A DNA stretch of 46,063 nt, from assembly GCA_013362405.1 (NCBI GenBank), contig JABFWF010000081.1, forward strand, positions 1 to 46,063, given 5' to 3'. Below the pieces are notes generated by a model that worked only from the letters and a program-made list of their open reading frames with translations, was not told the origin of the DNA and searched no databases. The position numbers were made by a program, and so were the translations under genes. Numbering within the stretch: position 1 is the first letter of the stretch; each line of letters begins with the position of its first letter. Shown here one piece after another: positions 1 through 46,063 of this stretch. The stretch comes from Lysobacter sp. GTDB taxonomy: Bacteria; Pseudomonadota; Gammaproteobacteria; Xanthomonadales; Xanthomonadaceae.

Positions 1-1
1 G

Positions 2-187
2 ACGGTGTTCCACTACGCGACGAAGCCGAACTTCACCGTCGAGAACGAAGCGCAGATCCAGCAGGCGCCGAACGTCGACTTCAACACCGCGCCGCCGGCC
101 GCGCCCGCACCCGCGTCACCACCGGCGCCCGCGCAGCCGGCGCCGCAGCCGCAGGCTCCCGCGCAGCACCCGGCCCCCGGGCACTGA
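2..187 (+). CDS. LemA family protein, C-terminal fragment (5' end outside window)
   Basis: Frame open to window start; FHYATKPNFTVENEAQIQQAPNVDF followed by a Pro/Ala tail is typical of LemA C-termini; followed by TPM-domain genes. Confidence 0.75.
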   Translation, partial: TVFHYATKPNFTVENEAQIQQAPNVDFNTAPPAAPAPASPPAPAQPAPQPQAPAQHPAPGH

Positions 188-209
188 CCGCCACCACCGG
201 CGCACCGAC

Positions 210-1088
210 GTGATCCGCTGGCTGCGCCCGTTCGCGCTTCTGCTCGGTCTGCTGGCCTGCGCCGACGGATCGGCGCAGCAGCTGGCGGCGATCCCGACGA
301 TCGACTCGCCGGTGGTCGACGCCACCGGCACCCTTACCGACGCGCAGAAGCAGCAGCTCGTGCAGCAGTCGCTCGCCCTGCAGCAGCGCAAGGGCAGCCA
401 GTTGCAGATCGTGATGGTGCCGACCACGCAGCCGGAGGAGATCGCGCAGTACACCCAGCGCGTGTTCGACCAGGTCAAGCTCGGCCGCAAGGGCATCGAC
501 GACGGCGTGCTGCTGGTGGTGGCGAAGGACGACCACCGCGTGCGCATCGAGCCGGGCTACGGGCTGGAAGGCGCGATTCCCGATGCGATCGCCAACCGCA
601 TCATCCAGGAATACCTGGTGCCCAAATTCCGGGCCGGCGACTACGCCGGCGGTCTCGCCGATGGCACCGCGATGCTGGTGAAGCTGATCGACGGCGAGCC
701 GCTGCCGGCGCCGATGGCCGACAACCATGCGCGACGCGACGAAGGACCGTCGTGGCCATTCGCGCTGTTCGTCGCCTTCATCGTCGCGCAGGTGGCGCGC
801 GGCATCTTCGGGCGCGCGCCGACGCCGTTGCGCGGGTTGTTCGGCGCGGCGGCGGCGGGCGGCATCGCCTGGCTGCTGTCGTCGCTGCTGCTGGTCGGTG
901 GCATCGGCGCCTTCATCGGCCTGCTGCTCGGCCTTGCGCGGCCGGGTCGCACGCGCTTCGCCGGTCCGGGCGGCTGGGGTGGCTTCGGTGGGCCGTGGAC
1001 GGGCGGCGGCGGATTCGGTGGCGGCGGTGGCGGATGGGGCGGTGGTGGCGGCATGAGCGGGGGCGGCGGTGCCTCCGGCAGCTGGTAG
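210..1088 (+). CDS. TPM domain (YgcG-like) membrane protein with Gly-rich C-terminus
   Basis: Signal peptide, TPM core (VVDATGTLTDAQKQQL...GIDDGVLLVVAKDDHRVRIEPGYGLEGAIPD), TM segment, GGGG tail. Confidence 0.85.
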   Translation: MIRWLRPFALLLGLLACADGSAQQLAAIPTIDSPVVDATGTLTDAQKQQLVQQSLALQQRKGSQLQIVMVPTTQPEEIAQYTQRVFDQVKLGRKGIDDGVLLVVAKDDHRVRIEPGYGLEGAIPDAIANRIIQEYLVPKFRAGDYAGGLADGTAMLVKLIDGEPLPAPMADNHARRDEGPSWPFALFVAFIVAQVARGIFGRAPTPLRGLFGAAAAGGIAWLLSSLLLVGGIGAFIGLLLGLARPGRTRFAGPGGWGGFGGPWTGGGGFGGGGGGWGGGGGMSGGGGASGSW

Positions 1089-1098
1089 GAGCGACGCG

Positions 1099-1587
1099 AT
1101 GCGCCTGTTGCGCCACCTGTTCGCACCCTCCGCGCAGCGCGTGTTCCCGGCGGCCGCGATGGACCGCATCGCCGAGGCGGTCGCCGAAGGCGAGCGTCGC
1201 CACGCCGGCCAGGTGCTGTTCGCGGTCGAGCCCGCGCTCCACTGGCGTGCCGTGCTCGCCGGTACCACGCCGCGGCGCGCCGCCGAGGACGCCTTCGCGC
1301 GCCTGCGCGCCTGGGACACCGAGGCCAACAACGGCGTGCTGCTGTACCTGCTGCTGGCCGATCGCCGGATCGAGATCGTCGCGGACCGCGGCCTGCGCGC
1401 CGTGGTCGAAGACGCGCACTGGCGCGCCATCTGCGAACGCATGGAAGGCGGCCTGCGCACCGGCGATGCGGAAGCCGCCGTGACCGGCGCGATCGGCGCG
1501 ATCTCGGACCTGGTCGCGCATCATTTCCCCGCGACGGCCGGGCGCACGACCGGCAACGAGCTGCCGGACCGGCCGCAGATCCTGTGA
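1099..1587 (+). CDS. TPM domain-containing protein
   Basis: Start set at ATG 1099 behind TAGGAG; NNGVLLYLLLADRRIEIVADRGL matches TPM; LemA-TPM-TPM order. Confidence 0.75.
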   Translation: MRLLRHLFAPSAQRVFPAAAMDRIAEAVAEGERRHAGQVLFAVEPALHWRAVLAGTTPRRAAEDAFARLRAWDTEANNGVLLYLLLADRRIEIVADRGLRAVVEDAHWRAICERMEGGLRTGDAEAAVTGAIGAISDLVAHHFPATAGRTTGNELPDRPQIL

Positions 1588-1633
1588 GCCTCGGGCACAA
1601 TAGCCCGATCGCCCCGCAAGGCCGCCGCGCCGC

Positions 1634-2521
1634 ATGATCTTCCTGCACCAGATCGACCCGATCGCGCTCGCGCTCGGTCCGCTCAAGATCCACTGGTACG
1701 GCCTGATGTACCTGCTCGGCTTCGCCGCCGCGTGGTGGCTGGGCCGCAACCGCATCCACGTCGGGCGGCTGCCGGGCGTCGACGAGCAGGCCTACGGCGA
1801 CCTGATGTTCTACGCGATGCTCGGCGTCGTCATCGGCGGCCGCGTCGGCTACATCCTCTTCTACGACCTGCCGGCCTATGTCGCGCATCCGCTGCAGGTG
1901 CTGAAGATCTGGGAAGGCGGGATGAGCTTCCACGGCGGCCTGCTTGGCGTGTGCGCCGCGGTGTGGCTGTGGTCGCGCCGGCGCCGGCTGCATTTCATGG
2001 ACACGATCGAGTTCATCGCGCCGCTGGTGCCGCCCGGGCTCGGCTTCGGGCGCCTGGGCAACTTCATCAACGGCGAGCTGTGGGGCAAGCTGACCCACGC
2101 CGACTGGGGCGTGGTGTTCCCGACCTCGCTGCCGATGCCGTATGCGGCGATGACGCCGGCGCAGCTGCGCGCGCAGTTCGAGGCGGGCGCGCTGAACGTG
2201 TTCGCGCGGCATCCGTCGCAGCTGTACCAGTTCGCGCTCGAGGGCCTGGTGCTGTTCATCGCGTTGTGGACCTTCTCGTCCAGGCCGCGGCCGCGCTATG
2301 CGGTCGGCGGCATGTTCGTGCTGCTTTACGGCGTGTTCCGCTTCCTCGTCGAGTTCGTGCGCGTGCCCGACGAGCAGCTCAATTACCTCGCCTTCGGCTG
2401 GCTCACGATGGGCCAGCTGCTGAGCGTGCCGCTGATCCTCGTCGGCCTGTTCTGGCTGTGGCGCTCGCGCAGTGCGCCGACGCTGCAGCCGCAGCCGATG
2501 CCGGTCGCCGCCTCGAAGTGA
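1634..2521 (+). CDS. lgt: Prolipoprotein diacylglyceryl transferase
   Basis: Lgt motifs: [55 protein letters not shown]. Confidence 0.96.
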
Positions 2522-2531
2522 GCACGGCCGC

Positions 2532-3326
2532 GTGAAGCAATATCTCGACCTGCTGCGCCACGTGCTCGAGCACGGCGCGGAGAAGGCCGACCGCACCGGC
2601 ACCGGCACGCGCAGCGTGTTCGGCTGGCAGATGCGCTTCGACCTCGCCCAGGGCTTCCCGCTGGTCACCACCAAGAAGCTGCACCTGCGCTCGATCGTGC
2701 ACGAGCTGCTGTGGTTCCTGCGCGGCGAGACCAACGTCGCCTACCTGCGCGACAACAAGGTGACGATCTGGGACGAATGGGCCGACGCCGATGGCGAACT
2801 CGGCCCGGTCTACGGCAAGCAATGGCGACGCTGGAGCGCCGGCGACGGCAGCGAGATCGACCAGCTGCGCTGGGTGGTCGAGGAAATCCGCCGCAACCCC
2901 GACTCGCGCCGCCTCATCGTCAGCGCCTGGAACGTCGCCGACCTCCCGAAGATGGCCCTGATGCCGTGCCACGCGCTGTTCCAGTTCTACGTGGCGGATG
3001 GAAAGCTGAGCTGCCAGCTCTACCAGCGCAGCGGCGACATCTTCCTCGGCGTGCCGTTCAACATCGCGAGCTACGCATTGCTGACCCACATGGTCGCGCA
3101 GGTGACGGGCCTGGGCGTCGGCGACTTCGTGCACACGCTCGGCGACGCGCACCTGTATTCCAACCACTTCGAGCAGGCGCGCGAGCAGCTGTCGCGCACG
3201 CCGCGGCCGTTGCCGACGCTGCGCCTGGATCCCGGGGTGCGCGACCTGTTCGCGTTCACCTACGACGACATCGCCATCGAGGGCTACGATCCGCTGCCGG
3301 CGATCAAGGCCCCGGTGGCGGTGTGA
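2532..3326 (+). CDS. thyA: Thymidylate synthase
   Basis: [15 protein letters not shown]...[56 protein letters not shown] start at 2532 gives 264 aa. Confidence 0.96.
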
Positions 3327-3826
3327 GCGCGCGCCCGGCGCTCTCGCTGCTCGCCGCGCTCGACCGCGACTACGCCATCGGCAAGGGCAATACGCTGCCC
3401 TGGCACCTGCCCGACGACCTCAAGCGCTTCAAGGCGCTCACCCTCGGCAAGCCGGTGCTGATGGGCCGGCGCACCGCGGAGTCGCTCGGGCGCGCGCTGC
3501 CCGGGCGACGCAACCTCGTGCTCACGCGCAGCGGGCGGGTGCCGTTCGACGGCATGGAAGCGGTTGCGTCGCTGGCCGCCGCGCTCGACGCGGTCGCCGA
3601 CGTGGACGAGCTGTGCGTGATCGGCGGCGGCGAAGTGTTCGCCGAGACGCTGCCGCTCGCCGCGCGCATGCACCTGACCTGGGTGGACACGGTGGTCGAG
3701 GGCGCCGATGCGTTCTTCCCGCGCTTCGACGCGACCTGGTGGCGCGTGACCGACCGCGCCGCGCACGCCGCCGACGCACGCCACGCGTTCCCCTTCGAGT
3801 TCGTGGATTACGCGCGCCGCGACTGA
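3323..3826 (+). CDS. folA: Dihydrofolate reductase
   Basis: [48 protein letters not shown] start overlaps the thyA stop (GTGA). Confidence 0.95.
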
Positions 3827-3832
3827 AGCGGG

Positions 3833-4894
3833 TTACGCGGGCCCCTTGCCCAGCGTGGCGTTGTCGATCACGAAGCGGTACTTGACGTCGCTGCGCTGCA
3901 TGCGGTCGTAGGCCGCGTCGATCTGCTGCATCGGGATCATCTCGATGTCGGCGACGATGCCGCGCTCGGCGCAGAAGTCGAGCATCTCCTGCGTCTCGGC
4001 GATGCCGCCGATCAGCGAGCCGGCGATCGATCGGCGGCCGAAGATCAGCTGCGCGACGCTGGGGCTCGGATGGGCGTGCTCGGGTACGCCGACCAGGCAC
4101 AGGGTGCCGTCGCGCCGCAGCAGGGCGGTGAACAGGTCGAGGTCGTGGCTGGCGGCGACGGTGTCCAGGATGAAGTCGAAGCTGCCGTGGTGGCGCTTCA
4201 CTTCCTCCAGGTTGCGCGAATTGACCACCTCGTCCGCGCCGAGCGCATGCGCGTCCTGGCGCTTGCCTTCCGACGTGGTGAAGGCGACCACGTGCGCGCC
4301 CATCGCATGCGCGAGCTTGATGCCCATGTGGCCGAGGCCACCGATGCCGACGACGCCGACCTTGCTGCCGGGGCCGATGCGCCAGTGCCGCAGCGGCGAG
4401 TACGTGGTGATGCCGGCGCACAGCAGCGGCGCCACCGCGGCCAGCTGCGCCTCCGGATGGCGGATGCGCAGCACGAACTTCTCGTCGACCACGATGCGTT
4501 GCGAATAGCCGCCGAGCGTGTGCCCGGGCGCATCGGCGGTCGGGCCGTTGTAGGTGCCGACGAAGCCGTTCTCGCAATACTGCTCGAGCCCTTCCGCGCA
4601 TGCAGGACAATGCTGGCAGCTGCCGACCAGGCAGCCGACGCCGACGCTATCGCCCACCTTGAAGCCACTGACCTCCGTGCCCACCGCCGAGACATGGCCG
4701 ACGATCTCGTGCCCCGGCACGCACGGATACAGCGTGCCGCCCCATTCCGAACGCACGGTATGCAGGTCGGAATGGCAGACGCCGCAATAGGCGATGTCGA
4801 TCTGCACGTCGCGCGGTCCGGGCGCGCGACGCTCGATGCGCATCGCGTCCAGCGGCTTGTCGGCGGCGGTTGCGCCTAAGGCCTCGGTCTTCAT
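3833..4894 (-). CDS. Zinc-dependent NAD(P)-alcohol dehydrogenase (YahK/CAD-like)
   Basis: YCGVCHSDLHTVRSEWGGTLYPCVPGHEIVG, structural-zinc Cys cluster, VGIGGLGHMGIKLAHAMG. Confidence 0.92.
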   Translation of the reverse strand: MKTEALGATAADKPLDAMRIERRAPGPRDVQIDIAYCGVCHSDLHTVRSEWGGTLYPCVPGHEIVGHVSAVGTEVSGFKVGDSVGVGCLVGSCQHCPACAEGLEQYCENGFVGTYNGPTADAPGHTLGGYSQRIVVDEKFVLRIRHPEAQLAAVAPLLCAGITTYSPLRHWRIGPGSKVGVVGIGGLGHMGIKLAHAMGAHVVAFTTSEGKRQDAHALGADEVVNSRNLEEVKRHHGSFDFILDTVAASHDLDLFTALLRRDGTLCLVGVPEHAHPSPSVAQLIFGRRSIAGSLIGGIAETQEMLDFCAERGIVADIEMIPMQQIDAAYDRMQRSDVKYRFVIDNATLGKGPA

Positions 4895-5009
4895 GCGTTG
4901 TCTCCATTGCTGCGTGGCGCGGGCCAGGCGTTGCGCGCGCCGGGCTGCCGGCGCGAGCGACCATTGGACGGCCGCGCGCGTGGTCGCGCGATGATGCCGC
5001 GAGGCGTTC

Positions 5010-5888
5010 CTACTGCGACCTGCGCGTGCCGCCGCGTCGGCGGCGCGGCGGCTTGGGCGGATTGGCGGGGACGTCGCGGCCCTTCACCTGCACGATGCGC
5101 AACTCCTCGCTGTCGAGCTGCAGGGCCGTCAGCTGGCCGCCCCAGACGGCGCCGGTATCGATCGCGTGCACGCCGAGGCCGATGAACAGGCCGAGCGTGG
5201 ACCAGTGGCCGCAGACGATGCGCAGGTCGCGTTCGGCGCGCCCCGGTACCTCGTACCAGGGATAGAGGCCGGTCGCCTGCGTGCCGGGCGCGCCCTTGTC
5301 GTCGTAGCCGATGCGCCCGCGTGGCGTGCAGTAGCGCAGGCGGGTGAACACGTTGATGATCGCGCGGTCGCGGTCGACGCCCGTGAGCTTGGGCGACCAT
5401 GCCGGCTTGTCGCCGTACATGTTCTTCAGCAGGCGGCGGTAGCCGTCGCCGCGCAGGCGCGCTTCGACTTCGCGCGCGTACTTCTCCGCCAGCGTGGTGG
5501 TCCACTTCGGCGCGAGGCCGGCGTGCACCATCATCCAGCCGAGCGTGCGGTCGACGTGCACCAGCGGCTGCGTGCGCAGCCAGCCGAGCAGCTCGTCGCG
5601 GTCGTCGGCCAGCAGCACCTGCTGCAGGTCGGGATTGACCTTGCGCTGCTCCTCCGGCGTGCGCTCGGCGACCGCCAGCAGGGACAGGTCGTGGTTGCCG
5701 AGCACGCTGACGCAACGATCGCGCAACGAATGCACCAGCCGCAGCGTCTCGAGCGATTCGCCGCCGCGGTTGACGAGGTCGCCGCAGAACCACAGGAAAT
5801 CGCGCGCCGGATCGAAGCGGATGCGCTCGAGCAGCCGCAGCGTCGGCTCGTGGCAGCCCTGCAGGTCGCCGATCGCCCAGGTCGCCAT
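5010..5888 (-). CDS. apaH: Symmetrical bis(5'-nucleosyl)-tetraphosphatase
   Basis: MATWAIGDLQGCHEPTLRLLERI, GDLVNRGGESLETL, LGNHDLSLLAVA; next to apaG. Confidence 0.95.
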   Translation of the reverse strand: MATWAIGDLQGCHEPTLRLLERIRFDPARDFLWFCGDLVNRGGESLETLRLVHSLRDRCVSVLGNHDLSLLAVAERTPEEQRKVNPDLQQVLLADDRDELLGWLRTQPLVHVDRTLGWMMVHAGLAPKWTTTLAEKYAREVEARLRGDGYRRLLKNMYGDKPAWSPKLTGVDRDRAIINVFTRLRYCTPRGRIGYDDKGAPGTQATGLYPWYEVPGRAERDLRIVCGHWSTLGLFIGLGVHAIDTGAVWGGQLTALQLDSEELRIVQVKGRDVPANPPKPPRRRRGGTRRSQ

Positions 5889-5897
5889 GCGCGCGCC

Positions 5898-6287
5898 TCA
5901 GTGCAGGCTGTGCGGGACGCACAGCGTGAAGGGCGGGATCGGCGCCTCGAAGCGCGTGCCGTCGTCGGCGAGCATGCGGTAGCTGCCGGCCATGGTGCCG
6001 ATCGGCGTCGGCAGCACCGCGCCGGAGGTGTAGGTGTACTCCTCGCCGGGACGCAGCCACGGCTGCTGGCCGACCACGCCCTCGCCATCGACCTCGCGCA
6101 CGTCGCCGGCCGCGTCGGTGATCACCCAGTGCCGGCCGAGCAGGCGCGCGGGCACGGTGCCGTCGTTGCGGATGTGGATGGTGTAGGCGAACGCGTAGCG
6201 CTCGTTGGCCGGCGCGGAATCGGCGTCGAGGTAGCGCGTGGCGACAGTGATCGCGAGGCGATGCGCCCCGCCGGTGTGTTCCGTCAT
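5898..6287 (-). CDS. apaG: ApaG family protein
   Basis: MTEHTGGAHRLAITVATRYLDADSAPANERYAFAYTIHIRNDG...LLGRHWVITDA...GTMAGSYRM; 129 aa. Confidence 0.95.
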   Translation of the reverse strand: MTEHTGGAHRLAITVATRYLDADSAPANERYAFAYTIHIRNDGTVPARLLGRHWVITDAAGDVREVDGEGVVGQQPWLRPGEEYTYTSGAVLPTPIGTMAGSYRMLADDGTRFEAPIPPFTLCVPHSLH

Positions 6288-6334
6288 GCGACGGAGTGTA
6301 AGCGCGAAGCGTGAACGGGTGGGCGAAACCGGCG

Positions 6335-7189
6335 CTAGCGGGAGGTCGCGATGTTCGCCAGCCGCACGAAATCGGCGACGGCGAGCTGTTCGGCGCGCGC
6401 GCCGGGCGCGAGGCCGGCGGCTTCGATGGTGCCTTCGTCCTCGACGCCCGCGAGCGCGTTGCGCAGGGTCTTGCGCCGCTGGCCGAACGCGGCGCGCACG
6501 ATCGCGGCGAAGCGCCGCGGATCCTCGATGCCGATCGTCGCGGGCGCGCGCGGCACCAGCCGCACCACCGCCGAGTCCACCTTCGGCGCGGGACGGAACG
6601 CGCCCGGCGGCACCTTGAACAGCGGCGTCACCGCGCAGTACGCCTGCAGCATCACGCTCAGCCGCCCGTACACCTTGCTGCCGGGCGGCGCCGCCATGCG
6701 GTCGACCACTTCCTTCTGCAGCATGAAGTGCATGTCGCGGATCGCCGCGGCGTGGTCGAGCGCGTGGAAGAGGATCGGCGAGGAGAGGTTGTAGGGCAGG
6801 TTGCCGGCGAGGCGGATCTGGCCGCCATCCGCGAGCGCGGTGAAGTCGACGGTGAGCACGTCGGCGGGAACCAGCGTCAGCGCGCCATGCGCCTGCGCGG
6901 CCTGCGCGAGCGGCGCGAGCAGGTCGCGGTCGAACTCGATCGCGGTCAGCGCGCCGTGGCGGTCGAGCAACGGGAAGGTCAGCGCGCCCTGGCCGGGGCC
7001 GATCTCGACGATGCGGTCGCCGGGCCGCGGGTCGATGGCCTGCACGATCTTCTCGACCACGCCCTTTTCGTGCAGGAAGTTCTGGCCGAGATGCTTTTTC
7101 GCCTTGGCGAAAAAACCCGAGGGATCGTCTTTGGCGTCGCGACGGAAGCCGGCCTCGTCGCGCGTGTCGCGGTCGGCGTGGCGGCTCAT
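6335..7189 (-). CDS. rsmA: 16S rRNA (adenine1518-N6/adenine1519-N6)-dimethyltransferase
   Basis: AKKHLGQNFLHEKGVVEKIV, VEIGPGQGALTFPLL, LAGNLPYNLSSPILF; start overlaps pdxA stop. Confidence 0.96.
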   Translation of the reverse strand: MSRHADRDTRDEAGFRRDAKDDPSGFFAKAKKHLGQNFLHEKGVVEKIVQAIDPRPGDRIVEIGPGQGALTFPLLDRHGALTAIEFDRDLLAPLAQAAQAHGALTLVPADVLTVDFTALADGGQIRLAGNLPYNLSSPILFHALDHAAAIRDMHFMLQKEVVDRMAAPPGSKVYGRLSVMLQAYCAVTPLFKVPPGAFRPAPKVDSAVVRLVPRAPATIGIEDPRRFAAIVRAAFGQRRKTLRNALAGVEDEGTIEAAGLAPGARAEQLAVADFVRLANIATSR

Positions 7190-8157
7190 GCGGCGGCGCG
7201 GGTGCGGGCGAGGCGCGCGCAGGTGGCGATCGCGGCAAACAGGCTGGACGGATCCGCGCGGCCGCTGCCGGCGAGGTCGAGCGCGGTGCCATGGTCGACC
7301 GCGACGCGTGGATAGGGCAGGCCGAGGGTGAGGTTCACCGCCTGCTCGAAGCCGCTGTACTTGAGCACCGGCAGGCCCTGGTCGTGGTACATCGCGAACA
7401 CCGCATCGAAACCCGCGAGCTTCGCGGGCAGGAAGGCGGTGTCGGCAGGCAATGGCCCGACCAGGCGCATGCCTTGGGCGCGCAGCGCGGCGAGCGCGGG
7501 TTCGATCACCTCGAGTTCCTCGCGTCCGAGCACGCCGCCTTCGCCCGCGTGCGGGTTGAGGCCGAGCACGGCGACCACCGGGTCGGCGATGCCGAAGTCG
7601 GCGCGCAGCGCCGCATCCACGATGCGCAGGTCGCGTTGCAGGCCGGCGATCGTGATGGCGTCGGCGACATCGCGCAGCGGCAGATGGGTAGTGGCGAGGG
7701 CGACGCGGATGATGTCGTTGGCCAGCAGCATCACCACCGGGTGCGCGGCCTGCGCGGCGAGCAGTTCGGTGGTGCCGGTGTAGGCGATGCCGCCGGCGTT
7801 GATCGCACCCTTGTGCACCGGGCCGGTGACCAGGCCCGCGCAGGCGCCTTGCAGGCAGGCGGCCGCGGCTTGTTCCAGCGCGGCGATCACCATGGACGCA
7901 TTGCGCGGGTCGGGTTCGCCGAACGGGGGCAGGGTGGCGCAGGAAACGTCGACCAGCGACAGGCGGCCCGGCGCCGAGGCCGTGCCCGGATCGACCAGCT
8001 CGAGCGGCAGGCCGAGCGCGGTGGCCGCGCGCGTGAGACTCGCGCGGTCGCCGTAAACGACGAGGTCGGCATCCCAGTCGCGCTGGGCGGCGCGCACGCA
8101 CAATTCGGGGCCGACGCCGGCCGGCTCGCCCGGCACCAGCGCCAGCCGCGGGCGCAT
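7186..8157 (-). CDS. pdxA: 4-hydroxythreonine-4-phosphate dehydrogenase
   Basis: LALVPGEPAGVGPELCVR, VTGPVHKGAINAGGIAYTGTTE, MYHDQGLPVLKYSGFEQAVNLTLGLP. Confidence 0.95.
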   Translation of the reverse strand: MRPRLALVPGEPAGVGPELCVRAAQRDWDADLVVYGDRASLTRAATALGLPLELVDPGTASAPGRLSLVDVSCATLPPFGEPDPRNASMVIAALEQAAAACLQGACAGLVTGPVHKGAINAGGIAYTGTTELLAAQAAHPVVMLLANDIIRVALATTHLPLRDVADAITIAGLQRDLRIVDAALRADFGIADPVVAVLGLNPHAGEGGVLGREELEVIEPALAALRAQGMRLVGPLPADTAFLPAKLAGFDAVFAMYHDQGLPVLKYSGFEQAVNLTLGLPYPRVAVDHGTALDLAGSGRADPSSLFAAIATCARLARTRAAA

Positions 8158-8158
8158 C

Positions 8159-9517
8159 TCAGCCGGCCGGCTTGGTGCCGGCGTCGGTCGCCGGAGCCTG
8201 CCCGGCGCGGTCGCCGGTGCGGATGTCGACGTAGGCATCGCCGCGCATTTCGCGCAGGTAGCGCGTCCACTCGTCCTCGAGCTTGCGCTGGCCGATGCTC
8301 TCGCGGACCTGCGCGCGTCGGTTGTCCTTGCCGGCATCCGACTGCCGCGTGCCCACGCGCTGGGCGATGTGCCAGCCGGCCTGGGTCTTGAACGGCGCCG
8401 AGACCTGGTTGTCCTGCAGCGCGGCGACCTGCGCACCGAAGTCGGCGCCATAGGTCTCCTGGTTGAACCAGCCGAGGTCGCCGCCCGCGGGCGCGCTGCT
8501 GGGGTCCTGCGAATTCTCGCGCGCGAGCTGCTGGAAGTCGGCGCCGCCGGCGATGCGCGCGGCGAGCGTGTCGATCTTCGCCTTCGCCGCCGCGTCGTCC
8601 ATGCCGCCCTCGCCGGTGCGGATCAGGATGTGGCGCGCGTGGTACTCGGTGACCATCTGCGGCGTGGCCTGGCTCGCGTCGCGCACCTCGACCACCTTGA
8701 CCAGCTGGAAGCCGCTGGCGCCGCGCACCGGACCGAACACCTGGCCCGGCTGCAGCGCGCGGATCGCGTTCGCGAACGCGGTCGGGATCTCGTCGAGGCT
8801 GCGCCAGCCGAGGTCGCCGCCCTCGAGCGCGTTCTGCGCGTCGGAGTAGCGCACCGCGGCGGCCTGGAAGTCCATCGAGCCCTTGTCGAGCAGCGCCTTG
8901 ACGCCCTCGATCTTCTTCTGGCCGGTGGCGATCTGCTCCGGCGTCGCGCCTTCGGGCAGCGCGACCAGCAGGTTGGCGAGGTGGTACTGCTTGTCGCCGG
9001 CGCGCGCGGCGAGCGCGGCGTCGACCTCGGCGTCGCTCACCGAGATGCGCGTCTGCGCGAACTGCTGGCGCAGGCGCTGGATGGTCAGTTCGTCGCGGAC
9101 CGACGCGCGGAACTCCGGGAAGGTCTGGCCCTGCTGGGCGATCTTCGCGCGCAGCTGGTCTTCGTTCACGTTGTTCTGGCGGGCAATGCCGGCGATCGCG
9201 CTGTCGACCTGCTGGTCGCTGATGCGGATGCCGGTGTCGGCCGCGCGCGCGACCTGCAGGCGGACCAGGATCAGGCGTTCGAGCACCTGCCGCTGGAGCA
9301 CGTCGCGCGGGGGCAACTGCTCGGGATGCTGGGCGTACTGCGCGAGGATGTTCTGCACCGCCTGGTCGAGCTCGCTCTGCAGGATCACGTCCTCGTCGAC
9401 CACCGCGGCGACGCGGTCGAGCGGCTGCAGCGCTGCGGCGGGGGTCGCCTGCTGGGCGTGCAGCGGCGCGGCGAGGACCGCCGCGAAGGCGAGAAGGCAG
9501 GCGAGGAGTCTGTTCAT
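8159..9517 (-). CDS. surA: Periplasmic peptidyl-prolyl isomerase SurA
   Basis: Signal peptide, LDRVAAVVDEDVILQSELD, two parvulin domains (EYHARHILIRTGEGG; GGDLGWFNQETYGADF). Confidence 0.94.
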   Translation of the reverse strand: MNRLLACLLAFAAVLAAPLHAQQATPAAALQPLDRVAAVVDEDVILQSELDQAVQNILAQYAQHPEQLPPRDVLQRQVLERLILVRLQVARAADTGIRISDQQVDSAIAGIARQNNVNEDQLRAKIAQQGQTFPEFRASVRDELTIQRLRQQFAQTRISVSDAEVDAALAARAGDKQYHLANLLVALPEGATPEQIATGQKKIEGVKALLDKGSMDFQAAAVRYSDAQNALEGGDLGWRSLDEIPTAFANAIRALQPGQVFGPVRGASGFQLVKVVEVRDASQATPQMVTEYHARHILIRTGEGGMDDAAAKAKIDTLAARIAGGADFQQLARENSQDPSSAPAGGDLGWFNQETYGADFGAQVAALQDNQVSAPFKTQAGWHIAQRVGTRQSDAGKDNRRAQVRESIGQRKLEDEWTRYLREMRGDAYVDIRTGDRAGQAPATDAGTKPAG

Positions 9518-12012
9518 TCGTCGAGATTGGGAACGGTGGGGTCGACGCCGTTGCTGTCGTTCCCGGCGGCGCGGTCGACGTCGTTCGGCGGCACGAGGTA
9601 GAGGTCCTCGCGGTAATAACCGAGGATAGCATGGCGCAGGCGCGACTCCGTGTCCGGTCCGGCCGAGCCCAGGCCCTTGAGTTCGAACTGGAATTCGATC
9701 GCGTTGTCGAGCTGGCCTTCGCGGTTGTGGATGTAGCGGCGGCCGACCAGGCGCATCGCCACGCAGCAGCTGTCCCATTGCACGCCGGCGATGCCCTCGA
9801 GCAGGCCGGGATGGAGGTTGCGCGTCGGGTCGCTGTACAGCGAGTAGTAATAGCGGCCGACCAGGCTCCACGCCGGGGTGATCGGGTAGAGGAAGGAGAG
9901 GTCGACCTGCTCCAGCAGGTTGCGCCGGTAGCGGTAGCCGAAGTTGATCACGCCGTCGTCGCCCATCAGGTAACGCGTGTGCAGGCTGGCGAGGTCCTGG
10001 CGGCGGAACTTCGGATCCCACTGGTAGGAGCCGCCGATGGTCCAGCGGTCGTTGACGGCGTAGTTGGCGTCCACCACCCAGGCCGACTTGCCCTGTTCGA
10101 CCGGGGTCTCGCCCGGCACGGTGATGCGCGAATCCTCGAAATACCGGATCTGCCCGATGCTGGCGCTGAGCTTCTCGCGGCCGTCGGACTGGCGGATCAG
10201 GCGGGTGGTGAGCGCCATGGTGAGCTGGTTGGCGTCGGTCTGGCGATCGGCGCCGGTATAGCGGTTGTCGCGGAACAGCTGGCCCCAGCTGAAAGTCAGC
10301 GGGCGGGTGTCGAACAGCGGCAGGTCGTCCTGGTTCCGGTAGGGCGCACGCAGGTAGAACAGGCGCGGCTCGAGGGTCTGCAGGAAGCTCTTGCCGCCCA
10401 TCGAGGTTTCGCGGTCGAAGAACAGGCCGGCGTCGATCGAGCCGATCGGCAGGTTTCGGCTGGGCGTGCTGTTGCGGAAGCGTGCCAGCAGCTCGGGGGT
10501 GACGCTCCCGCCGTTGACCGTGACGAAGTCCTGCGCGCGCTGCGCGGCGACCTGGTCGGCGAGTTCGCTGCTCAGCTGGTAGCCGGTGTAGCGCCAGGCC
10601 AGCGTCGGGGTGACGTACCAGCTGGCGCCCTGCAGCGGCAGGCTCAGCCACGGCTTCAGGTCGAGGCGGCTGCCGCCGTATTTCTGGAGGCTGGCCGGCA
10701 GCTCGGAGGCACGGTCGTGCTGGAAGCGCACCGCCTCGGTGTCGACGCCGGCATGCAGCCACGGCTGCAGCGGCTGGTCCCAGTGGAAGGTGGCGCGCGG
10801 CAGGCGGTTGTAGGGCAGCACGCTGCGGCTGAGCGTGTAGTCGGCCAGCAGCTGGTAGTCGGCGCTGACCGAAGCGTTCCAGGTGTCGCCGGTGCCGTAC
10901 AGCCCGATCGCGCTGCCCGACGAGTAGGGCGAGAGCCCGTAGATGTGGTTGCTGAAGTCCTCGAAATAGCGCGCGTCGCTGATCCAGGTGATGTTGGCGC
11001 GCGCCTGCCAGGTACTGTTGATGTCCTGGTGCCCGACGAAGTGGAAGAGGCCGCGGTTGTCGCCGCGGCGGTTGTCGAGCGGGTAGCCGTTCTGCAGGAA
11101 CTCGGTCAGTTCGTCGGCGCGCCTGCTGCTGGTGAGCTTGTCGCCGGGCAGGTACTCGGCCTGGAAGATGCCGGCGCCGCCGGGCACCAGGTAGCGGAAT
11201 TCGCCACCCAGCTGCATGCCGCGGTCGGACATGTAGCGCGGCATCAGCGTGGCGTCGTAGTTCGGCGCGAGGTTGAGGTAGATCGGCTGGCGCCAGTCGA
11301 AGCCGTTGCGGCCGGACATGGTCACCGACGGATACAGCAGGCCGGTGCGCCGGCGGTTGTCGATCGGGAACTCGAACCACGGCACGTACAGCACCGGGAA
11401 CCGCCCGACGTGCAGGGTGGCGTTGTGGGCGACGCCGAGGCCCTTCTCGGTGTCGACGTCGATTTCCTGCGCGCGCAGCTCCCAGTCGCGCTGGTCGGGC
11501 GGGCAGGTGGAATAGCTGGAGCCGAACAGGGCGCCCTGCGTGCCCTGCATGCGGATATGGTCGGCACCGCCGTTGCCGCGCCGCGACATCAGCTGGTAAC
11601 GCACGTTCTGCAGGGTGTTGATGTCGGTGTTCTGGTTGCCTTCGCCGCGGTCGGCGATCAGGCGCATCGACGCATCCTGGTAGCGGACGCTGCCCTGGGC
11701 GACGTACTCGCCGGTGTCCTTGTTGATCGTGAGGTTCTGCGCGCCCATGAACTGGTCGCCGCGACGCAGGACGACGTTGCCGCTGAACTGCGGCTGGGTG
11801 TCGGTGCCGCTGAGCTGGTCGCCGGAGATGTCGGTCGGCAGCTGCACGCGCGCCTGCGGCTTGGTGGTCGGTGCCTGGGCGTCGGGGAAGGCGGGGACGG
11901 CGTCGACGACGGGGCACAGCCGCCATTCCCCGGGGCGGTCCTCGGCGGCCTGGGCGGCGAGGGACATCGCGATGCAGAACGGCAGCGGCAGCAGGCGGAA
12001 GGCAGGGCGCAC
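9514..12012 (-). CDS. lptD: LPS-assembly protein LptD
   Basis: LptD/OstA-type N-terminus (ISGDQLSGTDTQPQFSGNVVLRRGDQFMGAQNLTINKDTGEY) and barrel motifs; upstream of surA with stop/start overlap. GTG start at 12012 assumed; the ORF is open to 12099. Confidence 0.93.
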   Translation of the reverse strand: MRPAFRLLPLPFCIAMSLAAQAAEDRPGEWRLCPVVDAVPAFPDAQAPTTKPQARVQLPTDISGDQLSGTDTQPQFSGNVVLRRGDQFMGAQNLTINKDTGEYVAQGSVRYQDASMRLIADRGEGNQNTDINTLQNVRYQLMSRRGNGGADHIRMQGTQGALFGSSYSTCPPDQRDWELRAQEIDVDTEKGLGVAHNATLHVGRFPVLYVPWFEFPIDNRRRTGLLYPSVTMSGRNGFDWRQPIYLNLAPNYDATLMPRYMSDRGMQLGGEFRYLVPGGAGIFQAEYLPGDKLTSSRRADELTEFLQNGYPLDNRRGDNRGLFHFVGHQDINSTWQARANITWISDARYFEDFSNHIYGLSPYSSGSAIGLYGTGDTWNASVSADYQLLADYTLSRSVLPYNRLPRATFHWDQPLQPWLHAGVDTEAVRFQHDRASELPASLQKYGGSRLDLKPWLSLPLQGASWYVTPTLAWRYTGYQLSSELADQVAAQRAQDFVTVNGGSVTPELLARFRNSTPSRNLPIGSIDAGLFFDRETSMGGKSFLQTLEPRLFYLRAPYRNQDDLPLFDTRPLTFSWGQLFRDNRYTGADRQTDANQLTMALTTRLIRQSDGREKLSASIGQIRYFEDSRITVPGETPVEQGKSAWVVDANYAVNDRWTIGGSYQWDPKFRRQDLASLHTRYLMGDDGVINFGYRYRRNLLEQVDLSFLYPITPAWSLVGRYYYSLYSDPTRNLHPGLLEGIAGVQWDSCCVAMRLVGRRYIHNREGQLDNAIEFQFELKGLGSAGPDTESRLRHAILGYYREDLYLVPPNDVDRAAGNDSNGVDPTVPNLDE

Positions 12013-12113
12013 GCGGGCATCCGTCGGCGGAAAATGGCCGCTAGCTTGCCCCATCCCTTGTAGGGCGGCAATGCAGGCTCCATGTCGCCCGAAGGCCACT
12101 GGAGACCCCGCGC

Positions 12114-12527
12114 ATGGCGACCGATCCCCGCGCGCGCAGCGACGCCGAATGGCGCGAGGCGCTGACCCCCGAGCAGTACGCCGTCTGCCGCTGCTCGGCC
12201 ACCGAGCCGGCCTTCACCGGCGAGTACTGGAACCACAAGCAGGCCGGCACCTACACCTGCGCCGCCTGCGGAGCGCCGCTCTTCGCCTCGGACGCCAAGT
12301 ACGACTCCGGTACGGGCTGGCCCAGCTACTACCAGCCGGTCGCGGCCGGCGCGGTCAGCGAGCATGCCGACACCAGCCACGGGATGCGGCGCGTGGAGGC
12401 GAAATGCGCGAAGTGCGAATCGCACCTGGGCCACGTCTTCCCGGATGGCCCGCGGCCGACCGGGCTGCGCTACTGCATCAACTCGGCGTCGCTCGGCTTC
12501 GAACCGGCCGCGGCCGCCGGCAGCTGA
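12114..12527 (+). CDS. msrB: Peptide-methionine (R)-S-oxide reductase
   Basis: [11 protein letters not shown]-type motif, [57 protein letters not shown]. Confidence 0.95.
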
Positions 12528-12528
12528 G

Positions 12529-13443
12529 TCAGGTGCGCAGCGCGGCCACGTGGGCGACGCTGCTCTCGCGCAACGCGTCGAGGTCGTAGCCGCCCTCCAG
12601 CAGCGAGACGACGCGACCGCCGGCATGGCGGTCCGCGAGCGCGGCCAGTTCGCGGGTCAGCCAGGCGTAGTCCTCGCCGGACAGCTGCAGCTGCGCGAGC
12701 GGGTCGCGTGCGTGCGCATCGAAGCCGGCCGAGACCAGCAGCAGCTGCGGCGCGAAGGCGTCGATCGCGGGCAGCAGCGCGTCCCGCCAGGCGGCGCGGA
12801 AGGCGCTGCCGTCGTCGCCCGCGGGCAGCGGTACGTTGAACACGTTGCCCACGCCGCGCTCGCGCGGATGGCCGCTGTCCGGATACAGCGGCAGCTGGTG
12901 GGAGCTGGCGAACAGCACGCGCGGCTCGGCGGCGAAGATCGCCTGGGTGCCGTTGCCGTGGTGCACGTCGAAGTCGGCGATCGCCACCCGTGCGCGCCCG
13001 TGCGCGACCAGCGCGTGCGCCGCCGCGACGGCGACGCTGTTGAACAGGCAGAACCCCATCGCGGTGTCGCGGGTGGCGTGGTGGCCGGGTGGGCGCACCG
13101 CGCAGAACGCGCGCGTCGCCTGCCCGCCGAGCACCGCATCGACCGCGGCGACTGCGCCGCCGGCCGCGCGCAACGCGGCTTCCGCCGACTGCGGCGACAG
13201 CACCGTATCGGGATCGAGCGCCAGGGGGTGCGCGGGCGCGCTGTCGAGCACCAGTTCGACCAGCGACCGCGCGTGCACGCGCGACAGCTGCTCGCGGGTG
13301 GCGCGCGGTGCCTCGTGCCAGTCGAGCGCGTCGCCGAAGGCCGTGCGCAGCGCGCCGGTCACCGCGGCCAGGCGTTCCGGCCGCTCCGGATGCGCCGGCC
13401 CCGTGTCGTGCGCGAGGCAGGCCGCGTGCGTGTAGACGCGCAT
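12529..13443 (-). CDS. Histone deacetylase/AcuC/AphA family protein
   Basis: CAVRPPGHHATRDTAMGFCLFNSVAVAA, VAIADFDVHHGNGTQ, LVSAGFDAHARDPL, LLEGGYDL. Confidence 0.93.
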   Translation of the reverse strand: MRVYTHAACLAHDTGPAHPERPERLAAVTGALRTAFGDALDWHEAPRATREQLSRVHARSLVELVLDSAPAHPLALDPDTVLSPQSAEAALRAAGGAVAAVDAVLGGQATRAFCAVRPPGHHATRDTAMGFCLFNSVAVAAAHALVAHGRARVAIADFDVHHGNGTQAIFAAEPRVLFASSHQLPLYPDSGHPRERGVGNVFNVPLPAGDDGSAFRAAWRDALLPAIDAFAPQLLLVSAGFDAHARDPLAQLQLSGEDYAWLTRELAALADRHAGGRVVSLLEGGYDLDALRESSVAHVAALRT

Positions 13444-13445
13444 GC

Positions 13446-14000
13446 TCAGGCCTTGCGGCGTTCGTGTTTCCACAGCACTTCGCCGTGCCCGCTGGCGCGC
13501 GCCAGCACGCGGGCGAGCACGAACAGCAGGTCGGACAGGCGGTTGAGGTAGCGGATCGCCTCGGGACGCACGGCGTCGTGGCGTGCCAGCGTCACCGTTT
13601 CGCGCTCGGCGCGGCGCACGACGGTGCGCGCGAGATGGCAGCGCGCCGCGGCCTCGCCGCCGCCCGGCAGGATGAAGTCCTTCAGCGGCGGCAGGTCGGC
13701 GTTGAAGCCATCGAGCGCGCGTTCGAGCGCCTCGACGTCGGCGTCGAAGACCGCCGCATGCCCGGGGATGCAGAGCTCCCCGCCGAGGTCGAACAGCTGG
13801 TGCTGCACGGTGGTCAGCAGCGCGCGGACGTCGTCGGCGACCTCGCTGGCGAGCACCATCCCGATCGCCGAATTGGCCTCGTCGACGGTGCCGTACGCCG
13901 CGACGCGCGCCGAGTCCTTCGCGACGCGCGTGCCGTCGCCGAGACCGGTGCTGCCGTCGTCGCCGGTCTTCGTGTAGATCTTCGAGAGGCGGTTGCCCAT
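13446..14000 (-). CDS. Cob(I)alamin adenosyltransferase, PduO type
   Basis: MGNRLSKIYTKTGDDGSTGLGDGTRVAKDSARVAAYGTVDEANSAIG; FILPGGGEAAARCHLARTVVRRAER; YLNRLSDLLFVLAR. Confidence 0.94.
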   Translation of the reverse strand: MGNRLSKIYTKTGDDGSTGLGDGTRVAKDSARVAAYGTVDEANSAIGMVLASEVADDVRALLTTVQHQLFDLGGELCIPGHAAVFDADVEALERALDGFNADLPPLKDFILPGGGEAAARCHLARTVVRRAERETVTLARHDAVRPEAIRYLNRLSDLLFVLARVLARASGHGEVLWKHERRKA

Positions 14001-14020
14001 GCGGGCGACGCGCGGCGGCG

Positions 14021-14593
14021 TCAGACCGTCTGCGCGCGCAGCGCCGGCATGCGTTCGCGCAGCAGCGCGAAACCGCCGAACAGCAGCGCGGCGTAGAACA
14101 GCGTGCCGAGCACCGTCCACTGGAAGAACGGGATGCCCGCGAGGTACGCGCTGGCAAGGCCGCCGGCGGTCTGCGGATACATCGGCGAGCCCAGCCAGGC
14201 GCCGAAGTTGGTGACGAGGAAGAAGATCGACGAGCCGGCCAGCGAATACGCCAGCACGCGCGCGCCGCCGACGCGGCCGCGCAGGCCGAAGCCGAACACC
14301 GTCAGCAGCGCGATGCAGGCGTACTGCAGCCAGAAGCCCGCGCTGGTGAAGTAGTCGAGGTAGAGGCCGCCATGGATCAGGCCGAGCGCGAGGTCGGACA
14401 GCAGCATCGCCGCGAGCGGCACCAGCAGCGACCAGCGGCGCGACGCGAAGTAGGCGCCGCCGAACAGCGCGACCGCTTCCACCGGAGAGAAGTTCGGCGG
14501 ATGCGGCAGCAGGCGGCTGAGCGCGGCGACGACGATCAGGCCGGCGAGGACCAGCGGGCCGGGAGCGAAGGAGGCGGAAGCGGCGCGGTTCAT
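14021..14593 (-). CDS. DUF6580-like polytopic membrane protein (putative transporter, S-component-like)
   Basis: Multiple TM segments; SRLLPHPPNFSPVEAVALFGGAYFASRRWSLLVPLAAMLLSDLALG is the recalled signature of this family; single Cys. Confidence 0.7.
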   Translation of the reverse strand: MNRAASASFAPGPLVLAGLIVVAALSRLLPHPPNFSPVEAVALFGGAYFASRRWSLLVPLAAMLLSDLALGLIHGGLYLDYFTSAGFWLQYACIALLTVFGFGLRGRVGGARVLAYSLAGSSIFFLVTNFGAWLGSPMYPQTAGGLASAYLAGIPFFQWTVLGTLFYAALLFGGFALLRERMPALRAQTV

Positions 14594-14657
14594 TCGTGTG
14601 CTGGGGGCGGTGCGGCGGAACCGCTAGCATAACGCACCCCACCGGCAGGCCTTCGCG

Positions 14658-15800
14658 ATGACGGCAGCGCGACATGACGTGGCGATCGTGGGCGGCGGCC
14701 TGGTCGGTGCCAGCCTCGCGATCGCGCTCGACCGGCTCGGCCTCGACGTCGCGCTCATCGAGGCGACGCCCGCCGGCGCGCTGCCGGCGGTGTTCGACCA
14801 GCGCAACCTGAGCTTCGCCGAAGCGACCGTCAACGCGCTCTCCGCGCTCGGGGTGATGGCGAAGCTTCGCGCGCCGACCGGGGCGATCCGCCGCATCCAC
14901 GTCAGCCGCGCCGGCGATTTCGGGCGCGCGCGGTTCGACGCGGCCGGGTATGGCCGCGAAGCCTTCGGTCAGGTGGTGGTCGCGCGTGACTTCGGCGAGG
15001 CGCTGGAGGCGCGGCTCGCGGAACTCGCCAGGCTCATCCGTTATCGACCGTCGCGTTTCGTCGGCTTCGGCGACAGTGACGGCGACACGCGCGCGGTGCG
15101 CATCGCCGACGACGCGGGCGAGCGCGTGGTGCATGCGCGGCTGGTGGTCGGCGCCGACGGCAGCCAGAGCGGCGTGCGCGACGCGCTCGGCATCGGCATG
15201 GTGCTCCACGACTACGGGCAGGCGCTGTTCGTCGCGCGCCTGCATGCCGAACACGCACCCGATGGCACGGCATGGGAGCGGCTGGGGCCGCAGGGTCCTA
15301 CCGCGCTGCTGCCGCGCGGCGATCGTCATTACGGCCTCGTGCACGCGGTCGACGCGGGCGAAGCGGACATGGTGGCGGCGCTCGACGATGCCGCGTTCCT
15401 CGCGCGCGCGCAGGCCGCCATCGGCTGGCGCGTCGGCCGCCTGCTCGCGGTGGGTCCGCGCAGCCGCCATCCGGCGATGCGCGTGGTCGCCGACCGGCTC
15501 GTCGCGCCGCGCGCGGTGCTGGTCGGCAACGCTGCGCAGTCGCTGCATCCGATCGGCGCGCAGGGCTTCAACCTCGGCCTGCTGCTCGCCGCGCATGCCG
15601 CGCGCCGCGACGAGGATCGCCGGCGCACGCTCGCCTTCTCGGACGGACTCGCGCGGCTCACCGCGGATGGCAATCCGCTGCTGCGCCCGCTGCGCAGCCT
15701 GGGCCTGCTCGCGCTCGACCGCGTGCCGTCGCTGCAGGCGGCGCTGGTCGGCGGCGCGATGGGTTATCGCGGCGACGTGCCGGCGTTGTGCCGCGCATGA
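14658..15800 (+). CDS. ubiH: UbiH-type FAD-dependent ubiquinone biosynthesis hydroxylase
   Basis: DVAIVGGGLVGASLAIAL, LVVGADGSQSGVRDALGI, AVLVGNAAQSLHPIGAQGFNLGL. Confidence 0.88.
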   Translation: MTAARHDVAIVGGGLVGASLAIALDRLGLDVALIEATPAGALPAVFDQRNLSFAEATVNALSALGVMAKLRAPTGAIRRIHVSRAGDFGRARFDAAGYGREAFGQVVVARDFGEALEARLAELARLIRYRPSRFVGFGDSDGDTRAVRIADDAGERVVHARLVVGADGSQSGVRDALGIGMVLHDYGQALFVARLHAEHAPDGTAWERLGPQGPTALLPRGDRHYGLVHAVDAGEADMVAALDDAAFLARAQAAIGWRVGRLLAVGPRSRHPAMRVVADRLVAPRAVLVGNAAQSLHPIGAQGFNLGLLLAAHAARRDEDRRRTLAFSDGLARLTADGNPLLRPLRSLGLLALDRVPSLQAALVGGAMGYRGDVPALCRA

Positions 15801-16975
15801 GCGCGCGCGGCCAGGCCGATGTGGTGGTGGTGGGCGCCGGCGTCGTCGGCGCGGCCTGCGCGCTGGCGCTGGCGCAACTCGGCCTGGAGGTCGTGCTGGT
15901 CGAGGCGAGCGCCCCGTCGCGCTGGCAGGCGGCGCGGCGCGACCTGCGCGTGTATGCCTTCGCTCCCGACAACGCCGCGCTGCTCGACTCGCTGCACGCG
16001 TGGCAGTCGGTCCTCGCCGCGCGGGCGCAACCCTACCGGCGCATGCGCGTGTGGGACGCGGCCGGCGGTGGCGAGCTGGCGTTCGACGCGGATGCCTTCG
16101 GCCGGCGCGAGCTCGGCTGGATCGTCGAGCATGCACTGCTGGTCGACCGCCTGTGGGATCGCCTGGCCGGAGCGGGCGTGCGCGTGCTGTGTCCCGCGCG
16201 CGTCGACGCGCTGGCGCAGGACGCACAGGGCGTGCGGTTGCAACTCGACGATGGCACGCGCGTGGCGGCGCGGCTGGCGGTGGCGGCCGACGGCGCGGAG
16301 TCGAGCCTGCGTGCGCTCGCCGGCGTCGATGCGCCACGCCACGACTACGACCAGCGCGGCATCGTCGCGTATGTCTCGACCGCGCATCCGCACGAGGACA
16401 CGGCCTGGCAGCGTTTCCTGCCCGGCGGGCCGCTGGCGTTCCTGCCATGCGGCGACGGCCTGAGCTCGATCGTATGGAGCGCGCCGGATGCGGAGGCGAC
16501 GCGCCTGCTCGCCCTCGACGACGCTGCGTTCGTCGCCGAGCTGGCGCATGCATTCGACGCGCGCCTGGGTGATGTGGCGCTGGCCTCGCCGCGTGCGGCC
16601 TTTCCGCTGCGCCGGCAACTGGCGCAGGAATGCGTGGCGGGCCACGTGCTGCTGGTCGGCGACGCCGCGCACGTCGTGCATCCGCTCGCCGGGCAGGGCG
16701 TGAACCTCGGCCTGCGCGACGTGGCCGCGCTGCGCGACAGCGTGGCCGCGGCGCTGCGCCTGCGCACCGACTGGAGCGCGCCGCACCGTCTCGCCCGCTG
16801 GGGGCGCACCCGCCACAGCGAGAACGCGCTGGCCGCATACGCGTTCGAAGGGATGCTGCGCGTGTTCGCCCACGATGCGCCGATGGCCACGCTGCTGCGC
16901 GGCCCGCTGCTGGGCCTGGCGGGGCGCATGCCGCCGCTCGCCCATCTGCTCTGGCGACGCGCGTCGGGCGCCTGA
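15797..16975 (+). CDS. UbiH/UbiF/VisC/COQ6 family FAD-dependent hydroxylase
   Basis: DVVVVGAGVVGAACALAL, VAADGAESSLRALAGV, VLLVGDAAHVVHPLAGQGVNLGLRDV; ATGA overlap with the preceding gene. Confidence 0.9.
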   Translation: MSARGQADVVVVGAGVVGAACALALAQLGLEVVLVEASAPSRWQAARRDLRVYAFAPDNAALLDSLHAWQSVLAARAQPYRRMRVWDAAGGGELAFDADAFGRRELGWIVEHALLVDRLWDRLAGAGVRVLCPARVDALAQDAQGVRLQLDDGTRVAARLAVAADGAESSLRALAGVDAPRHDYDQRGIVAYVSTAHPHEDTAWQRFLPGGPLAFLPCGDGLSSIVWSAPDAEATRLLALDDAAFVAELAHAFDARLGDVALASPRAAFPLRRQLAQECVAGHVLLVGDAAHVVHPLAGQGVNLGLRDVAALRDSVAAALRLRTDWSAPHRLARWGRTRHSENALAAYAFEGMLRVFAHDAPMATLLRGPLLGLAGRMPPLAHLLWRRASGA

Positions 16976-16982
16976 CAGGAAA

Positions 16983-17004
16983 ACGCCCCGCTTGCGCGGG
17001 GCGT
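16983..17004. terminator. Rho-independent terminator, possibly bidirectional
   Basis: ACGCCCCGC-TTGC-GCGGGGCGT perfect 9-bp stem; plus-strand AAAA to its left gives a T run for the minus-strand gene; lies between convergent genes. Confidence 0.8.
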
Positions 17005-17030
17005 CTGCATTCCTTCGGCAAGGGCGGCGT

Positions 17031-17804
17031 TTACTGCCAGCCCTTCAACTCGTCCTTGGTGAGCTTGCCGTCGTGGTTGCGGTCGACGACGCGGAACTCG
17101 CGGGTGAGGTCGGCGTTGGATCTCGCTTCCTTGCGCGAAATCGTCCCGTCGTGGTTGGTGTCCATCGCGTTGAAGTCGATGTGGTAGTCGCTGTTGATCG
17201 AATTGCCCGGCGACGAGGTCACGCTGGCCGCGGTGGGCGTCGCATTGCCGGTGGCCATGTTGCCGGCGGTGGTCGCCGGTGTGGATGGCTGCATGCCGGT
17301 GCTGGCCTGGCCGTAGGGAGTCGTCGCTGTCGTGCTCGACGGCGGCATGGTGCTTTGCGGGGTGGCAGCCGCCTGCGCCGCGGCGGCCGCGTTGGCTGCC
17401 GTGTCCGCGGCCGAGTTGGCCTGCGAGGCGCCTTCCGCCGCGCCCTCGACGGTGCCGCGCTTGTTGGTGCCGAAGTTGGCGACCGAGTTGGCCGCCTGCG
17501 CCTGCTCGGCGCCGACGTCCGCGGTGCCGGCCGCCGATTGCGCTTCGTTGGCGGCGGTGCTGGCGGTGGAGTCGGCCGTGGAGCCCATGTCGTGCGCCAT
17601 GTGCGCGGACTTCCGGGCGTCCTTCGCCGACTTCTTCGCCTTCTGCGCGGCCTGGTTCGCGGATTGCGAAGAGGCTTCGGTCTGCTGCTCGGCCTGCGCT
17701 GGGGTGGCCGTGGTGGACTGCGGGCTTGCCGCCTGGGCGTGCGCGGCGCCGGCAAGGCCCAGCGCAGCGACGATGGCGAACGTCAGGGTGGTCGTACGCA
17801 TCAT
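17031..17804 (-). CDS. Secreted Ala-rich protein with C-terminal EF-hand pair
   Basis: Signal peptide MMRTTTLTFAIVAALGLAGAAHA; long Ala/Gln/Ser low-complexity region; Ca loops DTNHDGTISRKE and DRNHDGKLTKDE. Confidence 0.8.
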   Translation of the reverse strand: MMRTTTLTFAIVAALGLAGAAHAQAASPQSTTATPAQAEQQTEASSQSANQAAQKAKKSAKDARKSAHMAHDMGSTADSTASTAANEAQSAAGTADVGAEQAQAANSVANFGTNKRGTVEGAAEGASQANSAADTAANAAAAAQAAATPQSTMPPSSTTATTPYGQASTGMQPSTPATTAGNMATGNATPTAASVTSSPGNSINSDYHIDFNAMDTNHDGTISRKEARSNADLTREFRVVDRNHDGKLTKDELKGWQ

Positions 17805-17900
17805 GGTGGGAACCTCGGTGAAGGGGGAGAATCGCAACGGGACCGTAGACCCGCCCCGATCAAGCCCGCGTAAAGCACCAGCGCCCGCGTTTGCGCCTGT

Positions 17901-18098
17901 TCAGCGTGATCGCGCGAGGGAGGCCTGCAACGCGGTCGCCAGCGCCGCGTCGCCGTTGACGAGGTCCCGCCAGGCCAGTTCGATGCCCTTGCGATGGCCT
18001 TTCGCGACGAGCTTCAGGGCGTCGGGATCGAGGGTGAGCGTGTAGGCGCGGCCCTCGATGGCGAGTTCGCGCCGCAGGGGCTTGTCGAGCGGTGTCAT
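17901..18098 (-). CDS. Small conserved-type hypothetical protein (65 aa)
   Basis: ORF MTPLDKPLRRELAIEGRAYTLTLDPDALKLVAKGHRKGIELAWRDLVNGDAALATALQASLARSR; compact basic protein. Confidence 0.6.
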   Translation of the reverse strand: MTPLDKPLRRELAIEGRAYTLTLDPDALKLVAKGHRKGIELAWRDLVNGDAALATALQASLARSR

Positions 18099-18360
18099 GG
18101 CGGGGCGCGCGTGCCCGCTTCGCGCGGGCTTCATAGCAGCGGGTTCAGCATGTTCGAGAGGGCCCCTTGATGGCGGAGTGAACCATGGCCAGCAGGCATG
18201 AACGGATGGCTGCCGACGGCGCTGCGCGCCTGGAACGTAACGACGAGCACTGCCGCGACGCCGCGGCGCGCTCGCGGGCGCCGGATCCCCGACAACGTGC
18301 GGGACGCGCTGTCGGCTGCGGCCAAGGCGACCGCGGCCTCCACGAGCGCTGAGCGCGACG

Positions 18361-18891
18361 ATGACCCGCCTCGGGGCACCGCGGCGCGCGGTTGCAGCGC
18401 CCCTGCCGGAATTCGCCGCGACCGGCGCGCTGCTCCTGCCGCTGGATGCGGTGGCGATGGAGCCGCCGTCGGCGCCGCGCGTGCGCGTCGGCGGCCTCTG
18501 GCTGCGCCGCAAGGACGAATTCCACGTCACCCTCCTCAGCCGTGCGCTCGGGCCACGGCTGCGCGCGCTGCTCGACGAGCCTGCGCTGCAGGTCACGCTG
18601 GCCGCGCTGGACTGGCGCGTGCAGCGCCTGCATGCCTACGACTTCCTCGGCAAGCTCAAGCCCGCGCCGCACGGCGCCGTCGCCTGCTATAGCGTGATCG
18701 AGCATGTACACGTGCCGGGCATGCAGGACCTGTACGCGGCGATTGCCGAACGCATTCCGGATTTCCCGGCTTGCCCGCCGCCGCACGTCACCCACTACGT
18801 GGTCGGTGACCGGCAGGGCATCGGCGTGCCGGACGAGGCCGCGCTCGCGGCCTACCGCATCCGCCCCGTGCAGGAAGCCGAGCTCGCCTAG
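18361..18891 (+). CDS. Uncharacterised protein with two HxT motifs, 2H-phosphoesterase-like
   Basis: KDEFHVTLLS (H55-V-T57) and PPHVTHYVVG (H142-V-T144), 87 residues apart. Confidence 0.65.
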   Translation: MTRLGAPRRAVAAPLPEFAATGALLLPLDAVAMEPPSAPRVRVGGLWLRRKDEFHVTLLSRALGPRLRALLDEPALQVTLAALDWRVQRLHAYDFLGKLKPAPHGAVACYSVIEHVHVPGMQDLYAAIAERIPDFPACPPPHVTHYVVGDRQGIGVPDEAALAAYRIRPVQEAELA

Positions 18892-19050
18892 GCGCCCCGC
18901 TTCGGCCATGTCGCAAGTCCTGCGACGCCAACGTGCCAGCCTCGCGCGATGCGCGGCCAGATCCGATTCGACTTCCTTCCGGCGCCCGATGCGGCCGCGG
19001 CATCCGCTCGCGTTCAGGCGCTCCACGGCCGCGGCCCGGATAATCGCGGC

Positions 19051-22000
19051 ATGCCCGACGCCCCCGTCCTGGCCGGCTTCCATCCGGCGGTCGCCGCGTG
19101 GTTCGCCTCTGCCTTTCCCGCGCCGACCGAGGCGCAGATGCAGGCGTGGCCGCCGATCCGCGCAGGTCGCAATACGCTGGTCGCCGCGCCCACCGGTTCC
19201 GGCAAGACGCTGACCGCGTTCCTCTCCGCCATCGATGCACTGGTGCGCGAAGGCCTCGAACAGGGCGGCCTGCCCGACGCGACCCAGGTCGTCTACGTCT
19301 CGCCGCTGAAGGCGCTGTCGAACGACATCCATCTCAACCTCGAAGCGCCGCTGGAAGGCATCCGCGCCGAGCTCGCGCGCCAAGGGCTGCCCGACGTCGC
19401 GATCCGTACCGCGGTGCGCACCGGCGACACGCCGCAGGCCGAACGCGCAGCGCTGCGCCGGCAGCCGCCGCACATCCTCGTGACCACGCCCGAGTCGCTG
19501 TACGTGCTGCTCGGCTCCGAATCGGGCCGCGCGATGCTGGCGGGTACGCGCACGGTCATCGTCGACGAGATCCACGCGATGGTGTCGAGCAAGCGCGGCA
19601 GCCACCTCGCGCTGTCGCTCGAACGCCTGGAAGCGCTGTGCGGGCGCCGCCTGGCGCGCGTGGGCCTGTCGGCGACGCAGAAGCCCGTCGAGGACGTCGC
19701 GCGCTTCTTGGTCGGTGCGGCGAACGTGGCTGGCCCCTCCCCTGCGAAGGTCGGGGTGGCCTGGGGAGGGGTTGCTTCGGAGGCTGGCGACACGGCCGTG
19801 GCCGTCGGCGATCAGGCAGCCCCCTCCCAGCCTCCCCCCCCTATCGCCGCAGGGGGAGGAGTGCCCGACCGCGGCACGCCCGACTGCGCCATCGTCGACA
19901 TCGGCTACACCCGCCGCCGCGACCTGGCGCTGGAACTCACGCCGGTGCCGCTGCAGACGGTGATGTCGAACGAGCACTGGGACCTCATTTACGCGCGCAT
20001 CGCCGAGCTCGTCGAACAGCACCGCACCACGCTGGTCTTCGTCAACACGCGGCGCATGGCCGAGCGCGCCGCGCGCCATCTCGCCGAGAAGCTCGGCAAG
20101 GAACACGTCGCCGCGCACCACGGCAGCCTGTCGAAGGAGCTGCGCCTGGACGCGGAGCAGCGGCTCAAGGCCGGACAGCTGAAGGTGCTGGTCGCGACCG
20201 CATCGCTGGAACTCGGCATCGACATCGGCGACGTCGACCTCGTCTGCCAGATCGGCTCGCCGCGCGCGATCTCGGCCTTCCTGCAGCGCGTCGGCCGCTC
20301 CGGCCACTTCGTGGGCGGCGTGCCGAAGGGCCGGTTGTTCCCGACCACGCGCGAGGAACTGGTCGAATGCGCCGCGCTGCTCGACTGCGTGCGGCGTGGC
20401 GAACTCGATGCGCTGATCATGCCGAAGGCGCCGCTGGACGTGCTCGCGCAGCAGATCGTCGCGGAAGTCTCGAGCGCCGAATGGGACGAGGACGCGCTGT
20501 ACGACTGGATGCGCCGCGCATGGCCATACGCGCAGCTGCAGCGCAAGGATTACGACGCCGTCGTGCGCATGCTCGCCGAAGGGTTCACCACGCGCCGCGG
20601 CACGCGCGCGGGCTACCTGCATCGCGACGCCGTGCACAGGCGCCTGCGCGGACGCAAGGGCGGGCGCATGACGGCGGTGATGTCGGGCGGCACCATCCCG
20701 GACACCGGCGATTACACGGTGATCCTGGAACCGCAGGCGACGACGATCGGCAACGTCAACGAGGACTTCGCCATCGAAAGCATGGCGGGCGACATCTTCC
20801 AGCTCGGCAACGCGAGCTACCGCGTGCTGAAGGTCGAGCCGGGCCGCATGCGCGTGGAGGACGCGCAGGGCGCGCCGCCGACGATCCCGTTCTGGCTGGG
20901 CGAGGCACCCGGCCGCACCGACGAACTGTCGATCGGCGTGTCGCGGTTGCGCGAAGAGATCGCGCGACGGCTGAGACCCGACCTCGTCGCCGAACCGGTC
21001 GCGCTGCCGCAGCTCGACGATGCGGTCGCCGGGCTGCCGGGCGTCGACCTGGCGATGCGCTGGCTCACCGGCGAGGTGGGCCTCGACGACAACGCCGCGC
21101 GCCAGATCGTCGACTTCCTCGGCCGCCAGCTCAGCGCGACCGGCGTGATGCCGACGCGCGCGCAGCTGGTGCTCGAGCGCTTCTTCGACGAATCCGGCGG
21201 CACCCAGCTGGTCATCCACACGCCCTACGGCAGTCGGCTCAACCGTGCCTGGGGCCTTGCGTTGCGCAAGCGCTTCTGCCGCAAGTTCAACTTCGAGCTG
21301 CAGGCCGCGGCGACCGAGGACGCGATCGTGCTGTCGCTCTCGACCAGCCACAGTTTCCCGCTGCTCGAGGTCGCGCAGTACCTGCATTCCTCGTCGGCCG
21401 AGCACATCCTCGTCCAGGCGCTGCTCGATGCACCGCTGTTCGGCGCGCGCTGGCGCTGGAACGCGACCACCGCGCTGGCGCTGCCGCGCTTCATCGGCGG
21501 CAAGAAGGTGGCGCCGCAGCTGCAGCGGATGAAGTCGGAAGACCTGCTGGCGACGGTGTTCCCGGACCAGGTCGCCTGCCTGGAAAACATCGTCGGCGAA
21601 CGCGAGATCCCCGACCATCCGCTGGTCGCGCAGACGCTCGACGACTGCCTGCACGAGGCGATGGATACCGAAGGCTGGCTGCAGCTGCTGCGCGATCTCG
21701 AGAGCGGCAGGGTGGGGGTGGTCGCCCGTGATCTCACCGCGCCGTCGCCGTTCGCTGGCGAGGCGCTCAGCGCGAGGCCATACGCCTTCCTCGACGACGC
21801 GCCGCTGGAGGAACGCCGCACGCAGGCGGTGCAATCGCGCCGCTTCGATGCCGAGGATGCCGGCGACCTCGGTCGCCTCGACGCCGGTGCGATCGAGGAA
21901 GTGCGTGCGCAGGCCTGGCCGGAAGTGCGCCACGCCGACGAGATGCACGAGGCGCTGGTCGGCCTTGGCGTCGTGACCGACGACGAAGCCGCGACGAGCG

Positions 22001-23628
22001 GCTGGGACGGCGCGCTGCAGGCACTGGCGAAGGCACATCGCGCGACCCGCGTGCAGCCGGTGCATGCGGCGCATGCGCTGTGGTTCGCGGCGGAACGGCT
22101 CGCGCAGGCGGACGCGGTGCATCCGGGGGCGAAACGCACGCCCGCCATCGAGGCGCCGACGGAATTCGCGATCGCGTGCAGTCGCGATGACGCGCTGGTC
22201 GAACTCGTGCGTTCGCGACTGACCGGACTCGGCCCGACCACGGCGGACGTGCTCGCCGCGGCGCTCGTGGCGCCGCGTGGCGAGATCGAGCTGGCCCTGC
22301 TGAAGCTGGAAAGCGAGGGCTACGCCATGCGCGGCCGCTTCACGCCGGCGGCCTGCGCCGACGACGACGCGGAGGAGTGGTGCGAGCGCCACCTGCTGGC
22401 GCGCATCCACCGTTACACGGTCGGCCGGCTGCGGCGCGAGATCGAACCGGTCGAGCCGCGCGACTTCATGCGCTTCCTGTTCGACTGGCAGCGCGTGTCG
22501 AAGGCCGCGCGGGTGAGCGGGCCGGAAGCGCTTGCCGGCGTGCTCACCCAGCTCGAGGGCTTCGAGGCCCCGGCCGGCGCGTGGGAAAGCGAACTGCTGC
22601 CCGCGCGCGTCTCCGATTACGCGATCTCCTGGCTCGACGACCAGTGCACCGCCGGCCGCGTCGCATGGACGCGACTGCGCGCCGCATCGGAAGGCGGGGG
22701 GCGTGGCGCGGCTTCGCCGGTGCGCGCCACGCCGATCGTGCTGCTGCCGCGCCGCCAGCTGGCGCCGTGGACGCAGCTTGCGGCGACCGCACGCGAGGAC
22801 GAGCCACCGCTGTCGTCGCGCGCGCAGAAGGTGGCCGACACGCTGCGCGAGCATGGCGCAGCGTTCTTCGACGAACTGGCGCGCGACACCCGCCTGCTGC
22901 ACACCGAGCTGGAGGATGCGCTCGCCGAGCTGGTCGCGCGCGGGCGCGCCACCTGCGACAGCTTCGCCGGCCTGCGCGCGCTGCTGGTGCCGCAGGCGAA
23001 GCGGCCGCACGCATTCGGCCGGCGCAGCCGGCGCGCGGCGCTGTTCGGCATCGAGGATGCGGGACGCTGGACGTTGACGCGCAGGCCATCCGTGGAAGGC
23101 AAGCGTGATGCGGATGCCGTCGAACACGTCGCGCGCACCTTGCTGCGACGTTACGGCATGGTGTGCTGGCGGTTGATCGAGCGCGAGGCGCCCTGGCTGC
23201 CGCCGTGGCGCGAACTGCTGCGCGTGTACCACCGGCTGGAGGCGCGCGGCGAGATCCGCGGCGGACGCTTCGTCGCCGGGTTGTCGGGCGAGCAGTTCGC
23301 GCTGCCCGAAGCGGTCGCGGCGCTGCGCCAGGTGCGCAAGCGCACGCCGGATGGCGAGCGGGTCGCGGTGTCCGCGCTGGACCCGCTCAACCTCGTCGGC
23401 ACGGTCGTCGCCGGCGCGAAGGTGCCGCGCCAGCTCGGTGCGCGCGTGCTGTATCGCGACGGCGTGCCGTTGGCGTCGCTGGTGGGCGGCGAGGTGCAGT
23501 GGCTGGCGGAGCTGCCTGACGAGGAACAGCGGCGCGTCCGCAGGGTGCTGTTGCGCGAGCCGGAGTCGGCGTTCGCGTTCGATGCCGCAGGGGCCGCCGC
23601 AACAACGCCCCACGCAGGAGCGACGTAA
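19051..23628 (+). CDS. lhr: Lhr family ATP-dependent helicase (full-length)
   Basis: [116 protein letters not shown]-terminal [13 protein letters not shown] 19051 chosen over upstream in-frame ATG 18949. Confidence 0.94.
19734..19859. repeat. Intergenic-type palindromic element inserted in frame in lhr
   Basis: Two stem-loops: CCCCTCCCC (19734-19742)/GGGGAGGGG (19763-19771) and CCTCCCCC (19831-19838)/GGGGGAGG (19852-19859); encodes low-complexity [13 protein letters not shown]...[12 protein letters not shown]. Confidence 0.7.
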
Positions 23629-23667
23629 ATCGCGACGTGACACCCGGCCGCGGTTCGCTTCGCTCCT
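23616..23667. repeat. REP-like imperfect palindrome spanning the lhr stop codon
   Basis: AGGAGCGA (23616-23623) pairs with TCGCTCCT (23660-23667); contains GCAGGAGCGACGTAAATCGCGACG; lhr TAA at 23626-23628 lies inside. Confidence 0.55.
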
Positions 23668-23668
23668 C

Positions 23669-23688
23669 TGATGGCATTTGATGGCATT
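23669..23688. repeat. Tandem duplication TGATGGCATT x2
   Basis: Exact 10-bp direct repeat. Confidence 0.85.
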
Positions 23689-23711
23689 TCCGAAGACGCG
23701 CGGCGGGCATG

Positions 23712-23743
23712 ACTTGCATATGGCGTCACTTGCATATGGCGTC
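23712..23743. repeat. Tandem duplication ACTTGCATATGGCGTC x2
   Basis: Exact 16-bp direct repeat. Confidence 0.9.
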
Positions 23744-23793
23744 GCGCGCCTCGCCATCCGGCTGCCTTCACCCGACGCATCCGAAGATGCGCC

Positions 23794-24489
23794 ATGGCCA
23801 CGCGCAAGACACCCACGCGCCCGCCGGCGAAGCGCTCCCCGCGCTCAGGCGCCAGCCCGCCCAGGCGTCCGCGCACGGTCCCCGACGGCAGCGCGCCCGA
23901 GCCGGTCGACGACAGCCTTGCCGCGCTGCGCGACGCGGCGGCCGGGTGCAAGCGCTGCCCGCTGTGGAAACCGGCGACGCAGACGGTGTTCGGCGAGGGG
24001 CCGGCGAAGGCGCGCGTACTCGTGGTCGGCGAACAGCCGGGCGACCAGGAGGATCTCGCCGGCCGGCCTTTCGTCGGCCCGGCCGGGCAGATGTTCGACC
24101 GCGCGCTGGAGGAACTGGGCATCGACCGCAGCCGCTTCTACGTCACCAACGCGGTCAAGCATTTCAAGTTCGAGCGGCGCGGCAAGGTGCGCCTGCACCG
24201 CAGCCCGAATCCCGCCGAGCAGGCCGCGTGCCGCATCTGGCTGGAAGGGGAACTGTCGCGGATCAAGCCCGACATCGTCGTCTGCCTCGGCGCGATCGCG
24301 GCCCGGAACGTCCTCGGTTCGAAGTTCCGGCTGATGGCGCAACGCGGCACCTGGCAGGCGCTGCCCGACGGCACGCGCGCGTTCGCGACCGTGCATCCGT
24401 CCTTCATCCTGCGCCAGCGCGACGCGACGTCCCGCCATGCGGCCTACCGCGGCTTCGTCGCCGACCTGGCGCTGCTGCTCGACGCCTGA
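23794..24489 (+). CDS. UdgX-type (Fe-S) uracil-DNA glycosylase
   Basis: GCKRCPLW Cys pair, GEQPGDQEDLAGRPFVGPAGQMFDRALEE, YVTNAVKHFKFERRGKVRLHRSPN (UdgX-type R-loop with His135), ATVHPSFILR. Confidence 0.88.
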   Translation: MATRKTPTRPPAKRSPRSGASPPRRPRTVPDGSAPEPVDDSLAALRDAAAGCKRCPLWKPATQTVFGEGPAKARVLVVGEQPGDQEDLAGRPFVGPAGQMFDRALEELGIDRSRFYVTNAVKHFKFERRGKVRLHRSPNPAEQAACRIWLEGELSRIKPDIVVCLGAIAARNVLGSKFRLMAQRGTWQALPDGTRAFATVHPSFILRQRDATSRHAAYRGFVADLALLLDA

Positions 24490-24578
24490 CGCGCCGCCGC
24501 GGTGCGCGTGTATCCCGTCAAGGCCGGTTCGCGCCGGTGCGGCTCACAGCAGCCACCGCGAGCGCCGCGATTCAAGCA

Positions 24579-24941
24579 TTAGGTGAACGCGGCGACCAGG
24601 AGCAGCACGAACCCCAGCACGGCCAGCAGTGCGTGGACCACGACCAGCCAGGACGGCAGCAGCCGCTGCTTCCACTGATAGGCCAGCGCCATCAGCACGC
24701 CGCCGGCCGCCGCCACCAGGAACAGGACGAGCGCGGCCTTCGCCGTGCCCGGCACCGCCGCGGTCGCCACCGCGTAGGCGAGCAGGGTGGCGCCGGCGCC
24801 GGCGGCGAAACCGTGCACCATCGACAGCCACACCGGCGGGTTGCGCTGGCCGGCAAACCGTATTCCCGCCATGGTGAGACCGCCCAGCGCAGTGAGCACG
24901 AACAGCCACACCGACGTGCGCAGCATGAGCATGGCGTCCAT
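24579..24941 (-). CDS. Small polytopic membrane protein
   Basis: 120 aa, four hydrophobic segments. Confidence 0.65.
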   Translation of the reverse strand: MDAMLMLRTSVWLFVLTALGGLTMAGIRFAGQRNPPVWLSMVHGFAAGAGATLLAYAVATAAVPGTAKAALVLFLVAAAGGVLMALAYQWKQRLLPSWLVVVHALLAVLGFVLLLVAAFT

Positions 24942-25034
24942 GGCGGCCTCCGCTCGCGTTTTCCGGGCCGACCTTAGGCCCGGCGCGGTGAGAGGAGCGT
25001 CAAGCGGCCGCGTGCGTGCCGGTGGGTGGAGCGG

Positions 25035-25574
25035 TCAGGCCGCGGGCTGCGCCTGTTCGGCGGTGACCGCCACCGCGTGCAGCACCGCGGCGATCTTCAG
25101 CGCGCTCTGCACGCCCTGCGCGCTGACCCCGTGTTCGCGCACGGTGCGCTCGTGGGAATCGAGGCAGGCGCCGCAACCGTTGATCGCCGACACCGCCAGC
25201 GAGCACAGCTCGAAGGTCACCTTGTCCAGGCCCGGGTTGGCGAGGATGTTCATGCGCAGGCCCGCGCGCATCGTGCCGTACTCGTCGTTGTGGATGAGGT
25301 GCGTGGCGCGGTAGTAGATGTTGTTCATCGCCATGATCGCGGCGGCGGCGCGCGCGCCGTTCATCTCGTCGGCGGAGAGCTGCTCGGCGGCGAAGGCCTT
25401 GATCGCCTCGACCAGCGGCGCATGACGGCCGGCGATCGCGGAGGCGAAGGCGACGGCACGCAACTGCCTGCCGTCGAGGCCGGCGGCGCCCGTTTCGCTC
25501 AGCACCGAGTCGAGGTTGAGCTTGAGGTCCTTGGCATAGTCGGGCAGGGCGTTGCGCAGATCGGTGAGGCTCAT
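25035..25574 (-). CDS. ahpD: Alkyl hydroperoxidase AhpD-like (carboxymuconolactone decarboxylase family)
   Basis: MAMNNIYYRATHLI; ELCSLAVSAINGCGACLDSHE with CxxC and His; near ahpC. Confidence 0.88.
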   Translation of the reverse strand: MSLTDLRNALPDYAKDLKLNLDSVLSETGAAGLDGRQLRAVAFASAIAGRHAPLVEAIKAFAAEQLSADEMNGARAAAAIMAMNNIYYRATHLIHNDEYGTMRAGLRMNILANPGLDKVTFELCSLAVSAINGCGACLDSHERTVREHGVSAQGVQSALKIAAVLHAVAVTAEQAQPAA

Positions 25575-25669
25575 GGGACGTCTCCAGGCGGATGTCGTTC
25601 CGGGTTCCGGGCGACAGGCATGTGTGGCCGCACGCGAACCACCCTGCGTGCGTGGGTTGCTGCAACAAC

Positions 25670-25691
25670 AAAGGCGGCCGAAGCCGCCTTT
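25670..25691 (-). terminator. Stem-loop downstream of ahpC with UUCG tetraloop
   Basis: AAAGGCGGC-CGAA-GCCGCCTTT perfect 9-bp stem; minus-strand loop is TTCG, followed by GTTGTTG. Confidence 0.7.
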
Positions 25692-25782
25692 GCGCCGCGC
25701 GGCGGAGAGTGCCGGGGAGGGGCGGCCGCGCGGAAAACCGGGCCGTGGCGCCCGGAAGCAGGCGCCACGGCGTCAGTCAGGC

Positions 25783-26319
25783 TCAGGCGACCTTGAGCGT
25801 TTCCTCGCCCTTGTGCCAGTTGCACGGGCACAGCTCGTCGGTCTGCAGCGCGTCGAGCACGCGCAGCACTTCCTCGGGGTTGCGGCCGACGCTGCCGGCA
25901 GTGACGTAGACGAACTGGATCACGCCGTCCGGATCGACGATGAAGGTCGCGCGCTGCGCCACGCCGTCCTCGCCGAGGATGCCGAGCGCGGAGGTCAGCT
26001 CGCGCTTGATGTCGGCCAGCATCGGGAACGGCAGCGCGTTGAGGTCCTTGTGGTGCGTACGCCAGGCGTGGTGCACGAACTCGCTGTCGGTGGAGCCGGT
26101 CAGCACCTGCGCGTCGCGGTCCTTGAAGGCTTCGTTGAGCTTGGCGAAGCCGGTGATCTCGGTCGGGCAGACGAAGGTGAAGTCCTTCGGGTAGAAGAAC
26201 ACCACCAGCCACTTGCCCTTGTAGGTGTTGTTGTCGATGTCGACGAACGCATTGGAAAGGTCGTTCGACACGGTGGCCTTCAGGTGGAAGGCGGGGAACT
26301 TCTGGCCGACGGTGAGCAT
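25783..26319 (-). CDS. ahpC: Peroxiredoxin AhpC, three-Cys type
   Basis: FFYPKDFTFVCPTEITGF peroxidatic site; C-terminal DELCPCNWHKGEETL. Confidence 0.93.
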   Translation of the reverse strand: MLTVGQKFPAFHLKATVSNDLSNAFVDIDNNTYKGKWLVVFFYPKDFTFVCPTEITGFAKLNEAFKDRDAQVLTGSTDSEFVHHAWRTHHKDLNALPFPMLADIKRELTSALGILGEDGVAQRATFIVDPDGVIQFVYVTAGSVGRNPEEVLRVLDALQTDELCPCNWHKGEETLKVA

Positions 26320-26405
26320 CGTTTTCGACTCCTGTCTGGGGATGGGGGAGGGCGGAGGCCCGAGGCAACGGAAAGGATTGTGCGCGTCGCGGTTTGATCG
26401 GGGAA

Positions 26406-26442
26406 ATGAATTGTTCCTATGATGGCGATAGCCATCACCGAT
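26406..26442. promoter_or_regulatory. Candidate OxyR operator in the ahpC-oxyR intergenic region
   Basis: CTAT (26417-26420)-N7-ATAG (26428-26431) matches the OxyR half-site core; flanks ATGA and CGAT are partial ATAG/CTAT matches. Confidence 0.45.
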
Positions 26443-26452
26443 GGAGCGCCCG

Positions 26453-27412
26453 ATGAACCTGCGGGACCTGCGATATCTGGTCGCGCTCGCCGATCACAAG
26501 CATTTCGGCCGCGCGGCGGAGGCCAGTTTCGTCAGCCAGCCGACGCTGTCGACGCAGATCCGCAAGCTCGAGGACGAGCTCGGCGTGCCGCTGGTCGAGC
26601 GTGCGCCACGCCGCGTGATGCTCACGCCGGTGGGGCGCGAGATCGCCGAACGCGCGCGCCGCGTGCTGGCCGAAGTCGGGCAGATGACCGAGCTCGCGCG
26701 ACGCAGCCAGGATCCCGAGGCCGGCACGGTGCGGCTCGGCCTGTTTCCTACCCTCGCGCCCTACCTGCTGCCGCACGTGCTCCCGCCCATCCGTGCGCGC
26801 TTCCCGCGGCTGGAGCTGCTGCTGGTCGAGGAGAAGACCGACCAGATCCTCGCCCGCCTGCGCGACGGCCGCCTCGACGCCGGCCTGCTCGCGCTGCCGC
26901 TGCACGACGACCAGCTGCACGCCGAGCCCTTGTTCGAGGAGCCCTTCGTGCTGGCGGTGCCGGGGTCGCATCCGTTCGCGCGCCGCGAAAAGCCGCTCGA
27001 CCTGCGCGACCTCGATGACCAGCACCTGCTGCTGCTGGAGGAAGGCCATTGCCTGCGCGACCAGGCGCTGGACGTGTGCCGCGCCGCCGGCGCCAGCGAA
27101 CGCGACGGCTTCCGCGCCACCAGCCTGGAGACGTTGCGGCAGATGGTCGCGGCGGGCGTGGGCATCACCCTGCTGCCGGCGCTGGCGGTGCAGCCGCCGG
27201 TGCCGCCGTCGCCCGACGTGCGCCTGTTGCCCTTCAGGGGCAAGGCGCCGAGCCGCGAGATCGCGATGGTGTGGCGGCGCAGTTCGGCGATGGGCGGATT
27301 CCTGATGCAGCTCGCGCAGGAGTTCCGCGCCCTGCCACGCGAACTGCTGCGGCCGATGCCGATCTTGCCCGTCGCTTCCGCACCGAAGAAGCGGACGGCG
27401 AAACGCCGATGA
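26453..27412 (+). CDS. oxyR: LysR-family hydrogen peroxide regulator OxyR
   Basis: MNLRDLRYLVALADHKHFGRAAEASFVSQPTLSTQIRKLEDELG; redox Cys region LLEEGHCLRDQALDVC; divergent from ahpC. Confidence 0.93.
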   Translation: MNLRDLRYLVALADHKHFGRAAEASFVSQPTLSTQIRKLEDELGVPLVERAPRRVMLTPVGREIAERARRVLAEVGQMTELARRSQDPEAGTVRLGLFPTLAPYLLPHVLPPIRARFPRLELLLVEEKTDQILARLRDGRLDAGLLALPLHDDQLHAEPLFEEPFVLAVPGSHPFARREKPLDLRDLDDQHLLLLEEGHCLRDQALDVCRAAGASERDGFRATSLETLRQMVAAGVGITLLPALAVQPPVPPSPDVRLLPFRGKAPSREIAMVWRRSSAMGGFLMQLAQEFRALPRELLRPMPILPVASAPKKRTAKRR

Positions 27413-28050
27413 GCCAACGTTTCGTCCTGGCACTGCTGGCGCTGGCCCTCGTTGGCTGGTGGTATTCGCCGTTGTCGCCGCGCGTGCCCGCCGTGGCGGC
27501 GCATGCAGCGGGCGAAGTCCCGCGCTGCCCGTTGCCGCCGCGGGCGGTGCCAGGCGAGCCGCCGTTGCAGAGCGACGTTCCCGCCGATCTCGCGCCGTTC
27601 CGCCTGCGGGTGGCGACGCTCACGCCGCTCGCGGGCTTCAGCGTGGATGCGCGCGTCCTGTCACGCGAGGACTACCACTTCGGCCGCGAGTCGGATCTGT
27701 CGCCGACCGATCTTGCGCTGGGCTGGGGTCGCATGCGCGACGACGCCGTGCTCGCCCGGCTCGACGTCTCCCAATCCTCTCGCTGGTACCACTACGCGTG
27801 GCGTGGCGAGCCGCCGCTGCCGCTGGACGAGATCGTGCGCTCCAGCGCCAACATGCACATGATCCCGGCGAACGCGCACGTCGCCGCCGCATTGCATCGC
27901 GTGCGCAGCAACGGGGGCGTGCGCATCGATGGCTGGCTGGTCGAGGCCGATGCGCCCGATGGCTGGCGCTGGCGCAGTTCGCTCACCCGCGAGGACAGCG
28001 GCGGCGGCGCCTGCGAGGTGGTGTACGTGTGCGCGCTCACGCCGCAGTGA
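27409..28050 (+). CDS. Hypothetical exported protein translationally coupled to oxyR
   Basis: ATGA overlap with oxyR stop; N-terminal hydrophobic segment; 213 aa. Confidence 0.75.
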   Translation: MSQRFVLALLALALVGWWYSPLSPRVPAVAAHAAGEVPRCPLPPRAVPGEPPLQSDVPADLAPFRLRVATLTPLAGFSVDARVLSREDYHFGRESDLSPTDLALGWGRMRDDAVLARLDVSQSSRWYHYAWRGEPPLPLDEIVRSSANMHMIPANAHVAAALHRVRSNGGVRIDGWLVEADAPDGWRWRSSLTREDSGGGACEVVYVCALTPQ

Positions 28051-28132
28051 GCAGGCGGCGACTGTCGCCGGGCGTGCGCGACGGCGCGCACGGAGGAGCG
28101 AAGTGAGCCGCAACGTGTTTCGTCGGGCCCAC

Positions 28133-28208
28133 GTAGGAGCGGCTTATCGCCGCGAACTTCTTGCGTGGTCCAACAACCGAAGAGTTCGCGGCTATAAGCC
28201 GCTCCTGC
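28133..28208. repeat. Long inverted repeat (REP/BIME-like)
   Basis: Arms GTAGGAGCGGCTTATCGCCGCGAACT (28133-28158) and AGTTCGCGGCTATAAGCCGCTCCTGC (28183-28208) pair 24/26. Confidence 0.85.
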
Positions 28209-28223
28209 AAAAGATCCGACCGT

Positions 28224-28239
28224 AGCGGCTCACGCCGCT
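28224..28239. repeat. Short related palindrome AGCGGC-TCAC-GCCGCT
   Basis: Perfect 6-bp arms directly after the longer repeat; shares the AGCGGCT core. Confidence 0.6.
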
Positions 28240-28262
28240 CCTAACGTCGTTCCTCGGAAGCG

Positions 28263-28913
28263 TCAGGTGTCCAAGCCGATCGGACAGCTCACGCCGGTCC
28301 CACCCAGGCCGCAGTAGCCCATCGGATTCTTCGACAGGTACTGCTGGTGCTCTTCTTCGGCGTAATAGAACGGCGGCGCGGGATAGCGGATTTCGGTGGT
28401 GATCGCGCCATGACCGGCGTCGCGCAGGCGTTGCTGGTAGGCATCGCGGCTGGCGAGTGCGGCGGCGTACTGCTCGGGCGTCGTGCAGTAGATCGCCGAG
28501 CGGTACTGGGTGCCGGTGTCGTTGCCCTGGCGCATGCCCTGGGTCGGGTCGTGGCTTTCCCAGAAGGCCTGCAGCAACTGGTCGAAGCTTACCGTCGCCG
28601 GGTCGTAGACGACCAGCACGGTTTCGGCATGGCCGGTCTGGCCGCTACAGACTTCGCGGTAGTTCGGGTTCGGCGTACGGCCGCCCGAGTAGCCGGCCGC
28701 CGTCGTCACCACGCCAGGGAGCGACCAGAACTTGCGCTCCGCGCCCCAGAAGCAGCCCATGCCGAACTGCACCTGCGCGAGGCCGGTGAAGTCGTCGCGC
28801 AGCGGACGGCCGTGCACGTGGTGGGTGTTGCGCAGTGGCATTTCCGCCGCGCGACCGGGCAACGCGTCTTCCGCGCGCGGCATGCGTTGCTTGAATGCGC
28901 CGATTCCGAACAT
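28263..28913 (-). CDS. msrA: Peptide-methionine (S)-S-oxide reductase
   Basis: [58 protein letters not shown]. Confidence 0.96.
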
Positions 28914-28997
28914 GGGGAATGCCTCCTGTCCCGTGGAGATGCGGTCGCCGCCGCCCTGCTTCAAGCAGGAGGCCTCCCAGTTACGCGCTGCGCCCGT

Positions 28998-29918
28998 TCA
29001 AGGTTGCACCCTTGACGCTGTGGCAACAGGGGGGCGTTGCGCGCGCGTCAGGCCGAGGAAGATGCCGGCCAGCGACAGGAACAGCCCCAGCAGCCCGAGC
29101 GGCCCCAGCCGCGTGCCGAAGAGCAGCGCGTCCCACAGGTAGGCGAGCAGCGGTTGCAGCAGCAGGCACAGGCCGAGCACGCCGGCGGCGAGCTTCGGCA
29201 TCACCTTGCCGATCACCAGCCAGCCGAACACCTGCGCGACCAGTGCATAGGCCACGAGGGCGCCCCAGTCGTGCGCACCGTGCGGCGCAAGCGGTTCCCC
29301 TTCGAATAGTGTCATCGCCAGCAGCAGCGCGGCGCTGAACAGGCACAGCCACCACAACAACGCCTCGTTCGCCGCCTGTGCGCGACGACCTTGCGCGGCG
29401 CGGAAGGCGATCAGGAAGCCGGCATACGCCGCCGCGGTGCCGAGCCCGAACGCGACGCCGGCATGGAAGCGCGCGTCGAAGCCCGACCAGCCCGGCGCGA
29501 GCAGCAGCGTGAGTCCCGCGATCGCCAGCAGCAGTCCCGCCCACAGCCGCCAGCCGCCGTGTTCGCCGAGCGCGAGCGCGCCGTAGCCGGCGAGCGCGAA
29601 GACCTGGAAGTTGCCGAGCAGCGTGGCCAGCCCGACGCCGACATAGAGGATGCTCCGGTGCCACATCCACAGGTCGAGCGCAAAGAACACCGCGGCGACC
29701 GCGACCAGCCCGAGCACGCGCGGCGCCGGTCGCCACCCCACGCGGATCGCGGGCCGCGCCAGCGCGAAGAGCAGCAGCAGCGCGGCGAGGCCCATGCGCC
29801 AGAACGCCGATGCGGTGGGCCCGACGTGCACCCACTTCACGAACACCGCCGAGGTGCTGATCAGCGCCGCGCCGAGCGCCATCGCGGCCAGCGGGCCGCG
29901 TGCTGGATGGTTGCTCAT
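28998..29918 (-). CDS. EamA/DMT family transporter
   Basis: About ten TM segments; ALISTSAVFVKW, WRMGLAALLL, QPLLAYLWDALLFG. Confidence 0.9.
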   Translation of the reverse strand: MSNHPARGPLAAMALGAALISTSAVFVKWVHVGPTASAFWRMGLAALLLLFALARPAIRVGWRPAPRVLGLVAVAAVFFALDLWMWHRSILYVGVGLATLLGNFQVFALAGYGALALGEHGGWRLWAGLLLAIAGLTLLLAPGWSGFDARFHAGVAFGLGTAAAYAGFLIAFRAAQGRRAQAANEALLWWLCLFSAALLLAMTLFEGEPLAPHGAHDWGALVAYALVAQVFGWLVIGKVMPKLAAGVLGLCLLLQPLLAYLWDALLFGTRLGPLGLLGLFLSLAGIFLGLTRAQRPPVATASRVQP

Positions 29919-30571
29919 CCGCGCAGCGCGTCGGTGGCGGCGTTGCGCTCGGGCTCGGCGTGCGCGGCGTCGCGCCATTCGCGCATCGCCGGCAATGCCA
30001 GCAGCGCGTCGACGTAGGCCTGCGCGACGTTGTCCATCGGGACGCCGTAGCCGACGAAGCGCCATGCCACCGGCGCGTACATCGCGTCCGCGATGCCGAA
30101 GTCGCCGCACAGGAAATCGCCGCCCGCGCCGTGCGCGGTACGCAGTTGCCGCCAGACCTGCTGCACGCGGTCGATGTCGCGTTGCGCCGCGTCGTCCCAG
30201 CGGTAGTTGTCGGGCGTGCGCCGCACGTTCATCGGCAACTGCGTGCGCAGGGCGGCGAAGCCGGAATGCATCTCCGCCGCCGCGGCGCGCGCCACCGCGC
30301 GCGTGCGCAGGTCGTCCGGCCAGCCGCGGCCGTCGAGCCAGCGCTCGTTGGCGTATTCGCAGATGGCGAGCGAATCCCACACGGCCAGGCCATCGTCGTG
30401 CAGTGCCGGCACGCGGCGCGTCGGCGACCAGCGGGCGATGTCCTCATGGAACGCGGGCGTGTCGAGCACCAGGCGCTGCTCGTCGAAGGCGACGCCGAAA
30501 TGGCGCAGCAGCAGCAACGGACGCAGCGACCAGGAGGAGTAGTTCTTGTTGCCGATGACGAGGGTGGGCAT
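29915..30571 (-). CDS. Glutathione S-transferase family protein
   Basis: MPTLVIGNKNYSSWSLRPLLLLRHFGVAFDE, VPALHDDGLAVWDSLAICEYANE. Confidence 0.92.
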   Translation of the reverse strand: MPTLVIGNKNYSSWSLRPLLLLRHFGVAFDEQRLVLDTPAFHEDIARWSPTRRVPALHDDGLAVWDSLAICEYANERWLDGRGWPDDLRTRAVARAAAAEMHSGFAALRTQLPMNVRRTPDNYRWDDAAQRDIDRVQQVWRQLRTAHGAGGDFLCGDFGIADAMYAPVAWRFVGYGVPMDNVAQAYVDALLALPAMREWRDAAHAEPERNAATDALRG

Positions 30572-30685
30572 GACGGGGCGCGCGGAGTGGGGACGCCATC
30601 CTAGCGGGTGGTCCGGGCAGGACCGGAGTGCGTACGGTCATCTTGGCGACTGTTACGCCGTCGCTTCTCCGGATCCTTGCCCCAA

Positions 30686-30705
30686 CCCTCTCCCGGGCGA
30701 GAGGG
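30686..30705. repeat. Intergenic palindrome CCCTCTC-CCGGGC-GAGAGGG
   Basis: 7-bp perfect stem just downstream of the minus-strand GGDEF gene; may act as a terminator. Confidence 0.5.
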
Positions 30706-30731
30706 GACTGCACGAGGTGCCCACCGGCGCC

Positions 30732-32903
30732 TTACGAAAACACCGCCGGCGCCACCTGCACGCAGTTGCGGCCGCCGCGCTTGGCGGCGTACAGCGCCTT
30801 GTCGGCCCGTTCGACCGTGGCCGTCGGCGTGTCCTCGCATTCCAGGCGCGAGGCGACGCCGACGCTCACGGTCAGCTGCTCGGTCTGCCCTTCGTACTCC
30901 ACCCGGCCGTGCTGGACCGCCGCGCGCAGGCGCTCGCCGATTTCCCGCGCCTGCGCGCCGCCGCGACCGGGCAGCAGGACGATGAACTCCTCGCCGCCGT
31001 AGCGGCCGAGCAGGTCGCCTTCCTCCAGCGCCCCGCGCAGCGTGGCCGCGATGGCGCGCAGGCAATGGTCGCCGCCCTGGTGGCCGATGCGGTCGTTGAT
31101 CGCCTTGAAATGGTCGACGTCGATGAACAGCAGGGACAGCGGCTGCGAGCGGCGATGGGCGTCGGTGAAGGCGCGCGCCAGCCATTGGTCGATGCTGCGG
31201 CGGTTGAACGCGCCGGTAAGCGCGTCGAGTTCCGCCGAGCAGCGCAACTGGAACGCGGCCAGCGCCTCGTCCGCGTGCAGCACGGCCAGGCGCGAGAATT
31301 CACCGGCGAGCGCCAGTTCCTCGGTGCTGAAGCCCTCGCTGCCCGCGCGCTGCAGCAGCAGCACGCCCCAGCCGGGCGCGCGCACCGCCAGCGGTTGCAC
31401 CGCTTCCATCACCGGCTGCGCATGCAGGGTGCGCGGCTGCTGCAGCGGGAGCCCGGCCTGTGCGAGCCGCCGCAGCGCCAGGCTGCGCGTGGCCACGTCC
31501 TCCTGCAGCGCGGTCTTGGCCCGCGCGGGCTCGACCAGCATCAGGTCGTGGCCGTGGTAGCCGTACGCGACGACCGCGGCGGACTGCACCGGCACGTGCG
31601 GCAGAAGATGCTCGAGCAGCAGGCGGAAGGCGGTCCACTCGATGTCGGCGGCGGGCAGCGTACGCAGGAGGGTCTGCAGCGCGAGCGTGAGTTCGGCGCG
31701 TGCGGCCTCGCGCGCCATGCGGCGCTCGGAATCGATGCGGGCGAGGTGGTCGCGGTCGCGTTGGTCGCGGTATTCGCCGATGCGGCTGATCAGGCCGATC
31801 ATCAGGACGGCGGCGGTGACCAGCAGCGCGAGCTGGTAGCCCGAGCGCGTCCACAGCGAATCCGGCAGCAGTCCGTGCGAGAGCGCGGCGCGGGCCAGCC
31901 CCGCGACGCAGGCGAGCACGCCCAGCAGGAGCAGCGACCAGGCCATCGGCACCCGCCGCTGCGTGGCATCGACCAGCACCACCACCGCGCCCGCCGCCGC
32001 GGCCAGCGAGGCCACCGTCACCGCCGGCTGCAGCCATGGCGCCAGGCCCTGCAGGTCGAGCAGGCACACCGCCGCCAGCACGACGAGCAGGACGCTGGCC
32101 AGGTCGAACCAGCGCGTGGCCGTGATCCCGCCTTCGCGCAGGTCGGCATAGCGCAACAGCAGTTGCAGGGTGGCCGCGCAGAACAGCAGTTCGAGCGCCC
32201 ACAGTCCGCCGCCACGCCAGATCGCGAACAGGTCCAGCAGCGGCGTCGCGTACAGGTGGCCGTTGCTGGCCGCGGCCAGCAGCAGCGCGGTGCCGCTGCT
32301 GGCGGCGAGCGCGAGGAAGGCGCGTTCGCGCGACGCCGAGTACAGCGAGAGCGCCAGCAGCGCGATCAGGAACAGGCCCGCGTACACCGCGCTGTCGAGC
32401 GCGATGCCGCGATACGCCAGGCGCGCCGCGTTCGCTTCGCGCAGCAGGCGCGGGCGCAGCGCGGCGCGCACGTGGCCTTGCGCATGCAGCACGAGGCTGA
32501 TGTCGCCGCGCCAGGTGGCCGGCAGCGGGAACACGAAGCCGCTCGGCAAGGTGCCCTCGTCGGCGGCGGGATGGAAGAAGTCGCGCCGTGCGCTGCGCCA
32601 GCCGGCGCCTTCCAGCCACAGCGCGTCGACCGGATCGCGGTCGAGCCAGAGCACCCAGCGCGTCCCGTCCTGCGCGGGCAGGGTGAACCCAAGCCCCGCC
32701 GAGGCGGTCGTCTGCGCTCCGCCGGCGAGCAGCAGCGCCTCGTCGTCGCGGCCCAGATGCGATCCGGGTTCGGCCTGGACGACCAGCGGCGCCGGCTCCG
32801 CGACCGGCCGGGTGGCCGCCAGCACGCCCATGGTGAACAGCACCAGCAGCCAGGCCAGGCCCGCCGCGGCAAGGTGCTCGTGGGCACGGTCGGGCGGGCG
32901 CAT
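30732..32903 (-). CDS. 7TM (7TMR-DISM-like) GGDEF diguanylate cyclase
   Basis: N-terminal sensor, about seven TM segments, ELDALTGAFNRRSI, FIDVDHFKAINDRIGHQGGDHCL, LGRYGGEEFIVLLPG. Confidence 0.92.
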   Translation of the reverse strand: MRPPDRAHEHLAAAGLAWLLVLFTMGVLAATRPVAEPAPLVVQAEPGSHLGRDDEALLLAGGAQTTASAGLGFTLPAQDGTRWVLWLDRDPVDALWLEGAGWRSARRDFFHPAADEGTLPSGFVFPLPATWRGDISLVLHAQGHVRAALRPRLLREANAARLAYRGIALDSAVYAGLFLIALLALSLYSASRERAFLALAASSGTALLLAAASNGHLYATPLLDLFAIWRGGGLWALELLFCAATLQLLLRYADLREGGITATRWFDLASVLLVVLAAVCLLDLQGLAPWLQPAVTVASLAAAAGAVVVLVDATQRRVPMAWSLLLLGVLACVAGLARAALSHGLLPDSLWTRSGYQLALLVTAAVLMIGLISRIGEYRDQRDRDHLARIDSERRMAREAARAELTLALQTLLRTLPAADIEWTAFRLLLEHLLPHVPVQSAAVVAYGYHGHDLMLVEPARAKTALQEDVATRSLALRRLAQAGLPLQQPRTLHAQPVMEAVQPLAVRAPGWGVLLLQRAGSEGFSTEELALAGEFSRLAVLHADEALAAFQLRCSAELDALTGAFNRRSIDQWLARAFTDAHRRSQPLSLLFIDVDHFKAINDRIGHQGGDHCLRAIAATLRGALEEGDLLGRYGGEEFIVLLPGRGGAQAREIGERLRAAVQHGRVEYEGQTEQLTVSVGVASRLECEDTPTATVERADKALYAAKRGGRNCVQVAPAVFS

Positions 32904-32904
32904 G

Positions 32905-33168
32905 TCAGGCCCCGATCACTCCGGCCGGCCAGGGTGTGTCGCGTTCGCGCGGTTCGCCGGCCACCAGCGGCAGGCTGCGTACCAGCGCGTCGGCTTCCGG
33001 CCAGGCCGCGTCCGGCACGCAGACCGCGAGCAGCCCGCAGGCAGGCAGTTCGCCAACCCCGCCCAGCAGCGCCTCGCCGCGCACGAACGCGGGGATGCCC
33101 GCGTCCTCGAGCGCGTGGCGCACCAGGTGCGCGTCGATCAGGTTCGTCGCTTCGTAGACGACCCGCAT
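32905..33168 (-). CDS. DUF2007-like putative signal-transducing protein
   Basis: MRVVYEATNLIDAHLVRHALEDAGIPAFVRGEALLGGVGELPACGLLAVCVPDAAWPEADALV. Confidence 0.8.
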   Translation of the reverse strand: MRVVYEATNLIDAHLVRHALEDAGIPAFVRGEALLGGVGELPACGLLAVCVPDAAWPEADALVRSLPLVAGEPRERDTPWPAGVIGA

Positions 33169-33287
33169 GGTCCTTCCCCCTGTCTTCCGGAAATCGGCTC
33201 GCAAGTTGCGTGCCAAAAAAGCGATTCCGGTGCCGCCGGCGGGGCCTCGGCTACACTGGCGGCTTGTCTTTTCGCCGCCCCGCAGCC

Positions 33288-35063
<1,776 letters not shown>

Positions 35064-35067
35064 GCCG

Positions 35068-35637
35068 GTGGCGGGTTTCCTGCCGCCGTTGCAGCTGCAC
35101 CTGACGCTGCCGGTCTGGGTGCACGAGCTGCAGCTCGCGCCGGCCTATCCGGGCGACGAGGCGAAGGTCGCGCTGGCGATCGAGCTGGCACGGCGGAATG
35201 TCGAGGCGCGCACTGGCGGTCCGTTCGGCGCGGTCGTCTTCAACGCCGATGATCGGGTGATCGCGATCGGCGTGAACCGGGTGCTGGAGCAGAGCTGCTC
35301 GGTGGCGCACGCGGAGATGATGGCCTACATGCTCGCGCAGCAGCGCCTGCAGCGTTCACGCCTCAACGAGGACGGCGGCCCGGTCACGCTGGCGACGTCG
35401 GCGCAGCCCTGCTGCCAGTGTTACGGGGCCACCTTCTGGGCGGGTATCGACCGCCTGCTGGTCGGCGCACGCAGCGAAGACGTGATGTCGCTGACCGAAT
35501 TCGACGAGGGCCCGCTGCCGGCCGACTGGGCCGGCGAACTCGCGCGCCGCGGCATCGCCGTCGTGCGCGACCTGCATCGCGAGGACGCGCGCGCGGTGCT
35601 GCGCGCCTACGGCGAGCAGGGCGGCGTCTTCTACTGA
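35068..35637 (+). CDS. Nucleoside deaminase (guanine/cytosine deaminase-like)
   Basis: GGPFGAVVFNADDRVI, VAHAEMMAYMLAQ (HAE), SAQPCCQCYGATFWAGI (PCxxC). Confidence 0.85.
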   Translation: MAGFLPPLQLHLTLPVWVHELQLAPAYPGDEAKVALAIELARRNVEARTGGPFGAVVFNADDRVIAIGVNRVLEQSCSVAHAEMMAYMLAQQRLQRSRLNEDGGPVTLATSAQPCCQCYGATFWAGIDRLLVGARSEDVMSLTEFDEGPLPADWAGELARRGIAVVRDLHREDARAVLRAYGEQGGVFY

Positions 35638-35656
35638 TGGCGTGCGTCCGCCTGGC

Positions 35657-36724
35657 ATGAGCGACGGCCTGCTCTGCTACTGCCGCGCGGGCTTCGAGCC
35701 GGACCTTGCCGCGGAGCTGCAGGAGCGCGCCGCGCTCGCCGGGCTTCCGGCGTATGCGCGCACCGAGCGCAACAGCGGCTACGTGCTGCTGCAGGGCGCC
35801 GACGGCGATGCGCTGTCACGCTCGCTGCCCTGGCGCGAACTGGTGTTCGCACGGCAGAAGCTGGTGCTGCTGGCCGAGTTGCGCGGTCTCGATCCGACGG
35901 ATCGCATCGCGCCGATGCTGGATGCGTTGGCGCATGCCCGCGTCCCGGGGCAGGCGCCGGCCTACGGCACGCTGTGGGTCGAGCATCCGGACTCCGATGC
36001 CGGCAAGCCGCTCGCCGGCCTCGCGCGCAGCTTCGGCAACGCGCTGCGACCGGCGCTGCGCAAGGCCGGCCTGCTCGCCGGGGGCGAGGACGCGCGGTTG
36101 CCGCGCCTGCACGTCGTGTTCCTTGCCGGCGACCACGCACTGCTCGCGCGCAGCGAGCCCGCCGACGGCGCGCCGTGGCCGCTCGGCATTCCGCGCCTGA
36201 AGCTGCTGGCCGAAGCGCCGTCGCGCTCCGCGCTGAAACTCGAGGAAGCGCTGCTCGCGTTGCCGGATGCCGACGAGCGCGCGCGCCTGCTGCAACCGGG
36301 CATGCGCGCGGCCGACCTCGGCGCCGCGCCCGGCGGCTGGACCTGGGTACTGGTGCGCCACGGCCTGCACGTCACCGCGGTCGACAACGGACCGCTGCGC
36401 GAACACGTGCTCGCCACCGGGCAGGTCGAACACCTGCGCGCCGACGGGTTCCACTGGCAGCCGCCGCGCCCGCTCGACTGGATGGTGTGCGACATGGTCG
36501 AGCAGCCGCGCCGCGTGGCTTCGCGCATGGCGACCTGGCTGCGCGAAGGCTGGTGCCGGCAGGCGATCTTCAATCTCAAGCTGCCGATGAAGAAGCGCTG
36601 GCTGGAGACGCAGTTGTGCCTGCAGCGCTTCGTCGACGAGGCGGAGGTGCCGCTGCGCGTGCGTGCGCGGCAGCTGTACCACGACCGCGAGGAGATCACC
36701 GTCCTCGCCGTTCCCCGCGCCTGA
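35657..36724 (+). CDS. rlmM: 23S rRNA (cytidine2498-2'-O)-methyltransferase
   Basis: LCYCRAGFEPDLAAEL, ADLGAAPGGWTWVLVRHGLHVTAVDNGPL, MVCDMVEQPRRVA, FNLKLPMKKRW. Confidence 0.95.
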   Translation: MSDGLLCYCRAGFEPDLAAELQERAALAGLPAYARTERNSGYVLLQGADGDALSRSLPWRELVFARQKLVLLAELRGLDPTDRIAPMLDALAHARVPGQAPAYGTLWVEHPDSDAGKPLAGLARSFGNALRPALRKAGLLAGGEDARLPRLHVVFLAGDHALLARSEPADGAPWPLGIPRLKLLAEAPSRSALKLEEALLALPDADERARLLQPGMRAADLGAAPGGWTWVLVRHGLHVTAVDNGPLREHVLATGQVEHLRADGFHWQPPRPLDWMVCDMVEQPRRVASRMATWLREGWCRQAIFNLKLPMKKRWLETQLCLQRFVDEAEVPLRVRARQLYHDREEITVLAVPRA

Positions 36725-36731
36725 AAAAAAA

Positions 36732-36752
36732 CCGCCGGCGCATGGCCGGCGG
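36732..36752 (-). terminator. Rho-independent terminator for the DUF4142 gene
   Basis: CCGCCGGC/GCCGGCGG 8-bp stem preceded by AAAAAAAA (U tract on the minus strand). Confidence 0.85.
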
Positions 36753-36778
36753 AAAGGTCGTGCTACGACGGGAAGCGG

Positions 36779-37537
36779 TTACTGGAGCGAGGACTGCACC
36801 TTCTGCGCCATGTCGAGGTGCTTGTGCAGCTTCGGCAGCGCCGCGGTGGCGAGCTGCTTGGCCTTGTCCGTGCTCGCGTTCCTGGACGCGTTCTCGAACA
36901 TCGAGATGTCCTTCTGGTGGTCGCTGACGAGCATGTCGACATAGGCCTTGTCGAGGTCCTTGCCGGTCTTGCCGGTCAGCGAGGAGAGGTCGGGCGAGGT
37001 CGGTGCGGATGCATGCGCGCCGGCCGCGGCCTTGACCTTGTCGTCGAGCGCGGAGTGGTCGGCGATCACCGCCTTGGCCAGCGCCTTCACCTCCGCGTTG
37101 CTGCTCTTCTCGGCCAGCCTGGAAGCATCGATCTCCTTCTGCCCGCCGTTGATCGCCTCGCGGTAGAAGTCGGTGTCGGTGATCGGGCCACTGCTCATTT
37201 CATTGGCCATCGCGCTGGCGTCGGCACTGGTGGTGGCCGGCGTCGCGCCGCCCGAGCTGCTCATGCTGCCCGTGGTGGTGCCGGCGGCGGTGTTGCCCAT
37301 CGTGGTGCCGGCGCTCGTACCGCTGGTGTTGGCCATCGCGGTGTTGTCGCTGGTGGTGGCGGTGGCGCCGCCGGGCTGCGTGGCCGCGCTGGCGTAGGGC
37401 GCGGTGCTCGTCGCAGCCGGCGCCGTGGCGGCGGTGTTCTCGTTCTCGTGCTTGGCGCAGGCCGCCAGCGTGGTGGCGAGCAGCAACGCGGTGGCGAGCG
37501 GTGCGATGCGGAATGTCGTGCGTTGGGTGATGGTCAT
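36779..37537 (-). CDS. DUF4142-type lipoprotein
   Basis: Lipobox LAAC, Ala/Thr-rich linker, ITDTDFYREAINGGQKEIDASRLAEKSSNAEVKALAKAVIADHSALDDKV. Confidence 0.85.
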   Translation of the reverse strand: MTITQRTTFRIAPLATALLLATTLAACAKHENENTAATAPAATSTAPYASAATQPGGATATTSDNTAMANTSGTSAGTTMGNTAAGTTTGSMSSSGGATPATTSADASAMANEMSSGPITDTDFYREAINGGQKEIDASRLAEKSSNAEVKALAKAVIADHSALDDKVKAAAGAHASAPTSPDLSSLTGKTGKDLDKAYVDMLVSDHQKDISMFENASRNASTDKAKQLATAALPKLHKHLDMAQKVQSSLQ

Positions 37538-37582
37538 GGCGTATCTCCTGCACGCGTTGCGTGCGCGATGGAAGGGATGCGG

Positions 37583-38887
37583 TCAGACGTTCGGGCCGCG
37601 CGAACTGCCGGTACTGCCGGTACTGCCGGTATGCGGGGAGCTGGCGCCCGCGCTGCTTCCCGGCGTGCTGCTTCCCGACGTGCCGCTGCCGGTCGTGCCG
37701 CCGTATTGCGTGGAACCGGAACTCGCGCCCAGGCTGCCGCCCGATGCGCCGGTGCTGCCGTGGCTGCCCTGCGACGTGGTGGAACCCGTGCTGCTGCCCT
37801 GGGCGTGATGCGCCTTGCCGGCGTGCTGCGATGGCGCATGCGGCACCACCTGGATCATGTTGTGCACGTCGCGCACGCCGCTGCAGCCGTCGGCGATGTC
37901 CTCGGCGCGATGCTTCATCCAGCGTTCGTCGACCGAGCCCGAGAGGGTCGCCACGCCGTTGCTGACTTCGACCGAGATGCCGCTGGCATCGATGTCGTGG
38001 GCGTCGGTGAGGCGCTCGTTGAGGTCTTCGCGGATGCGTTCGTCCGATCGCGTGTAGTTGCGTGGCCCGACGCCGCGGTAGCTGCGGCCGAGCTGGCCCG
38101 GCTGCGAACCCTGCAGGCCCGCCTGCGTGCCGTAGCCCTGCGTGCGGTCATCGTGTTCGTGCGACTCGTAGCCACGTTCGCCGTAGCCTTGGCCGGCGCT
38201 GCCGCGGGTGCGCCAGTCCTGTCGGCCGCTACTGCGGTGCTGGCCGTAGCCTTCACGGCCGTGCTGGCCTTCGCGCGCCGACGCACCGTCCGGGCTGCCG
38301 CCGCCGTAGCGGTTGTCCATGCCACGGTTGTAGTTGTAACCGCTGTAGCCTTCGCCTTCGTCGAGCCAGTCGCGGTCGGACTGGAATTCGCCGCGATAGC
38401 GGCTGCCCGCGCTGTAGGGCGCACCGGCGCCGTAGCCGGGCGCGCCGTAGCCGACGCCGCCCGCACCGGCGGCGCCATACCCGTAACCGGCACCGCCGTA
38501 GCGACCGCCGGAACCGACGTCGCTCGAGTATTCGCTCTCGCGCCCACCGCGCCAGTCGGTCCCGCCGCCCTGCTGGTCGCGGCTGGCCATCCGGTCGTAA
38601 CCGCCGCCGCTGTAATCGCTCTGGATGTCGCGGTCGCTGCGGCCTCCGTGGCGGCGGTAGCGATCGCGCTCCTGCCAGTCCCCATGCGAGGACGCGTACG
38701 GCGAGTACTGGCTGCGGGTGCGATCCCCGATATCGCGTTCGTCGCGGGAGCGGTCGTTCATGTCGTTTCTCCTCTCGTCGATCCAATCCAGGGCGGAATG
38801 CGCCCAGCGGGAGCCCATCCGCAGCATGTCGCGCGCGGCAGCCTTGATGTCGTGGGCAGTGAAGGCAGCGGGGTTTTCGTCCTGCAC
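37583..38887 (-). CDS. BON-domain protein with Gly/Tyr/Arg-rich disordered region
   Basis: GPRNYTRSDERIREDLNERLTDAHDIDASGISVEVSNGVATLSGSVDERWMKHRAEDIADGCSGVRDVHNMIQV; start uncertain (GTG 38887 or ATG 38761). Confidence 0.8.
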   Translation of the reverse strand: MQDENPAAFTAHDIKAAARDMLRMGSRWAHSALDWIDERRNDMNDRSRDERDIGDRTRSQYSPYASSHGDWQERDRYRRHGGRSDRDIQSDYSGGGYDRMASRDQQGGGTDWRGGRESEYSSDVGSGGRYGGAGYGYGAAGAGGVGYGAPGYGAGAPYSAGSRYRGEFQSDRDWLDEGEGYSGYNYNRGMDNRYGGGSPDGASAREGQHGREGYGQHRSSGRQDWRTRGSAGQGYGERGYESHEHDDRTQGYGTQAGLQGSQPGQLGRSYRGVGPRNYTRSDERIREDLNERLTDAHDIDASGISVEVSNGVATLSGSVDERWMKHRAEDIADGCSGVRDVHNMIQVVPHAPSQHAGKAHHAQGSSTGSTTSQGSHGSTGASGGSLGASSGSTQYGGTTGSGTSGSSTPGSSAGASSPHTGSTGSTGSSRGPNV

Positions 38888-39187
38888 GGTCGTGTCCTCG
38901 TCTCTGTGACGGCCGTAAGGAGAAGGCGCAAGAGTCGTGCCAGCGGCAACGGTGGACCGTCCCGCGCCGCCGGTGCGCCATGGCGCGTCGCAGCGGGACG
39001 TTTTTTCACGCGACGGAAACTGTTTCCGCCGCACGCCATGAAGCGGCGGCATGAAATTCTTTCACCGTCGGAAAAAACCGGCGCGTAGCGCGGGCAGCGG
39101 CCCATCGACGGCCGTCGTCGCGCACATGGCACGAAGGTTGCTCCGCTTCCTCCTGCCCGGTAGCCGGACGCCGGCCGAGGAGGAGCC

Positions 39188-39502
39188 ATGCATGCTGCCG
39201 ATGCCTGGAATGCCCCTGCCGTCGTCATCGACGTCGACGCCGGGCACGCGTGCTGGCGGCAGCTTGGGGACTCGCCCAGCGACCTCGTCTTCCTGTTCCA
39301 GGAGTGGGAACCGGCGGTGCGCGTCGGCATCCACGCGTTCATCGCCTATCCGGACCGCGACTTCGACAGCATCGAGCCCGCGATCGTCGCCGCCTACCAG
39401 CGCGTGCGCGGCCCTTCGCGCATCCCGTGGAGCCGCGCTGCGCCCGCCGCGCGCCGGGTCTGGCAGAAGCTGCACGACGAGCAGGGGTGGGCGGAAGCCT
39501 GA
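39188..39502 (+). CDS. Hypothetical protein (104 aa)
   Basis: Intact ORF between BON protein and regulator; moderate composition. Confidence 0.55.
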   Translation: MHAADAWNAPAVVIDVDAGHACWRQLGDSPSDLVFLFQEWEPAVRVGIHAFIAYPDRDFDSIEPAIVAAYQRVRGPSRIPWSRAAPAARRVWQKLHDEQGWAEA

Positions 39503-39505
39503 GCT

Positions 39506-40825
39506 TCAGTCCGGCGCGCGCTGCCGCAGCCGCGCGAGCTGGTTGTGGATGGTGCGCGGGCTCACCCCGAGCGCCGCCGCGGTCGCGCGCTTGTCGCCAT
39601 CGAAATGCGCCAGCGTGCGCAGCAGCATGGCCTTCTCCATTTCCGCATAGCTCATGCCCACGCGGAACACGAACTCGTCCCCGCGCGCGGCGGGCACGCT
39701 GCCGGCGCCGCGCTGCGGGTACAGCGACACCGCGTCGCCCTCGGCGACGAGGTAGGCGCGCGCGATGGCGCTGCGCAGCTCGCGCACGTTGCCGGGCCAC
39801 GCGTGCTCGCGCAGGGCCTGTGCGCAGCGCGCGTCGAGAAGGCGCCCGGTGCCGTGCTCGGCGTTGAGCTGGTCGAGGAACGCGTTGGCGAGCAGGACCG
39901 TGTCGTCGCCGCGCTCGCGCAGCGGCGGCAGCGCGATCTCGTAGCCCGCGAGGCGGTAGTACAGATCCTCGCGCAGCTGGCCGTCGGCGATGGCCGCGCG
40001 CGGATCGCGATTGGTGGCGGCGACCACGCGCACGGCCACCGCGATCTCCGCGTGGCCACCGACGCGCGTGACCAGGCCGGATTCCAGCACGCGCAGCAGG
40101 TACACCTGCATCTGCGGCGGCATCTCGGCGATCTCGTCGAGGAACAGCGTGCCGTGCTCGGCCTGCTCGAAGACGCCGATGTGGCGCGTGTTGGCGCCGG
40201 TGAAGCTGCCGCGCTCGTGGCCGAACAGCTGGCTGGCGAGCAGGTCCGGCGCGATGGCGCCGCAGTTGACCGCGACGAACGGCCCGCGCCGGCCGCTTGC
40301 GCGATGGATCGCGCGCGCGGCGATCTCCTTGCCGGTCCCCGTCTCGCCGGTGAGCAGCACCGGCACGCTGGTCGGCGCGATCTTCGCGATCTCCCGCCGC
40401 AGGCGCTGGATGGCGCGGCTTTCGCCGACGATGCCGAACTGTGGATCGCCGAGCGGCGCGCGCCGCGAGACGCGGATCGACACCTCGCGCAGCAGCTGCT
40501 CGAGCTTGTCCTGGCCGAGCGGCTTGCTGAGGTAGTCGGACGCCGGGAGCGGCGGGGCGGGAGGGGCATCGTCCGCGGGTTCGCCGGTGAGGAACACCAC
40601 CTTGCCGTAGTCGTCCAGCGCGCATTTCTGGATGACGTCGAAGCCCGAGCCGTCCGGCAGCGACACGTCCAGCAGGCTGAGGTCGCGCGGCATGCCGGCG
40701 TAGCGCTCGGACTCGGCGACCGAATGCGCGACATGGGTAGCGAAGCCGCGGCTGCGGGCGAAGTCCGCCGCTTCCGCGGCGAAGGCGCGATCGTTGTCGA
40801 CGATCACCAGGACCGGTTCGTGCAT
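39506..40825 (-). CDS. Sigma-54-dependent response regulator (REC-AAA+-Fis HTH)
   Basis: REC with LLDVSLPDGSG and LSKPL; LLTGETGTGKEIAARAIHRAS; GSFTGA; FLDEIAEMPPQMQ; HTH KRATAAALGVSPRTIHNQLARL. Confidence 0.92.
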   Translation of the reverse strand: MHEPVLVIVDNDRAFAAEAADFARSRGFATHVAHSVAESERYAGMPRDLSLLDVSLPDGSGFDVIQKCALDDYGKVVFLTGEPADDAPPAPPLPASDYLSKPLGQDKLEQLLREVSIRVSRRAPLGDPQFGIVGESRAIQRLRREIAKIAPTSVPVLLTGETGTGKEIAARAIHRASGRRGPFVAVNCGAIAPDLLASQLFGHERGSFTGANTRHIGVFEQAEHGTLFLDEIAEMPPQMQVYLLRVLESGLVTRVGGHAEIAVAVRVVAATNRDPRAAIADGQLREDLYYRLAGYEIALPPLRERGDDTVLLANAFLDQLNAEHGTGRLLDARCAQALREHAWPGNVRELRSAIARAYLVAEGDAVSLYPQRGAGSVPAARGDEFVFRVGMSYAEMEKAMLLRTLAHFDGDKRATAAALGVSPRTIHNQLARLRQRAPD

Positions 40826-41004
40826 GCCGGTGTTTATAGGGCAGCCGGCACTCGCATCCGGTGAAGGAAACCGCACCAAATCGCTGAATTCCCGGGAAAA
40901 TCCCGTTCACCATGATGACCGCGCGCCTGTCCGCCCGGCGCCTGTCACGCGCCGGCGACGTGCGCCTTCGCAAGGTGCCGCATTCAGTCGGGGTGGAGAC
41001 GGGG

Positions 41005-43119
41005 ATGGGCGCAGCGAGCGAACGCGCGGCGGTGGTGCTGCTCGCGGCCTGCGCATGCGCCGCGCACGCACAGCCGCCTGCGCCCGCAACGCTGCCCGGC
41101 GTGATCGTGACCGCCGCGCGCGCATCGCAGGGAACGCCGGCGGCGGTCGATCGCATCGACGCGGACGCGGTGCCGGCACGCAGCGGTCGCAGCGTGTCGG
41201 AACTGCTGCGGCGGGTGCCCGGCGTCGTCGCGCACGATCGGCAGAACCTGGCCCAGGACCTGCAGCTCGGCATGCGCGGCTTCGGCGCGCGCAGCGCGTT
41301 CGGCGTGCGCGGCGTGCAGCTGTTCGTCGACGGCATCCCGGCGACGATGCCGGACGGGCAGGGCCAGCTCTCGCACGTGCCGCTCGGCGCGCTGCAACGG
41401 GTGGACGTGCTGCGCGGCCCGTTCTCCGCGCTGTACGGCAATGCGGCCGGTGGCGTGCTCGAATTCTGGAGCAGGGACCCGCCGGCGCGACCCGCCTTCG
41501 GCATCCGCGCGGGTGGTGGCACGGATGACGGCGCGCGCGCGTCGCTGTGGTGGGGCGCACCGTGGGATGGCGACGGCAGCGGTGGTTACCGCCTCGATGG
41601 CGAGCACTACGACACCGCCGGCTACCGCACGCACGGCCGCGCCCGGCGCGACGTCGCCCAGGCCCGCCTGCTGTGGGATGGCGCCGACGGCACGCGTGTC
41701 GCGCTCACCGCCAATGGGCTCGACCTCGTCGCGCAGGATCCGCAAGGGCTCACCCTCGCGCAGGCGCAGGCAACGCCGCGCGCAGCCAGCGCCGGTGCGC
41801 TCGCGTTCGACACCCGCAAGCGCGTGCGCCAGCAGCAGCTCGGCCTGCGCGTCGAACATCCGCTCGGCGACGGCGATGCATGGACGGTCAGCGTGTGGAC
41901 CGGCCACCGCGCGACCTTCCAGATGCTGTCGGTCCCGGTCGCGGCGCAGGCTGCGCCCGGCAGCGGTGGCGGCGCGGTCGACCTGGACCGCGATTACGGC
42001 GGCGTCGACGCACGCTGGCGGCATCGCCTGGCGGACGGCGCGCGGCCGCTCGACCTCACGGTCGGCGCGCAGTGGCAGCGCAGCAGCGAGCATCGGCGCG
42101 GCTACGAGAATTTCGCCGGCGGCCGGCTCGGCGTGGTCGGCGCGCTGCGGCGCGACGAACAGGACGGCGTCGACGACCACGACCTGTATGCCGAGGTGCG
42201 ATGGCGCTTCGCGCCCCGCTGGAACGCGACGCTCGGCGTGCGCCGCAGCGTGGTGGCGTTCCACTCCGACGATGCCTATGTCGCACCCGGCAATCCCGAC
42301 GACAGCGGACGGTTGCATTACGCACGGACGACACCGGTGTTCGGATTGCTGTACGCACCGGACGACGGAATGGAATTGTTCGCAAACGCCGGGCGTGGCT
42401 TCGAGACGCCGACGTTCTCCGAGCTCGCCTATCGCAACGACGGCGGCAGCGGACTGAACACCACGCTGCGCCCGGCGCGCAGCCGCAGCGCCGAGCTCGG
42501 CCTGCGCGCGCACCGCGGTGGCCACGCGCTGGAGTTCGTCGCCTTCGCCAGCCGCACCGACGACGAACTGGTGGTCGCGAGCAGCATCGGCGGACGCAGC
42601 ACGTACGCGAACGCGACGCGCAGCGCGCGCGACGGTTGGGAACTGTCGGTGGACGGGCCGCTGGCGCCGCGCTGGCGCTATGCGGTCGCGCTCACCCGGC
42701 TCGATGCCCGCTACACGCGCGCCTTCGCGACTTGTCGCGCGCCGCCGTGCGCGGCGCCGGACACGCCCATCGCCGCCGGCAGCCACATTCCCGCCACCGC
42801 CGATGCGGCATGGGCGGAACTGCGCTGGTCGCCGGATGGCGACGTCGATGTCTTCCTGCAGGGCGATGCGACCGCGCGCCTGTACGCGGACGACGCGAAC
42901 ACCGAGTGGGCGCCCGGCCACGCCACCTTGGATCTCGGCGTCGAACGGCATTGGCGCGTCGGCGGGCGCCGGCTCACCGCCTTCGTGCGCATCGACAACC
43001 TGCTGGACCGGCGCGCGATCGGTTCGGTCATCGTCGACGAGGCCAACGGCCGCTATTTCGAGCCGGCGCCCGGGCGTGGCGGCTGGATCGGACTGGCGCT
43101 GGAGCCGGCGCACCCGTGA
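41005..43119 (+). CDS. TonB-dependent receptor, PqqU/YncD-like
   Basis: Plug RQNLAQDLQLGMRGFGARSAFGVRGVQLFVDGIPATMPDGQGQ and C-terminus DNLLDRRAIGSVIVDEANGRYFEPAPGR resemble recalled E. coli YncD; ORF open from 40912. Confidence 0.85.
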   Translation: MGAASERAAVVLLAACACAAHAQPPAPATLPGVIVTAARASQGTPAAVDRIDADAVPARSGRSVSELLRRVPGVVAHDRQNLAQDLQLGMRGFGARSAFGVRGVQLFVDGIPATMPDGQGQLSHVPLGALQRVDVLRGPFSALYGNAAGGVLEFWSRDPPARPAFGIRAGGGTDDGARASLWWGAPWDGDGSGGYRLDGEHYDTAGYRTHGRARRDVAQARLLWDGADGTRVALTANGLDLVAQDPQGLTLAQAQATPRAASAGALAFDTRKRVRQQQLGLRVEHPLGDGDAWTVSVWTGHRATFQMLSVPVAAQAAPGSGGGAVDLDRDYGGVDARWRHRLADGARPLDLTVGAQWQRSSEHRRGYENFAGGRLGVVGALRRDEQDGVDDHDLYAEVRWRFAPRWNATLGVRRSVVAFHSDDAYVAPGNPDDSGRLHYARTTPVFGLLYAPDDGMELFANAGRGFETPTFSELAYRNDGGSGLNTTLRPARSRSAELGLRAHRGGHALEFVAFASRTDDELVVASSIGGRSTYANATRSARDGWELSVDGPLAPRWRYAVALTRLDARYTRAFATCRAPPCAAPDTPIAAGSHIPATADAAWAELRWSPDGDVDVFLQGDATARLYADDANTEWAPGHATLDLGVERHWRVGGRRLTAFVRIDNLLDRRAIGSVIVDEANGRYFEPAPGRGGWIGLALEPAHP

Positions 43120-43169
43120 TCGCTCCTTCACCCAGCGCCGCCTAGGCTCGCCCGACGGAGGGCAGGCTG

Positions 43170-43625
43170 ATGCAGGTCAACTCGCGCAGCGCGGCGTGGA
43201 AGCAGGGCGTCGCCGTCGTGGTGGTGGCCGCCGCGAGCGTGATCGCGCTGCTGTACCGCATGCATGCACCCTTCGACCGGGATACGCTCGACATCCAGGT
43301 CGAGGCGCTGCACTCGCACGCGGCAGAGGCGGGCCTGCTGGTGCGCGAAGCCCGCGCCGACCGGCTGGCGCCGGGTTTCGTCGCCGGGCACGCGCGGCAG
43401 CTGGCGGAGAACGTGCGGCGTGCGCAGGAGGCGCTGTCCGCCACGCCCGCGCAGGTGCGGTTCGCGTCACTGCAGGCCAGCGCGCAGGCGCTCGGTGCGG
43501 TCTTGCATGCGCGGTTGCAGGCATTGGCGCTGGACGGCCGCGCGCCGCGGACGCGCGCGTTCGGCTTCGACGACATTGCGCAGCGGTTCGACGCGCTGCA
43601 CCAGCGACTCGCGCCGGGCGGGTGA
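43170..43625 (+). CDS. Membrane-anchored hypothetical protein
   Basis: Single N-terminal TM (GVAVVVVAAASVIALLY) and helical periplasmic-type domain; ends 1 nt before the NRAMP gene. Confidence 0.7.
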   Translation: MQVNSRSAAWKQGVAVVVVAAASVIALLYRMHAPFDRDTLDIQVEALHSHAAEAGLLVREARADRLAPGFVAGHARQLAENVRRAQEALSATPAQVRFASLQASAQALGAVLHARLQALALDGRAPRTRAFGFDDIAQRFDALHQRLAPGG

Positions 43626-43626
43626 C

Positions 43627-44853
43627 GTGTCCAGGTGGCTGGAACTCTTCCTCGGCATCCTCACCGCGATGGGCGGCTTCGTCGAGATCGGCGAGCTCAC
43701 CTTCATGATGAACGCCGGCAGCAAGTTCGATTACCGCCTGCTGTGGGTGGTGTTGCTCGGCGTCGTCGGCATCATCGTCTATGGCGAGATCGCCGGCCGC
43801 ATCGCCTGCGTGCGCGGGCAGGGCGTGTTCAACGTGATCCGCGAACGCGCCGGCGCGCGGCTCGGCCTGCTCACCGTGGTGTCGTCGCTGCTGGTGTGCC
43901 TGCTCACCTGCGCGGCGGAGATCGGCGCGATCGCGCTGCTGTGGCAGCTGCTTTCCGGCTGGCCATACCGCGGCCTGGTGCTGCTCGCGCTCGCCTTCCT
44001 GCTGCTGGTGATCTGGTGGTTCCCGTTCAAGTGGATCGAGCGCGTGTTCGGCCTGTTCGGCCTGCTGATGACGGTGTTCGTGGTGGTGGCCTGGCGGATG
44101 CAGCCGGACTGGGGCGAGGTGGCTTTGGGGCTGGTGCCGACGCTGCCCCCCGACAAGCCGCTGCTTTACGCGTATTACGCGGTCGCGCTGCTCAGCGCGG
44201 TGATGCTGCCGTACGAAACGTACTTCTACGGCGCCGGAGCGGTCGAGGACCACTGGACGCCGCACGACATCCGGCTCAATCGCGGCATCGTGATCGTCGG
44301 TTTCGCGCTCGGCGGACTGCTCGCGGCGGCGCTGCTGGCGATCGGCAAGCTGTACCTCGGGCCGCTGCAGGTCGAGGCCGGCCTGCCCGGCACCGCCGCC
44401 ATGAGCGCGGCCACGCGGCTCGGGCGCGCCGGGCTGTGGCTGGCGCTGGCCGGCATGTTCTTCGCGTTCGCCGGCGCGGCGATCGAGACGGCGATGTCCG
44501 CGGCGTACGGCCTCGCGCAGTTCTTCGGCTGGCCATGGGGCAAGTTCCGCGCGCCGCGCAAGGCGCCGCGCTTCGTGCTGGCGTGGGTGCTGGTGCTGGT
44601 GGCCGCGACGCTGGTGATCCTCACCGGCCTGGATCCGATCAAGGTGGTCGAGTATTCGATCGTGTTCTCGGTGGTGATCCTGCCGCTGAGCTACTTCCCG
44701 ATGATGGCGATCTCGCGCGACCGCGACATCATGGGCGCGCACGTCAACGGCGCGCTGGTCAACGTGCTCGGGTGGGGCTACTTCGTGCTGATCTCCGTCG
44801 CGGCCGTCGCCGCGATCCCGCTGCTGGTGCTCACGCACGGAGGCGAGGGATGA
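43627..44853 (+). CDS. Divergent NRAMP-family divalent metal transporter
   Basis: About 11 TM; NRAMP-like order (TAMGGFVEIGELTFMMNAGSKFDYRLLWVVLLG; AVMLPYETYFYGAGAVEDHW) with altered ligand motifs; GTG start. Confidence 0.83.
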   Translation: MSRWLELFLGILTAMGGFVEIGELTFMMNAGSKFDYRLLWVVLLGVVGIIVYGEIAGRIACVRGQGVFNVIRERAGARLGLLTVVSSLLVCLLTCAAEIGAIALLWQLLSGWPYRGLVLLALAFLLLVIWWFPFKWIERVFGLFGLLMTVFVVVAWRMQPDWGEVALGLVPTLPPDKPLLYAYYAVALLSAVMLPYETYFYGAGAVEDHWTPHDIRLNRGIVIVGFALGGLLAAALLAIGKLYLGPLQVEAGLPGTAAMSAATRLGRAGLWLALAGMFFAFAGAAIETAMSAAYGLAQFFGWPWGKFRAPRKAPRFVLAWVLVLVAATLVILTGLDPIKVVEYSIVFSVVILPLSYFPMMAISRDRDIMGAHVNGALVNVLGWGYFVLISVAAVAAIPLLVLTHGGEG

Positions 44854-45230
44854 GCCGGTGGGAGCGCAAGCCCGAGTTCACCGACCTGTGCCGGCAGGTG
44901 CTCGACCATGCGGTGCTCGACACCGACGACTGGCCCTGCGGCGTGGTCGACGACCTCGAGCTGGACGGCGCACCCGGCCAGCCGCTGCGCGTGACCGCGC
45001 TGCTGGTCGGGCCGGGTGCGTGGGTGCCACGGTTGCCGCCGCTGTTCTCGCGACTGCTGCCGCATGTCGTCGGCACCCGCTGCGTGCGGGTGCCATGGAG
45101 CGAGGTGTGCGTGGTCGGCGAGCATGTCCGCCTGCGCGCACGCGCGGCCGAGCTCGGTCTCGGCACGATCGACCGTAGGCTCGGGCTGGCGATCGCGAAG
45201 CTGCCGGGCAGCGACAGGAGTGCGCCATGA
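44850..45230 (+). CDS. PRC-barrel-like protein
   Basis: CGVVDDLELDGAPGQPLRVTALLVGPGAW...RVPWSEVCVVGEHVRLR; ATGA overlap with the NRAMP gene. Confidence 0.6.
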   Translation: MSRWERKPEFTDLCRQVLDHAVLDTDDWPCGVVDDLELDGAPGQPLRVTALLVGPGAWVPRLPPLFSRLLPHVVGTRCVRVPWSEVCVVGEHVRLRARAAELGLGTIDRRLGLAIAKLPGSDRSAP

Positions 45231-45520
45231 CGCCGCGTCGCCTGACCCAGCTGCAGGACCTGCCCGTCGTCGCCGAGGACGGCCGCAGGCTCGGCCGCGT
45301 GTTCGAGATGCGCAGTCCCGGCGCGGCGGAAACCGAGCCCACGCGCGATGCGCGCCTCGTCGATTGCCTGCTGTGCGGCCGGCGCGGGCTGTTCGAGCGG
45401 CTGGGCTGGAAGCAGCCCCATCCGCGCGCGGTTCCCTGGAGTGCCGTGATCGAGGTCGGCGAGCGCCAGTTGCGCGTGCGCGGCCGCGCCGACGACTACG
45501 AGACGCTGGAGGGCCCATGA
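45227..45520 (+). CDS. PRC-barrel domain protein
   Basis: LQDLPVVAEDGRRLGRVFEMR...GRRGLFERLGWKQPHPRAVPWSAVIEVGERQLRVR; ATGA overlap. Confidence 0.7.
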   Translation: MTPRRLTQLQDLPVVAEDGRRLGRVFEMRSPGAAETEPTRDARLVDCLLCGRRGLFERLGWKQPHPRAVPWSAVIEVGERQLRVRGRADDYETLEGP

Positions 45521-46063
45521 GCCGCGCCTGGCCGTGCCTGATCGTCGCGCTGGCGACCCTGTCCGCGGCCGCCGCGCCGCCACCCCTGCGGCCGGCTGCG
45601 GTGGACGGCGACTGGACGATGCCGGCGCACGACTACGCGAGCACGCGCTTCAGCCCGCTCGCGGCGATCGACCGCAACAACGTCGGCGCATTGAAGGTCG
45701 AGTTCACCTTTTCCACCGGCGTCAACCGCGGGCAGGAAGCCGCGCCGATCGTGGTCGACGGGACGATGTTCATCGTCGCGCCCTATCCGAACGTCGTCTA
45801 CGCGCTCGACCTCACCCGGCCGGGCGCGCCGCTCAAATGGAAGTACCAGCCGCATCCCGAGGCCGCCGCGCAGGGCGTGGCCTGCTGCGACGTGGTCAAC
45901 CGCGGCGCGGTGTACGCGGATGGCAAGGTGGTCTTCAACACGCTCGACGGCAACACCATCGCGCTCGATGCGAAGAACGGAAAGGAGTTGTGGAAGACCA
46001 GTCTCGCGGACATCCAGACCGGCGAGAGCATCACCATGGCGCCGCTGGTGGTGAAGGACAAGG
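45517..46063 (+). CDS. PQQ-dependent methanol/ethanol-type dehydrogenase, XoxF-like (3' truncated by window)
   Basis: Signal peptide; DWTMPAHDYASTRFSPLAAIDRNNVGALKVEFTFSTGVNRGQEAAPIVVDGTMFIVAPYPNVVYALDL; GVACCDVVNRGAVYADGKVVFNTLDGNTIALDAKNGKELWKT; adjacent CysCys. Confidence 0.9.
   Translation, partial: MSRAWPCLIVALATLSAAAAPPPLRPAAVDGDWTMPAHDYASTRFSPLAAIDRNNVGALKVEFTFSTGVNRGQEAAPIVVDGTMFIVAPYPNVVYALDLTRPGAPLKWKYQPHPEAAAQGVACCDVVNRGAVYADGKVVFNTLDGNTIALDAKNGKELWKTSLADIQTGESITMAPLVVKDK

Follow-up and report, generated by a model that had tools for sequence, protein, structure and literature searches.

The window analysed here, a stretch of 46,063 nucleotides from Lysobacter sp., encodes an NRAMP-related transporter (positions 43627 to 44853, forward strand) in which the metal site of canonical NRAMPs is rewritten, and whose gene lies in one operon with that of a XoxF-type methanol dehydrogenase. 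The explanation that we put first, with a probability a little below even, is that the protein is an inner-membrane LeuT-fold transporter of hard cations, most probably light Ln3+, that supplies the XoxF3 methanol dehydrogenase system. The inner-membrane transporter for lanthanides is still missing, and a clade of NRAMPs tied to XoxF3 and bearing a carboxylate site is a specific candidate for it; it may be a little-known import route for lanthanides or another hard metal ion.

An NRAMP fold with a rewritten metal site

The 408-residue protein, read from a GTG start, is a member of the NRAMP/SLC11 superfamily: it matches the Pfam Nramp family (PF01566) with E=5.6e-43 and 147.8 bits, the cut-off being 29.8, and the nearest PDB entry by profile is EleNRMT (7qia, E=9.9e-50). 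The NCBI MntH and nramp models score it far below their cut-offs. An AlphaFold2 model built from 21 family sequences reached a pLDDT of 86 and a pTM of 0.87, and the top Foldseek matches of this model were all NRAMPs, EleNRMT being the best (TM 0.86), followed by canonical NRAMPs. The helix breaks of the model, at residues 17-20 and 194-196, coincide with the TM1 and TM6 motifs.

TM1 of the protein is GGFVEIGELTFMMNAGSKFDYRLLW and TM6 is SAVMLPYETYFYGAG. When aligned to DraNramp and to EleNRMT, E20 stands opposite DraNramp D56 and EleNRMT D55, E23 opposite N59 and G58, and L194 opposite M230 and A227, respectively; Y196, Y201 and I345 stand opposite H232, H237 and Q378 of DraNramp. The unwound segment of TM1 (43684 to 43695, forward strand) is E20-I-G-E23 in place of the canonical DPGN, and that of TM6 (44206 to 44217, forward strand), placed by the alignments, the model and the comparison within the clade, is L194-P-Y196-E197 in place of M-P-H-x. 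The earlier note had proposed that DPGN became EIGE and M-P-H became L-P-Y at the ligand positions themselves, which is borne out by the profile alignments and the AlphaFold model; a check for other residues at these positions, made on the alignments and the fold, found none shifted.

Beyond E20 and E23, the site is surrounded by a ring of conserved acids, all encoded on the forward strand: E98 in TM3 (43918 to 43920), which aligns with DraNramp E134, E197 in TM6, E287 in TM8 (44485 to 44487), recognised by its clade-wide conservation, and E342 in TM10 (44650 to 44652), which the alignment places one turn before the position of the canonical Q378. This canonical TM10 Gln is replaced by Ile or Val, Ile345 in the window protein. 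A comparison of TM1-5 with TM6-10 as internal repeats gave no signal of symmetry among the acids.

Genes of the operon and its surroundings

An operon of near-abutting or overlapping genes runs from the small upstream ORF to XoxF: the small upstream gene stops 1 nt ahead of the NRAMP start, and overlaps of 4 nt link the genes of NRAMP, two PRC-barrel proteins (PRC1 and PRC2) and the methanol dehydrogenase in turn. The latter, a XoxF-type PQQ-dependent enzyme whose closest PDB entries are 7o6z and 4mae, occupies positions 45517 to 46063 (forward strand) and is cut by the contig end. The rest of it was found on another contig of the same genome, C77 (L141), with the motif PHDLYDYDAVNE, and SPHDLYDYDAVNE on this contig is the extra-Asp D-Y-D lanthanide signature of XoxF. 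C77 very likely continues the window, its positions 1-115 matching window positions 45949-46063 (about 115 bp, with one mismatch). Downstream of the XoxF end on C77 come genes for a cytochrome c, CoxII and CoxI; this cytC-CoxII-CoxI order fits the published XoxF3 pattern, and the XoxF3 label is taken here from this gene order.

Upstream lies a PqqU-like TonB-dependent receptor (41005 to 43119, forward strand; the ORF opens at 40912 and 41005 is the likely start), whose best PDB matches are PqqU (9c4o) and YncD (6v81) with E about 1e-140, and which scores 569.7 bits on the NCBIfam PqqU model NF041535, under its cut-off of 1200. A sigma-54 response regulator (39506 to 40825, reverse strand; Pfam Sigma54_activat, 2.3e-65) is divergently oriented and stands beside the same operon in a Lysobacteraceae MAG (L050), where regulator, receptor, small gene and transporter follow in the same order. 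In Lysobacter segetis, L. terrigena and the genome G096, the cassette is found elsewhere and adjoins neither receptor nor dehydrogenase. In the Acidobacteriota MAG G819 (L052, 5240-8179), the EIGE NRAMP adjoins XdhC-like and xanthine-dehydrogenase-like genes on the opposite strand, and XoxF3 is on a different contig.

Searches for a sigma-70 promoter by consensus and for a sigma-54-like site near the operon start found none, and Rfam gave no match to an M-box or other riboswitch in the window and four related loci. PqqC had no match in the genome of the window, in a search whose control matched nowhere and on an assembly that is 84% complete.

A conserved cassette of small partner proteins

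Most members of the clade to which the protein belongs share a cassette consisting of a small anchored protein or lipoprotein, the NRAMP and PRC-barrel proteins. In the window, the first of these is a single-TM protein of 151 residues, probably periplasmic and helical (43170 to 43625, forward strand), whose ORF is conserved by position: all 54 family loci scanned have an ORF that stops shortly ahead of the NRAMP gene. A lipobox-like motif is present in 37 of these 54 small ORFs, and the Lysobacter ones have one hydrophobic stretch, at the N-terminus. A profile built from the Actinobacterial upstream proteins matches most of the Gram-negative ones, weakly, and judging by these sequence matches the two sets are likely, but not firmly, homologous. 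No Pfam family exceeded its cut-off for these lipoprotein-like proteins, which are conserved in position in four phyla.

PRC1 (44850 to 45230, forward strand; 126 residues) is a PRC-barrel-like cytoplasmic protein encoded by a conserved downstream ORF; its AlphaFold model is of moderate quality (pLDDT 70), and the top PDB matches of this model are PRC-barrel proteins, with a best Foldseek E of 1.7e-3. PRC2 (45227 to 45520, forward strand; 97 residues) is a second PRC-barrel protein, the window copy of which matches PF05239 with E=5.8e-4 and 20.3 bits against a cut-off of 21.2, which its relatives exceed. Downstream of NRAMP, the family loci carry PRC1 and usually PRC2 too; at L052 and L053 no PRC gene lies directly downstream. 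A combination of NRAMP with PRC-barrel proteins was not found in the papers searched.

In Actinomycetota, the neighbourhoods of L055, L062, L071 and L072 appear by eye to be rich in general-stress genes (CsbD-like, CBS-domain, SRPBCC-like and CYTH/CHAD-like), which suggests that the DIGD form of the cassette sits in a stress-island setting. This Actinobacterial branch is a large group with a conserved four-gene cassette.

Distribution and variation of the clade

All 30 sampled members fall into one clade of the tree (support 100/100), separate from canonical NRAMPs, from EleNRMT-type proteins and from the GPGT and DPSG groups. Across the clade the TM1 motif is [DE]-x-G-[DENSAQ]. Relatives with DIGD and TPYE are common in Actinomycetota (28 of 247 sampled species), the one relative in Chloroflexota has DIGE and MPYE, and the farther Acidobacteriota members have [DE][IVL]G[SAQ] in TM1. 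EIGE and LPYE are no sequencing accident, because both are identical in five Lysobacteraceae genomes, the window's own included, and in one Acidobacteriota MAG, and because the members from Actinomycetota conserve DIGD with [TLMVS]PY[EQ].

The acid at position 20 is kept throughout the clade, as is E287, which is absent from the other NRAMP groups compared. E98 is near-invariant, with Gln in two sequences (L119 and L167), and P195 is conserved with few exceptions. E23, E197 and E342 are held in most EIGE and DIGD members and lost in the Acidobacteriota branch. Lack of a Met is not diagnostic, since position 194 can be Leu, Thr, Met, Val or Ser.

A few gene copies stood out. Two overlapping frames make up one Actinobacterial DIGD NRAMP gene (L123, G784:C1:3537296-3538509), which reflects a frameshift error or else a decaying copy. 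The NRAMP family is unusually expanded in two Acidobacteriota genomes, with 10 matches in G845 and 11 in G871, several of them divided between fragments. The other two NRAMP genes of the genome of the window, L001 (G000:C251) and L002 (G000:C40), are of the DPSG Nramp-related type; a canonical MntH with DPGN and MPH was not found in this 84% complete assembly.

Co-occurrence with XoxF3

A XoxF3-like dehydrogenase, 59-70% identical to that of the window, was found in 7 of 8 clade-positive Acidobacteriota and in none of 72 clade-negative ones (Fisher p=2.5e-9, from counts that treat genomes as independent and ignore relatedness). Another XoxF, 51-52% identical, is present in 3 of the 72 negatives, and 35 of the 72, which lack both XoxF3 and the clade, have NRAMPs of other kinds that exceed the Pfam cut-off; the link to XoxF3 is thus specific to the window clade. 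For Lysobacteraceae, where an N-terminal XoxF query was run on a sample of 120, a XoxF3-like enzyme occurs in 4 of 5 clade-positive genomes and approximately 2 of 118 others (p=8e-6). Transporter and dehydrogenase genes lie on separate contigs in several genomes and about 218 kb apart on one contig in G1126; since they are often unlinked, the co-occurrence is not merely that of one cluster inherited together. Every XoxF of clade-positive genomes caught by the motif search has D-[YW]-D; two (L146 and L171) escaped the pattern.

The association has exceptions in both directions. The one-contig genome G096 has the NRAMP cassette and no XoxF3, and G074 and G105 have XoxF3 and no NRAMP of the window clade. 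Moreover, no XoxF was found in the 32 Actinobacterial and Chloroflexi genomes tested, carriers of the Actinobacterial DIGD form included, and the clade thus cannot be solely a XoxF accessory. As its Actinobacterial branch shows, the clade is older than service to XoxF3 or extends beyond it, and this branch has either a different substrate or an as yet unrecognised use of lanthanides or another hard ion.

Discussion

The protein reported here had been predicted to prefer a hard cation, Ln3+ among others, on the grounds that its site has two Glu and no Met. Genomic context supports the prediction: the operon with a DYD-type XoxF, the PqqU-like receptor and the co-occurrence with XoxF3 in two phyla. 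The residue argument itself proved weaker, with EIGS and DLGQ, which have one TM1 acid, in XoxF3-positive Acidobacteriota and DIGD in genomes without XoxF. We have dropped two TM1 acids as a mark of lanthanide use, the second acid not tracking XoxF3, and the absence of Met is not decisive because it is common to EleNRMT, which transports Mg2+.

For the Gram-negative members Ln3+ fits best as the leading substrate, with Ca2+ and Mg2+/Mn2+ as its main rivals. We infer the transport itself, its direction and substrate, the ligand acids and the roles of the small proteins to be as follows. PQQ would enter through the PqqU-like TonB receptor, and the small anchored protein or lipoprotein would pass the cation to the periplasmic face of the transporter, or gate that face. 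Instead of the Asp-Asn-Met site, E20, E23 and the backbone of TM6 would bind the cation, aided by E98, E197 and E287, and it would move inwards through alternating access. E98 is a plausible extra ligand by analogy, as the TM3 Glu binds Mn2+ itself in a clade-B NRAMP (PMC12873925). The protein lacks the TM6b histidines that proton-coupled NRAMPs have, and this points, again by analogy, to a proton-independent uniporter like EleNRMT. The two cytoplasmic PRC-barrel proteins are likely to be regulators or metal acceptors, if they are analogous to MgtE-N, the partner protein of NrmT (PMC4072509). A point against a lanthanide importer, beside the exceptions to the co-occurrence, is that XoxF is periplasmic, so that import into the cytoplasm is not strictly needed.

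A possible, though rather doubtful, alternative is an EleNRMT-like uniporter for Mg2+/Mn2+ or for divalent ions broadly, the link to XoxF3 then reflecting general metal or redox physiology. EleNRMT is the closest solved structure by both sequence and fold, and it carries both ions with a single acid in TM1, an Asp (PMC8806188). Furthermore, the NrmT of Acidobacterium capsulatum apparently preferred Mn2+ (PMC4072509), and XoxF is absent alongside the Actinobacterial members of the clade. The window protein lies, however, outside the EleNRMT branch, shows neither DxxG nor TxxA, and lacks the TM10 Gln that is important in EleNRMT; several clade genomes already have other NRAMPs, canonical MntH included, and the co-occurrence is specific to XoxF3. 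That the protein takes up or exports Ca2+, and so adjusts calcium for PQQ enzymes or under stress, appears unlikely, given that the linked dehydrogenase bears a lanthanide and not a calcium signature and that the cassette has no known Ca2+ homeostasis gene. Nevertheless, an acidic site is well suited to Ca2+, an ion with a radius near that of light Ln3+; the site is rich in carboxylates and has no Met, replacement of the Met in EcoDMT yields Ca2+ permeation (PMC8806188), and a Ca2+ role is compatible also with the XoxF-less Actinobacteria.

The transporter-type fold with its helix breaks, and the TM1, TM3 and TM8 acids conserved over four phyla, favour a cation path and leave only a slight chance for a protein that does not transport but acts as a sensor (transceptor) or as an assembly factor for a XoxF3 and cytochrome oxidase module that has the PRC-barrel proteins as its output. 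What speaks for such a role is that two conserved cytoplasmic PRC proteins with a conserved periplasmic partner resemble a signalling or assembly unit, and that cytochrome oxidase genes are nearby. The broadest form of the lanthanide hypothesis makes the whole clade dedicated importers of trivalent lanthanides, the first inner-membrane route of NRAMP type (non-ABC), with the DIGD branch of Actinomycetota marking an unknown XoxF-independent lanthanide process; we regard it as quite improbable. The more restricted reading, a hard-cation transporter that supplies XoxF3, would add a testable new substrate to the range of the NRAMP family (Mn/Fe, Mg, Al).

Comparison with known systems

With canonical NRAMP/MntH proteins (DraNramp, ScaDMT, EcoDMT), the window protein shares the Pfam family, the LeuT-type fold, the breaks in TM1 and TM6 and the TM3 Glu (E134). 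Unlike in these Mn2+/Fe2+ transporters, DPGN, Met230, His232 and His237 are all replaced, ExxE and AxxL standing for DxxN and A/CxxM and Y196 and Y201 for the two histidines; we rejected this assignment. EleNRMT and NrmT are likewise non-canonical and have a small cytoplasmic partner gene, but the partner is MgtE-N there and a PRC-barrel protein here. Assignment to these Mg2+ transporters was rejected too, on motifs, tree and partner gene: the window protein belongs to a separate clade (100/100), and their site is DxxG and TxxA/T, whereas the site here is [DE]xG[DE]-AxxL/T and the TM10 Gln is lost. The plant Al3+ transporter SiNRAT (8ont) binds Al3+ and Ga3+, and the NRAMP fold thus accommodates trivalent ions (PMC10115441), as is proposed here for a trivalent hard cation. 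Its DxxN-AxxT site is near that of canonical plant NRAMPs and differs from ExxE-AxxL, and NRAT was not retained as a candidate. The protein also resembles the 'Nramp-related' groups of Ray, Berry and Gaudet 2026 (PMC12873925), which are paraphyletic and have diverse residues in place of DPGN/MPH; their tree very likely includes the window clade.

The closest precedent is that of Voutsinos et al. 2024 (PMC10875860), here cited for the part of the article available. It describes XoxF3, common in soils and without experimental work, in Acidobacteria and Gemmatimonadetes, where the clusters also hold cytochrome oxidase genes, YncE and TonB. Lanthanide uptake has, according to it, just two verified requirements, a TonB receptor and a periplasmic ABC system. 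NRAMP genes are reported there in the XoxF3 clusters of seven Acidobacteria and two Gemmatimonadetes genomes, many flanked by three small proteins of 110-130 aa, and a role in Ln transport is suggested; the operon link between NRAMP and XoxF3 is, in that part, already reported for other phyla. The site analysis, the clade, the identity of the PRC proteins, the Lysobacteraceae and Actinobacterial members and the genome-wide co-occurrence were found neither in this part nor in the other papers searched. One of the Acidobacterial loci studied here, L164 (G1018), has the order XoxF, cytC, CoxII, CoxI, CoxIII-like, CtaG-like, NRAMP, PRC1, PRC2, YncE-like, TonB, which matches the clusters as described in the same part (XoxF3-cytC-Cox-CtaG-YncE-TonB with NRAMP), and its NRAMP falls in the 30-member clade of the window (100/100).
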